A stretch of 64,000 bases of DNA from Georgenia subflava (lineage in GTDB: Bacteria; Actinomycetota; Actinomycetes; Actinomycetales; Actinomycetaceae), in NCBI RefSeq assembly GCF_009193155.1, contig NZ_VUKD01000003.1, forward strand, positions 372,001 to 436,000, read 5' to 3'. Below the pieces are notes generated by a model. The model worked only from the letters and a program-made list of their open reading frames with translations. It was not told where the DNA came from and did not search any database. Numbering within the stretch: the first letter of the stretch is position 1; every line of letters begins with the position of its first letter. Of the stretch, positions 1 to 64,000 are shown piece after piece. Both the position numbers and the translations under genes were made by a program.

Positions 1-162
1 GCGGAGCTCGGCCTCCCGCTCCCGGTAGGCGGCGGTGAAGTCCTGCGGCAGGTTGCGCAGCCGGTCCAGCACCGAGGGTGCCCTGCCGGCGGCGAGCACG
101 ACGGCGGTGCCGGCGACGGCGACCCCGAGCAGGCCGAGGCCGATCAGGAGCTTGGGGCTCAC
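1..162 (-). CDS. Small membrane-anchored protein, partial (C-terminus outside window)
   Basis: The visible 54 codons begin with GTG at 162 and encode a positively started hydrophobic segment (about residues 4-26, rich in L, G, V and A) followed by a charged stretch (DRLRNLPQDFTAAYREREAEL). This is a short single-pass protein with a cytoplasmic helical tail. The start overlaps the stop of the DUF948 gene by four bases (GTGA), so the two are translationally coupled. In many actinobacteria a DUF948 protein and a second small membrane protein lie between rpsD and alaS; the neighbour order here fits that, but alaS would lie beyond the left edge and is not seen. Function unknown. Confidence 0.75.
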   Translation of the reverse strand, partial: MSPKLLIGLGLLGVAVAGTAVVLAAGRAPSVLDRLRNLPQDFTAAYREREAELR

Positions 163-515
163 CGGGACCGGTCCTTCCTGCCGAGCACGCTGCGCACCGC
201 ATAGGAGAAGGCCGAGAGCTTGATGAGCGGGCCGCCGACCGTCGCGGAGACGAGCGTGGTGAGGGCGGAGACGTCCTCGGTGACCTGGGCGGCCGACGTG
301 GTGATGGTGTCCACCTTCGCGAGCTGGCCGTTGGTCGCGCGGATCGTCTGGGCGGCCTCGTCGATCGCGGGCAGCGTGTGGTCCGTCAGCTGCCTGACGG
401 TGCCCCGCGCCTCGTCGAGGACCTTGCCGAGCTTGAGCAGGGGCACGGCGAGGAAGATCACCAGCGCGACGAACGCCAGCGCCGCGACGAGACCGGCGAT
501 GTCACCGACGGACAT
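159..515 (-). CDS. DUF948 family membrane protein
   Basis: This 118-residue protein has one transmembrane segment (about residues 6-27) followed by a long heptad-like helix (about 28-95) of the kind seen in DUF948 proteins, which resemble the helical part of membrane-bound chemoreceptors but lack a signalling tip. The C-terminus is basic (RKDRSR). A strong ribosome site (AAAGGAG) lies seven bases before the ATG. It is coupled to the next small membrane protein by a GTGA overlap and separated from rpsD by a strong hairpin, so the pair is probably its own unit or continues into alaS. The molecular role of DUF948 proteins is not established. Confidence 0.85.
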   Translation of the reverse strand: MSVGDIAGLVAALAFVALVIFLAVPLLKLGKVLDEARGTVRQLTDHTLPAIDEAAQTIRATNGQLAKVDTITTSAAQVTEDVSALTTLVSATVGGPLIKLSAFSYAVRSVLGRKDRSR

Positions 516-608
516 GAGGGCTCCTTTTCGAGGGACGTGGGCGAGGGCCGGGCAGGCCCGCGACCTGGACGGATGCGCCGTCGGGAAGAATCTACCCGCA
601 ACACGGCG

Positions 609-647
609 GCGCCCCGGGAACCGGCACAGGCCGGCTGCCCGGGGCGC
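609..647 (-). terminator. Hairpin terminator after rpsD
   Basis: Perfect 10-bp arms GCGCCCCGGG (609-618) and CCCGGGGCGC (638-647) enclose a second inverted repeat (CCGGC/GCCGG, 621-635). It begins 25 bases after the rpsD stop. There is no T-tract, as is usual in this GC class, so termination efficiency is an inference. Confidence 0.65.
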
Positions 648-671
648 AGCGTCCGTCAGAGGTGGAGCAGG

Positions 672-1295
672 TCAGCGCGAGTAGTACTCGACGACCAGCT
701 GCTCGTTGCAGGTCACGGGGACCTCGGCGCGGCGCGGGCGGCGGACCAGCTCGGCGCGCAGCTTCTCGACCTGGACGTCGAGGTACTCGGGCACCTTGGG
801 CAGCACGTCGCGGTGGGCGCCGGCGGCGGCGACCTGGAACGGCACCATGGCCTGGCTCTTCGGCTTGACCTGGATGACCTGGCCGGGCTTCACGCGGAAG
901 GACGGACGGTCGACGAGCTTGCCGTCCACGAGGATGTGGCGGTGCACGACGGCCTGGCGGGCCTGGGCGATCGTGCGGGCGAAGCCGGAGCGCAGGACCA
1001 GGGCGTCCAGGCGCATCTCGAGGAGCTCGACCAGCGACTCACCGGTCAGGAACTGCTCGCGGCGGGCCTCCTCGAAGACGCGCTGGATCTGCGCCTCGCG
1101 GATGCCGTACTGGGCGCGCAGACGCTGCTTCTCCTTGAGGCGGACGGCGTAGTCGGACTCGGTACGGCGACGGGCGCGGCCGTGCTCGCCGGGGCCGTAG
1201 GGGCGCTTCTCGAAGTACTTGACGGCCTTCGGGGTGAGCGCGATGCCCAGGGCGCGGGAGAGGCGCACCTGACGGCGCGTGCGGGAAACTGCCAT
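672..1295 (-). CDS. rpsD: 30S ribosomal protein S4
   Basis: Primary 16S rRNA-binding protein that nucleates assembly of the small-subunit body and takes part in translational accuracy. The 207-residue product has the family N-terminus with the KRPYGPGEHG motif (about residues 30-39), an S4 RNA-binding domain (about 97-160, containing RLDALVLRSGFA) and the universal C-terminus NEQLVVEYYSR. It has no zinc-ligand cysteine cluster near the N-terminus, so it is the zinc-independent form. A ribosome site (AGGAAG) precedes the ATG. It stands alone rather than in an alpha-type ribosomal operon, as in many actinobacteria, and is flanked by a terminator. Confidence 0.98.
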   Translation of the reverse strand: MAVSRTRRQVRLSRALGIALTPKAVKYFEKRPYGPGEHGRARRRTESDYAVRLKEKQRLRAQYGIREAQIQRVFEEARREQFLTGESLVELLEMRLDALVLRSGFARTIAQARQAVVHRHILVDGKLVDRPSFRVKPGQVIQVKPKSQAMVPFQVAAAGAHRDVLPKVPEYLDVQVEKLRAELVRRPRRAEVPVTCNEQLVVEYYSR

Positions 1296-1433
1296 GAGAG
1301 AACTTCCTGTCGTGTTGACGTCACACCGGCGACGGCGGCTGCCGTGCGGCGTGGGGTCGACCCGTTGGCCATGACCCCAGGTGGTGGCCCGGTGCGCCGT
1401 CGGGAGTGACGGGGTCGGCCGGGCAACCGGGAA

Positions 1434-1439
1434 AGCCTA
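1434..1439 (-). promoter_or_regulatory. Possible -10 element for rpsD (TAGGCT)
   Basis: TAGGCT fits the actinobacterial TANNNT -10 pattern and lies just after the rarA stop, giving a leader of about 130 bases for rpsD. No convincing -35 hexamer is present at 16-18 bases. The leader could hold S4 autoregulation, but I see no defined structure that proves it. Confidence 0.3.
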
Positions 1440-2798
1440 TCACCGGCCGCCGGCGAGCAGCTGCCTGATCTTCTCGAGGCGGAGTGTGATGTCGCGCTCG
1501 TGCCCGCGCCCGGTGGGTTCGTAGTACCGGGCGCCGACGAGATCGTCGGGTACGTACTGCTGGGCGGCGACGGCGTGGGGCTCGTCGTGGGCGTAGACGT
1601 ACCCCGCGCCGTGGCCGTGGCCCTCGGCACCGGCGTAGTGGGTGTCGCGCAGGTGCACCGGCACGGGCCCGGCCTTGCCCGCTCGCACGTCGGCCATGGC
1701 GGCGCCGATGGCCTTGTAGGCCGCGTTGGACTTCGGCGCCGTGGCCACGTGCACCACCGCCTCGGAGAGCACGAGCGCCCCCTCGGGCATGCCGATGAGC
1801 TGGACGGCCTGGGCCGCGGCGACCGCCGTCTGCAGCGCGGAGGGATCGGCCATGCCGACCTCCTCGGCGGCGGCGATGACGATCCGCCGGGCGATGAAGC
1901 GCGGGTCCTCCCCCGCCACGATCATCCGGGCGAGGTAGTGCAGGGCGGCGTCGACGTCGGAGCCGCGCATGGACTTGATGAAGGCCGAGGTGACGTCGTA
2001 GTGCTGGTCGCCGGCCCGGTCGTAGCGCACGGCCGCGACGTCGACCGCCCGCTCGACGGCGCCGAGGGTGATGACGTCCTCACCCGCCGCGTCGGCCGAT
2101 CCCGCCGCCGCCTCCAGGATGGTCAGCGCCTTGCGGGCGTCGGCCCCCGCGAGGCGCACGAGGTGGTCGGCCGCGTCCTCGTCCAGCGTGAGGGCGCCTC
2201 CGAGGCCCCGCTCGTCCGTCACGGCCCGCGCGACGAGGTCGCGCACGTGCTCCTCGGCGAGCGGGCGCAGGGTGAGCAGGAGCGAGCGGGACAGCAGCGG
2301 CGAGATGACCGAGAAGCTGGGGTTCTCCGTCGTGGCCGCGACGAGGGTGACCCATCGGTTCTCCACGCTGGGCAGCAACGCGTCCTGCTGGGACTTGGAG
2401 AACCGGTGCACCTCGTCGATGAAGAGGACCGTCTCCTCCCCTGAGGTGACCAGGCGTCGTCGGGCATCCTCGATGACCGCCCGGACGTCCTTGACGCCGG
2501 CGGTGACCGCGGACAGCTCGGTGAAGCGCCGGCCCGAGCCGTGCGCGACGAGATAGGCGAGGGTCGTCTTGCCGGTCCCCGGCGGCCCCCACAGCACCAC
2601 CGAGGAGGGAGCGATGCGCCGCCGGCCGGGCTCGGCCGGCTCCACCAGGCGCCGCAGCGGCGAGCCCGCCTCGAGGAGGTGGTCCTGGCCGAGGACCTCC
2701 TCCAGGGTCGCCGGACGCATCCGCACGGCGAGCGGTGCGCCGTGCCCGACGGCGGGCACCCCGGCGTCGTCGGCCCCGGCCGCCTCGAAGAGATCCAC
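1440..2798 (-). CDS. rarA: Replication-associated recombination protein A (AAA ATPase)
   Basis: RarA/MgsA is a clamp-loader-like AAA+ ATPase that acts at stalled replication forks and interacts with single-strand binding protein. The 452-residue protein shows the order expected: N-terminal [16 protein letters not shown] (about residues 27-42), Walker [11 protein letters not shown] (71-80), Walker B LFIDEVHR (125-132), sensor-1 region AATTENPSF, and a C-terminal helical tetramerisation part containing [17 protein letters not shown]. Length matches the family. The start is GTG, chosen because it sits exactly six bases after a TAGCCT hexamer (leaderless arrangement) and no ribosome site is present. 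Confidence 0.95.
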
Positions 2799-2804
2799 CC
2801 CTGA

Positions 2805-2810
2805 AGGCTA
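2805..2810 (-). promoter_or_regulatory. -10 element of a leaderless rarA transcript (TAGCCT)
   Basis: TAGCCT ends six bases before the rarA GTG, so transcription would start at or next to the start codon. There is no Shine-Dalgarno sequence. The same spacing is seen before the metallo-hydrolase, rel and HNH genes of this window. Confidence 0.5.
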
Positions 2811-2948
2811 CGACGCCGCGGGGACGGAGCCGGACGAGGCACCTCCTCGTGCACCGCCTCGTGCACCGCCACGTATGCCGCGTGCGGTGAGGGGCACCAC
2901 GACGGCTGGTGGCACGAGCGGTGGCCGGACGGTGCGAAACTGTGGGAC

Positions 2949-5204
2949 GTGTTCGACCTCATCGGCCGGTTCGTCGCCCGCCATCCCCGCGTCGTCGTAC
3001 TCGTCTGGGCCCTGCTCGCGGTGGTGTGCGGCACGGCCGCGCTGACCGGGTTCGCCGGTCCTGGCCTGTTCGAGCGGCTGCAGACGGGCGCCCCGGTCGT
3101 GCCCGGCTCGGAGAGCGAGGAGGGGCGCGAGATCCTCACCGCGGAGGGCGAGTCCCCCGAGCAGGTGTCGATGGTGGTCCAGGGCGTCGACCTCGCCGAC
3201 CCGGCCGCCCTGCCCGAGCTCGCCGCCGCACTGGAGCCGGCGCACACCGACCTCGCCGCCCTCGACGGCGTCGAGTCGGTCGTGGACCCGTTCGTGCTGC
3301 CCGACATGCTGGCGAACCCCGCCGCGGCCGGGCTGGTCTCGGCCGAGCAGGACGGCTTCCTCATGGTGGTGGTGCTGGCGGACGACGCCGAGGAGGGCGT
3401 GCACGACGCCGTCGTCGAGCGACTGCGCGAGGTGCCCGCCGAGCTCGCCGGGACGGCGCCCGGGGCGAGCGGCATCGTCAGCTCGAACACGCTGTTCGCG
3501 GACGCGATCGTCGAGCAGGTGCAGGAGGACCTCGTCGCCGGCGAGGCCGTCGCGCTGCCGGTGGCGCTGCTGATCATGGTGGTCGTGTTCGGCGGGTTCC
3601 TGGCCGCCGGTCTGCCGCTGATCGGCGCCGTCGTCTCGATCGTCGGCGGGCTCGGCATCCTCCTCGCTCTCACCTACTCGATGAACGTCGACTCGTTCGT
3701 CGTCAACGTCGTCACCGTGCTGAGCCTCGCGCTGTCCATCGACTACGGCCTGCTCGTGGTCTCGCGCTACCGTGAGGAGATCCACCGCCTCGAGCGCGAC
3801 CGCCCGGCGGAGGCCGCGCCGGCCGGCCGGCGACGCCGCCGGCGGGCCGGGCGGGACCCGGTGCTGCTCGAGGCCGTGCGCACCACCGTGGCCACGGCCG
3901 GACGCACCGTCATCTTCTCCGCCCTCACGGTCACGTTCGCCGTGGCCGGCCTGCTGCTCCTGCGACCGGAGGTGCTGCGCGCGATCGCCTCGGCCGGCAT
4001 CGCCGCGGTGCTGCTCGCCGTCGCGTGCGCCGTCACCCTCGTCCCGGCGCTGCTGGTGCTCCTCGGCGACCGCATGCGCCGGCCGTCGGTGCTCTCGCGG
4101 GTGCCCGGACTACGCGCGTTCCTGCGCGGCTTCGGTGACATCGCACCGAACGAGGGGGTCTTCTCCAAGCTCGCCCGCCGGGTGCACGCCCACCCGTGGC
4201 TGGTGCTCGTCGGGTCGCTGGCCGTTCTGCTCCTGCTCGCCTCGCCGGTCACGGGGCTCACCATGCGTAGCTCGACCACCGAGCTGCTCCCGCCCGACTC
4301 CGACCAGCGGGACTACATCGCCGTCCTCGCCGAGGACTACCCCGGCTCCCGCACGCCCGACCTCACGGTCGTGGCCGACGCCGGGACCGCCGACGCGGCC
4401 GAGCTCGGCGCGGAGATCGCGACGCTCGACCGTGTGGAGACGGTGACGGGCCCGGTCGAGTCCGGCGACCACACGGTCCTGTCGGTCTTCCTCGACGTCG
4501 ACGACCCGGCCGGTGCGGAGGCGACCGCCGCCGTCGAGCAGGTCCGCGCACTCGACCCCGGGTTCGAGACCTGGGTGCTCGGGCAGGCGGCGAACCAGCT
4601 CGACTTCAACGACGCGCTCGTGGACGGCCTGCCCCTGGCCGCCGTCGTCGTGGTGCTCGCCATCTTCGTCCTGCTGTTCCTGATGACCGGCTCGCTGCTG
4701 GTGCCGCTCAAGGCCCTCCTGGTCAACCTGCTCTCGCTGACCGCGTCGCTGGGCGTGACCGTGTGGATCTTCCAGGAGGGGCACCTGACCGGACTGCTGG
4801 ACTTCGCACCGGTCGCCGGCCTGGAGTCCTACGTGGTGGCGATCGCCGTCGCGTTCGGCTTCGGCCTCGCCATGGACTACGAGGTCTTCCTGCTCTCGCG
4901 CATCAAGGAGTACTGGGACGCCGGACGGGACAACGACGAGGCGGTCGAGCGGGGGCTGCAGCGCTCCGGGCGCATCATCACGTCCGCGGCCCTGATCATG
5001 GTCGCGGTCTTCGCCGGATTCGTCACGGGCGAGCTGATCGCGATCAAGCAGGCCGGCGTCGCCCTCGCGGTGGTCGTGCTCGTCGACGCCACCCTCGTGC
5101 GCATGCTCCTGGTGCCCGCCACCATGACGCTGCTCGGCAGGTGGAACTGGTGGGCGCCGGCGCCGATGCGCCGCTTCTACTCGAAGTTCAAGATCGTCCA
5201 CTGA
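2949..5204 (+). CDS. MMPL-family RND-like transporter
   Basis: Large inner-membrane transporter of the MMPL/RND superfamily, proton-driven and usually exporting lipids or hydrophobic compounds; the substrate here cannot be read. The 751-residue protein has the duplicated topology: a first membrane helix (about 13-33), an extracytoplasmic domain, a bundle of five helices (about 195-375) with SIDYGLLVVSRYREE (about 262-276), a basic cytoplasmic loop (about 285-300), then a second copy with a helix near 415, another external domain, and a bundle (about 560-740) containing LAMDYEVFLLSRIKEYW. The Asp-Tyr pairs in the two copies match the proton-relay positions of MmpL proteins. Start GTG at 2949. 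It is transcribed alone and faces the YciO gene. Confidence 0.9.
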   Translation: MFDLIGRFVARHPRVVVLVWALLAVVCGTAALTGFAGPGLFERLQTGAPVVPGSESEEGREILTAEGESPEQVSMVVQGVDLADPAALPELAAALEPAHTDLAALDGVESVVDPFVLPDMLANPAAAGLVSAEQDGFLMVVVLADDAEEGVHDAVVERLREVPAELAGTAPGASGIVSSNTLFADAIVEQVQEDLVAGEAVALPVALLIMVVVFGGFLAAGLPLIGAVVSIVGGLGILLALTYSMNVDSFVVNVVTVLSLALSIDYGLLVVSRYREEIHRLERDRPAEAAPAGRRRRRRAGRDPVLLEAVRTTVATAGRTVIFSALTVTFAVAGLLLLRPEVLRAIASAGIAAVLLAVACAVTLVPALLVLLGDRMRRPSVLSRVPGLRAFLRGFGDIAPNEGVFSKLARRVHAHPWLVLVGSLAVLLLLASPVTGLTMRSSTTELLPPDSDQRDYIAVLAEDYPGSRTPDLTVVADAGTADAAELGAEIATLDRVETVTGPVESGDHTVLSVFLDVDDPAGAEATAAVEQVRALDPGFETWVLGQAANQLDFNDALVDGLPLAAVVVVLAIFVLLFLMTGSLLVPLKALLVNLLSLTASLGVTVWIFQEGHLTGLLDFAPVAGLESYVVAIAVAFGFGLAMDYEVFLLSRIKEYWDAGRDNDEAVERGLQRSGRIITSAALIMVAVFAGFVTGELIAIKQAGVALAVVVLVDATLVRMLLVPATMTLLGRWNWWAPAPMRRFYSKFKIVH

Positions 5205-5212
5205 GCCGCGTG

Positions 5213-5280
5213 CCGTGCGCAGCCGCGGCGCGCACGGGACGCACCGGTGCCTCGGTCGGTGCCCGACGGACCACCGTCGG
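5213..5280. terminator. Two hairpins between convergent MMPL and YciO genes
   Basis: CCGTGCGC (5213-5220) pairs with GCGCACGG (5230-5237), and CCGACGG (5263-5269) with CCGTCGG (5274-5280) over a four-base loop. They lie between convergent genes and could terminate both. Confidence 0.45.
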
Positions 5281-5282
5281 CG

Positions 5283-5339
5283 GCGCCGCCCGCGTTCACA
5301 GGAAACGGTCCGCGCCGCCCGCGTTCACAGGAAACGGTC
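5283..5339. repeat. 28-bp direct duplication covering the end of the YciO gene
   Basis: Two identical 28-bp copies (5283-5310 and 5312-5339) are separated by one base. The right copy contains the last codons and the TGA stop of the YciO gene (DRFL-stop); the left copy repeats the same codons and stop in the 3' flank, in a shifted frame. It is thus a precise duplication of a gene end. Confidence 0.9.
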
Positions 5340-5945
5340 GGGATCGCCCGCACCGGTGCGCAGGACCTCGGGCACTCCGGACGTCAGGTCGACCACCGTG
5401 GTCGGCTCCGAGGAGTCGACGGCGGAGTCGACGATGACGTCGACGAGGTGGTCGATCTCGTCCTTGACCACCCAGCCCTCGACCATCGGCGTCTCCTCGC
5501 CGGGCAGGATGAGGGTGCTCGACAGGAGCGGCTCCCCCAGCTCGGCCAGCAGCGCCTGGGTCGTGCGGTGGTCGGGGATGCGTGCCCCGACCGTGTGCTT
5601 CTTCGGGTGCAGCAGCCGGCGTGGCACCTCCTGCGTGCCGCGCAGGATGAAGGTGTACGGCCCCGGCGTCGCGGACTTGATGAGCCGGAACATCGCGTTG
5701 TCGACCACCACGAACTGGCCGAGCTGGGCGAAGTCCGCGCACATGAGGGTGAAGTGGTGCTTGTCGTCCAGCCGGCGCAACGCCTTGATGCGGTCCAGCC
5801 CCTCCTTGTTTCCCAGCGAACAGCCGACGGCGTACCCGGAGTCTGTGGGGTAGGCGATCAGACCGCCGTCGCGGACGACGTCCATCGCCTGGGTGACCAG
5901 TCGCGGCTGGGGGTCCTGCGGGTGGATGTCGAGGTAGCGGGCCAT
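5325..5945 (-). CDS. YciO-type YrdC-domain protein (L-threonylcarbamoyladenylate synthase family)
   Basis: YrdC-fold proteins bind RNA and nucleotides; the TsaC/Sua5 members make threonylcarbamoyl-AMP for the t6A modification of tRNA, while YciO paralogues have a less certain role. The 206-residue product has the same length as E. coli YciO and the typical start MARYLDIHPQDPQPRLV, then IAYPTDSGYAVGC, LRRLDDKHHFTLMC, TPGPYTFILRGT and LSSTLILPG. The YciO-like layout rather than TsaC is judged from this pattern, so the exact activity is uncertain. The ATG at 5945 was chosen over an upstream extension of 62 codons because conservation starts there. A 28-bp duplication spans its stop codon. Confidence 0.85.
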   Translation of the reverse strand: MARYLDIHPQDPQPRLVTQAMDVVRDGGLIAYPTDSGYAVGCSLGNKEGLDRIKALRRLDDKHHFTLMCADFAQLGQFVVVDNAMFRLIKSATPGPYTFILRGTQEVPRRLLHPKKHTVGARIPDHRTTQALLAELGEPLLSSTLILPGEETPMVEGWVVKDEIDHLVDVIVDSAVDSSEPTTVVDLTSGVPEVLRTGAGDPDRFL

Positions 5946-6088
5946 GGCGGCAGTCTTGCGTACCGCCCGCGGTCCCGTCCTGCGAAGCACGGGGCGCGCC
6001 GGCAGCTCGGCGCGGCCGATACCGCGCCTTCCGACGCGTGGCACTGAGGGCGGGGACGGTCCCCTGGCGGCCGGGGATGGTCGCTGCT

Positions 6089-6218
6089 GACGTCGGGGAC
6101 AGCCGCCAAGGACGCCGGGGACGGCCGCCAATGACGCCGCGGATGGCGGCCGAAGATGCCGGGGACGGCGCCGAAGACGCCGGGGACGGGCGCTACCGAC
6201 GTCGCGGTCGCCGGGCCC
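6089..6218. repeat. Degenerate 22-bp tandem repeat downstream of the GNAT gene
   Basis: Five to six head-to-tail units of about 22 bp (6089-6110, 6111-6132, 6133-6154, 6155-6175, 6176-6197, and a degraded one) follow the pattern GACGYCGGGGACGGCCGCCAA with substitutions. They end a few bases from the stop of the GNAT gene at 6223. The rest of the 277-bp gap to the YciO start shows nothing else convincing. Confidence 0.8.
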
Positions 6219-6222
6219 CCGC

Positions 6223-6993
6223 TTAGTGCTGCGCGGGAACCAGGTTCTCGATCTCCGCGCCGACGCGGAAGCCGAGCCGGAGGTACAACGTACGGGCGGC
6301 GTCGTTGTCGGACCAGATACCCAGGTGCACCAGCGGTCCTTGCGCCAGCCCCCAGCGCGTGGCCGCGGCCGTCAGCGCCGACGCGATACCGCGACGCCGG
6401 TGCTCGGGCACGACGGTGACCGCGGAGAGGTGGACGCCCGAGCCGTCGGCCGACGCCAGCCTGGCCGCGAGGACGGCGACGAGCTCGCCGTCGGCGGTGC
6501 GCCAGCCCCACCACGTGCGCGTGGCGTCGTCGTCGCGGTCGGAACGCTCGGGGTAGCCCCTGGCGAGGACCGCGCCCGCGGCGGCCAGCGCACCGGTGCC
6601 CGTGCCGAGGATCTCGGCGCGGTCCTCGCCGAGGCGCTGCTCGGGCTGGGAGTCGCAGGCCAGCCAGTCCCATGACCCGCCCGGGACCAGCGCGAACCGC
6701 TCGCGGACCTGGGCCGGCACGTGCGTCCAGGTGCCGCGCGGCAGCAGGGCGTGGACGAGGCCCCCGGGGAGCTCGGCGGTGCCGAGCACGCGTGCGAGCG
6801 CCTCCGGCTCGCCGAGCCCGACCAGCGCGTCGCCGCCGTGACGTCCGACGAGTGTCAGCGCCGCTGTGGGCTCCGCCGTGTCGTCGGTCCAGACCTCGCG
6901 GGCGGCGAACCTGGCGGAGTTGGCGCGCCAGAACGGCCAGCGTGCGAGGAGCTCCTCCTCGACGCCGGCCGTCCGGACGGTTCGGCTCGTCAC
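6223..6993 (-). CDS. GNAT-family N-acetyltransferase
   Basis: The C-terminal third carries a clear GNAT acetyl-CoA-binding core: VTVVPEHRRRGIASALT (motif A with the R/Q-x-x-G-x-G/A loop) followed by a second strand-helix and the typical LGFRVG near the end. The N-terminal two thirds (W- and A-rich) do not match a family I can name, so the acceptor is unknown. The start is uncertain: I prefer GTG at 6993 (256 residues), since an alternative ATG/GTG at 7068 would overlap the aspS end by about 60 bases. No strong ribosome site is visible; coupling to aspS, whose stop lies 14 bases upstream, is likely. Confidence 0.8.
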   Translation of the reverse strand: MTSRTVRTAGVEEELLARWPFWRANSARFAAREVWTDDTAEPTAALTLVGRHGGDALVGLGEPEALARVLGTAELPGGLVHALLPRGTWTHVPAQVRERFALVPGGSWDWLACDSQPEQRLGEDRAEILGTGTGALAAAGAVLARGYPERSDRDDDATRTWWGWRTADGELVAVLAARLASADGSGVHLSAVTVVPEHRRRGIASALTAAATRWGLAQGPLVHLGIWSDNDAARTLYLRLGFRVGAEIENLVPAQH

Positions 6994-7006
6994 CGCGATG
7001 CTGCTG

Positions 7007-8947
<1,941 letters not shown>

Positions 8948-9003
8948 GAGGGTCCTTCCGGTCGTGTGCGGGGCGCACCGCTAGACGGGCGGGCGCACCG
9001 ACG

Positions 9004-9009
9004 ATCCTA
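9004..9009 (-). promoter_or_regulatory. Possible -10 element for aspS (TAGGAT)
   Basis: TAGGAT lies about 57 bases before the aspS GTG, leaving a short leader with a ribosome site. The -35 region is weak. Confidence 0.35.
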
Positions 9010-9118
9010 AGACCTGGCCGGGACGCCCTGCCCGGGCCGGCCCACGCGTCCCTGCGGAGCGGGTGTCGCCGCTGTGGCGGGTTGGCTGGACGCGTGCGCG
9101 GCGGTCCATCATCAGGGG

Positions 9119-10645
9119 GTGAGCGAACGACCCTGGACGACGGGCACCGACGGCACGTCGTCGCCGGACGGCGTGACCCCCGCGCCCGACGGCGCGCGGG
9201 CAGCCTCGCCCGGCGGCGTGGCCCCGCGGGTAGCCCCGCCCGGGGGCGCGGCCGCGCCGACAGCCCCGGCCGACGGCGTGGCACCGGCGGCAGCCCCGCC
9301 CGATCTCGTCCGGCTCCTGCTGGTCGCCTCCGTCGCGCTCATCACCCTCGTCGCCTTCGAGAACCTCGCCGTCAGCACGGCGATGCCCGCCGTCGCCGAG
9401 GACCTGGGCGGGCTCCGCCTGTACGCGGTCGCCTCCGGTGTCCCCCTGGCCGCGGGGCTCGTCGCCACCGCAGTCTCCGGCGCCTGGTCCGACGCGCGCG
9501 GCCCGCGCGGCTCCCTCCTCGCGGGCATCGTCCTCTTCAGCACGGGCCTCGTGATCGCGGGGCTGGCGCCGTCCATGGAGATCCTGGTCGTGGGCCGTGC
9601 GGTTCAGGGCTTCGGCGGCGGGCTGCTCGTGGTGCCGCTGTACGTCCTCGTCGGGGCGATGGTGCCCGCCGCACGCCAGCCGGCGTTCTTCGCCGCCTTC
9701 TCCGCCGCCTGGGTGGTGCCCGCCCTCGTCGGCCCCGGGGTGACCGGCCTCGTCGTCGACCACGCCTCGTGGCGCTGGATCTTCCTCGGCGTCCCGGCGC
9801 TGACCCTCGGGGTGAGCGCGCTGCTCCTGCCCCTCCTGCGGCACATCCCGCCGCACGGGTCGCGGTCGGACCCGGCGGTGCGGCACAGTCGCCTGCTGCT
9901 GGCTGCCACAGGTACCGGCGCAGCCGTCGCGGTCCTCCAGGTGGCCGGCTCGCAGACCGGCTCCGAGATGGCTGCCTGGGTGGTTCCGGCAGCCATCGTC
10001 GCCGCAGCCGTTCTCGTGCTGTGCCTGCCGCCCCTCGTCCCGGCGGGCACTGTCCGGCTGCTGCGCGGGGTGCCGTCCGCCGTCGCCTGCCGGACCCTGC
10101 TCAACGCCACCTTCATGACGGCGCAGACCTTCCTGCCTCTGCTGCTCGTGCGAGAGCACGGCTGGCCGGTCTGGCAGGCCGGTCTCGTGCTCACCGTCGC
10201 CTCGGTGGCGTGGGCGACGGGAGCCGCGATCCAAGGGCGAGTGACCTCCACCGCCGGCCGCGACCGGCTCAGCTGGCTCGGGCCGCTGCTGCTCGCGGCC
10301 GGGACGTTCATCACCGCCGGTGCCACGCTGGAGGCCGTGACACCGTGGATCGTCGTGGTCGGCTGGGCGCTCGGCGGCACGGGCATGGGCCTGGCGTACC
10401 CGGCGCTCTCCGTGCTGGTGCTGCAGGCCACCCCGCCTGCCCGGCACGGGCGGATCAGCTCCTCCTTGCAGGTCGCCGACGCGCTGGGCGCCGCCATGGG
10501 ACTGGCCGCCTCCGGGGCGTTGTTCACGGCCCTCGTGGGGACCGGCGGCACGGACGCCTACCTGGCCGGCCTCCTGCTCGCCTCCGGGCTCGGCCTCGTC
10601 GCGTCGGTCGCAGGAGCGCGTGCGGCGGCACCGGTCGTCGGCTGA
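9119..10645 (+). CDS. MFS transporter (drug-exporter type)
   Basis: A 508-residue major-facilitator permease. After a 60-residue A/P/G-rich cytoplasmic N-terminus there are about 13-14 hydrophobic helices, with the motif-A-like loop GAWSDARGPRGSLL after helix 2 and GRAVQGFGGG in helix 4, the pattern of DHA-type drug:proton antiporters. The substrate cannot be told from sequence. It is divergent from aspS. The start is ambiguous: GTG at 9119 was preferred to GTG at 9074; a CATCAT hexamer six bases before it would fit a leaderless transcript. Its stop codon lies inside a tandem repeat that runs into the 3' flank. Confidence 0.85.
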   Translation: MSERPWTTGTDGTSSPDGVTPAPDGARAASPGGVAPRVAPPGGAAAPTAPADGVAPAAAPPDLVRLLLVASVALITLVAFENLAVSTAMPAVAEDLGGLRLYAVASGVPLAAGLVATAVSGAWSDARGPRGSLLAGIVLFSTGLVIAGLAPSMEILVVGRAVQGFGGGLLVVPLYVLVGAMVPAARQPAFFAAFSAAWVVPALVGPGVTGLVVDHASWRWIFLGVPALTLGVSALLLPLLRHIPPHGSRSDPAVRHSRLLLAATGTGAAVAVLQVAGSQTGSEMAAWVVPAAIVAAAVLVLCLPPLVPAGTVRLLRGVPSAVACRTLLNATFMTAQTFLPLLLVREHGWPVWQAGLVLTVASVAWATGAAIQGRVTSTAGRDRLSWLGPLLLAAGTFITAGATLEAVTPWIVVVGWALGGTGMGLAYPALSVLVLQATPPARHGRISSSLQVADALGAAMGLAASGALFTALVGTGGTDAYLAGLLLASGLGLVASVAGARAAAPVVG

Positions 10646-10726
10646 CGGCTGACGGCTGACGCCATGACGGCTGACGCCATGACGGCTGGCGCCCGACGGC
10701 GTGGGCCCGACGCCATGACGGCTGAC
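10640..10726. repeat. GGCTGAC/GCCATGAC tandem repeat overlapping the MFS stop codon
   Basis: Units GGCTGAC occur three times in a row (10640-10660), then alternate with GCCATGAC (10661-10668, 10676-10683, 10712-10719). The stop codon TGA at 10643-10645 is part of the first unit. The rest of the 297-bp gap before the helicase gene is leader sequence. Confidence 0.85.
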
Positions 10727-10798
10727 AGTTGTGTAGCCCGCCGATCCCTGTGCGGAAGGTCACCGGGGTCACCGATATCGCCCCGTGCGGGCCACCGG

Positions 10799-10804
10799 TA
10801 GCCT
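10799..10804 (+). promoter_or_regulatory. Possible -10 element for the DEAD-box helicase (TAGCCT)
   Basis: TAGCCT would give a leader of about 130 bases. A long leader is common for cold-inducible RNA helicases, but no regulatory fold is evident and the -35 is poor. Confidence 0.3.
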
Positions 10805-10942
10805 GGAGGCTCCTGGAGTGCACGTCACCGCCCAGGCCCAGAGCGGAAGTTCTCGCTGCAGACCGGGCCCACGAGCGGAAGGTGCTTCGCCGACCCGGCG
10901 CAGTCAGCCACACTCCGCCCTCGTGAGACGGGTTCTTCTTTC

Positions 10943-12838
10943 GTGACCACAGCTGTGACCTCTGACGCCTCCACGCGCCCCGAGGACGAGACCGCACCCG
11001 CGGTCGACGTCGTCGCCGAAGCGTCCTCCCGCACGTTCGCCGACCTCGGCCTGCCCGAGGACATCCTCGCCGCCGTCGAGGACCTCGGCTTCATCACCCC
11101 CACCGACATCCAGGCCGAGGCCATCCCGGTGCTGCTCTCCGGCCGCGACGTCGTCGGCATCGCGCAGACCGGTACCGGCAAGACCGCCGCCTTCGGCCTG
11201 CCGCTCCTCGAGGCGGTCGATGCCTGGGAGCGCTCGGTCCAGGCCCTCGTCCTGACGCCCACCCGCGAGCTCGCGATGCAGGTCTCGGACGCCATCGCCT
11301 CCTTCGCGCACCGCACGAAGAACCTCACGGTGCTGCCCGTCTACGGCGGTTCCAGCTACGTGCCGCAGCTGCGGGCGCTCAAGGACGGCGCCCAGGTGGT
11401 CGTCGGCACGCCGGGCCGTGTGATGGACCTCATCGAGCGTGGCAGCCTCAAGCTCGGCGGCGTGCGGTTCCTCGTCCTCGACGAGGCCGACGAGATGCTG
11501 CGGATGGGCTTCGCGGAGGACGTCGAGCAGATCGCCTCCCAGCTTCCCGCCGAGCGGCGCACCGCGCTGTTCTCGGCGACCATGCCGGCCGCGATCAAGC
11601 GCGTCGCCGCCACCCACCTGACCGACCCGGTGCGTATCGCGACGTCCCGTCCCGCCTCCACGGTCGCCACCGTGCACCAGACGTACGCCGTGGTGCCCTT
11701 CCGTCACAAGATCGGCGCGCTCTCCCGTGTGCTGGCCACGTCCGACGCCGAGGCCGCCATCGTCTTCGTCCGCACCAAGGGCACCGTGGAGGACGTCTCG
11801 ATCGAGCTGTCCAACCGTGGCATCTCCGCGGCGGGCCTGTCCGGCGACGTCCCGCAGAAGGAGCGCGAGAAGCTCGTCGAGCGACTGCGCAGCGGCTCCC
11901 TCGACGTGCTCGTCGCCACCGACGTCGCCGCCCGCGGCCTCGACGTCGAGCGCATCGGCCTGGTCGTCAACTTCGACGTGCCCCGCGAGGCGGACTCCTA
12001 CGTGCACCGCATCGGTCGCACCGGGCGCGCCGGGCGGACCGGCACGGCGCTGACGTTCCTCACCCCGCGCGAGCGAGGCCAGCTGAACCAGATCGAGCGA
12101 CTCACCGGCAGCCGGCTCGAGGAGGTCACGCTGCCCTCCCCCGCGGACGTCTCGGCGCACAAGGCGCAGCAGCTCTTCGCCAAGGTGACCGCCCGGCACG
12201 AGGCCGGCCGGCTGGAGATGTACCGCGAGGCCGTCACCGGCTACGTCGAGTCCACGGGCGCGGACCTGACCGAGCTGGCCGCCACCCTCGTGGCGCTGGC
12301 GGTCGGCGACGACGGCCCCCGCCCCCGCGACGACGAGGACGAGCCGCAGCGGCGCGTCCGTCGTGAGGAGCAGGTCGACGGCGACGGCACCTTCGTGGCC
12401 GCCACCTTCGACGAGGGGCACACACCCCGCACGCACGGCTCCCGTGGCCCCGCCGAGCGCGGCGGTCGCCGTCCCCGTGTGGCGGGCACGCGCTACCGCG
12501 TGGAGGTCGGGCACAAGGACGGCGTCCAGCCCGGCGCGATCGTCGGTGCGATCACGGGCGAGGGCGGCCTGCGCGGCTCCGACCTGGGCAAGATCGACAT
12601 CTTCCCGAGCTTCTCCCTGGTGGAGATCAGCGGGGACATGACACCGGAGACGACGCGCCGCATCGGCGCCGCCCGGGTGGCCGGCCGTCCGCTGCGCATC
12701 CGCCCCGACGAGGGACCGCGCTCCGGCGGCGACCGCAAGCCGTTCAAGGGCGGCAAGAAGTTCGGCGACCGTCCCGCGCACGGCGACCGCCCGTACCGCC
12801 CGTCCCGTCCGGTGGGGACCTCGCACCGCCCCCGCTGA
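10943..12838 (+). CDS. DEAD-box ATP-dependent RNA helicase (DeaD/CsdA-like)
   Basis: RNA helicase of the DeaD type, acting in ribosome assembly, RNA turnover or cold adaptation. All core motifs are present in the 631-residue protein: Q motif (FADLGL...PTDIQ, about 32-56), motif I AQTGTGKT (about 73-80), PTRELA, VLDEADEML (about 176-184), LFSATMP (about 211-217), ARGLD and HRIGRTGRAGR (about 354-364). Near 514-590 it carries a DbpA-type RNA-binding domain (GVQPGAIVGAITGEGGL...IDIFPSFSLVEI), and the tail is basic and G/R/P-rich. Start GTG at 10943; no clear ribosome site. It is monocistronic, followed by a large palindrome. Confidence 0.95.
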   Translation: MTTAVTSDASTRPEDETAPAVDVVAEASSRTFADLGLPEDILAAVEDLGFITPTDIQAEAIPVLLSGRDVVGIAQTGTGKTAAFGLPLLEAVDAWERSVQALVLTPTRELAMQVSDAIASFAHRTKNLTVLPVYGGSSYVPQLRALKDGAQVVVGTPGRVMDLIERGSLKLGGVRFLVLDEADEMLRMGFAEDVEQIASQLPAERRTALFSATMPAAIKRVAATHLTDPVRIATSRPASTVATVHQTYAVVPFRHKIGALSRVLATSDAEAAIVFVRTKGTVEDVSIELSNRGISAAGLSGDVPQKEREKLVERLRSGSLDVLVATDVAARGLDVERIGLVVNFDVPREADSYVHRIGRTGRAGRTGTALTFLTPRERGQLNQIERLTGSRLEEVTLPSPADVSAHKAQQLFAKVTARHEAGRLEMYREAVTGYVESTGADLTELAATLVALAVGDDGPRPRDDEDEPQRRVRREEQVDGDGTFVAATFDEGHTPRTHGSRGPAERGGRRPRVAGTRYRVEVGHKDGVQPGAIVGAITGEGGLRGSDLGKIDIFPSFSLVEISGDMTPETTRRIGAARVAGRPLRIRPDEGPRSGGDRKPFKGGKKFGDRPAHGDRPYRPSRPVGTSHRPR

Positions 12839-12863
12839 CGATCCGTACTTGGCGTGGCTGAAG

Positions 12864-12911
12864 ACTTCCCTGCCGAAACGGTCGCTATAGCGACCGTTTC
12901 GGCAGGGAAGT
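12864..12911. repeat. 48-bp perfect palindrome after the helicase gene
   Basis: Two 24-bp arms are exact inverted copies with no spacer, centred on CGGTCGCTATAGCGACCG. It starts 26 bases after the helicase stop. In RNA it would form a very stable hairpin, so it may terminate transcription from the left, yet it lacks a T-tract and is much longer and more AT-containing at its centre than the other terminators here. The remaining part of this 303-bp gap holds a 28-bp tandem repeat. Confidence 0.9.
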
Positions 12912-13056
12912 TGCTCGTTACGGGGGTCTTGGCAGCTCGCGCGCCCGACGGTCGCCTGACACCGGTCGGATCGGCTCACGAGGCGGCTCGCGAAAGCCCG
13001 GCTCAGTAGGAGCGGCTCGCGGTGCGCGGTCGCGCCGTGCGGCTCACGACGCGCCG

Positions 13057-13140
13057 GTCACGAGGCGTAGCTCACGAGGCGCGGGTCGCGAGGCGTAGCT
13101 CACGAGGCGCGGGTCGCGAGGCGCAGCTCGCGACGCGCGG
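13057..13140. repeat. Three 28-bp tandem repeats next to the GTPase stop codon
   Basis: Units 13057-13084, 13085-13112 and 13113-13140 follow GTCRCGAGGCGYAGCTCRCG plus eight further bases, and each is itself made of two related 14-bp halves. The array ends one base from the stop codon of the minus-strand GTPase gene. Confidence 0.9.
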
Positions 13141-13141
13141 C

Positions 13142-14809
13142 TCAGGAGGTGCGGGTGCCCGACAGGACGGTGACGGTCTCGTAGAACTGGGCGAACTCGT
13201 CCAGCTGGACCTCGACCGGGTCGACGACCTGGGTGCGGACGGTCTCGTCCACCACCGCGCGCAGACGCTGCTCGACCCGGCGCGCCCGCCGGCGGGCACC
13301 GAACCGGGCCAGCAGCGAGCCGAGGAGCGCGAGCAGGAGCCCGACGACGAGGCCGCCGACGAGCAGCACCGTGGGCCACGGCAGCGGTCCGGCCATCGGT
13401 GTCACCGGCTGGGGCAGCTGCAGGTACGCCATGCCGGCGAGAACCCCGAGCCAGGCCCCGCCCACGACCGCGGTCGCGAGGAACAGCCACTGGAGCACAC
13501 CGAGGAAGCGCCACCAGCCCGGGCGCCGGGTCTGCTCGAGCTCGGCGCTACCGACCTGCTGGTCGAGCGTGTCCACCAGCGGCGGGATCCGTGCCTCGAC
13601 GTCCTGCAGGACGTCGTCGCGCCAGGACCCGGGTAGGTGCGTGGTTGAGGAGCTCACCAGCGCGTGCGCGGCGGACCGCACCGCCGCCTCCTGCACCGGC
13701 GTGGGGCCGGGCAGGGAGGTGCGCACCAGGCGGGCGTCCTCGCCGCGGGTGCCGAGGTGCAGACGCCGCAGGGGGTCGGGACGCAGCCTGGCCAGCCAGC
13801 GCAGGGGCGGCCAGCCAACCTGGCTGCGGGCAGCCCGCACGTAGGAGCCGCGCACGGCCTCGCGGACCGCGTCGACGCCGGCCGCCTGGGCCGCGGCGGC
13901 GCTGAGCCGGGCGGCGGAGCGCTCGTGGACCTCGGTCGGCGGCCTCGCCTCTCCCGGCTCGATCTCGGCCGCCCGGGCGAGGTGGTCGGCGGTCGTGCGC
14001 ACGTCGGCCGCGAGGCGTACCCGCGCGGCCCTGGCGGTGGCGGCGACCGAGCCGATGCGCTCGCGCAGCTCGGCCACCCCCGTGCCGGCACGTGCCGAGG
14101 TCGCGAGGATCTCGACCCCGCGCAGACCGTCCCGCTCGAGGAGCGTGTCGAGGTCGCGCAGCACACCGACCCGCTCGGCCGGGTCCAGGGTGTCGACCTG
14201 GTTCAGCACCACGAGGGTGACGTCGGCGTGCGCGGCCATCGGTGAGAGGTAGTCACGGTGCACGATCGCGTCGGCGTACTTCTGCGGGTCCAGGACCCAG
14301 ACCAGCACGTCCACCGTGTCGGCCATGCGCCCGGCGATCTGACGGTGCACGAGGGCGGTGGAGTCGATGTCGGGCAGGTCGAGCAGGACCAGGCCGGACA
14401 GGTCGTCCGCGCGTTCGTGTGCGCGAGTCGGTGCTGCCACCGGGTCGACGTGGGTGCGCTCGGGGATCTCGAGCCAGTCGAGCAGCTCGGCGGCGTCGTC
14501 GTCACCCCACACGGCGGCCAGCGGCCGGGTGGTGGTGGGGCGCCGGGCCGCGGCGCGGGCGATCTCACGACCGACCAGCGCGTTGAACAGCGAGGACTTG
14601 CCCGAGCCGGTGGCACCGAGCAGGGCGACGACGGTCCGGCCTGTCGCGAGGTTCTGCCGCTCGGCCGCGCGCCTCACCAGCGCCTGTGCCGCCTCGACGG
14701 CGGGAGGGGGCAGATGCCCCTCGGCGAGGTCGACGGCGCGGCCGAGCCGCTGGAGGTCGTCGGGCAGCGTCGCGGTGGGGTCGGCGCGGCGACGGCGGAG
14801 CAGGCTCAC
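13142..14809 (-). CDS. Membrane-associated GTPase, second of a pair (dynamin/Era-like)
   Basis: A 555-residue protein with an N-terminal GTPase domain: P-loop LLGATGSGKSS (about 61-71), TTTRP switch region, G3 LLDLPDIDS (about 137-145) and G4 LNQVD (about 200-204). Helical middle part, then two transmembrane helices (about 434-460 and 478-500) and a C-terminal helix. The form resembles bacterial dynamin-like or YfjP-type GTPases that bind the inner face of the membrane. It starts with ATG overlapping the stop of the preceding GTPase gene by four bases, and is the last gene of the hisS operon. The role is unknown; a membrane-remodelling or cell-division function is only a guess. Confidence 0.85.
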   Translation of the reverse strand: MSLLRRRRADPTATLPDDLQRLGRAVDLAEGHLPPPAVEAAQALVRRAAERQNLATGRTVVALLGATGSGKSSLFNALVGREIARAAARRPTTTRPLAAVWGDDDAAELLDWLEIPERTHVDPVAAPTRAHERADDLSGLVLLDLPDIDSTALVHRQIAGRMADTVDVLVWVLDPQKYADAIVHRDYLSPMAAHADVTLVVLNQVDTLDPAERVGVLRDLDTLLERDGLRGVEILATSARAGTGVAELRERIGSVAATARAARVRLAADVRTTADHLARAAEIEPGEARPPTEVHERSAARLSAAAAQAAGVDAVREAVRGSYVRAARSQVGWPPLRWLARLRPDPLRRLHLGTRGEDARLVRTSLPGPTPVQEAAVRSAAHALVSSSTTHLPGSWRDDVLQDVEARIPPLVDTLDQQVGSAELEQTRRPGWWRFLGVLQWLFLATAVVGGAWLGVLAGMAYLQLPQPVTPMAGPLPWPTVLLVGGLVVGLLLALLGSLLARFGARRRARRVEQRLRAVVDETVRTQVVDPVEVQLDEFAQFYETVTVLSGTRTS

Positions 14810-16572
14810 AGACCCGCCTCCGCCCGTCGCGCGGCCCGGACGGCGGTGATCGCACCGTTGATGCGGTCGGTAGCGGAGGGGTCGATCCCGAGTGCGGCGA
14901 GCGCCTGGCGGTAGGACTCCGCCTGGTCCGCCAGCAGGGAGCCGGCGCGGCGGTGCAGGTTGCTGCGCGCCGAGGCTGCCATCTTGCGTACCGCGTCGTC
15001 GCCGAAGACGGCCTCGAGGATCTTCTGGGCGACGACGGCGGTGCCACCGGCGATGGCGACCTCGGCGCCGGTCAGGCCGGCGGTGGACGCGAACATGACG
15101 ATCATCAGCGCGATGCCGAGGCCGTTGACCCCGAAGGAGAGCATGCGGGCGGTCATCCGCTTGCCGGCGCCCTCGGCACGGACGAGCTGCAGCAGGTCGT
15201 CCTGCCAGCCACGGACCTGGTCGGCGGCGGCGCCGGCGAGCTGCTCCTCGCTCGCCAGGGTGGAGGTCGCCTCGGAGAGCACACCTCGCGCGCCGGGCTC
15301 GCGACGCCAGTAGTGGTCGACATCTGCCGCGGCGCGCTCGGCCTCGGCCACCAGGAGCGTCTGGAGGCCCGTCTCGATGGCCACCTCCACCTGCTCGGTC
15401 GGCGCCGGGCGCCCCTTGAGGAAGCCGCCGATGCGGTCACGGATCCGGCCGACGTACGCCTCGACGGACCGGAAGAACTCGCCCGTGCCGACGAACTCCT
15501 GCCAGCGTGCGAGGACCTCGCCACGCAGCATCGCGCCGTCGGCGGTGGCCGCCATGACGCGCTGGTGCGCCTGGGCATACGCCTCGTCCACGTGCCCGGC
15601 CAGGGTGACCAGCGCCGCCGTCTGGTTGTGGCAGCCCTCGGCGACCAGCTGGGCCCGTCCGAGCGCGGCGTCGACCGCGCCGCCGAGGGTCTGGCGGGCG
15701 ACCGAGGCGCGGGACCCGGCGTCGGCGGCGATCCCGTGCAGCCAGGCCTGCAGGGAGCTGACGTCGGCCGCGGGCAGCAGCCCGTCATCGCCGAGCGTGG
15801 TCTCGCCGATGACGAACAGCGGTGCGCGGCCCAGGCCCTCGTCCTCGAGCCGGGTGGCGAGGTCGTGCCGGACCTCGGCGCTGACCCCGCTGGGCACCCG
15901 GTCCAGGACGACGGCGACGACGATGCGCCGTTCGGCGGCCTCGGTCAGCAGGTTCCACGGCACGGCGTCGCCGTAGCGGGCGGCGGTCGTGACGAACACC
16001 CAGAGGTCGGCCGCCGCGAGGAGCTGGTTGGCCAGCGCACGGTTCTCTGCGACGACGGAGTCGATGTCGGGTGCGTCGAGCAGCGCGAGGCCGCGCGGCA
16101 GCGCCTCGCTGGCGCGCAGCTCGAGCTCGCTGTGCACCGCCGTACCTGCGGCGGGCGGGGTGGGCGGGGCGCCGGCGGCGACGGTGACGCGTGCCAGGCC
16201 GGGCAGGATGCGGTCGTCGGCGAACCACGTGGCGTCGTCGGGGTGATGGACCAGCAGCGGGCGGCGGGTGGTGGGCCGGATCGCGGAGGTGGTGGTGACC
16301 TGCTCGCGCAGGAGCGCGTTGACCAGAGTCGACTTCCCGGCGCCGGTCGAGCCGCCCACGACCGCCAGCAGCGGCGCCTCGAGCTGCTCGTAGCGGGGGA
16401 TGATGTAGTCGGCGAGCTGGTCGAGCACCTCCTGGCGGTCGGCGCGCGACGGTGCGGCGTCCTCGATGTCCAGGGGCAGCGTCACCGACTCGAGCACCGA
16501 GCGCAGGTCGCCCAGGGCACCGAGGACGGCACGGGCCCCGTCGCCCGTCCCGGACGGGATGGACAAGGTCAC
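14806..16572 (-). CDS. Membrane-associated GTPase, first of a pair (dynamin-like)
   Basis: A 588-residue protein with P-loop VVGGSTGAGKST (about 70-81), RPTTRRP switch region, and G3 LLDAPDIDS (about 162-170); the G4 position reads VLDRV in place of the usual N/TKxD, so guanine specificity may be altered. A long helical region follows, then a double membrane helix near residues 476-515 and a helical C-terminus. It overlaps hisS (ATGA) upstream and the second GTPase (ATGA) downstream. Paired dynamin-like proteins often work as hetero-oligomers, which would fit the strict coupling here; that is inference. The product is clearly related in layout to its neighbour but not close in sequence. Confidence 0.85.
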   Translation of the reverse strand: MTLSIPSGTGDGARAVLGALGDLRSVLESVTLPLDIEDAAPSRADRQEVLDQLADYIIPRYEQLEAPLLAVVGGSTGAGKSTLVNALLREQVTTTSAIRPTTRRPLLVHHPDDATWFADDRILPGLARVTVAAGAPPTPPAAGTAVHSELELRASEALPRGLALLDAPDIDSVVAENRALANQLLAAADLWVFVTTAARYGDAVPWNLLTEAAERRIVVAVVLDRVPSGVSAEVRHDLATRLEDEGLGRAPLFVIGETTLGDDGLLPAADVSSLQAWLHGIAADAGSRASVARQTLGGAVDAALGRAQLVAEGCHNQTAALVTLAGHVDEAYAQAHQRVMAATADGAMLRGEVLARWQEFVGTGEFFRSVEAYVGRIRDRIGGFLKGRPAPTEQVEVAIETGLQTLLVAEAERAAADVDHYWRREPGARGVLSEATSTLASEEQLAGAAADQVRGWQDDLLQLVRAEGAGKRMTARMLSFGVNGLGIALMIVMFASTAGLTGAEVAIAGGTAVVAQKILEAVFGDDAVRKMAASARSNLHRRAGSLLADQAESYRQALAALGIDPSATDRINGAITAVRAARRAEAGL

Positions 16573-17930
16573 CGCTCCCCCGCGGCGCCCGCGGAGCCCG
16601 CGGCGACCACGCGCGGCCAGCGGTCCTCCTCGGGCGGCTCCCAGCTGCCGGCGTCGGCCGCTTGCTGCTCACCGGAGCGGATGTCCTTGACCTCGTCGCC
16701 GTCCTCCCCGGGGAACCAGACGAACGGGATGCCCCGTCGGTCCGCGTACCGGATCTGCTTGCCGAACTTGGCCGCTGTCGGGGCGACGTCGACGGGGATG
16801 CCGCGCGCCCGCAGGGCCTGGGCGGTGCGGTCGCTGGCGGCGCGGTGCTCCTCGTCGGTCACGGCGACCAGGACGGCGGTGGGGACGCCGCGGCTCGCGG
16901 TGGCGAGCCCGTCGCCCAGGACGCGTGCCAGCAGACGCGAGACACCGATGGACAGCCCCACACCGGGATAGGTCCGCCGCCCGTCCGACGCGAGGGAGTC
17001 GTACCGGCCGCCGGAGCAGATGGAGCCGAGATTCTCGTGGCCCACCAGCGTCGTCTCGTACACGCTGCCGGTGTAGTAGTCGAGCCCCCGGGCGATCTTC
17101 AGGTCTGCCACGACCGTGCCCGGGGAGCGCTCCTGCGCAGCCTCGAGCAGTGCCACCAGCTCGCCGAGCCCCTCGTCCAGCAGCGTCGAGCGTGCCCCCA
17201 GTGCCAGGACCTGGTCGGCCACGGCCGCGTCGGTGCCGCTGATCGCGGCGAGGCGCAGCGCCTGGTCGGCCTGCTCGGCGGTGGCACCCGCCTCGCGCTG
17301 CAAAGCTTCGGCGACCGCGGCCGGGCCGATCTTGTCCAGCTTGTCGATCACGCGCAGCGCGGACTCGACGTCGGCAAGACCGACGGCCTCGTAGAAGCCC
17401 TGGGCCACCTTGCGGTTGTTGACACTGATGCGCACCTCGGGGACCGGCAGGGCGGCAAGTGCCTCCGCCATCACCAGCGGGAGCTCCACCTCGTAGTGGA
17501 AGGGCAGGGTGTCCGCCCCGACGACGTCGATGTCCGCCTGGGTGAACTCGCGGAAACGGCCGTCCTGGGGCCGCTCGCCGCGCCAGACCTTCTGGATCTG
17601 GTACCGCTTGAACGGGAAGGTCAGCTGGCCGGCGTGCTCGAGCACGTACCGGGCGAACGGGACCGTGAGGTCGAAGTGCAGGCCGAGCTGCTTGTCGGGG
17701 TCGGCGTCGTCGCCCTCGGTGTCCTCCTGCAGACGGCGCAGGAGGTAGACCTCCTTGGAGGTCTCGCCCTTGCGGAGCAGCTGGGACAGCGGCTCGACCG
17801 CACGCGTCTCGATGCCGGCGAACCCGTGGAGCTCGAAGGTCCGGCGCAGGGAGTCGAGCACGTGCTGCTCGACGACCCGGCCGTCGGGCAACCACTCGGG
17901 GAATCCGGACAGTGAGGACGCGCGTGCCAT
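16569..17930 (-). CDS. hisS: Histidyl-tRNA synthetase
   Basis: Class II synthetase charging tRNA-His. The 453-residue product has motif 2 (QIQKVWRGERPQDGRFREF, about 110-128) followed by TQADIDVVG, the HisRS-specific GLDYYTGSVYET (about 280-291), and a C-terminal anticodon-binding domain. Between motif 2 and the histidine loop lies the usual helical insertion. The ATG has AAGGA nine bases before it. It is the first gene of a three-gene unit with two membrane GTPases, each joined by an ATGA overlap. No T-box or other leader structure is visible upstream. Confidence 0.97.
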   Translation of the reverse strand: MARASSLSGFPEWLPDGRVVEQHVLDSLRRTFELHGFAGIETRAVEPLSQLLRKGETSKEVYLLRRLQEDTEGDDADPDKQLGLHFDLTVPFARYVLEHAGQLTFPFKRYQIQKVWRGERPQDGRFREFTQADIDVVGADTLPFHYEVELPLVMAEALAALPVPEVRISVNNRKVAQGFYEAVGLADVESALRVIDKLDKIGPAAVAEALQREAGATAEQADQALRLAAISGTDAAVADQVLALGARSTLLDEGLGELVALLEAAQERSPGTVVADLKIARGLDYYTGSVYETTLVGHENLGSICSGGRYDSLASDGRRTYPGVGLSIGVSRLLARVLGDGLATASRGVPTAVLVAVTDEEHRAASDRTAQALRARGIPVDVAPTAAKFGKQIRYADRRGIPFVWFPGEDGDEVKDIRSGEQQAADAGSWEPPEEDRWPRVVAAGSAGAAGER

Positions 17931-18082
17931 GCCGCTGATCCTTGCACCCCGGCGCCGCAGCGTGCGATTCGGCCCGCCGGAGAGGCACCGGCGCCGAGGG
18001 GACCGAGCCCCCGACCGCCGACCCGTCCCTCGGACGCCCCAGAAGGGCCGTGCCCCTCAGCCGGTGCGTCGAGGGACGCGCA

Positions 18083-18811
18083 TCAGGACCGTAGGTGGGG
18101 ATTGGTCGCGAGCTCGTGGGACAGGACGGTGCCCGGACCGTGGCCCGGAAGGAGCACGGTGCTCGGTGGCAGCGCACGGACGAGCGTTCGCAGCGTCGCG
18201 GCCATCTCCCGCTCGTCACCGCCGGGCAGGTCGGTGCGCCCGACGGAGCCGGCGAAGATGACGTCGCCGCAGAACGCGACGAGGTGCTCGGCGGCCGCGG
18301 CGGGCGCCGCTCCCGGCAGCTCCGGCAGCACGTCGGGAGCATCCATGTCGCCGCGGACCAGCAGGATCGTCGATCCCTCGGTGTGGCCCGGTGCCGGCAC
18401 GGCGCGGACGACGACGCCCGGAACCAGCTCGGCACCGCCCTCGCGCAGACATCCGGCCGGGAAGGGGGCTGCCGTCGCTGGACGCTGCCAGCCGGTGGCG
18501 GCTAGGCCGGTGAACATCGACCCGAGCGGCTCGCCGAGGGCGGCGGCCGGGTCGTCGAGCCGGTAGTGGTCCGGGGACGCGAGGTAGACCGGTGCCGCGC
18601 CTGCCACCTCCGCGGCGTCCCAGAGGTGGTCCGCGTGTCCGTGCGTGAGGACGACAGCACCGACGCGGAGCTCGTGGGCGTCCAGGAGCTCGCGCAACGC
18701 ACCGGCGGAGCCCGCTCCGGGATCGACGACGACGGCGTCGCCGCCGGTGTCCGGCGCCACCACGAAGCAGTTGGTGTCGAGGACGGTGCTGGTGGTCGCG
18801 AGAAGCTGCAT
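18083..18811 (-). CDS. Metallo-beta-lactamase-fold hydrolase (glyoxalase II-like)
   Basis: A 242-residue hydrolase with the dinuclear metal motif THGHADHL (residues 56-63), further ligands in PAPGHTEGS, FCGDVIF and LLPGHGPGT. This set is typical of the glyoxalase II / hydroxyacylglutathione-hydrolase-like group; since actinobacteria lack glutathione, the substrate is probably another thioester or unrelated. It lies directly downstream of no other gene and ahead of hisS on the same strand with a 152-bp gap, which holds an imperfect inverted repeat around 18027-18077. The ATG is preceded at six bases by TAGCCT and has no ribosome site, suggesting a leaderless message. Confidence 0.88.
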   Translation of the reverse strand: MQLLATTSTVLDTNCFVVAPDTGGDAVVVDPGAGSAGALRELLDAHELRVGAVVLTHGHADHLWDAAEVAGAAPVYLASPDHYRLDDPAAALGEPLGSMFTGLAATGWQRPATAAPFPAGCLREGGAELVPGVVVRAVPAPGHTEGSTILLVRGDMDAPDVLPELPGAAPAAAAEHLVAFCGDVIFAGSVGRTDLPGGDEREMAATLRTLVRALPPSTVLLPGHGPGTVLSHELATNPHLRS

Positions 18812-18817
18812 GGCGCC

Positions 18818-18823
18818 AGGCTA
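18818..18823 (-). promoter_or_regulatory. -10 element of a leaderless hydrolase transcript (TAGCCT)
   Basis: TAGCCT ends six bases before the ATG at 18811. No Shine-Dalgarno sequence lies between them. Confidence 0.5.
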
Positions 18824-18935
18824 TCCGGCGGGTGCGAGGGTGGTTCCGCCATGCACGTGCAGGGGGAGGCGGTGCGGGCGCGGGGTAGAGGCACGGGGGC
18901 TCGGCAATCAGGTGGGAGACGGTTGCGCGTGTCTC

Positions 18936-18941
18936 TAGACT
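18936..18941 (+). promoter_or_regulatory. Possible -10 element for the DUF349 gene (TAGACT)
   Basis: TAGACT is the same hexamer found before yajC and pdxS. The leader would be about 150 bases. The -35 is weak. Confidence 0.35.
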
Positions 18942-19098
18942 GAGAACCTCGTCACGCGCCCGGATCCACCAGGCTCCGGGAGATCGCGTCCCGGACGCGT
19001 GCGGCGTGGAGCGAGACCTCGGTGAGCAGGTGGCCGGGGAAGTACCGAGAACGGTGTGGCGAACGCCTACCCCGTCATCCCGAAGGAGTGACCTCGAA

Positions 19099-21369
19099 GT
19101 GACCGAGCAGCCGACCCCGCGCGAGAGCCAGAACACCACGACCCCGGCGGACGGGGGCAGCCCGGGAACGACGGAGCAGGAAGCGCCGGTCGGCGCGCCG
19201 ACAGAGGGCCTGCCGACTGACGCGGCGCCGGAGACGGCTGCTGCAGCCGCCCCGGCCCAGGGGTCGGGCACGCCGGTCGAGCCCGGCGCGCCGGCAGCTC
19301 CTGGCGAGGACAAGCCGGTCGCCGACCCCGTGGATCCTTGGGCCGTCGAGGCGGAGGTGCCCGCGCCTGAGCGGGCCGAGGTGCCCCCGTCTGAGGGAGC
19401 CGAGGTGCCCGCGCCTGAGCGGGCCGAGGTGCCCGCGCCTGAGCTCGCCGCGGTACCCGGGTCTCAGGACCCGGCACCTGCTGAGACTGGGACGAGCCGC
19501 CCTACTGCGACCTCGACGGGTGCGCCGGGAGGCGACGCGCCTCTCGGGTTTACGGGTGCTGGCACGGGCGAGGTGTCCTCCGGTTCACCGGATGCGGCCG
19601 CGGTCGAGGAGCCTGCCGCGCCTGCCGAGGAGGCGCCGCCCTCGACGCAGGACTCGCCGGTGGGATCCGAGCCTGCCGAAGGGGCACCAGCGACGCGCGA
19701 GGAGGTGCCCACCGCGGCTCCCACGGCGCCGGCTGCGACTCCCGCCGAGCCGACTGCGACTCCCGCCGAGCCGGCCGGGTCCGCCGCGACGACGAGCGAG
19801 GCCGCCGCACCGGCCGAGTCCACTGCACCGGCCGACTCCGCCGCACCGACCGACCGTGCCGAACCGACCGACGGCGCCCCATCGAGCGAGGCCGCCGCAC
19901 CGGGTGAGGCCGCCGCACCGGGCGAGGCTGCCGCAGCGAGCGAGGCCGCCGCACCGACCGACGGCGCTGCACCGACCGAGTCCCCCACCCCGACGCCGGG
20001 TCCACGGCCTGCTCCCAGCCCCTCACCACGGCCTCGGCCCACACCGCGCCGGCAGGTCCCCACGCCGGCGGCCGTCGCGCCGGCGGCGGCAGCACCTTCC
20101 GTGGTCGCGCCGGTCGACGCTCACGACGCCGCCGAGGCCGCCGCCTGGGGGCGGGTGGACGACGACGGCACCGTGTACGTCCGGGAGGCGACGGGCGAAC
20201 GAGTCGTCGGTCAGTACACCGGAGCGGACACGGAGGAGGCCCTCGGCTTCTACGTCCGTCGGTTCCTGGACATCCAGGCGCAGCTCGCGCTCTTCGAGGC
20301 CCGCCTGGCGCAGATCACCCCCAAGGAGATCGACCAGACGCTGGCGACCCTGACCGAGGCGCTGGCCGAGCCGGCCGTCGTCGGGAACGTCGACGGCCTG
20401 CGCGAGCGGCTCGAGAAGCTCCGTTCCGCCGCCGGCGAGCGCCGCAAGCAGGCCGCCGCCGAACGGGAGGCCGCCCGCGCGCAGGCGGTCGCCGAGCGCA
20501 CCGTCATCGTGGAGAAGGCCGAGCAGATCGCGGAGCAGGACCCGGCCCGCACCCAGTGGAAGCAGTCCGGCCAGCGGCTGCGGGACCTGCTCGACGAGTG
20601 GAAGACGGCGCAGCGCACCGGACCGCGGCTGGATCGCCCGACCGAGGACAAGCTCTGGAAGCGCTTCTCGCACGCCCGCACGGCGTTCGACCGGCACCGC
20701 CGTCAGTACTTCTCCGAGCTGGACGCGACGCAGGACCAGGTGAAGGCGGCGAAGGAGAAGCTCATCGCCCGCGCAGAGTCGCTCTCCACCTCCACGGAGT
20801 GGGGCCGGACGGCCGCGACCTACCGGGAGCTGATGGACGAGTGGAAGGCGGCGGGCCGGGCGTCCCGCAAGGACGACGACGCGTTGTGGGCACGCTTCCG
20901 GGCGGCGCAGCAGAAGTTCTTCGACGCCCGCAGCGCGCAGAACGCGGAGATCGACGCCGAGTACGGCGAGAACCTGAAGGCCAAGCTCGCCCTGCTCGAG
21001 CAGGCCGAGGCGATCCTCCCGGTGACGGACATCAAGGCCGCGAAGGCGGCGCTGCGTCCGATCCAGGACAAGTGGGACGAGGCGGGCAAGGTGCCGCGCG
21101 CCGACGTCCAGCGGGTCGAGGGGCGCATGCGGGCCGTCGAGCAGGCGGTGCGCGACGCCGAGCAGGCCGCCTGGAAGCGGTCGAACCCGGAGACGAAGGC
21201 GCGTGCGGAGGGGGCTGCCGCCCAGCTCGAGTCCGCCATCGCCCAGCTCGAGGAGGACCTGGCGAAGGCGCGCAACGGCGGTGACGCCAAGCAGATCGCC
21301 GACGCCGAGGCGGCGCTCGAGGCCCGTCGCACGTGGCTCGACCAGGTCCAGCGCGCTGTCCACGAGTAG
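19099..21369 (+). CDS. DUF349 coiled-coil protein with long disordered N-terminus
   Basis: The 756-residue protein has two parts. Residues 1 to about 345 are low complexity, made almost only of A, P, E, T, S and G, with imperfect repeats such as VPAPERAE and GEAAAP. Residues from about 350 begin with WGRVDDDGTVYVREATGERV and continue into long charged helices with repeated DUF349 units (LRDLLDEWKTAQRTG, YRELMDEWKAAGRAS, PIQDKWDEAGKVP), each with a conserved W-K/D-A-G pattern. The DUF349 function is not established. The start is GTG at 19099, 11 bases after AAGGAG; a GTG 93 bases upstream is not supported. A hairpin and three 39-bp repeats follow. Confidence 0.9.
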   Translation: MTEQPTPRESQNTTTPADGGSPGTTEQEAPVGAPTEGLPTDAAPETAAAAAPAQGSGTPVEPGAPAAPGEDKPVADPVDPWAVEAEVPAPERAEVPPSEGAEVPAPERAEVPAPELAAVPGSQDPAPAETGTSRPTATSTGAPGGDAPLGFTGAGTGEVSSGSPDAAAVEEPAAPAEEAPPSTQDSPVGSEPAEGAPATREEVPTAAPTAPAATPAEPTATPAEPAGSAATTSEAAAPAESTAPADSAAPTDRAEPTDGAPSSEAAAPGEAAAPGEAAAASEAAAPTDGAAPTESPTPTPGPRPAPSPSPRPRPTPRRQVPTPAAVAPAAAAPSVVAPVDAHDAAEAAAWGRVDDDGTVYVREATGERVVGQYTGADTEEALGFYVRRFLDIQAQLALFEARLAQITPKEIDQTLATLTEALAEPAVVGNVDGLRERLEKLRSAAGERRKQAAAEREAARAQAVAERTVIVEKAEQIAEQDPARTQWKQSGQRLRDLLDEWKTAQRTGPRLDRPTEDKLWKRFSHARTAFDRHRRQYFSELDATQDQVKAAKEKLIARAESLSTSTEWGRTAATYRELMDEWKAAGRASRKDDDALWARFRAAQQKFFDARSAQNAEIDAEYGENLKAKLALLEQAEAILPVTDIKAAKAALRPIQDKWDEAGKVPRADVQRVEGRMRAVEQAVRDAEQAAWKRSNPETKARAEGAAAQLESAIAQLEEDLAKARNGGDAKQIADAEAALEARRTWLDQVQRAVHE

Positions 21370-21378
21370 CCCGGCTGT

Positions 21379-21415
21379 CGCCCCTGGCGACCGCAGCTGG
21401 CGGTCACCAGGGGCG
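21379..21415 (+). terminator. Hairpin terminator after the DUF349 gene
   Basis: Arms 21379-21393 (CGCCCCTGGCGACCG) and 21401-21415 (CGGTCACCAGGGGCG) pair over 15 bases with one mismatch and a seven-base loop, ten bases after the stop. The right arm is the first part of a 39-bp tandem repeat. Confidence 0.6.
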
Positions 21416-21517
21416 CCGCGGGGCGTGGCCGCGCCGGTGCGGTCACCAGGGGCGCCGCAGGGCGTGGCCGCGCCGGTGCGGTCACCAGGGGCGCCGCAGG
21501 GCGTGGCTGCGCCTGTG
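21401..21517. repeat. Three 39-bp tandem repeats
   Basis: Units 21401-21439, 21440-21478 and 21479-21517 are nearly identical (one to three changes). Each begins with CGGTCACCAGGGGCGCCGC. The first unit supplies one arm of the terminator hairpin, so the array looks like repeated copying of that arm. Confidence 0.95.
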
Positions 21518-21603
21518 ACGTCGCCGGATCCACTGCGCAAGGGCGCGGAGGACCCCTGCTCAGGGCCGCAGAGGCCGGCGCCGGGGCGCGCCGGAGGCCC
21601 ACG

Positions 21604-22221
21604 GTGAAGATCGACCTGAGGAAGCAGATCGAGACCTACCGCGCCCCGCGGGGCAGGTTCGAGGTCGTCACGGTCCCTGCGGCGCAGTTCCTCATGGTCG
21701 ACGGTCGCGGTGACCCCGACGCGTCCGCGGCCTACGGGGACGCGCTCGGGGCGATCTATCCCGTCGCGTACAAGCTCAAGTTCTTCAGCAAGGTCGAGCT
21801 CGGCCAGGACTACGCGGTCATGCCGCTCGAGGCGCTCTGGTGGGCCGACGACATGGACTCGTTCACGACGGCGCGGGACAAGTCGCAGTGGCAGTGGACG
21901 CTGATGACCATGGTGCCCAGCTGGATCACGCGCGGACACGTCGAGGCGGCCCGGGAGGCGGCGGCGCGCAGGGGCGCCGCGCCGGTCGACGTCGTGCGTC
22001 TCGAGCGGCTCGACGAGGGCCTGAGCGTCCAGACTCTTCACGTCGGTCCCTACGACGACGAAGCACCCGTGCTCGACGAGATGCACAAACGGTTCATACC
22101 CGACCGAGGGCTCCGGATGACGGGGCGGCACCACGAGATCTATCTGAACGACCCGCGCCGGACCGCGCCCGACAGGCTCAGGACCATCCTCCGCCAGCCG
22201 GTGACCCGCACCAGCGGATGA
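21604..22221 (+). CDS. GyrI-like small-molecule-binding domain protein
   Basis: A 205-residue single-domain protein of the GyrI-like/SOUL-type fold, read from the start KIDLRKQIETYRAPRGRFEVV, the segment PAAQFLMVDGRGDP, and the later LHVGPYDDEAPVLDEMHKRF and TGRHHEIYLNDPRR, which is the usual end of this family (YLsDP-R). Such proteins bind small hydrophobic ligands; no DNA-binding part is present here. Start GTG with GGAGG nine bases before. It converges with rel; the 127-bp gap holds an imperfect GC hairpin near 22254-22280. The ligand is unknown. Confidence 0.85.
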   Translation: MKIDLRKQIETYRAPRGRFEVVTVPAAQFLMVDGRGDPDASAAYGDALGAIYPVAYKLKFFSKVELGQDYAVMPLEALWWADDMDSFTTARDKSQWQWTLMTMVPSWITRGHVEAAREAAARRGAAPVDVVRLERLDEGLSVQTLHVGPYDDEAPVLDEMHKRFIPDRGLRMTGRHHEIYLNDPRRTAPDRLRTILRQPVTRTSG

Positions 22222-22348
22222 CGACCCCGGCGCCGACGTGTGCGGCACCTCCGCCGCGCGAGGCGTCCGCCTCCTCGCGGTGGGCCTGGAGCGCTCGCGG
22301 GAGAGGTCGGCCTCGCGGTTCCGTGTCAGCCGCGTCAGCCGTGGGGCT

Positions 22349-24691
22349 TCAGTGCTGCGGCTCGGGCGTCGGGGTGCGGGCGTTCTTGGTCCCCGTGACG
22401 CGGTAGGCGTCGAAGACGCCGTCGATCTTGCGGACGGCGCTGAGCACGTGGCCGAGGTGCGACGGCTCGGCCATCTCGAACACGAACTTGCTGAGCGCGA
22501 CGCGGTCGCGGGACGTGCTCACCGAGGCGGACAGGATGTTGACGTGGTTGTCCGAGAGGACGCGGGTCACGTCCGAGAGCAGGGCGCTGCGGTCGAGCGC
22601 CTCGACCTGGATCTGGACCAGGAACGTGCTCTGGGCGCGAGACGCCCAGCTGACGCCGACCATCCGCTCGGGCTGCGACCGCAGCCCGTCGAGGTTCCCG
22701 CAGTCCGTCCGGTGCACCGACACCCCGGAGCCACGGGTGATGAACCCGACGATGGGATCGCCGGGGACCGGGGTGCAGCACCGGGCGAGCTTGACCCAGA
22801 TGTCGGTGTCGGACATCCCCTCGACGACGACTCCGGAGTCGCCGCTGCGGTGCCGGGCGCGCTGCTCGCCGGGCATGGTCGCCTCGGCCAGGGTCTCCTC
22901 CGCGCCCGACTCCCCACCCATGGACTGCACGAGCCGCTGGACGACGTTGGACGCCGAGATGTGGTTCTCCCCCACCGCGGCGTACAGCGCCGAGACGTCG
23001 GCGTAGTTCATCTCCGTGGCGAGCGCGGAGAGCGACTCGTGGTTCATGAGCCGCTGGATCGGCAGGTTCTGCTTGCGCATCGCCTTCGTCAGCTGCGACT
23101 TGCCGAGCTCGATGGCCTCCTCGCGGCGCTCCTTCGTGAACCACGACTTGATCTTCGTGCGGGCGCGCGGGCTCTGGACGAAGCTGAGCCAGTCGCGGCT
23201 CGGCCCGGCGCCCTCGGAGCGGGAGGTGAAGACCTCCACCGAGTCCCCGTTCTCCAGCGTCGAGTCCAGGGACACCAGCTTGCCGTTGACCCGTGCGCCC
23301 ACCGTGCGGTGACCGACCTCGGTGTGCACCGCGTACGCGAAGTCGACGGGCGTGGCGTCGGCGGGCAGGGCCAGGACGTCGCCCTTGGGCGTGAAGACGT
23401 AGACCTGCGCACCGGACATCTCGTAGCGCAGCGAGTCCAGGAACTCGCTGGGGTCGGCGGTCTCGCGCTGCCAGTCGACGAGCTGGCGCAGCCAGCCCAT
23501 CTCCTCGGCGCCCGGCGGGGCCTCGGCGACCTTGCCGCCCCGGGCGCTGGGGTTCTCCTTGTACTTCCAGTGCGCGGCGACGCCGTACTCCGCGCGGCGG
23601 TGCATGTCGTGGGTGCGGATCTGGATCTCGACCGGCTTGCCGCCGGGTCCCACCACTGTGGTGTGCAGCGACTGGTAGAGGTTGAACTTCGGCATCGCGA
23701 TGTAGTCCTTGAACCGCCCGGGCAGGGGGGTCCAGCGGGCGTGCATGGCGCCGAGCGCCGCGTAGCAGTCGCGTACCGAGTCCACGAGCACCCGCACGCC
23801 CACGAGGTCGAAGATCTCGTCGAAGTCCCGGCCGCGCACGATCATCTTCTGGTAGATCGAGTAGTAGTGCTTGGGGCGTCCCGTCACCACGCCACGGATC
23901 TTCGCCGTGCGCAGGTCGCCCTCGATCTGCATGCGCACCGTGCCGAGATACTCGTCCCGGGCCGGCGCCCGCTCCGCCACGAGGTGCTCGATCTCCTCGT
24001 ACACCTTGGGGTACAGGGTCGCGAAGGAGAGGTCCTCGAGCTCCCACTTGATGGTGTTCATGCCCAGCCGGTGGGCGAGCGGGGCGTAGATCTCGAGCGT
24101 CTCGCGGGCCTTGCGCTGGGCCGAGGCCGCCGGCACGTACCGCCAGGTGCGCGCGTTGTGGAGCCGGTCCGCCAGCTTGATCACCAGGACGCGGATGTCC
24201 TTGGCCATCGCCACGACCATCTTGCGCACGGTCTCGGCCTGGGCGGCCTCGCCGTAGGTGACCTTGTCCAGCTTGGTGACGCCGTCGACGAGGAGGGCGA
24301 TCTCCTCGCCGAACTCGCGCCGCAGCTCGTCCAGCGGGTAGCCGGTGTCCTCCACCGTGTCGTGCAGGAGCGCGGCCGCCAGCGTCGGCGGCGTCATCCC
24401 GAGCTCGGCGAGGATGGTCGCCACGGCCACCGGGTGGGTGATGTAGGGGTCGCCGCTCTTGCGCTCCTGCCCGCGGTGAGCCTTCTCGGCGACCTCGTAG
24501 GCGCGCACGAGCAGCTGCGTGTCGGCCTTGGGGTGGTTGGCGCGCACCGCGCGCAGCAGCGGCTCGATCGCCGGCGGGCTGGTGTGCCCGCGCGAACCGA
24601 GCCATACCAGGCGGGAACGCACGCGCGAGCCCGGCACCACCGTCTCGGTGCTGCCACCGTCGCCCGTCACCGGGACCCGTTCACCCGCCAT
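22349..24691 (-). CDS. rel: Bifunctional (p)ppGpp synthetase/hydrolase
   Basis: Central enzyme of the stringent response: makes and degrades (p)ppGpp. The 780-residue protein carries an intact HD hydrolase domain (HPVAV at 86-90, HDTVEDT at 110-116), the synthetase domain with [13 protein letters not shown] (near 267-279) and [14 protein letters not shown], a TGS domain (near 425-485, starting [12 protein letters not shown]), a helical/zinc-finger region with [15 protein letters not shown], and a C-terminal ACT domain (near 700-770). Both activities look intact, as expected in an organism with one long Rel enzyme. It is the last gene of the sec-apt-rel block but has its own leaderless-type promoter. 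Start ATG. Confidence 0.97.
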
Positions 24692-24697
24692 TGGTCG

Positions 24698-24703
24698 ATC
24701 CTA
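24698..24703 (-). promoter_or_regulatory. -10 element of a leaderless rel transcript (TAGGAT)
   Basis: TAGGAT ends six bases before the rel ATG at 24691; TTCAGC, a poor -35, lies 18 bases upstream. No ribosome site is present, although apt ends only about 50 bases upstream, so rel may have both read-through and own transcripts. Confidence 0.5.
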
Positions 24704-24744
24704 CGGCGTGTCGCGCCGGGGGCTGAATCGGGTCGTGCCGGGGG

Positions 24745-25296
24745 TCAGTACACGAGCACCGACTCGACCGCGTAGCCGTCGAGCTTGCGGCGGCCGCCGA
24801 GCGCGGCCAGCTCGAGCAGCATGGCGAGGGCGACGACCTCTCCCCCGCTGCGCTCGACGAGCTCGACCGCGGCCGCTCCGGTGCCACCGGTGGCGAGCAC
24901 GTCGTCGATGATCAGGACACGCTGTCCGTCGGCGACGGTCTCCGGCCGCAGCTCCATGCGGGCGGTGCCGTACTCGAGCGCGTAGTCGACGCCGATGACC
25001 GGCCCGGGCAGTCGCCCGGCCTTGCGGACGGTGATCATGCCGACGCCGAGCTCCAGAGCCAGCGGCGCCGCCAGGATGAAGCCGCGGGACTCCAGCCCCG
25101 CGACGGCGTCCACGCGGCCCCGGTAGGCGTCGGCCAGCCCGCGGACGAGGCCGCCGAAGGCGGGACCGTCGGCGAGGAGCGGCGTGATGTCGCGGAACAG
25201 CACGCCCGGGGCAGGGAAGTCGGGGATCTCGCGCACGTGCGAGCGGACGAGCTCGGTGAGCGCGGAGGGGAACGCGGTACTGGGTGCGGCGGTCAT
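24745..25296 (-). CDS. apt: Adenine phosphoribosyltransferase
   Basis: Salvage enzyme: adenine plus PRPP gives AMP and pyrophosphate. The 183-residue protein has the Apt start region IPDFPAPGVLFRDITPLL (about 24-41), GLESRGFILAAPLA (about 68-81), KAGRLPGPV, and the PRPP-binding loop VLIIDDVLATGGTG (about 126-139). Length and motifs are those of the family. The ATG overlaps the secF stop by four bases (ATGA), giving the conserved actinobacterial order secD-secF-apt-rel. Confidence 0.96.
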   Translation of the reverse strand: MTAAPSTAFPSALTELVRSHVREIPDFPAPGVLFRDITPLLADGPAFGGLVRGLADAYRGRVDAVAGLESRGFILAAPLALELGVGMITVRKAGRLPGPVIGVDYALEYGTARMELRPETVADGQRVLIIDDVLATGGTGAAAVELVERSGGEVVALAMLLELAALGGRRKLDGYAVESVLVY

Positions 25297-26405
25297 CGGC
25301 GGCCCTTCTTGCGTCGTCTCGGCTGGGCGCTGGTGCCCAGGTGGTGCCCGGCGACGATCCCGACGCCGGTGAGGTCCTCCGTGCGGGCGTCCAGGTCGAC
25401 GTCGACGCTGTCTCCCTCGGCGGCGCGGCGACGGGCCCGGCGGTCCAGGACCATCTTGGTGTGCTTGATGATCGGCTCCTTGCGCTCACGCAGGGCGACC
25501 TCGATCGGCGCCGCGAGGAACACCGACGACAGCGACGAGAGCAGCATGCCGACGAACAGCGCCAGGGCGATGTCCCGCAGCGTGCCGGCCCCGAGGAGGA
25601 ACGAGCCCACGAAGAGGATCGACGCGATGGGCAGCAGGCCGGTCACGGAGGTGTTGATCGAGCGCACCAGGGTCTGGTTCACGGCGAGGTTCGAGCCCTC
25701 GGCGTAGGTGCGCTTGTCCTGCGTGAACAGGTCGTCGTTGTTCTCCCGGACCTTGTCGAAGACCACGACCGTGTCGTAGAGCGAGTACCCCAGGATCGTC
25801 AGGAAGCCGATCACCGAGGCCGGCGTCACCTCGAAGCCGACGAGCGCGTACACCCCGACGGTGACCACCAGATCGTGCAGCAGCGCCCCGACCGCGCCGA
25901 CCGCCATCGTCCAGGTGCGGAAGTACAGGGCCATGCCGACGGTGATGAGGACGAGGAAGATCACCAGGCTCTGCAGGGCCTTGGCGGTCACGTCCTCGCC
26001 CCAGGTCGGGCCGACGAAGGTGGCTGCGACGTCCTCGGGCGGGACGTCGTAGGCCTCGGCGAGCGCGTCCTGCACCTGGGAGGTCTGCTCGTTGGTGAGC
26101 TCGGCGGTCTGGACGCGCAGGGAGTCCGAGCCGACGCTCGACACACGAGGCGACTCGCCGGCGCCGAGCTCGGCGATGACGTCGTTCGCCGGCTGCTGGT
26201 CCAGCGTCGAGGCACCGGAGACGGTGAACTGCGAGCCACCGCGGAACTCGATGCCGAGGTTGATGTCCTTGACGAGGACGAGGGCGACCGAGGCGACCAT
26301 CAGCACGAGGGCGGCGATGAACCAGGTCTTGCGCCTGCCCACGAAGTTGATGGAACGGCGCCCGGTGTAGAGCTCGTTGCCGATCTGGGAGAACGACGCC
26401 ATCAC
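25293..26405 (-). CDS. secF: Protein translocase subunit SecF
   Basis: Partner of SecD in the proton-driven accessory complex of the Sec translocon in the cytoplasmic membrane. The 370-residue protein has a first helix (about 30-50, KTWFIAALVLMVASVALV), the SecF motif LGIEFRGGSQF (about 63-73), an external domain, then five helices (about 150-310) with GALLHDLVVTVGVYAL and TILGYSLYDTVVVFDKVREN, the transmembrane residues shared by SecD/SecF. The C-terminus is long and basic (RRRKKGRR), typical for actinobacteria. ATG overlaps secD by four bases. Confidence 0.97.
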   Translation of the reverse strand: MMASFSQIGNELYTGRRSINFVGRRKTWFIAALVLMVASVALVLVKDINLGIEFRGGSQFTVSGASTLDQQPANDVIAELGAGESPRVSSVGSDSLRVQTAELTNEQTSQVQDALAEAYDVPPEDVAATFVGPTWGEDVTAKALQSLVIFLVLITVGMALYFRTWTMAVGAVGALLHDLVVTVGVYALVGFEVTPASVIGFLTILGYSLYDTVVVFDKVRENNDDLFTQDKRTYAEGSNLAVNQTLVRSINTSVTGLLPIASILFVGSFLLGAGTLRDIALALFVGMLLSSLSSVFLAAPIEVALRERKEPIIKHTKMVLDRRARRRAAEGDSVDVDLDARTEDLTGVGIVAGHHLGTSAQPRRRKKGRR

Positions 26406-28522
26406 CGCTCACCTCCTGTGGTCGAAGGGTCGGTATCGCCGGCGGGGCCCGTGCCCGTGTCGGTCGGGTCCGGGCCGGACGCGCCGGACGCCTCCGCGTC
26501 GTCGGTCTCGGCGGCGAGCCGTGCCGCCTCCGCGCGCTCCGCGGCGCGCCGCTCGGCGATGGTGAGCCGTCGCCCGTTCTCGTCCACCTGCGGCACGTCG
26601 GGCCGGACGGTCCTGGCGGGCGATGCCGGCCGGGCCCCCGGCGCCGTCGTCTCGTGCGACGTCGCGTCGTCCTGTTCGTGCCCGACGTCATGGACGCCCT
26701 GCCGCTCCGGGGTGGTCCCGGAGCTGCCCACGCCGGCGCCGACGAGGGTCTTCGCGCGCCGCGGGGCCTTCTCGGCGGGCGACTCCTCGGTGACCGAACG
26801 CGGCAGGCGGACCTGGCCGCGGCCGCGGTAGGTCGCCGACGTCGCGCCGAGGCTCTCGGGGTTCAGCCCGGACAGGCGGTGCCCCTGGCCGAAGAACTTC
26901 GTCCGGACGAGCAGCTTCATCATCGGGTGGGTGAAGAGGACCACCACCACGAGGTCGATCAGGGTGGTGAGGCCGAGGGTGAAGGCGAAGCCCTGCACAC
27001 CGCCGACGGCGAGGAAGTACAGCACCGCGGCGGCGGTGAAGTTCACGGCGTCGGAGGCGAGGATCGTGCGCTTCGCGCGCGGCCAGCCGTGCTCGACTGC
27101 GGACGCCAGGGTGCGCCCGTCGCGCACCTCGTCGCGGATGCGCTCGAAGTAGACGATGAAGGAGTCCGCGGTGATGCCGACGGCGACGATGAGACCGACG
27201 ACGCCGGGCAGCGAGAGCCGGTAGCCGATCAGCCAGGACATGAGCGTGATGACGCCGTAGACGATGACCCCGGCGAGGGCGAGGCTCGCGACCGAGAGGA
27301 GGCCGAGGCCCCGGTACTGCCAGAGCATGTACAGCACGACCAGCCCGGCGCCGATGATCCCGGCCAGGAGACCCTTCTCGAGCTGCTCGGAACCCAGCGT
27401 CGCGGAGATCTCCTCCTGCGACTGGACCTCGAAGTTCAGCGGCAGCGAGCCGAAGTTGAGCTGGTTCGCCAGCGTCGCGGCCGTCTCGGGGGTGAAGTTG
27501 CCGCTGATCTGGGCGCGTCCGTCGTAGATCGCCGCCTGCATCTGCGCGTTGGAGACGACGAGTCCGTCCAGCACGATGGCGAACTGGTTCTGCGGCGGGT
27601 TCATCCCCAGGAGCCGCTCGCTGAACTCCGCGAAGATGTCGGTGCCCTCGTCGTCCATCTCCAGGGAGACGACCCACTGGCCGGTGCTCACGCCCTGGGA
27701 GTTGGCGCCGATGCCCGAGGTGGCCGAGACGATGTTCGTGCCCTCGAGCGCGGTGGGCCCGAGGATGAACTTCGAGGTGCCGTCCTCCGAGCACGCGACG
27801 AGGGGTGCGTTGGTGTCGTCCTGCGCGCCGCCGGTCCGGTTGGCGGGGTCGGTGCAGTCGAGGGTGTAGAAGTCGTAGCTGACTTGCTCGGTGACCCAGT
27901 TGAGGTCCGAGGAGCTGGTGGGCTCGGTCTCCGGCTCGGTGGAGAGCTCGCCGTCGCCGTTGACGTCGGCGGCCTGCAGCGCCGCCGCCTCGATCTCCTC
28001 GCGGGTCGGCGCGGTGGTGGACTCCTCGGTCGGCTCCTCGGTCGGCTCCGCGGTGGCGCCCTCGGTCGGGTCCGCGGTGGCCTCCTCCTCGAGGTCCGCG
28101 AGGGCGGCCGGGTCGATCGGACCGGGCCCCGCCACCGTCAGCACCGGGCGGAAGCGCAGCTGCGCGGAGCGGCGGACGAGGTCCAGCGTCTCCTCGTCCG
28201 GGGTGCCGGGCAGCCCGACGACGATGTTCGACCCGCCCTGGCTGGTGATCTCGGCCTCGGCGACACCGGAGGCGTCGACACGCTGGCGGATGATGGAGAT
28301 CGCCTGCTGGACGTCCTCCTCGGTCACCTCCGACCCGTCGGTGGTGCGGGGGGTGAGGATCAGCTGGGTCCCGCCCTCGAGGTCGAGCGCGAGCTTCGGC
28401 GTCATCGCGGCGTCCTCGGTGAGCTGCGAGCCGGCGAACAGCGAGCCGAACAGGGCGAGGACGAGGACGGCGAGGAAGCCGAGCGTGCGGCCTGGACGTG
28501 CTTTCTTCGGGCGTTGCGCCAC
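26402..28522 (-). CDS. secD: Protein translocase subunit SecD
   Basis: The 706-residue protein has an N-terminal helix, the motif ALDLEGGTQLILTPR (P1 domain start), QQAISIIRQRVDASGVAEAEI, and the C-terminal bundle with VVGLIVAVGITADSFIVYFERIRDE... type helices. Two additions are unusual. In the external P1 region (about 165-215) there is an E/T/P-rich insert of repeated TAEPTEE-like words that also contains DVNGDGELS, similar to a calcium-binding loop. After the last helix there is a cytoplasmic tail of about 160 residues, charged and low in complexity. Start GTG at 28522. It forms one unit with yajC and secF. Confidence 0.96.
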   Translation of the reverse strand: MAQRPKKARPGRTLGFLAVLVLALFGSLFAGSQLTEDAAMTPKLALDLEGGTQLILTPRTTDGSEVTEEDVQQAISIIRQRVDASGVAEAEITSQGGSNIVVGLPGTPDEETLDLVRRSAQLRFRPVLTVAGPGPIDPAALADLEEEATADPTEGATAEPTEEPTEESTTAPTREEIEAAALQAADVNGDGELSTEPETEPTSSSDLNWVTEQVSYDFYTLDCTDPANRTGGAQDDTNAPLVACSEDGTSKFILGPTALEGTNIVSATSGIGANSQGVSTGQWVVSLEMDDEGTDIFAEFSERLLGMNPPQNQFAIVLDGLVVSNAQMQAAIYDGRAQISGNFTPETAATLANQLNFGSLPLNFEVQSQEEISATLGSEQLEKGLLAGIIGAGLVVLYMLWQYRGLGLLSVASLALAGVIVYGVITLMSWLIGYRLSLPGVVGLIVAVGITADSFIVYFERIRDEVRDGRTLASAVEHGWPRAKRTILASDAVNFTAAAVLYFLAVGGVQGFAFTLGLTTLIDLVVVVLFTHPMMKLLVRTKFFGQGHRLSGLNPESLGATSATYRGRGQVRLPRSVTEESPAEKAPRRAKTLVGAGVGSSGTTPERQGVHDVGHEQDDATSHETTAPGARPASPARTVRPDVPQVDENGRRLTIAERRAAERAEAARLAAETDDAEASGASGPDPTDTGTGPAGDTDPSTTGGER

Positions 28523-28586
28523 CGGGTGTCTTCTCTCGTGCCTGGCGCCCGCGGGGCGGGTGCGCTCGGAGGTGGTCGGTCGGGCG

Positions 28587-29045
28587 TCAGGCCCGCGGGG
28601 TGGTTCCGGGCTCGCGGCCGTCGTCGTCCGACCCGGGCTGGGTGGCGTCGCGCTCGACCCCGGGTGCGCGGACGTCCCTGGCCGGGGCGTCGGTCGCGTC
28701 GGGGGTCAGCGCGGAGGCGTCGTCCGGCACGATGACGGCCTCGCCGTCGGACCGCTCGTCGGACTCGTCGGTCTCGACGGCCGCGAACGGGGGCTCCTTG
28801 ACCTCCTTGATGGCGGTACGCATCCAGATCGTCTCCACGCCCGAGGGGCTCTCGAGGGTGATGACGTCGCCGTCGATGTCGACGATCCGGCCGAGGAAGC
28901 CGCCGATGGTCATGACCGAGGCGCCCGGGACCAGGGTCTCCTCCAGCCGTGCCCGCTCTGCCGCGACGCGCTTCTTGCCGCGGCTGGTCATGAACCACAT
29001 CATGCCGATCATGAGCAGCAGGAAGATGATGAGTGTGGGATCCAT
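28587..29045 (-). CDS. yajC: Preprotein translocase subunit YajC
   Basis: Small single-span membrane protein associated with SecDF-YidC. The 152-residue product has one N-terminal helix (about 5-19, LIIFLLLMIGMMWFM) followed by the family core KKRVAAERARLEETLVPGASVMT and GGFLGRIVDIDGDVITLES. The tail of about 65 residues is acidic and D/P/T-rich. A ribosome site (GGAGCTCC, imperfect) precedes the ATG. It is the first gene of a new transcript, with a good promoter between ruvB and yajC. Confidence 0.95.
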   Translation of the reverse strand: MDPTLIIFLLLMIGMMWFMTSRGKKRVAAERARLEETLVPGASVMTIGGFLGRIVDIDGDVITLESPSGVETIWMRTAIKEVKEPPFAAVETDESDERSDGEAVIVPDDASALTPDATDAPARDVRAPGVERDATQPGSDDDGREPGTTPRA

Positions 29046-29092
29046 CGGGAAGGAGCTCCGGTCGCAGTCGAGGTCGAGACAGTAACCACCCG

Positions 29093-29121
29093 AGTCTAGG
29101 TGAGGCTGGGGTGTGCTCCAA
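29093..29121 (-). promoter_or_regulatory. Promoter for yajC-secD-secF-apt
   Basis: On the minus strand TTGGAG (29121-29116) and TAGACT (29098-29093) are separated by exactly 17 bases. This is the best -35/-10 pair in the superoperon and lies in the short ruvB-yajC gap. Confidence 0.65.
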
Positions 29122-29124
29122 CCA

Positions 29125-30126
29125 TCATGAGAAGAGGGTGCCGTCGTCGGGGCGCCGCAGACCGAGGTGGTCGTAGGCCGCAGGGGTCGCCATCCGCCCT
29201 CGCGGGGTGCGCACGACGAGCCCCTCGCGGACGAGGAACGGCTCCGCGACGGTCTCGACGGTCTCCGGCTCCTCCCCCACGGTCACGGCCAACGTGGTCA
29301 GTCCCACCGGGCCGCCGCCGAAGCGCGTGCAGAGGGCCTGCAGGACGGCGCGGTCGAGCCGGTCCAGGCCGAGCCGGTCGACCTCGAAGACGTCGAGGGC
29401 GCCGTGGGCGGCGGCGAGGTCGAGCACCCCGGTGCCGCGCACCTGCGCGAAGTCCTGCACCCGGCGCAGCAGCCGGTTCGCGATCCGCGGCGTCCCGCGC
29501 GACCGCGAGGCCAGCTCGGCGGCGGCGTCGTCGTGCAGCGTCGCGCCCAGCAGGCCGGCGCTGCGGCGCAGGACCCGCTCGAGCTCGGCCGGGCTGTAGA
29601 ACTCCAGGTGGCCGGTGAAGCCGAAGCGGTCGCGCAGCGGCGCGGGCAGCAGGCCGGCCCGGGTGGTGGCGCCCACCACGGTGAAGGGCGGCAGGCTCAG
29701 GGGGATCGACGTCGCACCGGGCCCCTTGCCGACGACGACGTCGACCCGGTAGTCCTCCATCGCCAGGTAGAGCATCTCCTCGGCCGGACGGGCCAGGCGG
29801 TGGATCTCGTCGATGAAGAGCACGTCGCGCTCCTGCAGGGACGACAGGATCGCCGCGAGGTCGCCGGCGTGCTGGATGGCCGGCCCCGAGGTGAGCCGGA
29901 GAGATCCGTCGACCTCGGCGGCGATGATCATGGCCAGCGTGGTCTTGCCCAGACCCGGCGGGCCGGAGAGCAGCACGTGGTCCGGGGGCGTGCTGCGCGC
30001 GTTCGCGGCGTCCAGCAGCAGGGAGAGCTGGTCGCGCACCACCTCCTGGCCGACGAAGTCCGCCAGCCGACGGGGCCGCAGGGCCGCCTCGGCCGCGCGC
30101 TCGACGTCGTCGGCGCCGGCGTCCAT
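29125..30126 (-). CDS. ruvB: Holliday junction branch migration helicase RuvB
   Basis: AAA+ motor that, with RuvA, drives branch migration of Holliday junctions. The 333-residue protein has the family start [14 protein letters not shown] (about 17-30), Walker [10 protein letters not shown] (55-63), Walker B LFIDEIHR (103-110), sensor/arginine-finger region [11 protein letters not shown], and a C-terminal winged helix with [16 protein letters not shown]. The ATG at 30126 was chosen because it has AGGAGG directly upstream and matches the family length; a longer open frame upstream has no support. The gene lies 13 bases after ruvA. Confidence 0.97.
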
Positions 30127-30139
30127 GACCTCCTGCTCC

Positions 30140-30742
30140 TCAGCCACGGGCGTGCCCGCCGAGGTGCTGCAGGGCGGCGCGGAGCACGCCGGGGACGTCC
30201 TGTGGTGCGCCGTCGCCGGACAGCACCGCCTCGACCGCACCCCCGGCGACCTTGTCGGACCAGCCCAGCTGCACCAGGGCGTCCACGACCTCGGGCGCCG
30301 AGCCGGCGGGTGCGGCGACGGCCGGGACGGCGCCGTCGGTCGGTCCGCCGAGCTTGTCGCCGATCTCCAGCACGATGCGCTGGGCGCCCTTCCGGCCGAT
30401 GCCGGGGACGCGCTGCAGCGCGGCGAGGTCCTCACCTGCGACGGCGCGGCGGAGTCCGTCGGGGGTGTGCACGGCGAGCATCGCCAGAGCCAGCCGCGGC
30501 CCGACGCCCGAGACGGTCTGGAGGGTCTCGAAGACGCCACGCTCGTCGTCGTCCGCGAAGCCGAACAGCGTGAGCGAGTCCTCCCGCACCACGAGCGCCG
30601 TGGCGAGACGCGCGGCCCGCCCGACGCTCAGGCCCGAGAGGGTGGTGGGCGTGGCGTGCACCAGCATGCCGACGCCCCCGACGGTGACGACGGCGTGGTC
30701 GAGCCCCACCGACTCGACGGTGCCCGTGACTGAGGCGATCAT
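30140..30742 (-). CDS. ruvA: Holliday junction-binding protein RuvA
   Basis: RuvA forms tetramers that hold the four-way junction and load RuvB. The 200-residue protein begins [13 protein letters not shown] (OB domain), has two helix-hairpin-helix motifs ([14 protein letters not shown], about 93-106, and [17 protein letters not shown], about 129-145) and a C-terminal domain III ([20 protein letters not shown]) that contacts RuvB. Length is normal. A LexA-like operator and TTGACC hexamer lie upstream in the gap from ruvC. Confidence 0.97.
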
Positions 30743-30781
30743 CCCTGCGGGTCTCTCTCCCTCGGCCTGCGGCCGACGTTC

Positions 30782-30797
30782 GCGAACAGGTGTACGA
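30782..30797 (-). promoter_or_regulatory. LexA-like SOS box before ruvAB
   Basis: On the minus strand TCGTACACCTGTTCGC matches the actinobacterial LexA site TCGAAC-N4-GTTCGA at 10 of 12 fixed positions. TTGACC, a good -35, lies just upstream (30807-30802), so the operator would cover the promoter spacer of ruvAB. Confidence 0.6.
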
Positions 30798-30808
30798 CTG
30801 AGGTCAAC

Positions 30809-31426
30809 CTACCCCCTGGGTGCGACAGCCCCCGCCCGGCGCGCCGACCGCTCGGCCTCCGCCCACGCGCGCTGCGCGGCAGTGAGCCCGGACCCGGTGG
30901 ACCGGGGCAGGGTGTCGGCCCCGCCGTACTGGGCGCGGACGGCGCTGCCCGCTCCGCCCCCCCGCCACGCGTGGCAGATCGCGAGGGCGAGGGCGTCGGC
31001 GGCGTCCGCGGGACGTGGTCGGTCCGCCAGCCCGAGGATGCGCCGGACCATCTCCTGGACCTGGGGCTTCTCGGCGCGCCCGTTGCCGGTCACCGCGGCC
31101 TTGACCTCGCTGGGGGTGTGCAGGGCGAGGGGCAGGTGGGCGCGCGCCGCGGCGAGCATCGCGACGCCGGCGACCTGCGAGGTGCCGGTGACGCTGCGGA
31201 CGTTGGCCTGGGCGAAGACGCGCTCGACGGCGACCACGTCCGGCCGGTGCCGCTCGAGCCAGCTGTCGATCTCCTCGGCGACGGCCAGCAGCCGCAGGTG
31301 CGGGGAGAGCTCGGCGTGGCTGCGCACCACGCCCACCTCGACGAGGGAGACCTTGCGCCCGGCCGTGGAGTCCACGACGCCGAGGCCGCAGCGGGTGAGG
31401 CCGGGGTCGACTCCGAGGATGCGCAC
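30809..31426 (-). CDS. ruvC: Crossover junction endodeoxyribonuclease RuvC
   Basis: Resolvase that cuts Holliday junctions. The 205-residue protein has [10 protein letters not shown] at the start and the four acidic catalytic residues at expected places: D7, E68 (VAVERVF), D141 and D144 ([12 protein letters not shown]). Compared with the usual 170-185 residues it has an extra tail rich in A, R and G after about residue 155. GTG start. It follows yebC with a 63-bp gap, and a SOS-type box lies between it and ruvA. Confidence 0.95.
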
Positions 31427-31489
31427 GCGTCTACTCTCGCACCGACCGCCGACGTCTCGGTGCAGCCTCGCCCGTGGCGGGTCGGTGGA

Positions 31490-32251
31490 TCAGTCCTCGT
31501 CGTCGAGCGCGGCCATGACCTCGTCGGAGGCGTCGAAGTTGGCGAAGACGTTCTGCACGTCGTCGCTGTCCTCGAGCGCGTCGATGAGCCGGATGACCTT
31601 GCGGGCACCCTCGACGTCGACCTCGACCTCCATCGAGGGCACGAACTGCGCCTCGGCCGAGTCGTACTCGATGCCGGCCTCCTGCAGCGCGGTACGCACG
31701 GCGACGACGTCGGTGGCCTCGGAGAGGACCTCGAAGGTCTCGCCGAGGTCGTTGACCTCGTCCGCGCCGGCGTCGAGCACCGCGGAGAGCACGTCGTCCT
31801 CGGTGAGCCCGTCGACCTTGGGGAGCACGACGACGCCGCGCCGGTTGAACAGGTAGGAGACGGAGCCGGGGTCGGCCAGGTTGCCGCCGTTGCGGGTGAA
31901 CGCGACGCGGACGTCGGAGGCGGCGCGGTTGCGGTTGTCCGTGAGGCACTCGACCAGCACGGCTACACCGCCGGGTGCGTAGCCCTCATACATGATCGTC
32001 TCGTAGTCGGCGCCGCCGGTCTCCAGGCCGGAGCCGCGCTTGACGGCGCGGTCGATGTTGTCGGCGGGCACCGAGGACTTCTTCGCCTTCTGGATGGCGT
32101 CGAACAGGGTGGGGTTGCCGGCCGGGTCGCCGCCGCCGGTGCGGGCGGCCACCTCGATGTTCTTGATCATGCGGGCGAAGAGCTTGCCACGCTTGGCGTC
32201 GATCGCCGCCTTCTTGTGCTTGGTGGTCGCCCACTTGGAGTGGCCGGACAT
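31490..32251 (-). CDS. yebC: YebC/TACO1 family protein
   Basis: YebC-family proteins act on the ribosome, helping translation through difficult proline-rich stretches; older annotation calls them transcriptional regulators. The 253-residue protein begins with the invariant [14 protein letters not shown], and has [52 protein letters not shown] and [13 protein letters not shown]. The full length matches. The ATG has AGGAG six bases before it. It lies 8 bases after pdxT, so they are very likely co-transcribed. Confidence 0.96.
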
Positions 32252-32259
32252 GTGTGCTC

Positions 32260-33108
32260 CTAGCTGCTCGGGTGATGCGTACGCGCCGCGTCACGGTTCT
32301 CGCGGACCATGGCGACGAAGAACCGGTGAACCCGCGTGTCTCCGCCGATCTCCGGGTGGAAGGCGGTCGCGAGCAGACTGCCGTGGCGAACTGCGACGAT
32401 CTTACCGCCGCCGGCCGATCCCCCGCCGGTACGGGCGAGGACCCGCACGCCCGGTCCGGTGTCCTCCACCCACGGGGCCCTGATGAAGACGGCGCGGAGG
32501 GGGGCGCCGCCGCCCGCGAGGTCCGGCGCGTCGAGCGGCCCCTCGAAGGAGTCGACCTGGCGGCCGAACGCGTTGCGCCGCACGGTCATGTCGATGCCGC
32601 CGAGGGTGCGCTGGTCCCTGGTGCCGTCCAGGACCCGGTCGGCCAGGAGGATCATGCCGGCGCAGGAGCCGTACACCGGCAGGCCCGCTGCGATGCGCTC
32701 GCGCAGGGGTTCGAAGAGGTCGAAGGTGCGCAGCAGCTTGTCGATCGTGGTGGACTCCCCGCCGGGCAGCACCAGACCGTCGACGGCGGCGAGCTCGGCC
32801 GGGCGGCGCACCGTCATCGCGGTCGCGCCGGACGCCGTCAGCGCGGCCAGGTGCTCGCGGACGTCCCCCTGGAGGGCCAAGACCCCGATGGTGGGACCGG
32901 TCGGGTCGTCGACGACGGCGTCCCGGGTGGCGGTGTCACCGACGACAGTGTCCCCTACGGCGGTGTCGCCGGCGACGGTGTCCCCGGCGACAGTGTCCCC
33001 TACGGCGGTGTCGCCGGCGACGGTGTCCCCGGCGACAGTGTCCCCTACGGCGGTGTCCCCGACGACGGTGGCACCGGCGAGAGGATCGGTCACGGCTGGG
33101 TCGGTCAC
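32260..33108 (-). CDS. pdxT: Pyridoxal 5'-phosphate synthase glutaminase subunit, with repeat extension
   Basis: PdxT releases ammonia from glutamine and channels it to PdxS for PLP synthesis. The conserved domain runs from residue 73 ([14 protein letters not shown]) to the end: GGES motif ([13 protein letters not shown]), nucleophile [14 protein letters not shown], and His-Glu of FHPEIGGD. Unusual is the N-terminus: 14 residues, then nine pentapeptides of type [AV][AV]GDT (residues 15-59) and a short linker. No ATG, GTG or TTG in frame lies between the repeats and the domain, so translation must start upstream; GTG at 33108 or 33093 are the candidates. Neither has a good ribosome site; coupling to the Nudix gene 11 bases upstream is likely. 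Confidence 0.88.
32932..33066. repeat. 15-bp codon-phased tandem repeat in the pdxT start region
   Basis: Nine 15-bp units, arranged partly as 45-bp higher-order copies, encode [10 protein letters not shown] and VAGDT words. The period is a multiple of three, so the frame stays open. Confidence 0.95.
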
Positions 33109-33119
33109 GGCTGGGCAGC

Positions 33120-33689
33120 CTACGTGCTCGGTCCGAGGACCGAGGACTCGTCCAGGTGCGGCGTCGTGCCGTCCCACCCGTCGAGGAGGGCGCGCACCAG
33201 CTCGGGCAGCGTCTCGGGATAGACGACGGTGCCCTCGGCGACCGCGGCCGCGAGCTCGTCGACGTCCCACCAACGCATCTCGTCCAGGACGTCGCGCTCG
33301 AGGTCGGTCCACCCGTCGTGGGAGAAGTCGTGGCCGGACGGCACCCGGGCGAGGAAGAACTCCTCGTCCTGGCGGCAGGTCACGCGCGCGAAGTCGAAGA
33401 CGGCGCTACGGGTCAGTACCGGTCCGACGAGGTCGGCCGGCCGGACCACGAGCCCGGTCTCCTCGAAGACCTCGCGTGTGGCGCCGTCGCGCACGTCCTC
33501 CCCCGCGTCGAGCCCGCCGCCGACGGTGAACCACCAGCTGCGGGTGACCTCGCCGGCGTCGTGGCCGCGCACGAGGAGCAGCCGGTCGTCGTCGTCGAGG
33601 ACGACGACGCGGGCGGCCCGCCGGAACGGCAGGCCGTCCTCACCCGGCTCCCAGTCGGGTCCCAGGCCGTAGGTCAGCGCGTCAGCCAT
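33120..33689 (-). CDS. Nudix hydrolase
   Basis: The 189-residue protein has a complete Nudix box at residues 58-80 (G-x5-E-x7-REVFEETGL), which binds the divalent metal and cleaves a nucleoside-diphosphate-linked substrate. The surrounding strands ([41 protein letters not shown]) are typical of the fold. Substrate cannot be told; location inside the pdxS-pdxT unit could hint at a housekeeping of phosphorylated vitamers, but that is only inference. It starts with ATG ten bases after the pdxS stop, and ends with TAG just before pdxT. Confidence 0.9.
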
Positions 33690-33699
33690 CCGCGCCGTG

Positions 33700-34611
<912 letters not shown>

Positions 34612-34648
34612 TGTGACCTCTGCGGGAGGGAGCGGGACGGACGCACAC

Positions 34649-34654
34649 AGTCTA
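34649..34654 (-). promoter_or_regulatory. Possible -10 element for pdxS (TAGACT)
   Basis: TAGACT lies about 38 bases before the GTG, the same hexamer as before yajC. No good -35; an activator (PdxR type) may be needed, which is inference. Confidence 0.4.
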
Positions 34655-34799
34655 GTCGCGCCGGATCGGCCCCAGGTACGGCGGTCCCGCCTGCCGGCCC
34701 GACGCTGGGACCAGGTGCCGTGCAGTGTGCGCGTGCGTGGCCCGGCGTCCAGTGTGCCCGTGCGTGCGCCGGCGTCGGACTGCGGCCCGGTGCTCCGGC

Positions 34800-36089
34800 T
34801 CAGGCCCGCCGTGCGGGCGGCGCGGTGAAGCCGTCCCGGGCGCGGGTCACCGCGGCGAGCAGCTCCTTCTCGTCGCGACGCGTGCCGACGTCGTAGCGGC
34901 CGGAGAGCGCACGCTGGCGGGTGTAGGCGAGCGAGGTCGCGGCCTCCTGGAAGTCCTGCATGGCGTCCTTCGCGCGGGCGCCGCGGGCAGCGGCCCACCG
35001 GCGGGCTGCGCGGCGGCCCTGGAACGAGGTGAGCATCTCGACCTCGTAGGGCGCGAACCAGCCGGCGCGGGCGTACTCGGTCAGGCGGTTGCCGATGGTC
35101 GCCTTCTCGTCGTTGCGCAGCCAAACGACCAGCACGATGCCGGCCGCGAACAGCGGCACCTGGAACACCCAGTAGAGGACGTCGTAGAGGGCGAGCACCG
35201 CGGAGCCGTTCCAGACGGCGTGGAGCATCGTCGCGGCGAGCCAGCCCACCGGGAACATCCAGAGCCAGGCGTACCTGCTGCGCGCGCGGGAGGCGAAGCC
35301 CAGCGCGATGCCGATCAGGGCGGTGAAGGTGACGTGAGCGAACGGGGACTGGATCGCGCGGCTGACGAACACCTCGGTGAGCATGTCGTCGAACTGGACG
35401 AAGTAGAGGATGTTCTCGGTGAAGGCGAAGCCGGCGGCCACGACGGCGGCGTAGACGATGCCGTCGACGGGTCCGTCGAAGTACCTGCGGCGGAGCAGGA
35501 AGATCAGGAGCACGCCGACGCCCTTGGCGGTCTCCTCCACCAGCGGCGCGCCGATCACCGTGCCGAGCACGGAGGCGTGGACCGCGCTGCCGGTGGTGGT
35601 GAGCACCGAGAGGGCGAAGAGCTCGTTGAAGACGAGCGAGACGGCGGTGGAGACACCGATGCCCCAGGCGAGCGCGGTGACGAGCAGCATCCGCGGCTCG
35701 GGTTCCCAGCGGTCGACCCACATGACGGCGGCGACGACGCCCACGAGGGGGACGAAGGCGAGCAGACCTGCGACGACCGTCGAGGCCGTCCCGCCCTGGC
35801 TGAGGATGAGCGAGAGCATCCACACGACGCCGGCGAGCCCGAGGGCGATCCCGACGATCTCGACGACGAGGGTGGTCGTCCGTCGCTGCACCGGCTGGGG
35901 CCATCCGGGGCCCGTCACGGCCGGTGTCGTGGCGAACGGGCCGGTCACTGTCGGTGTCGTGGCGGACGGGCCCGCCGTCGGCGGTCGGCCGGACGCGTCC
36001 CACGGCTGCGGCCTACCCGCCGACGACGGCCCCTCGTGGGGAGCGGCGGGACGGTGCTCGTGCGGTGGCCACGGGCCGGTCGAGGACAT
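34800..36089 (-). CDS. PrsW-family intramembrane metalloprotease
   Basis: PrsW-type proteases are polytopic membrane enzymes; in Bacillus PrsW cuts an anti-sigma factor. The 429-residue protein has a proline-rich cytoplasmic N-terminus with a repeated ATTPTVTGP-like word, about nine hydrophobic helices (residues about 72-320), and the family motifs PLVEETAKG (EExxK), [10 protein letters not shown] (FxxxEN), HVTFTALIG and HAVWNG. A charged cytoplasmic tail of about 90 residues follows. The substrate is unknown, no sigma factor is near. ATG at 36089 was chosen as a TAGGGT hexamer lies seven bases upstream (leaderless type). It is a single gene. Confidence 0.88.
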
Positions 36090-36096
36090 GAGCGTC

Positions 36097-36102
36097 ACCC
36101 TA
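36097..36102 (-). promoter_or_regulatory. -10 element of a leaderless protease transcript (TAGGGT)
   Basis: TAGGGT ends seven bases before the ATG at 36089. The bases AGGGTGA could instead act as a ribosome site, so the reading is less sure than for rarA or rel. Confidence 0.35.
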
Positions 36103-36272
36103 GAGGCTCGGGTGTGCGCGGCGTCGCGGACGTTCGGGATGTGCCGTGCGGCGCCCGGCGTCTTCTGCCTGACCGTCGAGGCCGACGCGGACCTTGAGCG
36201 CCGGATCCGCGAACCGCCGTCGCAGGACACCGCCGCCGGACACACCGCCGTCTCCGGACACTGCGGCCAAGG

Positions 36273-36893
36273 TCAGTCGTGCGGCGGCGCGTCGTCCATG
36301 TCGAACGGCTCCGGCACGGGCGCGTGCCCGGCGAGGTGGAACAGGCGCACGAGCGGTGTGGCGCGCACGCGGCGCACCTGCACCACGCGGGCGTTGTGGA
36401 ACCGGCGGGCGAGCTGGAGCCGGTACCAGGCCTGCTCCAGCCGGACGAGCACGTCTGCCGCACGCGGGTCTTCCGCCAGGTCGGCACGCTGCCCCTCGGC
36501 CCCGAGCACCGCGCGCAGGGTCCGGCTCAGCTCGCTCTCGACGACGGCACGGTCCACGCCTGCACGGTCCACGCCGGGACGGCTCGCCGGCGGCTCCTCC
36601 CCCAGCGGATCGCCGTCGGGCCGGCCCTCGAGGCCGTCGGCGACGAGCCCGCCGGCGGCCGCGTCCGAGGCCCGCAGCGCCACGTCGGTCACCAGCAGGG
36701 CCTCGACCGGGTCGAGCGCACCGGTGGCCGCCAGCTCGTTGGCCGCGGCCGCCCGGGCGGCCAGCTGCGCCTCGAGGGTGGCGCGGGAGCGCAGGACGGT
36801 GCGATGCAGCCGGTCGACGCGTACCGCCTGGCGCCAGAGCACGACGACCGCGACAGCGAGGACGGCGACGGCGATCAGCACCCACTCGGTCAC
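36273..36893 (-). CDS. LemA-like single-pass membrane protein
   Basis: The 206-residue protein has one N-terminal membrane helix (about 3-21) and a cytoplasmic helical domain. The segment DVLVRLEQAWYRLQLARRFHNARV (about 150-173, here described as one helix) followed by RVRATPLVRLFHLAGHAPVPEPFDMDD resembles the ending of LemA-type proteins (A-R-x-x-N-x-x-V ... F/L-A-G-H-x-P-x-P). The central part carries a duplicated word, VDRAGVDRA. Start GTG at 36893 overlaps the pimA stop (GTGA), so it is the last gene of the thrS operon. Function unknown; family assignment is by pattern only. Confidence 0.75.
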   Translation of the reverse strand: MTEWVLIAVAVLAVAVVVLWRQAVRVDRLHRTVLRSRATLEAQLAARAAAANELAATGALDPVEALLVTDVALRASDAAAGGLVADGLEGRPDGDPLGEEPPASRPGVDRAGVDRAVVESELSRTLRAVLGAEGQRADLAEDPRAADVLVRLEQAWYRLQLARRFHNARVVQVRRVRATPLVRLFHLAGHAPVPEPFDMDDAPPHD

Positions 36894-38086
36894 CCCCACG
36901 GACGATCTCCGCCCTGGGCGGCGGCGCGGATGCGGCCGAACATCGTGCGTGAGCGTGGGTCCTCGCGCACCGGTGCGTGCGCCGTGGACAAGACCAGGTC
37001 GTAGACGGCGAGCACCTGGCTCGTCACCGTGCCCCAGTCGTAGCGGCGCACCGCCGCGGCGGCCCGCTCGCGCAGCACGGCGTTCGCCTCGCGCCGGCCG
37101 AGCACCTCGACCAGCGTGCGGGCCAGGGAGGCGGCGTCGCCGCGGTGGAAGAGCCGGCCCAGCGCGCCGTCGTCGAGGACCGCCTGGAAGGCGGGGATGT
37201 CCGCCGCGACCACGAGGGCGCCGCCGCTCATCGCCTCGACCAGGACGATGCCGAAGCTCTCGCCGCCGGTCTGGGGCGCGACGTAGACGTCGACCGAGGC
37301 GAAGAGGCTGGCCTTCTCCGCATCGCTGATCCCGCCGAGGAAGGTGACGGAGTCGCCGTGGCGGGCGAGGAGCTCGCGCTCCTCGGTGGCGTCGCCGCGG
37401 CCGGCGATGAGGAAGCGGGCGCCGGGGAACTCGGCGAGCACGGGCGCCACGGCGTCGGCGAGGATCGGCAGCCCCTTGCGCGGCTCGTCGAGGCGCCCGA
37501 GGAACGCGATGGTGGGGCGCTCGTCGGTCCCCACCCAGCCCGGGTCCTTCGGGGCGTCGGCGAAGCGGTCGACGTAGACGCCGTTGGGGACGATGACGGC
37601 GTCGCCGCCGAGGTGCTGGACCAGGGTGCGGCGGGCCTCCGCGGAGACGGCGATGCGTGCGGTGAGCTTCTCGAGCATCGGGACCACGATCGGGGAGATC
37701 GCCTGGAGGCCGCGGGAGCGTTCCATCGAGGTGTGGAAGGTGCCGACGACGGGACCGTCGGCGGCCCACAGCGCCAGCATGCTCAGCGACGGCAGGAACG
37801 GCTCGTGCAGATGGAGCAGGTCGAAGTCGCCCTGCTCCACCCAGCGGCGCACCCGGGCCCCGACGACGGGCCCGAAGTTCAGCCGGGCGACCGAGCCGTT
37901 GTACGGGATCGCGACGGTCTTGCCGCTCGAGACCACGTACTCGGGCACCGGGGTGGACTCCTCGGCCGGGGCGAGGACGCTCACCGTGTGACCGCGGCGG
38001 ATCAGCTCCTCCGCGAGGTCGCGGACGTGGAACTGCACCCCGCCCGGGGCGTCGAAGGAGTACGGGCAGACGATGCCGACGCGCAT
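36890..38086 (-). CDS. pimA: Phosphatidylinositol alpha-mannosyltransferase (PimA-like GT4)
   Basis: First mannosyltransferase of phosphatidylinositol mannoside synthesis, working at the inner face of the membrane with GDP-mannose. The 398-residue GT-B protein shows MRVGIVCPYSFDAPGGVQ at the start (glycine-rich loop), HLHEPFLPSLS, VGTFHTSMERS, a second-domain start FLGRLDEPRKGLP, and the donor-site ESFGIVLVEAMSGGA with EX7E. Start ATG at 38086 overlaps the acyltransferase stop by one base (TGATG). Gene order pgsA-acyltransferase-pimA is the same as in mycobacteria and supports the assignment. Confidence 0.93.
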   Translation of the reverse strand: MRVGIVCPYSFDAPGGVQFHVRDLAEELIRRGHTVSVLAPAEESTPVPEYVVSSGKTVAIPYNGSVARLNFGPVVGARVRRWVEQGDFDLLHLHEPFLPSLSMLALWAADGPVVGTFHTSMERSRGLQAISPIVVPMLEKLTARIAVSAEARRTLVQHLGGDAVIVPNGVYVDRFADAPKDPGWVGTDERPTIAFLGRLDEPRKGLPILADAVAPVLAEFPGARFLIAGRGDATEERELLARHGDSVTFLGGISDAEKASLFASVDVYVAPQTGGESFGIVLVEAMSGGALVVAADIPAFQAVLDDGALGRLFHRGDAASLARTLVEVLGRREANAVLRERAAAAVRRYDWGTVTSQVLAVYDLVLSTAHAPVREDPRSRTMFGRIRAAAQGGDRPWG

Positions 38087-39054
38087 CAGCGCGCCTCGTG
38101 CGCGCTGGCGGACGGGGCGGCCAGCCGGCCGGCGTCGAGGTCGTCCAGGAAGACCTTCTGGAGCATGTGCCAGTCTGCGGGGTGGCGTGCGATCCCGGCG
38201 CCGAGGGCGTCGACCCACCGCTGGGTGAGGGTGGCGACGTCGAGCGGTTCGCCGTCGGGCGTCTCGCCCGCGACGTCGAGACGTTCGGAGAACTCGATGA
38301 CGATCCCCCAGCGGGAGCCCGCCGCGCGGCGTCGGGCGCCGGTGAGCCGCTCGTGCCGGATCATCGTCGCGTGCAGCGGGGCGCCCGTGGCGAGGCTCAG
38401 TGCGGCGGGCCCTGCGGCCACTCTGGCCCGATGGCCGAAGAGGTCGACCTCGACGCCGGACGCCGACAGATCACGGTCGGCGAGCAGCGGCACGATGCTC
38501 GCGGAGCCGCGCGTGTGCCGGATGAGCTGACGGAACACGCCGCTGCCGCGGTCCATGGGGATGATCGTCATGCCCAGCGACGTGCGGAAGTCGAGGAAGT
38601 CCTGGAAGAGCTCCTCGGGCTCGAGGTGCTCGGCGACCGTGACGACCGGCGCGAGCTCCTTGGTCGCCCAGGCCCCGGCGAGGTCCCAGTTGCCGTTGTG
38701 GCCGAGGGCGGCGACGACGGATCCGCCGTCGGCGAAGGTCTCCCGCAGCGGTCCGTCTCCGGTGGCACGCACCCGCGCCCGCAGCTGGTCGGCGGAGAGC
38801 CGCGGCAGCTGGAAAGCCTCGCAGTAGTAGCGCAGGTAGGCCCGGATGCCCGCGCGGGACAGCTGCCGCAGGCCGCGCCGGTCGAGGTCCGGGCGCACGC
38901 GCGCGAGGTTGCGCTCGAGCTGGGCGAGCCCACCGGTCCGGGTCAGCCACACGACGTCGGCGACGGCGGTGAACAGCCCTCGGGCCACCGGCTCGGGCAG
39001 GTGCTCCACGCCCGACTTCGCGAGCATGAAGACCTTCGTCATGTCGATCCTCAC
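38086..39054 (-). CDS. patA: Phosphatidylinositol mannoside acyltransferase
   Basis: Acyltransferase of the LpxL/HtrB-like group that acylates the first mannose of phosphatidylinositol mannoside. The 322-residue protein has the catalytic H-x4-D motif in LGHNGNWDLAG (about 114-124), then EELFQDFLDFRTSLG and IPMDRGSGVFRQLIR, and PLLADRDLSASGVEVDLFG, typical of the family. Start GTG at 39054 overlaps the pgsA stop (GTGA); an ATG four codons later is the alternative. Position between pgsA and pimA confirms the role. Confidence 0.92.
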   Translation of the reverse strand: MRIDMTKVFMLAKSGVEHLPEPVARGLFTAVADVVWLTRTGGLAQLERNLARVRPDLDRRGLRQLSRAGIRAYLRYYCEAFQLPRLSADQLRARVRATGDGPLRETFADGGSVVAALGHNGNWDLAGAWATKELAPVVTVAEHLEPEELFQDFLDFRTSLGMTIIPMDRGSGVFRQLIRHTRGSASIVPLLADRDLSASGVEVDLFGHRARVAAGPAALSLATGAPLHATMIRHERLTGARRRAAGSRWGIVIEFSERLDVAGETPDGEPLDVATLTQRWVDALGAGIARHPADWHMLQKVFLDDLDAGRLAAPSASAHEAR

Positions 39055-39677
39055 GCGGCACCGCCCGGTCGGGACTGGGTGTGGACCGTGCGCATCCGCT
39101 GGAGGACGGTGTACGCGCTGGCGAGCGCGAGCAGTGCCAGCGCCACGGTGAGGACGGCTGCGGGCAGCCCGAGACCGACGAGCAGGACGGCGACGAGGAC
39201 GACGAGCAGCCGGTCGGCCCGCTCGGCGAGCCCCACGTCCGCCGTCATCCCGAGGGACTCGGCGCGGGCCTTGGCGTAGGGCACCACGCCGCCGAGGACG
39301 AGGCACACGAGCGCCAGCCCGGCGGTGAGGTTGCCGAGGGCGCCGTCCAGGTACCGCAGCGCCCACACGGCCACCCCGGAGAAGACGGCGGCGTCGGCGA
39401 GGCGGTCCATGGTGGAGTCGAGGAAGGCGCCCCAGCGCGACTCGGTGCCGGTCAGGCGGGCCATCTGCCCGTCGAGGTTGTCGAAGAGGACCAGGACGCC
39501 GAGCACGAGGGCGCCGGCGGTGAGGTGTCCGGTCGGCAGGAGCGTCAGGGCCGCCGTCGAGCTCAGGACGGTGCCGGTGACCGTGACGGTGTCCGGGCTG
39601 ACGCCCAGGCGCACGAGCAGGCGCGCGGCCGGGCCGAATGCGGCCTGGGCGAAGCCACGGGCGTTGGTGCTGAGCAC
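39051..39677 (-). CDS. pgsA: CDP-alcohol phosphatidyltransferase (phosphatidylinositol phosphate synthase)
   Basis: Integral membrane enzyme joining CDP-diacylglycerol and inositol phosphate. The 208-residue protein carries the full CDP-alcohol signature D-x2-DG-x2-AR-x8-G-x3-D-x3-D (DNLDGQMAR... to FLDSTMD, about residues 69-95) and about six hydrophobic helices. Neighbouring pimA and acyltransferase genes make the inositol-lipid role likely, instead of phosphatidylglycerol phosphate synthesis. Start GTG at 39677, which overlaps the HIT stop by one base (TAGTG). Confidence 0.93.
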   Translation of the reverse strand: MLSTNARGFAQAAFGPAARLLVRLGVSPDTVTVTGTVLSSTAALTLLPTGHLTAGALVLGVLVLFDNLDGQMARLTGTESRWGAFLDSTMDRLADAAVFSGVAVWALRYLDGALGNLTAGLALVCLVLGGVVPYAKARAESLGMTADVGLAERADRLLVVLVAVLLVGLGLPAAVLTVALALLALASAYTVLQRMRTVHTQSRPGGAA

Positions 39678-40306
39678 TACTTCTCCTCGGAGATGGTCGC
39701 CTGGTCCGCCGTCGAGGTGGGCGCGCCCGTCGTCGCCCACTCCCGGGCGAGCAGGTCCCTGGTCTCGCCGAGGACCTGGGGCAGGGCCTTGGTGCGTGCC
39801 ACGACGGGCAGGAAGTTCGCGTCGCCCGCCCAGCGGGGGACGATGTGCTGGTGCAGGTGCGCGGCGATGCCGGCGCCGGCGACGGCGCCCTGGTTCATCC
39901 CGAGGTTGAAGCCGTGCGGCGCCGAGACGGCCCGGACCACCGTCATCGCCGTCGCGGTGAGCACGCCGAGCTCGTCACGCTCCGCCGCGGTGAGGTCGGT
40001 GTAGTCGGCCACGTGGCGGTAGGGGCACACGAGCAGGTGGCCCGGGTTGTACGGGTAGAGGTTGAGCACGACGTAGGCGCTCTCGCCGCGGTGGACGACC
40101 AGGCCGTCCTCGTCGTCGCGCCCGGGGGTGCGGCAGAAGGGACAGGCGCCGGCGCCGTCGTCGGCCGGCTTGTCCTGCCCGCCGACGTAGACCATGCGGT
40201 GCGGGGTCCACAGGCGCTCGAAGGCGTCGGGCACGCCGGGGTGGTCCCGCGGCGTCTCGCCGTTCCCGGCGTCCGGACCTCCCGGGTGCTCGGGGCGCAG
40301 CGTCAC
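39677..40306 (-). CDS. HIT-family protein (AP4A phosphorylase/hydrolase-like)
   Basis: The 209-residue protein has the histidine triad [10 protein letters not shown] (about residues 144-153), the fold start CPFC (about 55-58), and [18 protein letters not shown]. This matches the actinobacterial HIT proteins of the thrS-pgsA cluster, in mycobacteria shown as diadenosine-tetraphosphate phosphorylase; the exact reaction here is inferred. The CPFC pair is possibly part of a structural metal site. Start GTG at 40306 overlaps the thrS stop (GTGA). A role in clearing AP4A made by the synthetase would fit. Confidence 0.9.
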
Positions 40307-42327
40307 ACCTGCTCCCGCGCGGCGATCTTGGCGACGATCTCCTCGACCGCCTCTGCGACCGGCACGCCGTTGCGCTGGGAGCCGTCGCGATAGCGGAAGG
40401 AGACGGCACCGGCCTCGACGTCCTCGCCGCCGGCGATGAGCACGAAGGGCACCTTCTCCTTGGCGGCGTTGCGGATCTTCTTGCCGAACCGGTCGTCGGA
40501 GGTATCCAGCTCGACGCGGACGCCACGGGCGCGCAGCTGGTCCAGCACACCGGCGAGGTAGTCGTCGAAGACGTCGGCCACGGGGACGCCGACCACCTGC
40601 ACCGGGGAGAGCCAGGCGGGGAACGCGCCGGCGTAGTGCTCGAGGAGGACGCCGAAGAAGCGCTCGATGGAGCCGAACAGGGCGCGGTGGATCATGACCG
40701 GTCGCTGCCGGGACCCGTCGGGGGCGGTGTACTCCAGCTCGAAGAGCTCCGGCTCGAAGAAGTCGAGCTGGATCGTGGAGAGCTGCCAGGTGCGGCCGAT
40801 CGCGTCCTTGGCCTGCACGGAGATCTTCGGCCCGTAGAACGCCGCGCCGCCCGGGTCCGGCACGAGCTCGAGGCCGGAGGCGGTGGCGACCTCCTCGAGG
40901 GTGCGGGTCGCCTCGTCCCAGGTGGCCTCGTCACCGACGGACTTCTCCGGGTCGCGGGTGGACAGCTCGAGGTAGAACTCCTCGAGGCCGTAGTCCTTGA
41001 GCAGGTCGAGGACGAAGCCGAGCAGGCCGGCGAGCTCGTCCTTCATCTGCTCGCGGGTGCAGTAGATGTGGGCGTCGTCCTGGGTGAACCCGCGGGCCCG
41101 GGTCAGCCCGTGCACGACGCCGGACTTCTCGTACCGGTAGACGTGCCCGAACTCGAACAGCCGCAGCGGGAGCTCGCGGTAGGACCGGCCGCGCGAGTTG
41201 AACACCAGGTTGTGCATCGGGCAGTTCATGGGCTTGAGGTAGTAGTCCTGGCCCTGCTTGGTGATGTTGCCCTCGGGGTCGCGCACCTCGTCCAGGTGCA
41301 TCGGGGGGTACATCCCGTCGGCGTACCACTCCAGGTGCTTGGAGGTCTCGAAGAGCTGGGCCTTGGTGATGTGCGGGGTGTTGACGAAGGAGTAACCGGC
41401 CTCGACGTGGCGGCGGCGGGAGTACTCCTCCATCTCCATCCGGATCATCGCGCCCTTGGGGTGGAACACCGGCAGGCCGGAGCCGATCTCGTCCGGGAAC
41501 GAGAACAGGTCCAGCTCGGAGCCGAGGCGGCGGTGGTCGCGGCGCTCGGCCTCTGCCAGGCGCTCGGTGTACGCCTTGAGCTCGTCCTTGGTGGGCCACG
41601 CGGTGCCGTACACGCGCTGCAGCTGGGGGTTCTTCTCGCTGCCGCGCCAGTAGGCGGCTGCGGAGCGCATGAGGGTGAAGCCGTTGCCGAGGAGCTTGGT
41701 CGACGGCAGGTGGGGGCCGCGGCACAGGTCCTTCCAGGCGACCTCTCCCCCGCGCCGGACGTTGTCGTAGATGGTGAGCTCGCCGCCACCGACCTCCACG
41801 GACGCACCCTCGGCGACCTCGCCCTCGGCCGAGCCGCCAGGCCCCTTGAGCCCGATGAGCTCGAGCTTGTAGGGCTCGTCGGCCAGCTCGGCGCGCGCCT
41901 CGTCCTCGGTGACGACCCGACGGCGGAAGGTCTGGCCTTCCTTGACGATGCGGCCCATCGCCTTCTCCAGGGCCTTGAGGTCCTCTGGGGTGAAGGGGGT
42001 CTCGACGTCGAAGTCGTAGTAGAAGCCGTCGGTGATCGGCGGGCCGATGCCGAGCTTGGCGTCGGGGTTGACCTGCTGGACGGCCTGGGCCAGGACGTGA
42101 GCGGCGGAGTGGCGCAGGATCGACAGGCCGGCGGGGCTGTCGATGGTCACCGGCTCGACCTTCGCCCCCGCAGGAAGGTCGGTCAGGTCGGTCTCGAGGT
42201 CCTTCAGCTCTCCGTCCACCGCCAGGGCGACGACGTCACGCCGGTCGGCGTAGTGCTCGGTGCCCGTGGTGCGACCGGTGACCGTCCGTTCGACGCCGTC
42301 GATGGTCAGGAAGTGGTCGATGGTCAC
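40303..42327 (-). CDS. thrS: Threonyl-tRNA synthetase
   Basis: Class II synthetase with TGS domain (residues 1-60), editing domain ([11 protein letters not shown], near 76-86, and the C-x-G-P-H ligand set CRGPHLPST), catalytic core with zinc ligands in [18 protein letters not shown] and [12 protein letters not shown], and a C-terminal anticodon-binding domain. It has 674 residues, the normal length. The start is GTG at 42327, six bases after AAGGAG, which is a strong site. The frame stays open far upstream into the HNH gene without a stop, but the ribosome site and family length define this start. It is the head gene of the operon with HIT, pgsA, patA and pimA. Confidence 0.97.
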
Positions 42328-42412
42328 GGATGCTCCTTGTGGGCGCGGACAGGACCTGTCGATCGTACCGACGCGGGAACCTGGCCAGGAACGCGGAGTC
42401 GGTGCAAGCCGA

Positions 42413-45195
42413 TCAGAACGGTGGCGGGTCGCCTTCCTCGGCGTCGCGGCCCGTCCAGGGATCGTGGGAGCGCCCGTGAGCAGCGGCGGTGTCCGAGCCG
42501 CTCGCCGCCGAGTCGGGGCCGCTCGGAACCGCAGACGTGGCGCTGTTCTGAGTCGCATGCTGAGGCTGCCGTGAGTCGTGGGTGGTGTGCGTCGGGCGGG
42601 GAGCATGGTGATGGTGCCGTCGGTCTCGCGTCGGTAGACGTGGCCGGTGGGTGTGGTCCATTCGAAGATGCCGGGCTGGGGTTGGACGACGGTGAAGGCA
42701 CCGATGGTCTTGAGGGTGTGGTCGCGGGTGCACAGGGGTCCGTGGTTGGTGTCGGCGGTGTGCCCGCCCTGGGACCACGGGATCGTGTGGTCGATCTGGC
42801 AGCGCTGGGCCGGGACCGAGCAGCCCGGCAGCACACAGGTGGTGTCGCGTAGACGGACGTGCTCTTGGAGGTCCTCCGGGGGCCGGTACCTGGTGCGGCC
42901 GTGGTCCAGGACGGTCCCGGTGACGGGGTCGGTGATCAGGCGCCGCCAGGTGCCGCCGGCGGCCAGGGCGCGGGCGACGTCGCCGGTGATCGGTCCGTAG
43001 CCGTGCAGGACCGCGACCTCAGGAAGGGGGTCGTCGAGCGGCTCAGTGGCGGTGGTCGGGTCATCGCCGCGGTCGCGCCCGTCGACCAACCCACCGCAGC
43101 CGCTGCCGCTCTCTCCGGTGCCGTTGCCGTTGCCGTTGCTGCTGGTGGCGCCGCAGGTGCAGCTGTGGCCGTTGCGGGCGTTGCCGCTGTCGTCGGCGCC
43201 GGTGTGATCGGCGGTGGAGGTGCCATCGGTGGTGCACTTGCGGCCGTCGCTGGCGCTGCTGGCGTCGCCCGAGCTGCCGTCGCCCGTACCGGCGCGGTCG
43301 GCATTCTGGCCGGCGAGGAGGACGTTGAGGGGGACGGTGACCTTGATCTGGGTGTGGGTGGTGGCCGGGCTGCCGCAGCGCATCGGCTGACCGGTCTGGA
43401 GGAAGGGCCACCACGGCGGCACCACGGCTTCGTCCGTCGGTGGGTCGGTGTTCTCGGGCTCGTCAACGTGCCCGTCGGGCGGTTGACCGGCTACCGGTTC
43501 GGCGTTGGCGTCCTCAACCGGGGGCCGTGGTGGCCCGGTGGGCACAGCTGTCCCGTCAGACCCCGGTCCTGGCCTGTCCGCTACGGCTGTGCGCCCGGAC
43601 CCGGGGCTCTGTCCGGTCTCCTCAGTGTCGGGAGGACTGCCGACAGCCCCCGCGCTGCCTGAGGCGTCACGGTCGGTGCCGCCGGAGGGGTCGGTGTCGA
43701 CGGGCCTGTCGGGGGCTTGAGGTGGTGCGTCACCGGCTGGCGGGTCGACCGCGGCTGTCGGTGGCGGCGCCGGCGACGCGGCGGGCGGCAAGATCGTGCC
43801 GAGACCGGTCGCTGCGGAACTGGTCGGGCCGCTCCGGTCCGGGGCCGTCGTGGTGGCGTGGTGTGGTGGTGGGCCGGTCCAGCCGGTGTGGATGGTGCCG
43901 CGGGCCATGGCGGCCATGGCGTCGGCGCGTAGCTGGGTCATGGTGCGGGTATCGCCGGCGGCCTTGGCGGTGGTCGCGATCGCGTCCAGGGCGAGGTCGA
44001 CGGTGACACAGTCCTCGGCGGGCAGGACGGCGTAGAGGGAGGCCATGCCGTCGGGCAGGGCCTTGGTGTGGTTGACGTGCCGGCCTGCCCGGGCCCGGGC
44101 ATGGCGGTCCTGGGCGTCTTCGGGGTCCACGGCGATCAGGGCCTTGTTCAGGTCGCGCTGGAGCTGGGAGGGGGTGCGCCCGTCGGCCTGGTGCAGGACC
44201 TCGGCCTCGACCTCGGCAGCCACCGGGCCCGGGGCGTGCTGCAACGTGGTGACGATCTTGGCCGCTTTGCGGAAGTCGATCGCCCCGGCCGCCAGTGCGG
44301 CACCGGTCTGGGTGAACGCCCGGGTCAGGCCGTGTCCGACGGTGACCAGGTCCCTGGCCTCGGTCTTGGAGATTGCCAGCCGCAGCGCGATCTCCTCCCC
44401 GGTGGCGTCGATCTTTTCCGGCAGTGACGGGTGGTGGAACGTGGTGGCCTTGTCCGCCAGTGTCGAGGCGGTCCGTGCTGCGGCGGCGGCGGCCCAGGCC
44501 TCGATCCGTTTGTACCCGGCCAGGATCTCCAGCGTCGCGAACCGGTCGATCTGGTCCTGGTCCACCCCGGCCAGCAGCGCGGCCAGGACCGGGCCCGCTT
44601 TCGCCTGCCCCAGCGCGGTCAGGCTGATCCCGAGATTACGACCGGACTCGGCCTCGACCTGCGCGAAGACCTCCGTCAACGGCCGGTCCAGCACCCGCGA
44701 CCACGACCCACCGACGTCGCATGTATCGGTGTCGTCGATGTCGATGTCGATGTCGATCTCGATCACGGTGTCGGCGCTGTCGCTGGCGGTGGTACGAGCG
44801 GAAGCGGCGCGAGTGCCGACTGCGTCGTCGGTGGCGCAGTCGATGGCGCCGGTACCGGTCGGGTGGCCCTCGCCGTCTTCGGGGAGCGGGTAGAACCGTG
44901 GGTCGTCGGCCAACGGGTCCGCGCTCGTGGGCGGCGCGCTGCCCGCCCAGTCGTCTTCCGGGCCGTCGAGGAGTACCTCCAGCGCCTCCAGCGCGGCCGG
45001 GTCGCCCTCGTCCGCCGCCTCGACCAGCCCTGTGAAACCTAGCCGGGACAGTCGCCGCGTGCTCTCGATGCGTTCCTGCGCCGCTACCGCGAGCGCGAAC
45101 TCACGCAGGTGCGAGCACGGGCGACCACCGTAACCGTCCTGCTCGCAGCAGAACCCACCGGTGTCACCACCCAGCGAACCCGTCCACCTCGACAT
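42413..45195 (-). pseudogene. DUF222/HNH endonuclease gene with a one-base frameshift
   Basis: The product has a DUF222 helical domain (from [19 protein letters not shown], about residues 172-190, on), a long G/S/T/N/D-rich insert, and a C-terminal HNH nuclease ([18 protein letters not shown], then [21 protein letters not shown]), with metal and catalytic histidines intact. After [10 protein letters not shown] the expected ending is in the -1 frame: a tail ending [10 protein letters not shown] then TGA at 42413, a usual DUF222 terminus. One C added in the run at 42598-42601 restores one frame. As given, frame zero has no stop and runs into thrS. The nuclease core is complete, so the product may still act. 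DUF222-HNH proteins are common multicopy genes in actinobacteria; role unknown. Start ATG at 45195. Confidence 0.8.
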
Positions 45196-45201
45196 GTATC
45201 G

Positions 45202-45207
45202 AACCTA
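45202..45207 (-). promoter_or_regulatory. -10 element of a leaderless HNH transcript (TAGGTT)
   Basis: TAGGTT ends six bases before the ATG at 45195, with no ribosome site between. This supports that ATG as the true start. Confidence 0.5.
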
Positions 45208-45267
45208 TGTGCGACCACTGACATCCAGGTCTCAGGCCTGTCGAAATACATGCACCCACCCAACGAC

Positions 45268-45299
45268 GAAGGCCCAGGACCGCACGGTCCTGGGCCTTC
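45268..45299 (-). terminator. Hairpin terminator after tRNA-Val(CAC)
   Basis: Perfect 15-bp arms (45268-45282 and 45285-45299) with a two-base centre, two bases after the tRNA CCA end. On the minus strand GTCGTTGGGT follows. Confidence 0.75.
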
Positions 45300-45301
45300 A
45301 C

Positions 45302-45376
45302 TGGTGGGCGATACTGGGTTCGAACCAGTGACCTCCTCGGTGTGAACGAGGCGCTCTACCACTGAGCCAATCGCCC
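45302..45376 (-). tRNA. tRNA-Val (anticodon CAC)
   Basis: Acceptor stem GGGCGAT/ATCGCCC, D-loop GGCTCAGTGGTAGAGC, anticodon arm CCTCG-TTCACAC-CGAGG with CAC, and T-arm ACTGGTTCGAACCAGT. The CCA end is encoded (45304-45302). It reads GUG, the main valine codon in such a GC-rich genome. Confidence 0.97.
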
Positions 45377-45422
45377 GCGTCCGGTGCTTCCGCCGTGGCG
45401 GCCGCTCCAGTTGCGAGATGTG

Positions 45423-45453
45423 ATCGTAGCGAATCCCACGTCCGATCGTGAAA
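45423..45453 (-). promoter_or_regulatory. Possible promoter of tRNA-Val(CAC)
   Basis: TTTCAC (45453-45448) and TACGAT (45428-45423) are spaced by 19 bases, about 47 bases before the tRNA. The rest of the 147-bp gap from the lyase gene shows nothing clear. Confidence 0.4.
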
Positions 45454-45523
45454 CTCGCGGCGTCCGTGGCGGTGAGAGGAAGGCCACAGGCCACGTCAGC
45501 GGCCGGTCTGGAGCCGGGGCAAG

Positions 45524-46369
45524 TCACGGGTCCGGAGTGAGCACGTGCCGACGCGTGTAGATCTCCGCCACCTGCTGCGTGAGCGGTCCGGGCTCCAGTG
45601 CGCGGCCGTCGACGGCGACCACCGGCACCACCCCGCGGGTGGACGAGCTCAGGGCGACGTGCTCGGCCTCGTGGATCGCCTTCAGCGGGATCGTCTCCTC
45701 GCGGGCCTCGATCCCCTCCTCGCGGGCCCACTCGAGCACCACCGCGCGGGTCACGCCGGCGAGACAGCCGGAGTCCAGGGGCGGCGTGAGGAGCGCACCG
45801 CCGTCCTCGATGAAGATGTTCGTGCCCGTCCCCTCGCACAGCTCGCCGCGGGTGTTGGCGAAGATCGCCTCGTCCCCGCCGTGCTCGTGCGCCCAGGCGA
45901 GTGCACGGACGTTCTCGGCGTACGAGGTGGTCTTGAGCCCGGCGATCGCCGAGCGTTCGTTGCGCACGAACGGTACGACCGCGACGCTGACCGCGTGCGG
46001 GGCGCCGACGGCGGAGGCGGCGACCAGCAGGGTCCCCGGGCCCCAGGCCGCCTCCGAGCCGAGCGGTCCCGGTCCCCCGGTCCACAGGATGCGGATCCGC
46101 GCGAGCTCGGTGCCCCAGGCGTCGGCCACCTCGTGGACCGCGCGACGCACCACCTCTCGGTCCGGGATCGGCAGGCCGAGTCCGGCGGCCGAGCGCTCGA
46201 GCCTGTCGAGGTGCCGGCTCAGCGCGAAGGGGCGTCCGTCGAGCAGCTCGCAGGCCTCGAAGACGCCGTCGCCTACCGTCAGACCGTGGTCGGTCGCAAG
46301 CACCACGGGCTCGGCGTGGTCGCGCAGCCGCCCGTCGAACCACAGGATCACGCGGTTCTCGGCGCTCAT
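45524..46369 (-). CDS. Class IV aminotransferase, likely aminodeoxychorismate lyase
   Basis: PLP enzyme of fold type IV. The 281-residue protein has the start DHGLTVGDGVFEACELLDG (about 27-45), the PLP lysine K146 in AGLKTTSYAENV, and GELCEGTGTNIFI, with LSSSTRGVVPVVAVDG near the end. The lysine motif and size fit 4-amino-4-deoxychorismate lyase (PabC), which forms p-aminobenzoate for folate; branched-chain or D-amino-acid aminotransferase is an alternative since the families are close. No pabA/B is near. ATG at 46369. It lies divergent to a tRNA cluster. Confidence 0.8.
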   Translation of the reverse strand: MSAENRVILWFDGRLRDHAEPVVLATDHGLTVGDGVFEACELLDGRPFALSRHLDRLERSAAGLGLPIPDREVVRRAVHEVADAWGTELARIRILWTGGPGPLGSEAAWGPGTLLVAASAVGAPHAVSVAVVPFVRNERSAIAGLKTTSYAENVRALAWAHEHGGDEAIFANTRGELCEGTGTNIFIEDGGALLTPPLDSGCLAGVTRAVVLEWAREEGIEAREETIPLKAIHEAEHVALSSSTRGVVPVVAVDGRALEPGPLTQQVAEIYTRRHVLTPDP

Positions 46370-46414
46370 GAGGGCACTGTGTCACTGATCACCCGCCTCG
46401 ACCACCCCCACTGT

Positions 46415-46443
46415 TTGGACTTTGGCCGCGACGGTGGTCTAAA
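46415..46443 (+). promoter_or_regulatory. Promoter of the tRNA-Gly/Cys/Val cluster
   Basis: TTGGAC (46415-46420) and TCTAAA (46438-46443) with 17 bases between, about 45 bases before tRNA-Gly. Confidence 0.5.
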
Positions 46444-46488
46444 GTTCTGGACGCACCACCGAGAGCGGAAACGTCCTCGGCGGAGCGT

Positions 46489-46561
46489 GCGGATGTGGCT
46501 CAGTTGGTAGAGCATCACCTTGCCAAGGTGAGGGTCGCGGGTTCGAGTCCCGTCATCCGCT
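46489..46561 (+). tRNA. tRNA-Gly (anticodon GCC)
   Basis: Acceptor GCGGATG/CATCCGC, D-arm GCTCAGTTGGTAGAGC, anticodon stem CACCT-TGCCAA-GGTG with GCC, T-arm CGGGTTCGAGTCCCG, discriminator T. No CCA encoded. Confidence 0.97.
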
Positions 46562-46596
46562 CGGAGGCTCCACCCCGGTGGGCATCCCAACCTCAG

Positions 46597-46667
46597 GGTG
46601 GCGTGGCCGAGAGGCGAGGCAGCGGCCTGCAAAGCCGTATACACGGGTTCGAATCCCGTCGCCACCT
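46597..46667 (+). tRNA. tRNA-Cys (anticodon GCA)
   Basis: Acceptor GGTGGCG/CGCCACC, anticodon loop CTGCAAA with GCA, T-arm ACGGGTTCGAATCCCGT, discriminator T (usual U73 for Cys). CCA is not encoded. Confidence 0.97.
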
Positions 46668-46685
46668 CTCAGTACAGCAAGACCC

Positions 46686-46760
46686 GGGCGATTGGCGCAG
46701 CGGTAGCGCGCTTCCCTGACACGGAAGAGGTCACTGGTTCGATCCCAGTATCGCCCACCA
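46686..46760 (+). tRNA. tRNA-Val (anticodon GAC)
   Basis: Acceptor GGGCGAT/ATCGCCC, D-arm GGCGCAGCGGTAGCGC, anticodon loop CTGACAC with GAC, T-arm ACTGGTTCGATCCCAGT, encoded CCA. It shares the acceptor stem with tRNA-Val(CAC) 1.3 kb away. Confidence 0.97.
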
Positions 46761-46762
46761 GC

Positions 46763-46810
46763 ACGGCCGGAGGGGCTGTCCGGACCAGTCCGGACGGCCC
46801 CTCCGGCCGT
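46763..46810. terminator. Long hairpin terminator of the tRNA cluster
   Basis: Arms 46763-46785 and 46788-46810 pair over 23 bases with one G-T type mismatch; two-base loop; TTTC follows on the plus strand. It lies between the tRNA cluster and the convergent betT-like gene and may serve both. Confidence 0.75.
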
Positions 46811-46840
46811 TTCGGGTTCTCCCGCCGTGCGGCGGGCCGT

Positions 46841-49123
46841 TCACTCCTCCATGCGCTCCACGTCGTCCGCCACCGTCGGGATCGAGGGGGCCGTGTCCGG
46901 GGCGACAGGGGTCGTCGGTGTCAGGAGAGATGCGTAATCGTGCTCGCTGGAGTAGCGCAGGAACGACAGGTGCGCCTCGTAGCGGTCCAGGACGTCGTTG
47001 ATCACCTGCTGCTGGGTCAGCCCCATGAGGTCGTAGCCCTCGGTGCCGGTCTGGGTGAAGACCTCCACCTTGTAGTAGACGTCGTCGCCGTGTGACATCG
47101 GCCGGCCGCCGAGGCGGGGTACGGCGGCTTCGACGGCGGCAGCCTGGTAGTGGAAGTCGCGGTGCCCCGGCATGTGGACGACCAGCGTGCGTTCGTCGAC
47201 GCCGGTCTCCGCGTTCGGGGCGACGGACAGCGTCGCGTCGTAGCCCTGCTCACGGAACTCGTCGGCGACGGCGGTGAGCGCCGGGTGCACGGTCCGTTCC
47301 ACGAAGAGCGATACAGCCTTCTGCGAGGGGTAGGACCGCAGCTGCGCCAGGCGCTGCTTCCACGTCTTCTCCGGCACCTGGCCGCCGTGGGCCGCAGCCG
47401 AGCGGCGACGGATGATCTGGCCCTCCCGCTCTGCCCGCTCCATGCGGAGGACCTTCGAGAACGACGCCATGACGAGGTAGGCGATGATCGTCACCGGGAA
47501 GGCGAAGATCAGCGTCGCGTACTCCATGGTGGTGACACCGCCGGCGACCAGCATGGCGACCGTGAGCAGTGCGGTCAGGAGTGCCCAGAAGATGCGGAGC
47601 CACTTCGCGCCGTCCTGGGCGGGGTCCGGGATCGTGGACGAGAAGTTCGCCATCACCATCGCACCCGAGTTCGCGCTGGTGAGGTAGAACAGCAGGCCGG
47701 ACAGGGTCGCCAGCCCGATCAGGAACGCCGCGCCGGGAAACATCTCGAGGAGGGCGTACCAGCCCTGCTCCGGCTGCTCGATGGCGAGCTCGGCGAACCC
47801 GGGGTTCTCGCCTCCCATGACGACAGACAGGGCAGAGTTGCCGAAGATCGAGACGATGATGAAGTCGCACAGCACCGGGGCGGTGATGGCGGCGACGACG
47901 AACTCGCGGAGCGTCCGTCCACGGGAGATCCGGGCGAGGAACAGGCCGACGAACGGCCCCCAGGCCAGCCAGAACGCCCAGAAGAACAGCGTCCAGCCGC
48001 CCATCCAGTCGGCGCCGCCGGGTTCGTAGGCGAACGTCTCCAGGGTCCGCTCCGGCAGGGTGCCGACGAACCGGCCGATGTTGGTGACGAGGGCGTTGAG
48101 CAGGAAGGCGGTCTGGCCCGTGACCAGGATGTAGAGCATCATCGCGGCCGCGATCCAGATGTTCAGCTCGGACACCAGGCGGATGCCCTTGTCCACGCCG
48201 GACAGGCAGCCGGCGACAGTCATGACGACTGCCACGAGGACCAGGGCGATCTGGAGGGCCAGTCCCTCGGGGAGGTCGAACAGCCACGCGAAGCCCACGT
48301 TCAGGAGCACGACGCCGATACCCATCGACGTCGCGACGCCGAAGACGGTCCCGATGAGGGCGAAGATGTCGATCGCGTCGCCGGCGGCACCCCGTACGCG
48401 CTTGCCGAGCAGGGGGTAGAGAGCCGCCCGGATCGACAGCGGCATCCCCCACCGGTAGGCGAAGTAGCCCATGGCCATGCCCAGCAGGGAGTACATCGCC
48501 CAGCCGGAGATGCCGTAGTGGAACATCGTCCACACGACGGCGTCCTGCGCCGCCTCGGCGGACTGCGGGTCCGCCGCCGGGGGCATCATGAACTGCGTGA
48601 TCGGCCCGGTCACCGAGTAGAACAGCATGTCGATGCCGACGCCGGCGCCGAAGAGCATGGCGACCCAGGTGAACAGCTTGTACTGGGGCCGTGAGTGGTC
48701 GGGGCCGAGGCGTACCCGGCCCTCCTTGGAGAAGGCGACCCAGACCACGAACAGGATCACCAGCACGATGGTCACGACGTAGAACCAGCCGAGGTTCGTG
48801 GCGATGTCGAGGACGAGGTCGCGCATGACGTTCGCGGCGTTGTCCGGGGCGAGCATGGCCCACAGGGAGAACGCGACGATCACGGCGGCCGAGACGGTGA
48901 ACACCCGCCAGTTGACCCGTGCCCCGCGGTGCTCGGCGAGCTCGGTCGGCCCCTTGCTCAGCTCAACGCTGGAGATGGGCGCCCGGTTCTCGTCGATCCG
49001 GGGCCGGCGCCGCTCCGTGGCGCCGAACCGCACACGATCGATCGTCACGTCGGTCGGGTCGGTGCCCGGTGTCACTTCGTGGTCAGAGGGCGTCACTCGC
49101 CTCACCTTCTCTTTCGGGGCCAT
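46841..49123 (-). CDS. BCCT-family choline/betaine transporter (BetT-like)
   Basis: Secondary transporter of the betaine-choline-carnitine family for osmoprotectant uptake. The 760-residue protein has a 70-residue hydrophilic N-terminus, 12 helices (about 73-575), and the BetT-type motifs LFGAGVGIDMLFYSVTGP, WTMFHYGISGWAMYSL, WTLFFWAFWLAWGPFVG and LARISRGRTLREF. The GAGVGID form and the long cytoplasmic C-terminus of about 180 residues with HMPGHRDFHYQ and EVFTQTGTEGYDLMG are like BetT (proton-coupled choline) instead of sodium-coupled BetP. No bet oxidation genes are next to it, so choline oxidation is not shown. ATG 49123; ribosome site poor. Confidence 0.92.
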   Translation of the reverse strand: MAPKEKVRRVTPSDHEVTPGTDPTDVTIDRVRFGATERRRPRIDENRAPISSVELSKGPTELAEHRGARVNWRVFTVSAAVIVAFSLWAMLAPDNAANVMRDLVLDIATNLGWFYVVTIVLVILFVVWVAFSKEGRVRLGPDHSRPQYKLFTWVAMLFGAGVGIDMLFYSVTGPITQFMMPPAADPQSAEAAQDAVVWTMFHYGISGWAMYSLLGMAMGYFAYRWGMPLSIRAALYPLLGKRVRGAAGDAIDIFALIGTVFGVATSMGIGVVLLNVGFAWLFDLPEGLALQIALVLVAVVMTVAGCLSGVDKGIRLVSELNIWIAAAMMLYILVTGQTAFLLNALVTNIGRFVGTLPERTLETFAYEPGGADWMGGWTLFFWAFWLAWGPFVGLFLARISRGRTLREFVVAAITAPVLCDFIIVSIFGNSALSVVMGGENPGFAELAIEQPEQGWYALLEMFPGAAFLIGLATLSGLLFYLTSANSGAMVMANFSSTIPDPAQDGAKWLRIFWALLTALLTVAMLVAGGVTTMEYATLIFAFPVTIIAYLVMASFSKVLRMERAEREGQIIRRRSAAAHGGQVPEKTWKQRLAQLRSYPSQKAVSLFVERTVHPALTAVADEFREQGYDATLSVAPNAETGVDERTLVVHMPGHRDFHYQAAAVEAAVPRLGGRPMSHGDDVYYKVEVFTQTGTEGYDLMGLTQQQVINDVLDRYEAHLSFLRYSSEHDYASLLTPTTPVAPDTAPSIPTVADDVERMEE

Positions 49124-49758
49124 GATGCTCTGGCGAGAGGGTGCGCGCGCGTCGCAGTCGGAGCTGGACCGAAGTCGTCAGCAGGACGAGGCCGGCGGCA
49201 CGGGCACCATGCTGTGCGACCGCCGTGGGAACACTCGCCGCGCCCACCGTACGACAGGCGCCGGTCGCACGGAGGACCCGTCCAGTCGGGCGCGGCCTCA
49301 CTGATCGACGGCCGACGCCGTGAGGAAGCGCCACGGGACGACCGGATCGTGACCAGACCGTGTCCGTCGGCGCCCTTGACACTCCGTCGGCGGGCGGAGA
49401 AACATGAGCCTCGATTCGGTCAGAGTCGACCGGGCCCAGGGTGCCCATGCGCCCAGGGGGATGGCACGACGGCCTGACCCGGCTGGTTGAGGATGCGGCG
49501 CGTGATGACGATGCGACGCGTGACACAGACCCGTCTGCGCGGGTCGGCCACCTTCCATCGCTGCCACGCGCGCCGCGCGCCCACCCTCCGACCTCTCGTC
49601 ACACCCCTCGGTACCGCCCGTCGGCTGTCAGGACGCGCAGCCTGCCGGCTGTCGGCGGCACCCGCCGCCCTGCCCGGCGCACGTCGGACCCGGTACCGAG
49701 GATCCCCTTCATCGATGGTCTGCCGGCACGACCGGCGGCCGAGCACAGGAGGACGACC
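49124..49758. other. 635-bp gene-free divergent region
   Basis: Between the BetT-like gene and the sugar-binding lipoprotein gene. Open frames here have no domain or ribosome site. A TTGACA hexamer at 49376-49381 is the only promoter-like word; no good -10 follows at 16-18 bases. Direct word GATGCGNCGCGTGA occurs twice near 49493-49520. Probably holds the control regions of both genes, with long leaders. Confidence 0.6.
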
Positions 49759-51087
49759 ATGAGAGCGACCACATCACGGGCCCGGGCCCTGGGCGCCGGC
49801 GTCGCCGGCCTGGCCCTGATACTCGCCGCCTGCGGCGGTGGTGACGGGGACGGCGACGGCGGCGGTGGCGGCGGCGACGCCGGTACCGGCGGCTCCGAGG
49901 ACATCAGCGGCGAGACCGTGAGCTTCATCGGGTCGTGGTCCGGCGACGAGCAGGACTCCTTCCTCGCCATGGTGGCCCCCTGGGAGGAGGAGACCGGTGC
50001 GACGGTGGAGTACACGGGCACCCGCGACCTCAGCCAGCAGCTCACGACCGGCATCGCGTCGGGCAACCTGCCGGACGTCGCCGGTCTGCCCGGTCCGGGG
50101 CCGATGAGGGACTGGTACGACCAGGGCGCGCTGCAACCCCTGGACTTCGTGGACTTCGAGACGTACGCCGGCGCGACCCCTGAGGGCTTCGCCGATCTCG
50201 GCAAGGCGGAGGACGACACCCTCATCGGCGTGTTCACCAAGGCGGCGGTCAAGGGCCTGATCTTCTACAACACCGCCGTGTGGACGGGCGACGCACCGGC
50301 CACCTGGGACGACCTGACCGCCCAGGCGGGTGAGCTCGCCACCGGCGACACCACCACATGGTGCATCGCAGTGGAGTCGGGAGCGACCTCCGGCTGGCCG
50401 GGCACCGACTGGATCGAGGACATCGTCCTGCGCCAGGCCGGTCCGGACGCCTACGACGCCTGGGTGGCGGGCGAGCTGGAGTGGAGCTCACCCGAGATCA
50501 CCGCGGCGTTCGAGACGTTCGGCGAGGCGCTCGAGAACTCCTACGGCGGCTCGGACTACATCGTCAACACGGCGTTCGGAAGCGGGGGCAACCCCATGTT
50601 CGACGACCCGCCGGGGTGCCTCCTGCACCACCAGGCCTCCTTCATCACCGACTTCTTCGTCAACGAGGCCGGCGTGACGCCCGACCAGTTCGACTTCTTC
50701 CCGTTCCCGGACATCGACCCCGAGTTCTCCGGCGGCGTCACGGGCGGCGGCGACCTCATCGGCATGTTCAACGACACGCCCGCGGCACGCTCGCTCGTGC
50801 AGTACCTCCTCACCCCGGAGGCCCAGCAGATCTGGGTCGAGCGCGGCGGGTTCATCTCCGCCAACTCGGGCGTTCCCCTGGACGTGTACCCCGACGAGAC
50901 CTCCCGGCGCTCCGCCGAGATCCTGCAGAACGCCCAGACCTTCCGCTTCGACGGCTCCGACACCATGCCGGCGGCCATGACCGACGCGTTCAACCGCGCG
51001 ATCGTCGCCTTCGCCCAGAACCCCGGCGACCTCGACTCGATCCTGTCCGACCTGGACCAGACCCAGTCCGACGCCTACAGCGAGTGA
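49759..51087 (+). CDS. Sugar ABC transporter substrate-binding lipoprotein
   Basis: Extracellular solute-binding protein family 1. The 442-residue precursor has a lipoprotein signal with lipobox LAAC (cysteine 25), then a G/D-rich linker, and a mature domain (VSFIGSWSGDEQDSFLAMV, LPDVAGLPGPGPM, TKAAVKGLIFYNTAVW, NDTPAARSLVQYLLTPEAQQ). Resembles binding proteins for alpha-glucosides or maltose/trehalose; ligand is uncertain. ATG at 49759 has AGGAGG before it. It is followed by a strong stem-loop and two permease genes. No ATPase gene is in the unit, so a shared MsiK/MalK-type ATPase elsewhere must serve it. Confidence 0.9.
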   Translation: MRATTSRARALGAGVAGLALILAACGGGDGDGDGGGGGGDAGTGGSEDISGETVSFIGSWSGDEQDSFLAMVAPWEEETGATVEYTGTRDLSQQLTTGIASGNLPDVAGLPGPGPMRDWYDQGALQPLDFVDFETYAGATPEGFADLGKAEDDTLIGVFTKAAVKGLIFYNTAVWTGDAPATWDDLTAQAGELATGDTTTWCIAVESGATSGWPGTDWIEDIVLRQAGPDAYDAWVAGELEWSSPEITAAFETFGEALENSYGGSDYIVNTAFGSGGNPMFDDPPGCLLHHQASFITDFFVNEAGVTPDQFDFFPFPDIDPEFSGGVTGGGDLIGMFNDTPAARSLVQYLLTPEAQQIWVERGGFISANSGVPLDVYPDETSRRSAEILQNAQTFRFDGSDTMPAAMTDAFNRAIVAFAQNPGDLDSILSDLDQTQSDAYSE

Positions 51088-51092
51088 CCTGG

Positions 51093-51131
51093 GGGCCGGG
51101 CCGTCGCAGCCCTCGGGCGACGGCCCGGCCC
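51093..51131 (+). terminator. Intercistronic stem-loop between binding protein and permease genes
   Basis: Perfect 15-bp arms (51093-51107 and 51117-51131) with a nine-base loop begin five bases after the stop. Such a structure usually protects or partly ends the upstream message so that more binding protein than permease is made. Confidence 0.75.
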
Positions 51132-51150
51132 TCCCGGTAAGGAGGTCCGT

Positions 51151-52125
51151 GTGCTCGTCGACCTGTTCGAGAACCGGCTCGCCCTGGCGATCATCGTCGT
51201 CGTGGGTGTCCCGGCCGCGCTCGTCGCCTACGTCATGCTCGTCGAGGCGATCATCTCCCGGCTCTCCCGGCGGGTCTCCGCCGCGATCCGCCCGTGGCTG
51301 TGGCTGGCCCCCGCGCTCGCCTTCCTCGGGGTCTTCCTCGTCTACCCGACGCTGGCCACGGTCTACCGCAGCTTCCAGAACCGGCGGGGCGACGCCTTCG
51401 CCGGCCTGGAGAACTACCAGTGGTTCTTCACCCGAAGCGACACCCTCAACGCCCTGCGCAACAACGTCCTGTGGGCCGTGCTGCTGCCCCTGTTCGTCGT
51501 CGGCCTGGGGCTGCTCATCGCCGTCCTCGTCGACCGCGTGAAGTACGAGGTCGTCGTCAAGTCGGTGGTGTTCCTGCCGATGGCGATCAGCTTCGTCGCC
51601 GCCGGGGTCATCTGGCGCCTGATGTACGACATCAACCCCGAGACCGGCACGCTCAACGCCGCCCTCGACCTCGTCGGCGGCCCACGTGTGGGGTGGCTGA
51701 GCACCGCCCCGTGGAACAACCTCATGCTCATCATCGTCGGGGTGTGGATGCTCACCGGGCTGGCGATGGTCATCCTCTCGGCGGGACTGAAGGGCATCAG
51801 CGCCGAGCTGCTCGAGGCGGCCCGCATCGACGGCGCGAACGAGCGTGAGGTCTTCCGCCACATCATCCTGCCGCTGCTGGCCCCCACGATCGCCGTCGTG
51901 GCGACGACGGTCATCATCTTCGCGATCAAGACGTTCGACATCGTCTACGTCATGACGAACGGCAACTTCCAGACCGACGTCATCGCCAACACCATGTACA
52001 AGGAGCTCTTCGCCAACGGCCAGCCGGCGCGCGCCGCCGCGGTCGCCGTCGTGCTCCTCCTCGCGACGGTGCCGGTGATGGTGCTCAACGTCAAACGGTT
52101 CAAGCAGCAGGAGGAGGTCCGATGA
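51151..52125 (+). CDS. Sugar ABC transporter permease 1 (AglF/MalF-like)
   Basis: The 324-residue membrane protein has about seven helices. The EAA loop for ATPase contact is clear: LLEAARIDGANEREVFRHII (about 224-243) followed by LPLLAP. The N-terminal extra helix (about 11-33) is typical of the AglF-like group. Start GTG at 51151 with GGAGG seven bases before. It ends in an ATGA overlap with the second permease, so the two are made in equal amounts as partners of one heterodimeric channel. Confidence 0.92.
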   Translation: MLVDLFENRLALAIIVVVGVPAALVAYVMLVEAIISRLSRRVSAAIRPWLWLAPALAFLGVFLVYPTLATVYRSFQNRRGDAFAGLENYQWFFTRSDTLNALRNNVLWAVLLPLFVVGLGLLIAVLVDRVKYEVVVKSVVFLPMAISFVAAGVIWRLMYDINPETGTLNAALDLVGGPRVGWLSTAPWNNLMLIIVGVWMLTGLAMVILSAGLKGISAELLEAARIDGANEREVFRHIILPLLAPTIAVVATTVIIFAIKTFDIVYVMTNGNFQTDVIANTMYKELFANGQPARAAAVAVVLLLATVPVMVLNVKRFKQQEEVR

Positions 52126-53054
52126 CGCAGGCACAGGCACCGGTCGCCGTGGGGACCGAGCTGCCGTCGACGCGCGAGCCGAGAGGGCGCGAGCACGACA
52201 CCGGGCGAGGCCCGGGTCGGCCGTTCCTGCACATCGTGCTCGTCCTCATCATGGTGCTGTGGGCGGTCCCGGCAGTGGGGCTTTTCGTCGCCTCCTTCCG
52301 CACCGCGGAGGCGACGAACGCCTCCGGCTGGTGGACGGCGCTCGTGCCGCCCTGGGACTTCACGTTCGCCAACTACGACTACGTCCTCAACCGGGCGGGC
52401 TTCTGGGACTCCTTCCTCAACAGCCTGTTCATCACCATCCCGGCGACCGTCCTCGTCGTGATGGTCTCGGCCTTCGCCGCGTACGCGTTCGCCTGGATGA
52501 GCTTCCCGGGGCGCAACGTCATCTTCGTCGTCGTCGTGGGCCTCCTGGTCGTCCCTCTCCAGGTGACCCTCATCCCGGTCCTCACACTGTTCCGCGACGC
52601 GAGCATCGGCGGGTACGAGCTGGCGGGGACGATCCTCGCGGTGTGGCTGGCGCACACCGGCTACGGCCTGCCCTTCGCCGTCTACCTGCTGCGCAACTAC
52701 ATCGGCGGCCTGCCCCGCGAGCTGTTCGAGGCCGCCGAGATCGACGGCGCCGGGCACGCCACGATCTTCTTCCGGCTCGTCCTGCCGATGTCCGTACCGG
52801 TCCTGGCCTCGCTCGTCATCTTCCAGTTCCTGTGGGTCTGGAACGACCTGCTCGTCGCGCTCGTCTACCTGGGGCCGGTCCCCCGCAACCATCCGCTGTC
52901 CGTGACCCTGGCGAACCTGACGACGAACTTCGGCGGGAACTGGCAGTTCGTCACGGCAGCTGCCTTCGTCTCGATGATCATCCCGATCATCGTGTTCTTC
53001 ATGCTGCAGCGATACTTCGTCCGCGGCATCACCGGTGGCGCCGTCAAGGGCTGA
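52122..53054 (+). CDS. Sugar ABC transporter permease 2 (AglG/MalG-like)
   Basis: The 310-residue permease has a hydrophilic N-terminus of about 35 residues and six helices. The EAA loop is LFEAAEIDGAGHATIFFRLV (about 201-220) followed by LPMSVP. Together with permease 1 and the lipoprotein it forms a carbohydrate importer of the CUT1 type. ATG overlaps the first permease (ATGA). The stop codon TGA is followed closely by tandem repeats. The adjacent glgX-treY-treZ genes suggest, but do not prove, an alpha-glucan-derived sugar as substrate. Confidence 0.92.
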   Translation: MTQAQAPVAVGTELPSTREPRGREHDTGRGPGRPFLHIVLVLIMVLWAVPAVGLFVASFRTAEATNASGWWTALVPPWDFTFANYDYVLNRAGFWDSFLNSLFITIPATVLVVMVSAFAAYAFAWMSFPGRNVIFVVVVGLLVVPLQVTLIPVLTLFRDASIGGYELAGTILAVWLAHTGYGLPFAVYLLRNYIGGLPRELFEAAEIDGAGHATIFFRLVLPMSVPVLASLVIFQFLWVWNDLLVALVYLGPVPRNHPLSVTLANLTTNFGGNWQFVTAAAFVSMIIPIIVFFMLQRYFVRGITGGAVKG

Positions 53055-53060
53055 CCACCC

Positions 53061-53170
53061 GCCGACGGATGACGACGGCGGGAAGAGGTAACGGCACCGT
53101 CGACGGGTGACCTCGCAGCCGACGGATGACGACGGCGCGAAGGGGGTGACGACACCGTCGACGGGTGACC
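53061..53170. repeat. 57-bp period direct repeat after the permease stop
   Basis: Copy one starts at 53061 and copy two at 53118; both begin GCCGACGGATGACGACGGCG and share the later CACCGTCGACGGGTGACC. They differ at a few places. Confidence 0.9.
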
Positions 53171-53260
53171 GCGCCGTCCGGGGGACCAGGCCGTCCCTGG
53201 GTGACCACGCCGTTCGGGGTGACCACGCCGTGCGGGTCGCCACGCCGTCCCGGGCGACTA
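53171..53260. repeat. 18-bp tandem repeats on the YgjV-GNAT stop codon
   Basis: Units GTGACCACGCCGTTCGGG (53201-53218), GTGACCACGCCGTGCGGG (53219-53236) and a variant (53237-53254), with degraded units to the left. The next partial unit holds the stop codon of the minus-strand gene (53258-53260). Confidence 0.9.
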
Positions 53261-53875
53261 CGCCGCCGCGAGCTCGAGCTCGAACCGGTCACCCACCCGC
53301 GTGAAGCCGATGCGCGCGTAGTACGGCTCCCGCACGCCCGGGGCGCTGACCACCTTGCGGTAGCCGTCCTCGCGGAGGATGTCGGAGGACGTGAAGACGA
53401 ACTCGCCCGGCGTGAAGTTGCGGTACTTCTCCACCACGTGGTCCAGGTCCACCTGCGCGACGCCGTCGCCGGCGTCGTGGAGGAGGACGTAACCGACGGT
53501 CTCCTCGCCCTTGACGATGAGGTACGCCGCGCCGTCGGGCACGGGCCTCTCGAACGAGGGCGTGAAGCGTTCGATGTCCTCCCGGTGGCGCACCAGCAGG
53601 TGATGCAGGTACTCCCCCGCCGGGTCCACCCGCAGCACCTCGTAGGCCTCCTCGGAGTGACGGGTGCGCAGCAGGCGGTAGAGGTTGACCACCTGGATCA
53701 GCGCGAGCACGGCGTTCAGCGCCACGACCGGCCAGACCCCCAGGACGCCGTTGTAGACGATCTGCAGCAGGCACCCGACGAGGTTGATCAGCCGCAGCCG
53801 CAGGATCTGCTGCTGCATCATCGACCAGACCACGACGGCGGTGCCGACCCACCCGATGATCTCCAGCACTGGCAT
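53258..53875 (-). CDS. YgjV-like membrane protein fused to a GNAT-like domain
   Basis: The 205-residue protein begins as the YgjV inner-membrane family: EIIGWVGTAVVVWSMMQQQI, LINLVGCLLQIVYNGVLGVW and VALNAVLALIQVVNLYRLL form three helices up to about residue 70. From about 95 on a soluble part follows with strand patterns PDGAAYLIVKGEETVGYVLL and the ending EPYYARIGFTRVGDRFEL, which look like a GNAT acetyltransferase (strands beta2-4 and the final YY-x-x-x-GF). A typical acetyl-CoA P-loop (Q/RxxGxG/A) is not seen, so the domain may be inactive. ATG at 53875 with GGAGGAGG six bases before. Function unknown. Confidence 0.75.
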   Translation of the reverse strand: MPVLEIIGWVGTAVVVWSMMQQQILRLRLINLVGCLLQIVYNGVLGVWPVVALNAVLALIQVVNLYRLLRTRHSEEAYEVLRVDPAGEYLHHLLVRHREDIERFTPSFERPVPDGAAYLIVKGEETVGYVLLHDAGDGVAQVDLDHVVEKYRNFTPGEFVFTSSDILREDGYRKVVSAPGVREPYYARIGFTRVGDRFELELAAA

Positions 53876-54047
53876 CACTGCCTCCTCCGCGGTCCGACCG
53901 CCCGACCGGCGTGGGCCGGGCCCGGCACGCCGATCCTCCCAGGAGCGGCGCCCGCGCGCGGGACGAGGACGGCCCGGCCGGTGTGCTGCCCACCACACCG
54001 GCGGCTGCGGCCGAGCCGGTTCGCCGACGTCGTGGGAACCTGTCCCA

Positions 54048-56168
54048 ATGCAGATCTGGCCTGGACGTCCCTACCCCCTGGGCGCCACCTTCGACGGTTC
54101 CGGAACCAACTTCGCGCTGTTCTCCAGCGTCGCCGAGCGGGTCGAGCTGTGCCTGCTCGACGACGACGGCGGCGAGGAGCGGCTCGAGCTCACCGAGGTG
54201 GACGCCCACGTCTGGCACGCCTACCTCCCGACCGTCCGGCCCGGGCAGCGCTACGGGTACCGGGTGCACGGCCCGTTCGACCCCGCCAACGGGCACCGCT
54301 GCGACCCGTCCAAGCTGCTGCTCGACCCCTACGCCAAGGCGATCGACGGCCAGATCGACGCCGACCCGTCGCTGTACTCGTACCAGTTCGACGACCCCGC
54401 GGAGCGCAACACCGACGACTCCGCCGCCCACACCATGGTCGGCGTCGTCATCAACCCGTTCTTCGACTGGGGCTACGACCGGCCGCCGAACCGGGAGTAC
54501 CACGAGAGCGTCATCTACGAGGCCCACGTCAAGGGCATGACCCAGCTCCACCCGGACGTCCCGGAGGAGCAGCGCGGCACCTACGCCGGCATGTCGCACC
54601 CGGCCGTCATCCAGCACCTGGTGGACCTGGGCGTGACCGCCCTCGAGCTCATGCCGGTGCACCAGTTCGTCAACGACCCGCACCTGCAGGAGAAGGGCCT
54701 GAGCAACTACTGGGGCTACAACTCCATCGGCTTCTTCGCCCCGCACAACGCCTACGCGGCCTACGGCACCCGCGGGGAGCAGGTCGACGAGTTCAAGGTC
54801 CTCGTCAAGGCGCTGCACGAGGCGGGTATCGAGGTGATCCTCGACGTCGTCTACAACCACACCGCCGAGGGCAACCACCAGGGCCCGACGCTGTCCTTCC
54901 GAGGCATCGACAACGCCTCCTACTACCGGCTGGTCGAGGGCGACGAGGCGCACTACTTCGACACCACCGGCACCGGCAACTCCCTGCTGATGCGCTCGCC
55001 GCACACCCTGCAGATGATCATGGACTCGCTGCGGTACTGGATCGAGGAGATGCACGTCGACGGGTTCCGCTTCGACCTCGCCTCCACCCTCGCCCGCGAG
55101 CTGCACGAGGTCGACCGGCTCTCCGCGTTCTTCGACATCATCCAGCAGGACCCGGTGATCTCCCAGGTCAAGCTGATCGCCGAGCCGTGGGACGTCGGCG
55201 AGGGCGGGTACCAGGTCGGCGGCTTCCCCCCGCTGTGGTCGGAGTGGAACGGGCAGTACCGCGACACGGTCCGCGACTTCTGGCGCGGCGAGCCCTCCAC
55301 CCTCGGCGAGCTCGCCAGCCGCATCACCGGGTCGGCCGACCTGTACGAGCACACCGGGCGGACCCCGGTGTCCTCGATCAACTTCGTCACCGCCCACGAC
55401 GGCTTCTCGCTGCGCGACCTCGTCTCCTACAACGAGAAGCACAACGAGGCCAACGGCGAGGGCGGCGCCGACGGCGAGTCGCACAACCGCTCCTGGAACT
55501 GCGGCGTCGAGGGCCCCACCGACGACCCGGAGATCCTGGCCCTGCGCGCCCGCCAGCAGCGCAACTTCCTCACCACCCTGATGATCAGCCAGGGCGTGCC
55601 GATGCTCCTGCACGGCGACGAGCTCAGCCGCACCAAGGGCGGCAACAACAACACGTACTGCCAGGACAACGAGCTCTCCTGGATCGACTGGGAGCTGGAC
55701 CCCGAGAACGCGGAGCTCCTCGAGTTCACCCGCTCCCTCATCGCGCTGCGCGCCGAGCAGCCGGTGCTCCGCCGTCGCCGCTTCTTCGCCGGCGCCCCGC
55801 AGCACGGCGGGGAGTCCGAGATCGGCGACATCGAGTGGTTCACACCGGCGGGCGAGCACATGGACGACGAGGACTGGGACACCTGGTTCGCCAAGTCCGT
55901 GATGGTGTTCCTCAACGGCAACGCCATCCCGGAGCCGGACGTGCGCGGCGAGAAGATCGTCGGCGACTCCGTGCTGGTGCTGCTCAACGCGGCCGCCGAG
56001 CCGATCGACTTCGAGCTGCCCGGCACCGACTACGCCGAGCTCTGGACCACGGCCCTGGACACCTTCGACACCTCCGCCGTCGGCAAGGAGCACGACGCGG
56101 GTGCCGCGCTCACCGTCGCGGGTCGCGCCTCGATCGTCCTGGTCAGCGGCGGGCAGGAGCAGCAGTGA
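54048..56168 (+). CDS. glgX: Glycogen debranching enzyme GlgX
   Basis: GH13 isoamylase-type enzyme that cuts alpha-1,6 links. The 706-residue protein has the CBM48 part at the N-terminus (PGRPYPLGATFDGSGTNFAL, about 5-24), and the four catalytic regions: DVVYNH (about 266), GFRFDLAS (about 338; nucleophile D), IAEPWDVG (about 378; acid E) and FVTAHDGF (about 445). NYWGYNSIGFFAPHN is the usual glgX signature. ATG at 54048; no strong ribosome site. It is first in a glgX-treY-treZ operon with a GTGA overlap to treY; debranched chains are the substrate for TreY. Confidence 0.95.
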   Translation: MQIWPGRPYPLGATFDGSGTNFALFSSVAERVELCLLDDDGGEERLELTEVDAHVWHAYLPTVRPGQRYGYRVHGPFDPANGHRCDPSKLLLDPYAKAIDGQIDADPSLYSYQFDDPAERNTDDSAAHTMVGVVINPFFDWGYDRPPNREYHESVIYEAHVKGMTQLHPDVPEEQRGTYAGMSHPAVIQHLVDLGVTALELMPVHQFVNDPHLQEKGLSNYWGYNSIGFFAPHNAYAAYGTRGEQVDEFKVLVKALHEAGIEVILDVVYNHTAEGNHQGPTLSFRGIDNASYYRLVEGDEAHYFDTTGTGNSLLMRSPHTLQMIMDSLRYWIEEMHVDGFRFDLASTLARELHEVDRLSAFFDIIQQDPVISQVKLIAEPWDVGEGGYQVGGFPPLWSEWNGQYRDTVRDFWRGEPSTLGELASRITGSADLYEHTGRTPVSSINFVTAHDGFSLRDLVSYNEKHNEANGEGGADGESHNRSWNCGVEGPTDDPEILALRARQQRNFLTTLMISQGVPMLLHGDELSRTKGGNNNTYCQDNELSWIDWELDPENAELLEFTRSLIALRAEQPVLRRRRFFAGAPQHGGESEIGDIEWFTPAGEHMDDEDWDTWFAKSVMVFLNGNAIPEPDVRGEKIVGDSVLVLLNAAAEPIDFELPGTDYAELWTTALDTFDTSAVGKEHDAGAALTVAGRASIVLVSGGQEQQ

Positions 56169-58693
56169 CCGCACCCCAGGGCAACCAGGGAGGCCAGGGC
56201 GCGGGCAGCGGGCACCTCCCCTCCCCCGGCCGCCGCCTGCCCGTGAGCACGTACCGCCTCCAGCTCGGCCCGGACCGCACCTTCGCCCACGCCGAGGCGG
56301 CCCTGCCGTACCTCGACTCGCTCGGGGCGACCGACCTGTACCTCTCGCCCGTGCTGCAGGCGGCGCCCGGCTCCACGCACGGCTACGACGTCGTCGACCA
56401 CAGTCGCATCAGCGACGTGATGGGTGGCCGCGCGGGCCTGGAGTCCCTGGCGGCCGCGGCGCACGCGCGCGGGATGGGTGTCGTCGTCGACGTCGTGCCC
56501 AACCACATGGCCGTGCCGACCCCCGTGTGGCACAACCAGGCCCTCTGGTCGGTCCTCAAGCTCGGGACGGCCTCGCCCTACGCGGGCTGGTTCGACGTCG
56601 ACCTCGACGCCGGTGACGGGCTGCTCATGCCGGTGCTCGGCTCGCGCATCGGGGACGTGCTGGCCTCCGGCGAGCTCACCCTGGACCGGCGCGTCGTGCC
56701 GTCCGAGCCCGAGCTCGGCGAGCAGGCGGTGCTGTGCTACTACGACCACGTCTTCCCCGTCCGGCCGGAGACCGAGCAGCTCCCGCTGGCCGACCTCGTC
56801 GAGCGTCAGCACTACCGCCTGGCGTACTGGCGGGTGGCCGACGAGGAGCTGAACTACCGCCGCTTCTTCGACGTCGGCACCCTCGCCGCCGTCCGCGTGG
56901 AGGTGCCCGAGGTCTTCGACGCCACGCACGCCCTGCTGCTGGAGCTGTTCGACGCCGGGGTGATCGACGCCTTCCGCATCGACCACCCGGACGGCCTGGC
57001 CGACCCGCGCGGGTACCTCCGCCGCCTCCACGAGGCCACCGGCGGCGCGTGGATCGTGGCGGAGAAGATCCTCGAGGGCGAGGAGGAGCTCCCCGACGAC
57101 TGGCCCGTGGCCGGCACCACCGGCTACGACGCCGCCTGGCGGCTGCACGCCCTCCAGGTCGACCCGGGCGGCGCCGTCCCGCTGGCCTCGCTCATGCAGG
57201 AGATCACCGGCGACGCCGCCAACCTCCCCGCCATGATCGAGGAGGCCAAGCGCCAGATCGTCTCCACGGCGCTGTACGCCGAGGTCCATCGGGTCACCAC
57301 CCTGCTCGCCGACATCTGCCACGACGACGTCCGGCTGCGCGACCACACCTTCCGGTCGCTGCAGGACTGCGTCGTCGAGCTGGTGGTCGCCCTGGACCGC
57401 TACCGCGCCTACGTCGTGCCCGGCGAGGACGCGCCCCCGGGCGAGCAGCGGGTCCTGCGCGAGGCCGCCGAGGTGGCCCGGACCCGGCTGGAGCCGGACC
57501 GGCACGACACCCTCGCCGTCGTCGTCGACCTCCTCCTCGGGCTCGAGGTGGGCAGCGCCGGCCGCACCCACGAGGCCCGCCGCGCCGAGCTGATGGTCCG
57601 CTTCCCGCAGGTGTGCGGGGCCGTGATGGCCAAGGGCGTCGAGGACACCGCCTACTACCGGTGGACGCACCTGGTGAGCCTGTGCGAGGTGGGCGCGGCA
57701 CCCACCCGGTTCGGCATCGACCCGGACGAGCTGCACACCTGGGCGGCCGCCACGGGGGCGGCCTGGCCCGCCACCATGACCTCCGGGACCACGCACGACA
57801 CCAAGCGCGGCGAGGACGTCCGCTCCCGCATCGGGGTCCTCTCCGCGCACCCGGAGGCGTGGGCGACGCTGGTCGCCGACCTGCGCAGGGCGACGGCGGA
57901 CCTGCGGCCCGGCGACCTGGACGGACGCACCGAGAACCTCCTGTGGCAGACGCTGGCAGGCACGTGGACGCAGTCCGGTCCGATCGAGGCCGAGCGGCTG
58001 CGGGCATACCTGACCAAGGCGGCCCGGGAGCAGAAGACGTGGACCACCTGGACGGCGCCGGACGAGGCCCGCGAGGCGGCGATGCTGGACTACGCCACGG
58101 CGCTGCTCGAGCACCCCGCGGTGGTCGAGGGGTTCACCGGCTGGCTCGAGCGCAGCGGCCCGGCCGCGCGGCGCTCGATCCTCGGCACGAAGCTGCTCCA
58201 GCTCACCGTCCTCGGCGTGGCCGACGTGTACCAGGGCTCGGAGATCACCCAGACCTCTCTCGTCGACCCGGACAACCGCCGCCCCGTCGACCTCGACGCG
58301 CTCGCCACGACCCTGGCCGAGCTCGACGCCGGCCGGAACCCGGTCGGCCTCGACGAGGAGAAGCTCTGGCTCACCGCTGCCGCGCTGAGGCTGCGCCGCA
58401 CCCACCCGGACGCCTTCGTCGGCGCCGAGGCCGGCTACCGGCCGCTGCCCACCACGACCGGGCACGCCGTCGCTCTCGCCCGCACCGACGCCGACGGCCC
58501 GCGGGCGGTCGCCGTGGCCACCCGCCTCGTCGCGGACGCACAGCCGGCTCCCGGGCTGCCCGACGCGACGGTGGTGCTCCCCGAGGGCACCTGGCGGGAC
58601 GTGCTGACCCGGGCCGAGCACCCCGGCGGGCCGGCCCGGCTCGGCGACCTGCTGCACAGCTACCCCGTCGCCCTGCTGGAGCGCACCTCATGA
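56165..58693 (+). CDS. treY: Malto-oligosyltrehalose synthase TreY
   Basis: GH13 enzyme that turns the reducing end of a malto-oligosaccharide into a trehalosyl unit. The 842-residue protein has STYRLQLGPDRTFAHAEAAL at about 28-47, YLSPVLQAAPGSTHGYDVVD, VVPNHMAVP (about 109), DAFRIDHPDGLADP (about 268; nucleophile) and IVAEKILEGEEELP (about 297; acid), then the TreY-specific insertion and VADVYQGSEI near the C-terminus. GTG at 56165 overlaps the glgX stop. It overlaps treZ by four bases (ATGA). Its frame stays open upstream through glgX, but that stretch is not protein-like. Confidence 0.95.
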   Translation: MTAPQGNQGGQGAGSGHLPSPGRRLPVSTYRLQLGPDRTFAHAEAALPYLDSLGATDLYLSPVLQAAPGSTHGYDVVDHSRISDVMGGRAGLESLAAAAHARGMGVVVDVVPNHMAVPTPVWHNQALWSVLKLGTASPYAGWFDVDLDAGDGLLMPVLGSRIGDVLASGELTLDRRVVPSEPELGEQAVLCYYDHVFPVRPETEQLPLADLVERQHYRLAYWRVADEELNYRRFFDVGTLAAVRVEVPEVFDATHALLLELFDAGVIDAFRIDHPDGLADPRGYLRRLHEATGGAWIVAEKILEGEEELPDDWPVAGTTGYDAAWRLHALQVDPGGAVPLASLMQEITGDAANLPAMIEEAKRQIVSTALYAEVHRVTTLLADICHDDVRLRDHTFRSLQDCVVELVVALDRYRAYVVPGEDAPPGEQRVLREAAEVARTRLEPDRHDTLAVVVDLLLGLEVGSAGRTHEARRAELMVRFPQVCGAVMAKGVEDTAYYRWTHLVSLCEVGAAPTRFGIDPDELHTWAAATGAAWPATMTSGTTHDTKRGEDVRSRIGVLSAHPEAWATLVADLRRATADLRPGDLDGRTENLLWQTLAGTWTQSGPIEAERLRAYLTKAAREQKTWTTWTAPDEAREAAMLDYATALLEHPAVVEGFTGWLERSGPAARRSILGTKLLQLTVLGVADVYQGSEITQTSLVDPDNRRPVDLDALATTLAELDAGRNPVGLDEEKLWLTAAALRLRRTHPDAFVGAEAGYRPLPTTTGHAVALARTDADGPRAVAVATRLVADAQPAPGLPDATVVLPEGTWRDVLTRAEHPGGPARLGDLLHSYPVALLERTS

Positions 58694-60453
58694 GCGTCCC
58701 CGTGAGCGTCTGGGCCCCGGCCGCCGGCGAGGTCGTCCTGCACCTGCCGGCCGCGGGGACGACGGCGCCCATGGTCGCCGGGGAGGGCGGCTGGTGGCAC
58801 TCCCCCGAGCCGCTCGCCCCGGGCACCGACTACGCGTACGCGCTCGACGGCGGTGCCGTCCTGCCCGACCCGCGCAGCCCCTGGCAGCCGCACGGCGTCC
58901 ACGGCCCCTCCCGCACCTTCGACACCGGGGCCCACGAGTGGGCCGACGCCGGCTGGGCGGGCCGCTCCGTGCTCGGCGCCGTCGTGTACGAGCTGCACGT
59001 GGGCACCTTCACGGCCGCCGGAACCCTCGACGCCGCGGTGGACCGGCTTGACCACCTGGCGGCCCTCGGGGTCGACATGGTCGAGCTCATGCCGGTCGCC
59101 GCCTTCCCCGGCTCGGCCGGCTGGGGCTACGACGGCGTCGCCCTGTACGCGGTGCACGACGTCTACGGCGGCCCGGCCGCGCTGCAGCGGTTCGTCGACG
59201 CCGCCCACGCCCGCGGCATCGCGGTGTGTCTCGACGTCGTCTACAACCACCTCGGCCCGTCCGGGAACTACCTCGGCGCGTACGGCCCCTACTTCACCGA
59301 CGCGCACGAGACGCCCTGGGGCTCGGCCGTCAACCTCGACGGCGCGGACAGCGCCGAGGTGCGCGCCTTCATCATCGACAACGCGCTGCGCTGGCTGCGC
59401 GAGTTCCACCTCGACGCGCTGCGCCTCGACGCGGTGCACGCGCTGATCGACGACTCCCCCACGCACATCCTCGCTGAGCTGTCCGACGCCGTCGCCGCGC
59501 TCGAGGGCGAGGTGGGCCGGCCGCTGTCGCTGATCGCCGAGTCCGACCTCAACGACGCGGTGATGGTCACGCCCACGGCCGAGGGCGGCCTGGGGATGAC
59601 GGCGCAGTGGGCCGACGACCTGCACCATGCCCTGCACGCGACGGTCACCGGGGAGCGGCACGGCTACTACGTCGACTTCGGCCCGGCGGAGGTGCTCGCC
59701 AAGGCCCTGACCGACGTCTTCGTCCACGACGGGACGTTCTCGACGTTCCGGGACCAGGTCTGGGGTGCGCCCGTGCCGCCTGACGTCGACGGTCGCCGCT
59801 TCGTCGTCTTCGCCCAGGACCACGACCAGGTCGGCAACCGGGCGCTCGGCGACCGGCCGAGCCGGGTGCTCGCTCCCGGACAGCTGGCGATCAGCGCCGC
59901 GGTCGTCCTGCTCGGCCCGGGCACACCGATGCTGTTCATGGGTGAGGAGTGGGGCGCGACCACGCCGTTCCAGTACTTCACCGACCACAGCGAGGCCGAG
60001 CTCGCGCGCTCGGTCAGCGAGGGCCGTCGTCGCGAGTTCGGCACCCACGGCTGGGCGGAGCTCTACGGGCGCGACATCGAGGTCCCGGACCCGCAGGCAC
60101 CGCAGACCCTCGCGGCCTCGCGGCTGGACTGGGACGAGCCGGCGCGGCCCGACAATGCCCGGCTGCTGCGCTTCTGCACCGACCTGGTGCGGCTGCGGCA
60201 CACCGAGGCCGACATCGCCTCCGGGGACCGGTCGGCCACGGCGGTGCGGGTGGCCGACGACGGCACCTGGCTGGTGCTCACCAGGGGCGCGATCGACGTG
60301 GTGCTCAACCTGGCGCAGACGCCGGCGCGCGTGCCGCTGGAGGGCGTGGGCGAGGTGCTGCTGGAGTGGGAGCCCGTGCGCGGCACCGACGGCCCGGACG
60401 GCACGTGGGCCGACGTGCCCGGGCACGGCGTCGCGGTGCTGCGCCGGTCCTGA
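58690..60453 (+). CDS. treZ: Malto-oligosyltrehalose trehalohydrolase TreZ
   Basis: Releases trehalose from the TreY product. The 587-residue protein has an N-terminal CBM48-like part (VSVWAPAAGEVVLHLP), YELHVGTFTAAGTLDAAVDR, and GH13 regions DVVYNHLGPSGNY (about 182), DALRLDAVHAL (about 241), IAESDLNDA (about 282) and FAQDHDQVGNR (about 374), followed by MGEEWGATTPFQYFTDH, a TreZ signature. ATG at 58690 overlaps treY. The stop is only four bases from the stop of the convergent iron ATPase gene, with no hairpin. Confidence 0.95.
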   Translation: MSVPVSVWAPAAGEVVLHLPAAGTTAPMVAGEGGWWHSPEPLAPGTDYAYALDGGAVLPDPRSPWQPHGVHGPSRTFDTGAHEWADAGWAGRSVLGAVVYELHVGTFTAAGTLDAAVDRLDHLAALGVDMVELMPVAAFPGSAGWGYDGVALYAVHDVYGGPAALQRFVDAAHARGIAVCLDVVYNHLGPSGNYLGAYGPYFTDAHETPWGSAVNLDGADSAEVRAFIIDNALRWLREFHLDALRLDAVHALIDDSPTHILAELSDAVAALEGEVGRPLSLIAESDLNDAVMVTPTAEGGLGMTAQWADDLHHALHATVTGERHGYYVDFGPAEVLAKALTDVFVHDGTFSTFRDQVWGAPVPPDVDGRRFVVFAQDHDQVGNRALGDRPSRVLAPGQLAISAAVVLLGPGTPMLFMGEEWGATTPFQYFTDHSEAELARSVSEGRRREFGTHGWAELYGRDIEVPDPQAPQTLAASRLDWDEPARPDNARLLRFCTDLVRLRHTEADIASGDRSATAVRVADDGTWLVLTRGAIDVVLNLAQTPARVPLEGVGEVLLEWEPVRGTDGPDGTWADVPGHGVAVLRRS

Positions 60454-60457
60454 CCCG

Positions 60458-61216
60458 TCAGTGGTAGTAGACCCCGATGCGCCGGCCGCCGATGGTCTCC
60501 ACGGCGACCTCCATGTCGTAGATCTCGCGCAGCTGCTCGGTGGTGATGACGTCCTCGGGGCCGCCCTGGCAGTGCACCCGTCCGTCCTTCATCGCCACGA
60601 TGTGGTCGGAGTAGCAGGAGGCGAAGTTGATGTCGTGCACGACGACGACGACGGTCTTGCCGAGCTCGTCGGCGGTGCGGCGCAGCAGCTTCATCATCGC
60701 GACGGCGTGCTTCATGTCGAGGTTGTTCAGCGGCTCGTCCAGGAGCACGTAGTCGGTGTCCTGGCACAGCACCATGGCCACGAACGCCCGCTGCCGCTGG
60801 CCGCCGGAGAGCTCGTCGAGGTAGCGCGAGGCGAACGGCCCGAGGTTGAGGTAGTCCATCGCGGCGGTGATGTGCCGGCGGTCCTCGATGGTCAGCCGGC
60901 CCCGTGAGTGCGGGTAGCGGCCGAAGGCCACGAGGTCCTGCACGGTCAGCCGGACCGCCAGGTGGTTGTCCTGGCGCAGGATGGACATGCGCTTGGCGAG
61001 CTCGGCGCTGGGGGTGCGCGAGACGTCGAGGCCGTCGATGCTGACGGTGCCGCCGTCCATGTCGAGCAGCCGGGAGATCATCGACAGCACCGTGGACTTC
61101 CCGGCGCCGTTCGCGCCGATGATCGAGGTGATCCCGCCGGCCGAGAGGGAGAGGTCGACGCCGTCGACGACGACCGACCGGCCGTAGCGCTTGGTCAGGG
61201 CCTGGGTGCGGATCAT
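60458..61216 (-). CDS. Iron-siderophore ABC transporter ATPase (YclP/FecE-like)
   Basis: The 252-residue ATP-binding subunit has Walker A GANGAGKST (34-42), Q-loop ILRQDNHL, signature LSGGQRQR (about 134-141), Walker B YVLLDEPLNNLD (about 154-165) and the switch VVHDINFASCYSD. The Q-loop QDN and signature context are like the YclP/FatE group for catechol or petrobactin-type siderophores. ATG overlaps the permease stop (ATGA). It is the last gene of a four-gene unit: binding protein, two permeases, ATPase. Confidence 0.93.
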   Translation of the reverse strand: MIRTQALTKRYGRSVVVDGVDLSLSAGGITSIIGANGAGKSTVLSMISRLLDMDGGTVSIDGLDVSRTPSAELAKRMSILRQDNHLAVRLTVQDLVAFGRYPHSRGRLTIEDRRHITAAMDYLNLGPFASRYLDELSGGQRQRAFVAMVLCQDTDYVLLDEPLNNLDMKHAVAMMKLLRRTADELGKTVVVVVHDINFASCYSDHIVAMKDGRVHCQGGPEDVITTEQLREIYDMEVAVETIGGRRIGVYYH

Positions 61217-62208
61217 CGCCGGCCTCCCCGGACGAGCAGCAAGATGAACACGATCCCTCCGAGGAACTCGATGATGACGCTGAGCACGGTGTCGAGCCCG
61301 AACACGTGCTCGAGCACGGCCTGCCCGCCGACCAGGGTGATGACGGCCAGCAGGGCGGCGGTGGGCAGGACGACGGCGTGCCGGTGGCTGCCGGCCACCT
61401 GGTAGGCGAGGTTGGCGACCAGCAGGCCGAAGAAGGTGATGGGGCCGACCAGGGCGGTCGAGACCGAGACGAGCACGGCGCAGACGAGCAGCACGGACAT
61501 GGTGCGGCGCCGGTGGTCGACGCCGAGGGTGACGGCGTTCTCCCGGCCGAGCGCGAGCACGTCGAGCTCGCGGTGGCTGCGCCAGACCCACACGCACGTC
61601 CCGGCCACGACGGCCGCGCACAGCGCGAGCAGCGTGGGGTCGACGGCGTTGAAGGACGCGAACAGCCGGTCCTGGACGACGAGGAAGTCGTTGGGGTCGA
61701 TGACCCGTTGCATGAAGGTCGAGATCGAGCGGAAGAACACGCCGAGCACGATGCCGACGAGCACGACGAGGTAGAGGCTGCGCCGGGGTCCGCCGAAGAT
61801 CCAGCGGAAGAGCAGGAAGGACATCACCAGCATCGCGGCGACCTCGATGGCGAAGCGCAGCGGCGGCGCGACCCCGATCACCGCGGTGGTGCCGAGGAAG
61901 AAGATCGCGGTGGTCTGGATCAGCGCGTACAGGGAGTCGAAGCCCATGATCGCCGGCGTGAGGATCCGGTTCTCGGTCACGGTCTGGAACAGGACCGTCG
62001 AGACGGCGATCGCGATGCCGACGAGCAGCATCGAGGCCACCCGCTGGGCCCGCATGGGCGCGATCAGCGCGAACGCGTCCAGGGCGCCGATGGTGAGGTA
62101 GGCCAGGACGACCCCGACGGCGGCGAGCGCCAGCAGGGCGAGCCGCACGCGGGGACGGGTGGTGCGCCGCTCCGCCGCGACGAGGGTCGAGGCGTTGTCA
62201 GCGAGCAC
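61213..62208 (-). CDS. Iron-siderophore ABC transporter permease 2 (FecCD family)
   Basis: The 331-residue FecCD-type permease has about nine to ten helices and the family words MLLVGIAIAVSTVLFQTVTEN, LTPAIMGFDSLYALIQT, and GPITFFGLLVANLAYQVAGSH near the C-terminus (coupling to the ATPase). The GFDSLY form in place of the common GISSGA is characteristic of the YclO/FatC subgroup. GTG at 62208 overlaps permease 1 by 11 bases. Confidence 0.92.
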   Translation of the reverse strand: MLADNASTLVAAERRTTRPRVRLALLALAAVGVVLAYLTIGALDAFALIAPMRAQRVASMLLVGIAIAVSTVLFQTVTENRILTPAIMGFDSLYALIQTTAIFFLGTTAVIGVAPPLRFAIEVAAMLVMSFLLFRWIFGGPRRSLYLVVLVGIVLGVFFRSISTFMQRVIDPNDFLVVQDRLFASFNAVDPTLLALCAAVVAGTCVWVWRSHRELDVLALGRENAVTLGVDHRRRTMSVLLVCAVLVSVSTALVGPITFFGLLVANLAYQVAGSHRHAVVLPTAALLAVITLVGGQAVLEHVFGLDTVLSVIIEFLGGIVFILLLVRGGRR

Positions 62209-63319
62209 CGGAGGGCCTCCGCAGCAGCAGGTAGAGGAACAGCCCGGCGCCGACGACGCCGACGACGATGCCGATCGGGATCTCGGCCGGGTGGATCACC
62301 AGCCGGCCGATGATGTCGCACACGAGCACGAACGCGGCGCCGAGCAGCGCCACCCAGGGCAGCGAGCGGCGCAGGTAGTCGCCCATGGCGAGCGAGACGA
62401 TGTTCGGCACGACGAGCCCGAGGAAGGGCAGGCCACCGACGACCACGACGACGACGGCGCTCGTGACGGCGACGATCCCGAGGCCGAGCGCGAGGACCCG
62501 CCGGTAGTTGAGCCCCAGGTTGGTGGTGAACTCCTCGCCCAGGCCGGCGACGGTGAACCGGTTCGCGGCGAGGTAGGCGACGACGGCGCACCCGGCCACG
62601 ATCCACAGCATCTCGTAGCGGCCGCGCACCACGCCGGAGAAGTCGCCCGTCATCCAGCTGGACAGCGTGTGCAGCAGGTCGTTGCGGTAGGCCAGGAAGG
62701 TCGACAGCGCGCCGATGACGCCGGCGAGCATCATGCCGACCAGCGGTACCACCACCACCGAGCGCAGCTGGATGCGGCGCAGGATCGTCAGGAAGAGCAT
62801 GGTGCCGGCGAGGGCGAACACCGCGGCGACGCCCATCTTCCCGGCCAGCGGCATCGCCGGGGCGAGGAGGGTGACGACGAGCAGACCGAGCCCCGCGGAC
62901 TCCGTGGTCCCGGCGGTGGACGGCTCGACGAACTTGTTCCGCACCAGCAGCTGCATGACGAGGCCGACGACGGCCATCGCCGAGCCGGCCAGCAGGATCG
63001 ACACCGTGCGCGGCACCCGCGAGACCAGCAGGGTCTGTGCGTCCCGGGCACTGAGGTCGCCGCGCAGGATGTCGGCGACGCTGAGGTCGGACACGCCGAC
63101 GAACAGGCTCACCAGGGCGAGCACGACCACGACGGCCGCGCCACCGACCAGCGCGAGGCGGTGCCGGCGGTTGCTGGGGCGCTCGGGCGCCGTCGGAGTG
63201 GAGGTCGGCGCGGACGGCGCCGGAGCCGGCCGGCGCTCCGCCGGCCCCGTCGACGTGCGAACGCCGGACGCGGGGGTGGAGACCCCGCGCCCGGCGACCG
63301 CGTGCGGCGTGGAGGTCAC
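62198..63319 (-). CDS. Iron-siderophore ABC transporter permease 1 (FecCD family)
   Basis: The 373-residue permease has an unusual cytoplasmic N-terminus of about 55 residues rich in P, T, S and A, then the FecCD body: SRVPRTVSILLAGSAMAVVG, MQLLVRNKFVEPSTAGTTES, and GLPFLGLVVPNIVSLAMGDY near residue 290-310. The words VRNKFVEPSTAG are those of the YclN/FatD group. GTG at 63319 overlaps the binding-protein stop (GTGA). Confidence 0.92.
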   Translation of the reverse strand: MTSTPHAVAGRGVSTPASGVRTSTGPAERRPAPAPSAPTSTPTAPERPSNRRHRLALVGGAAVVVVLALVSLFVGVSDLSVADILRGDLSARDAQTLLVSRVPRTVSILLAGSAMAVVGLVMQLLVRNKFVEPSTAGTTESAGLGLLVVTLLAPAMPLAGKMGVAAVFALAGTMLFLTILRRIQLRSVVVVPLVGMMLAGVIGALSTFLAYRNDLLHTLSSWMTGDFSGVVRGRYEMLWIVAGCAVVAYLAANRFTVAGLGEEFTTNLGLNYRRVLALGLGIVAVTSAVVVVVVGGLPFLGLVVPNIVSLAMGDYLRRSLPWVALLGAAFVLVCDIIGRLVIHPAEIPIGIVVGVVGAGLFLYLLLRRPSGAR

Positions 63320-64000
63320 CGGCCCAGGGCCTCGCCGACCTCGTCGAGCATGGCGGGGACGTTGCTCAGCCCGTGCATGACGATGTACCAGCGCTCGCCG
63401 TCGAGGTAGACCACCTGGTCCTCCTGCCACGCGGTGGTCGCGCCGACGAGCTCGTTGTCCAGGATCTGCTCAGCGGCCTGGCCGGAGCCCTGGCCGATCG
63501 CGGCGTCGCGGTCGTTGACGAACAGCCAGTCGGGGTTCGCGTCGCGGACGAGCTCGAACGAGATGACCTCGCCGTGCGAGGCGGTGTCGACGTCGGTCTC
63601 CGCCTCGGTCACACCGAGCTGGGAGAAGATGATGCCGAAGCGCGAGTCGACGCCGTTCATCGTGACCTCGCCGCCGGAGGTCTGCAGGACCATCCCGGTG
63701 CCGGCGGCCTCGCCCAGCGGGCGGATCTCCTCGATCTGGCTCTCGATGCCTGCCAGCGCGTCGGCGACCTCGGCCTCCTTGCCGAAGATCTCACCGAGCA
63801 TCGTGGCGCTCTCGCCGAAGTTCTCGACGTAGTCGCCGGTCCACTCGAACGTCGCGTCGACGGTCGGGTACGTCTCGGCGAGCTCGGGGTAGGCCGCGGC
63901 GGAGCGGAAGCCGACGATCACCAGGTCCGGGTCGAGCCGGGCCAGCGCCTCGTAGTCGGGCTCCTGGAGCGTGCCCACGTCGGTGTACTCGTCGGAGGAG
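63316..64000 (-). CDS. Iron-siderophore ABC transporter substrate-binding protein, partial (N-terminus outside window)
   Basis: The visible 227 residues are the C-terminal two thirds of a class III periplasmic binding protein. They include VGTLQEPDYEALARLDPDLVI and GFRSAAAYPEL, the ligand-cleft start; then DATFEWTGDYVENFGESATML; NPDWLFVNDRDAAIGQGSG; and the ending NVPAMLDEVGEALGR. This pattern matches the FatB/YclQ siderophore-binding group. The frame remains open to the window edge, so the signal peptide and any iron-dependent operator lie outside. It is the first gene of the four-gene iron system. Confidence 0.9.
   Translation of the reverse strand, partial: SSDEYTDVGTLQEPDYEALARLDPDLVIVGFRSAAAYPELAETYPTVDATFEWTGDYVENFGESATMLGEIFGKEAEVADALAGIESQIEEIRPLGEAAGTGMVLQTSGGEVTMNGVDSRFGIIFSQLGVTEAETDVDTASHGEVISFELVRDANPDWLFVNDRDAAIGQGSGQAAEQILDNELVGATTAWQEDQVVYLDGERWYIVMHGLSNVPAMLDEVGEALGR

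Follow-up and report, generated by a model that had tools for sequence, protein, structure and literature searches.

In the 64,000-nucleotide stretch of Georgenia subflava DNA analysed here (the window), the gene for PdxT, the glutaminase of PLP synthase, lies on the minus strand behind pdxS and a Nudix hydrolase gene, all three on a common strand and separated by small gaps, with YebC and RuvC genes following downstream (Table 1). From its sequence the catalytic domain is an ordinary PdxT: NCBIfam TIGR03800 covers residues 74-265 with 218 bits against a cut-off of 105.55, Pfam SNO matches at 9.3e-54, a PdxS partner is encoded in the same run of genes, the best Foldseek match of the predicted structure is 2nv2 (TM 0.93 normalised by target), and Cys149, His251 and Glu253, which I take to be the catalytic Cys-His-Glu triad, are invariant among 40 aligned sequences (the window together with 39 of 78 listed relatives). 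The protein thus shares both the whole domain and the partner with the PdxT, Pdx2 or SNO glutaminases of PDB entries 2nv2, 2iss, 4wxy and 8u7j; however, these enzymes usually have few residues before their first strand, whereas Georgenia subflava PdxT has 73.

Table 1. Features of the pdxT locus (positions in the window)
Feature	Position	Strand	Detail and basis
pdxS, PLP synthase lyase subunit, partner of PdxT	33700..34611	-	NCBIfam NF003215, 4.4e-159
Nudix hydrolase gene between pdxS and pdxT	33120..33689	-	Pfam NUDIX, 1.1e-19
TAGGCT, candidate TANNNT-type -10 box	33117..33122	-	8 nt before GTG 33108; its TAG doubles as the Nudix stop codon
15-bp perfect duplication giving two copies of the GTG start	33086..33115	-	TRF, 100% matches
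pdxT	32260..33108	-	282 aa, GTG start at 33108, stop at 32260; translation, TIGR03800, Pfam SNO
Second in-frame GTG of pdxT	33093	-	codon 6
Full 15-bp array with degenerate edge units (LAGAT on the leading side)	32910..33080	-	TRF and unit scores
Nine exact [AV][AV]GDT units of 15 bp each, within a 45-bp superunit	32932..33066	-	codons 15-59
PdxT glutaminase domain, from strand IGVLALQG onward	32260..32889	-	ordinary; TIGR03800, alignment, AlphaFold2, Foldseek

The first-pass annotation, made from the letters and their translation, had placed nine VVGDT-type pentapeptides ahead of the domain, and these prove exact to the base on the minus strand; its account of 45 residues encoded as exact pentapeptides by a 15-bp repeat is likewise borne out by TRF and by translation, and its figure of 72 preceding residues is correct within one, since from GTG 33108 there are 73 residues before the I of IGVLALQG and 72 before the T (from GTG 33093, 68 residues precede the I). 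In the TRF output the array appears as 10.7 copies of 15 bp (74% matches) and as 3.3 copies of 45 bp (94% matches), with extents of 32910-33079, 32910-33070 and 32931-33080, and the score of 258 for the 45-bp description is the top of 50 rows in the window. Nine consecutive [AV][AV]GDT units would have a probability of ~1e-41 given the residue frequencies of the domain and residues taken as independent, and the 219-bp leader, compared with itself, reaches an identity of 0.68 at a shift of 15 and 0.78 at a shift of 45, while the nine tested lags other than multiples of 15 give 0.17-0.41. The edge units match the array unit at 10-12 of 15 positions; because 7.8% of the catalytic-domain segments scored in the same way reach at least 9 (maximum 11), single edge units are unpersuasive and become persuasive only when taken together, and the next unit outward, AVTDP, scores 6, which is the chance level. 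Five sites vary across the nine units and two of these alter A/V, while the rare codons GTA and ACT (1.1% of Val and 1.5% of Thr codons, respectively, in the training set of the gene caller) recur with the 45-bp superunit, with three copies of each across the nine, a pattern expected from recent duplication in blocks. On the plus strand a frame is also open across the array (32254-33222) and would encode VAGDG units with an elastin-like look; this frame shows no sign of being a gene. A role for the array at the RNA level was considered and rejected, folding of the 219-nt leader being no stronger than that of shuffled sequences (z -0.82).

The question of whether these repeats reach the protein turns on where translation begins. 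The TAGGCT hexamer is the sole TANNNT on the pdxT strand within 32850-33250, and a TANNNT stands 8 nt (eight genes) or 7 nt (one gene) before a GTG in 9/9 Georgenia pdxT genes, whereas among 27,490 GTGs counted on either strand of the window plus 32 further Georgenia stretches the background is 0.10% with the hexamer 7-8 nt ahead and 0.06% with a spacing of exactly 8 nt. For M. tuberculosis, leaderless mRNAs are described with a TANNNT whose centre falls 7-12 bp ahead of the start site (PMC3898074); here the hexamer is centred ~11 nt before GTG 33108. A codon-usage gene caller written in the course of this work, which favours long frames of good codons, also picks 33108. The simplest reading is that the pdxT mRNA would be leaderless and begin at this GTG, and from such a message the ribosome would be obliged to read the array; TANNNT is a loose consensus, and this counts against the best reading. 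Among in-frame codons 1-80 the start-capable codons (ATG, GTG, TTG, CTG, ATH) are GTG 1, GTG 6, ATC 74 and TTG 77, the latter two within the first strand of the PdxT domain, in keeping with the earlier observation that no start codon lies between repeat and domain. Neither an internal promoter nor an internal start was seen between array and domain, and a scan of 32800-33300 for sigma-70 promoters and terminators returned nothing on either strand; the missing sigma-70 site also counts against the best reading. Because the -10/GTG unit lies upstream of the array, the N-terminal tail should be translated, and I regard its translation as likely; the first-pass annotation had expected as much, and the conservation of that unit strengthens the expectation.

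Considered as protein, the tail of 73 residues is acidic (net charge -13) and rich in A and V, and residues 1-72 match no Pfam or NCBIfam family. AlphaFold2 renders residues 1-72 entirely as coil, with pLDDT block means of 40-62 compared with mostly >90 for blocks of the domain, and the tail is probably disordered, although low pLDDT is weak evidence for disorder because the alignment given to the model held no homologue of the tail. A[DN]LxX-type units typify pentapeptide-repeat proteins, and the PdxT unit differs in having T where L or F is expected; this family, with its right-handed beta-helix, was rejected as a candidate, there being no such Pfam match at E up to 1 and only coil in the model. 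In PdxT, as in other Rossmann-like glutaminases, the first strand should have its N-terminus directed away from both the active site and PdxS. PLP synthase complexes have been solved with 21-33 or ~115 extra N-terminal glutaminase residues, largely unresolved: the deposited glutaminase sequences of 4wxy and 2iss carry ~33 and 21 pre-domain residues, and because their chains are resolved over 184-194 residues these extra residues are largely unseen, while in 9cca, by its database title a designed PLP synthase fused to a circumsporozoite antigen, a long foreign sequence precedes the PDX2 part (454 residues in total, PDX2 part 116-331, 182-183 resolved). The latter protein is engineered and has ~120 residues after the PDX2 part as well. 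Together, the N-terminal additions of 4wxy, 2iss and 9cca indicate that long additions are compatible with assembled complexes. Another report was set aside as evidence for tolerated tags, its fusion protein having been cut with TEV protease (PMC11237949).

Within the genus, start-to-domain leaders in the other eight Georgenia are 6-9 residues long in seven and 16 in one, and the 15-bp DNA unit occurs in this pdxT only among 9 Georgenia genomes (8 overlapping matches; 0 for the reversed control), so a genome-wide repeat family was rejected at the DNA level, the pattern having matched the pdxT array alone. A protein search with the array recovered the array itself (E 3.5e-18); beyond it there were four further hits, all marginal (E 0.003-0.008), of which one lies in the same genome. 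The first-pass annotation had proposed a search for GDT repeats in PdxT of related genera; the DNA unit is confined to this pdxT among the nine Georgenia genomes, and the arrays found in Terrabacter consist of unrelated 12-bp units. Another Georgenia, L003, carries a distinct, degenerate 19-bp array ~150-210 nt upstream of its PdxT domain and before its -10 box.

Minisatellites as such are common in this DNA. With a TRF score of at least 80 the window contains 14 arrays, a further 212 kb of the same genome contains 27, and seven congeners have 4-12 per 60 kb, a range of 4-14 arrays per 60-64 kb across the 8 Georgenia genomes (L130-L161 and the window, Georgenia alone having been sampled). When these genomes are pooled, periods divisible by three make up 37/39 of genic, 24/46 of intergenic and 5/12 of edge arrays, a division that is approximate, as it relies on a crude gene caller, and in which the intergenic fraction also exceeds one third. 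Since nearly all of the genic arrays (37/39) have such periods, the pdxT array can be viewed as a member of a class of arrays that persist in genes so long as the period keeps the frame. In-frame VNTR-like arrays are a known kind of bacterial intragenic minisatellite, and the pdxT array resembles them in its head-to-tail copies, its periods of 15 and 45 bp, both multiples of three within a reading frame, its homogeneous centre and its degenerate edges. Further arrays lie no more than 20 codons from a predicted start, for example in L158 of the same genome (7467-7566), where an in-frame array of 30 bp x 3.3 copies begins near residue 6 of a protein predicted to have 718 residues.

Beyond Georgenia, I considered 272 distinct actinobacterial pdxT loci, the number that remained after removal of 13 duplicates, with L052 (a copy of L005), G316 (gene cut by the contig end) and L010 (a second fragment of the gene in G005) excluded; the survey used strict sequence patterns, with the register of L206 provisional. 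Leaderless-like genes, meaning those with TANNNT 5-9 nt before an in-frame start, a sequence criterion that admits chance cases such as L210, number 137/272, and from their start to the first GV of the domain there are at most 10 residues in 120, 11-20 in 5, 21-45 in 10 and >45 in two. The last two are the window, at 74 residues by this measure, and L210, a doubtful case at 60 residues that has a further start 4 residues ahead of the domain. The tail of the window PdxT is the longest among these 137 genes. Tandem arrays with a TRF score of at least 45 occur within 300 nt upstream of the domain in 34/272 loci; the best array falls between start and domain in five of the 34 (L001, L066, L079, L227 and, weakly, L229, 16 bp, score 46) and before the start in 23, and because the period is divisible by three in 14 of these 23 as well, little weight can be placed on the period by itself. 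In g4, a different genus of the GTDB family to which Georgenia belongs, each of the 20 pdxT genes matched carries PR[AS]LFP in the leader, ~11-17 residues before the first strand (L171, L172, L176-L179, L181-L183, L188, L190, L194-L196, L198-L202, L207), which looks like a conserved linear motif of a non-repeat kind. Among paper titles, none was found on N-terminal extension or disorder of PdxT, on tandem repeats in Georgenia or on Terrabacter pdxT.

Terrabacter provides the parallel. A TANNNT lies exactly 6 nt before GTG or ATG in the pdxT genes of 9/9 Terrabacter genomes, and the distances from start to the first G of the domain are 36, 30, 40, 44, 36, 27, 38, 22 and 12 residues (74 in the window by the same measure). 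In three of the nine (L066/L222, L079/L223 and L227) an in-frame array occupies the segment between a leaderless-type start and the domain, as in Georgenia subflava, but the units are of 12 bp, unrelated in sequence to the Georgenia unit and different from one another, and the starts are 36-44 residues before the domain as opposed to 74. Over the domain, the eight other Terrabacter PdxT show 90-97% identity to the query, and the species with differing units 95-97%; L066, L079 and L227 have the segment flanks VSTISTI.GTTADP and ADRRA..VGVP in common, and the repeats alone differ. These three also have a GTG 3 residues before the first I of the domain that would allow a short form. Five of the nine, L228-L232, have no ATG, GTG or TTG between the upstream start and the domain, and since there is no later start codon their leader must be translated if the upstream start is correct. 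In-frame repeat growth after a leaderless-type pdxT start therefore apparently arose at least twice.

The explanation in which I have good confidence is neutral or nearly neutral growth of an in-frame minisatellite in a tolerant PdxT N-terminus that would be read from a leaderless mRNA; translation, disorder and near-neutrality are what I infer from the comparisons above. An ordinary PLP-synthase glutaminase gene, with the 5' end of its mRNA at GTG 33108, would have had as its starting state a short leader like those of 6-9 residues in 7/8 congeners and 16 in the eighth. Repeated in-frame duplication between the start codon and the first strand, of a 15-bp and then a 45-bp unit, presumably by replication slippage or unequal recombination, would then have produced the 73-residue acidic tail of net charge -13, probably disordered, which would be translated with the sole visible promoter and start upstream of it and would persist with a 15-bp period that keeps the frame and a PdxT N-terminus that tolerates variation. 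The effect on PLP synthesis would probably be none or small. Of the two possibilities that the first-pass annotation had raised, neutral in-frame growth of the repeat is the preferred one, given the frequency of arrays in the Georgenia DNA sampled, genic periods nearly always divisible by three, a unit private to one of nine genomes and Terrabacter repeats that differ between close species. A tail that alters assembly of the PdxS-PdxT complex is unsupported, PLP synthase complexes having been solved with N-terminal additions on the glutaminase.

One alternative is a functional tail. The PdxS-PdxT complex consists of 12 + 12 subunits, and twelve acidic tails might affect how soluble it is, how it assembles, which partners it binds or how well it tolerates salt, with repeat number as the tuning element; in favour of this, translation is likely, the tail combines acidity with regularity, Terrabacter too has long leaders, and PR[AS]LFP in 20/20 g4 leaders suggests that PdxT N-termini may be used. 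Nevertheless, I consider such a function unlikely: the DNA unit is private to one of nine genomes and the protein search gave only marginal matches elsewhere, no family matches the tail, and Terrabacter units differ between species with 95-97% domain identity to the query, leaving neither sequence nor length conserved. A bolder version, in which the post-start segment of leaderless actinobacterial pdxT would be a minisatellite hot spot that repeatedly rebuilds disordered tails, and copy number would tune the 24-subunit complex in its response to crowding, solubility or salt as a slow genetic dial, is a long shot.

The tail might also never be made, if pdxT were expressed from a longer pdxS-nudix read-through mRNA and initiation took place at the non-standard ATC codon 74. 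Three genes on one strand with small gaps make read-through possible and codon 74 is indeed ATC, but initiation at ATC is rare, the conserved -10/GTG unit sits upstream of the array, a standard GTG or ATG lies beside TANNNT in 9/9 Georgenia and 9/9 Terrabacter, and 5/9 Terrabacter (L228-L232) offer no ATG, GTG or TTG between start and domain, all of which makes this account very improbable. An error of assembly in the number of copies, or in the presence of the array at all, is hardly credible, even though tandem repeats are known to cause such errors (PMC6868369), which is what would favour it: the array is only 135-171 bp long and has degenerate edges and internal variants, so ordinary reads probably span it, and the Terrabacter arrays come from separate assemblies.

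With in-frame minisatellite growth as the preferred reading, the implication for GC-rich actinobacteria is that a leaderless start combined with such a repeat can add a new tail to a vitamin-biosynthesis enzyme in one lineage, and Terrabacter, as a second and apparently independent case, makes the pattern a recurrent one. Annotators are hereby warned against trimming such starts. Should the tails prove inert, this would be ordinary repeat biology; and the natural series of leader lengths on closely related PdxT enzymes provides a test of how much N-terminal extension is tolerated by PLP synthase.
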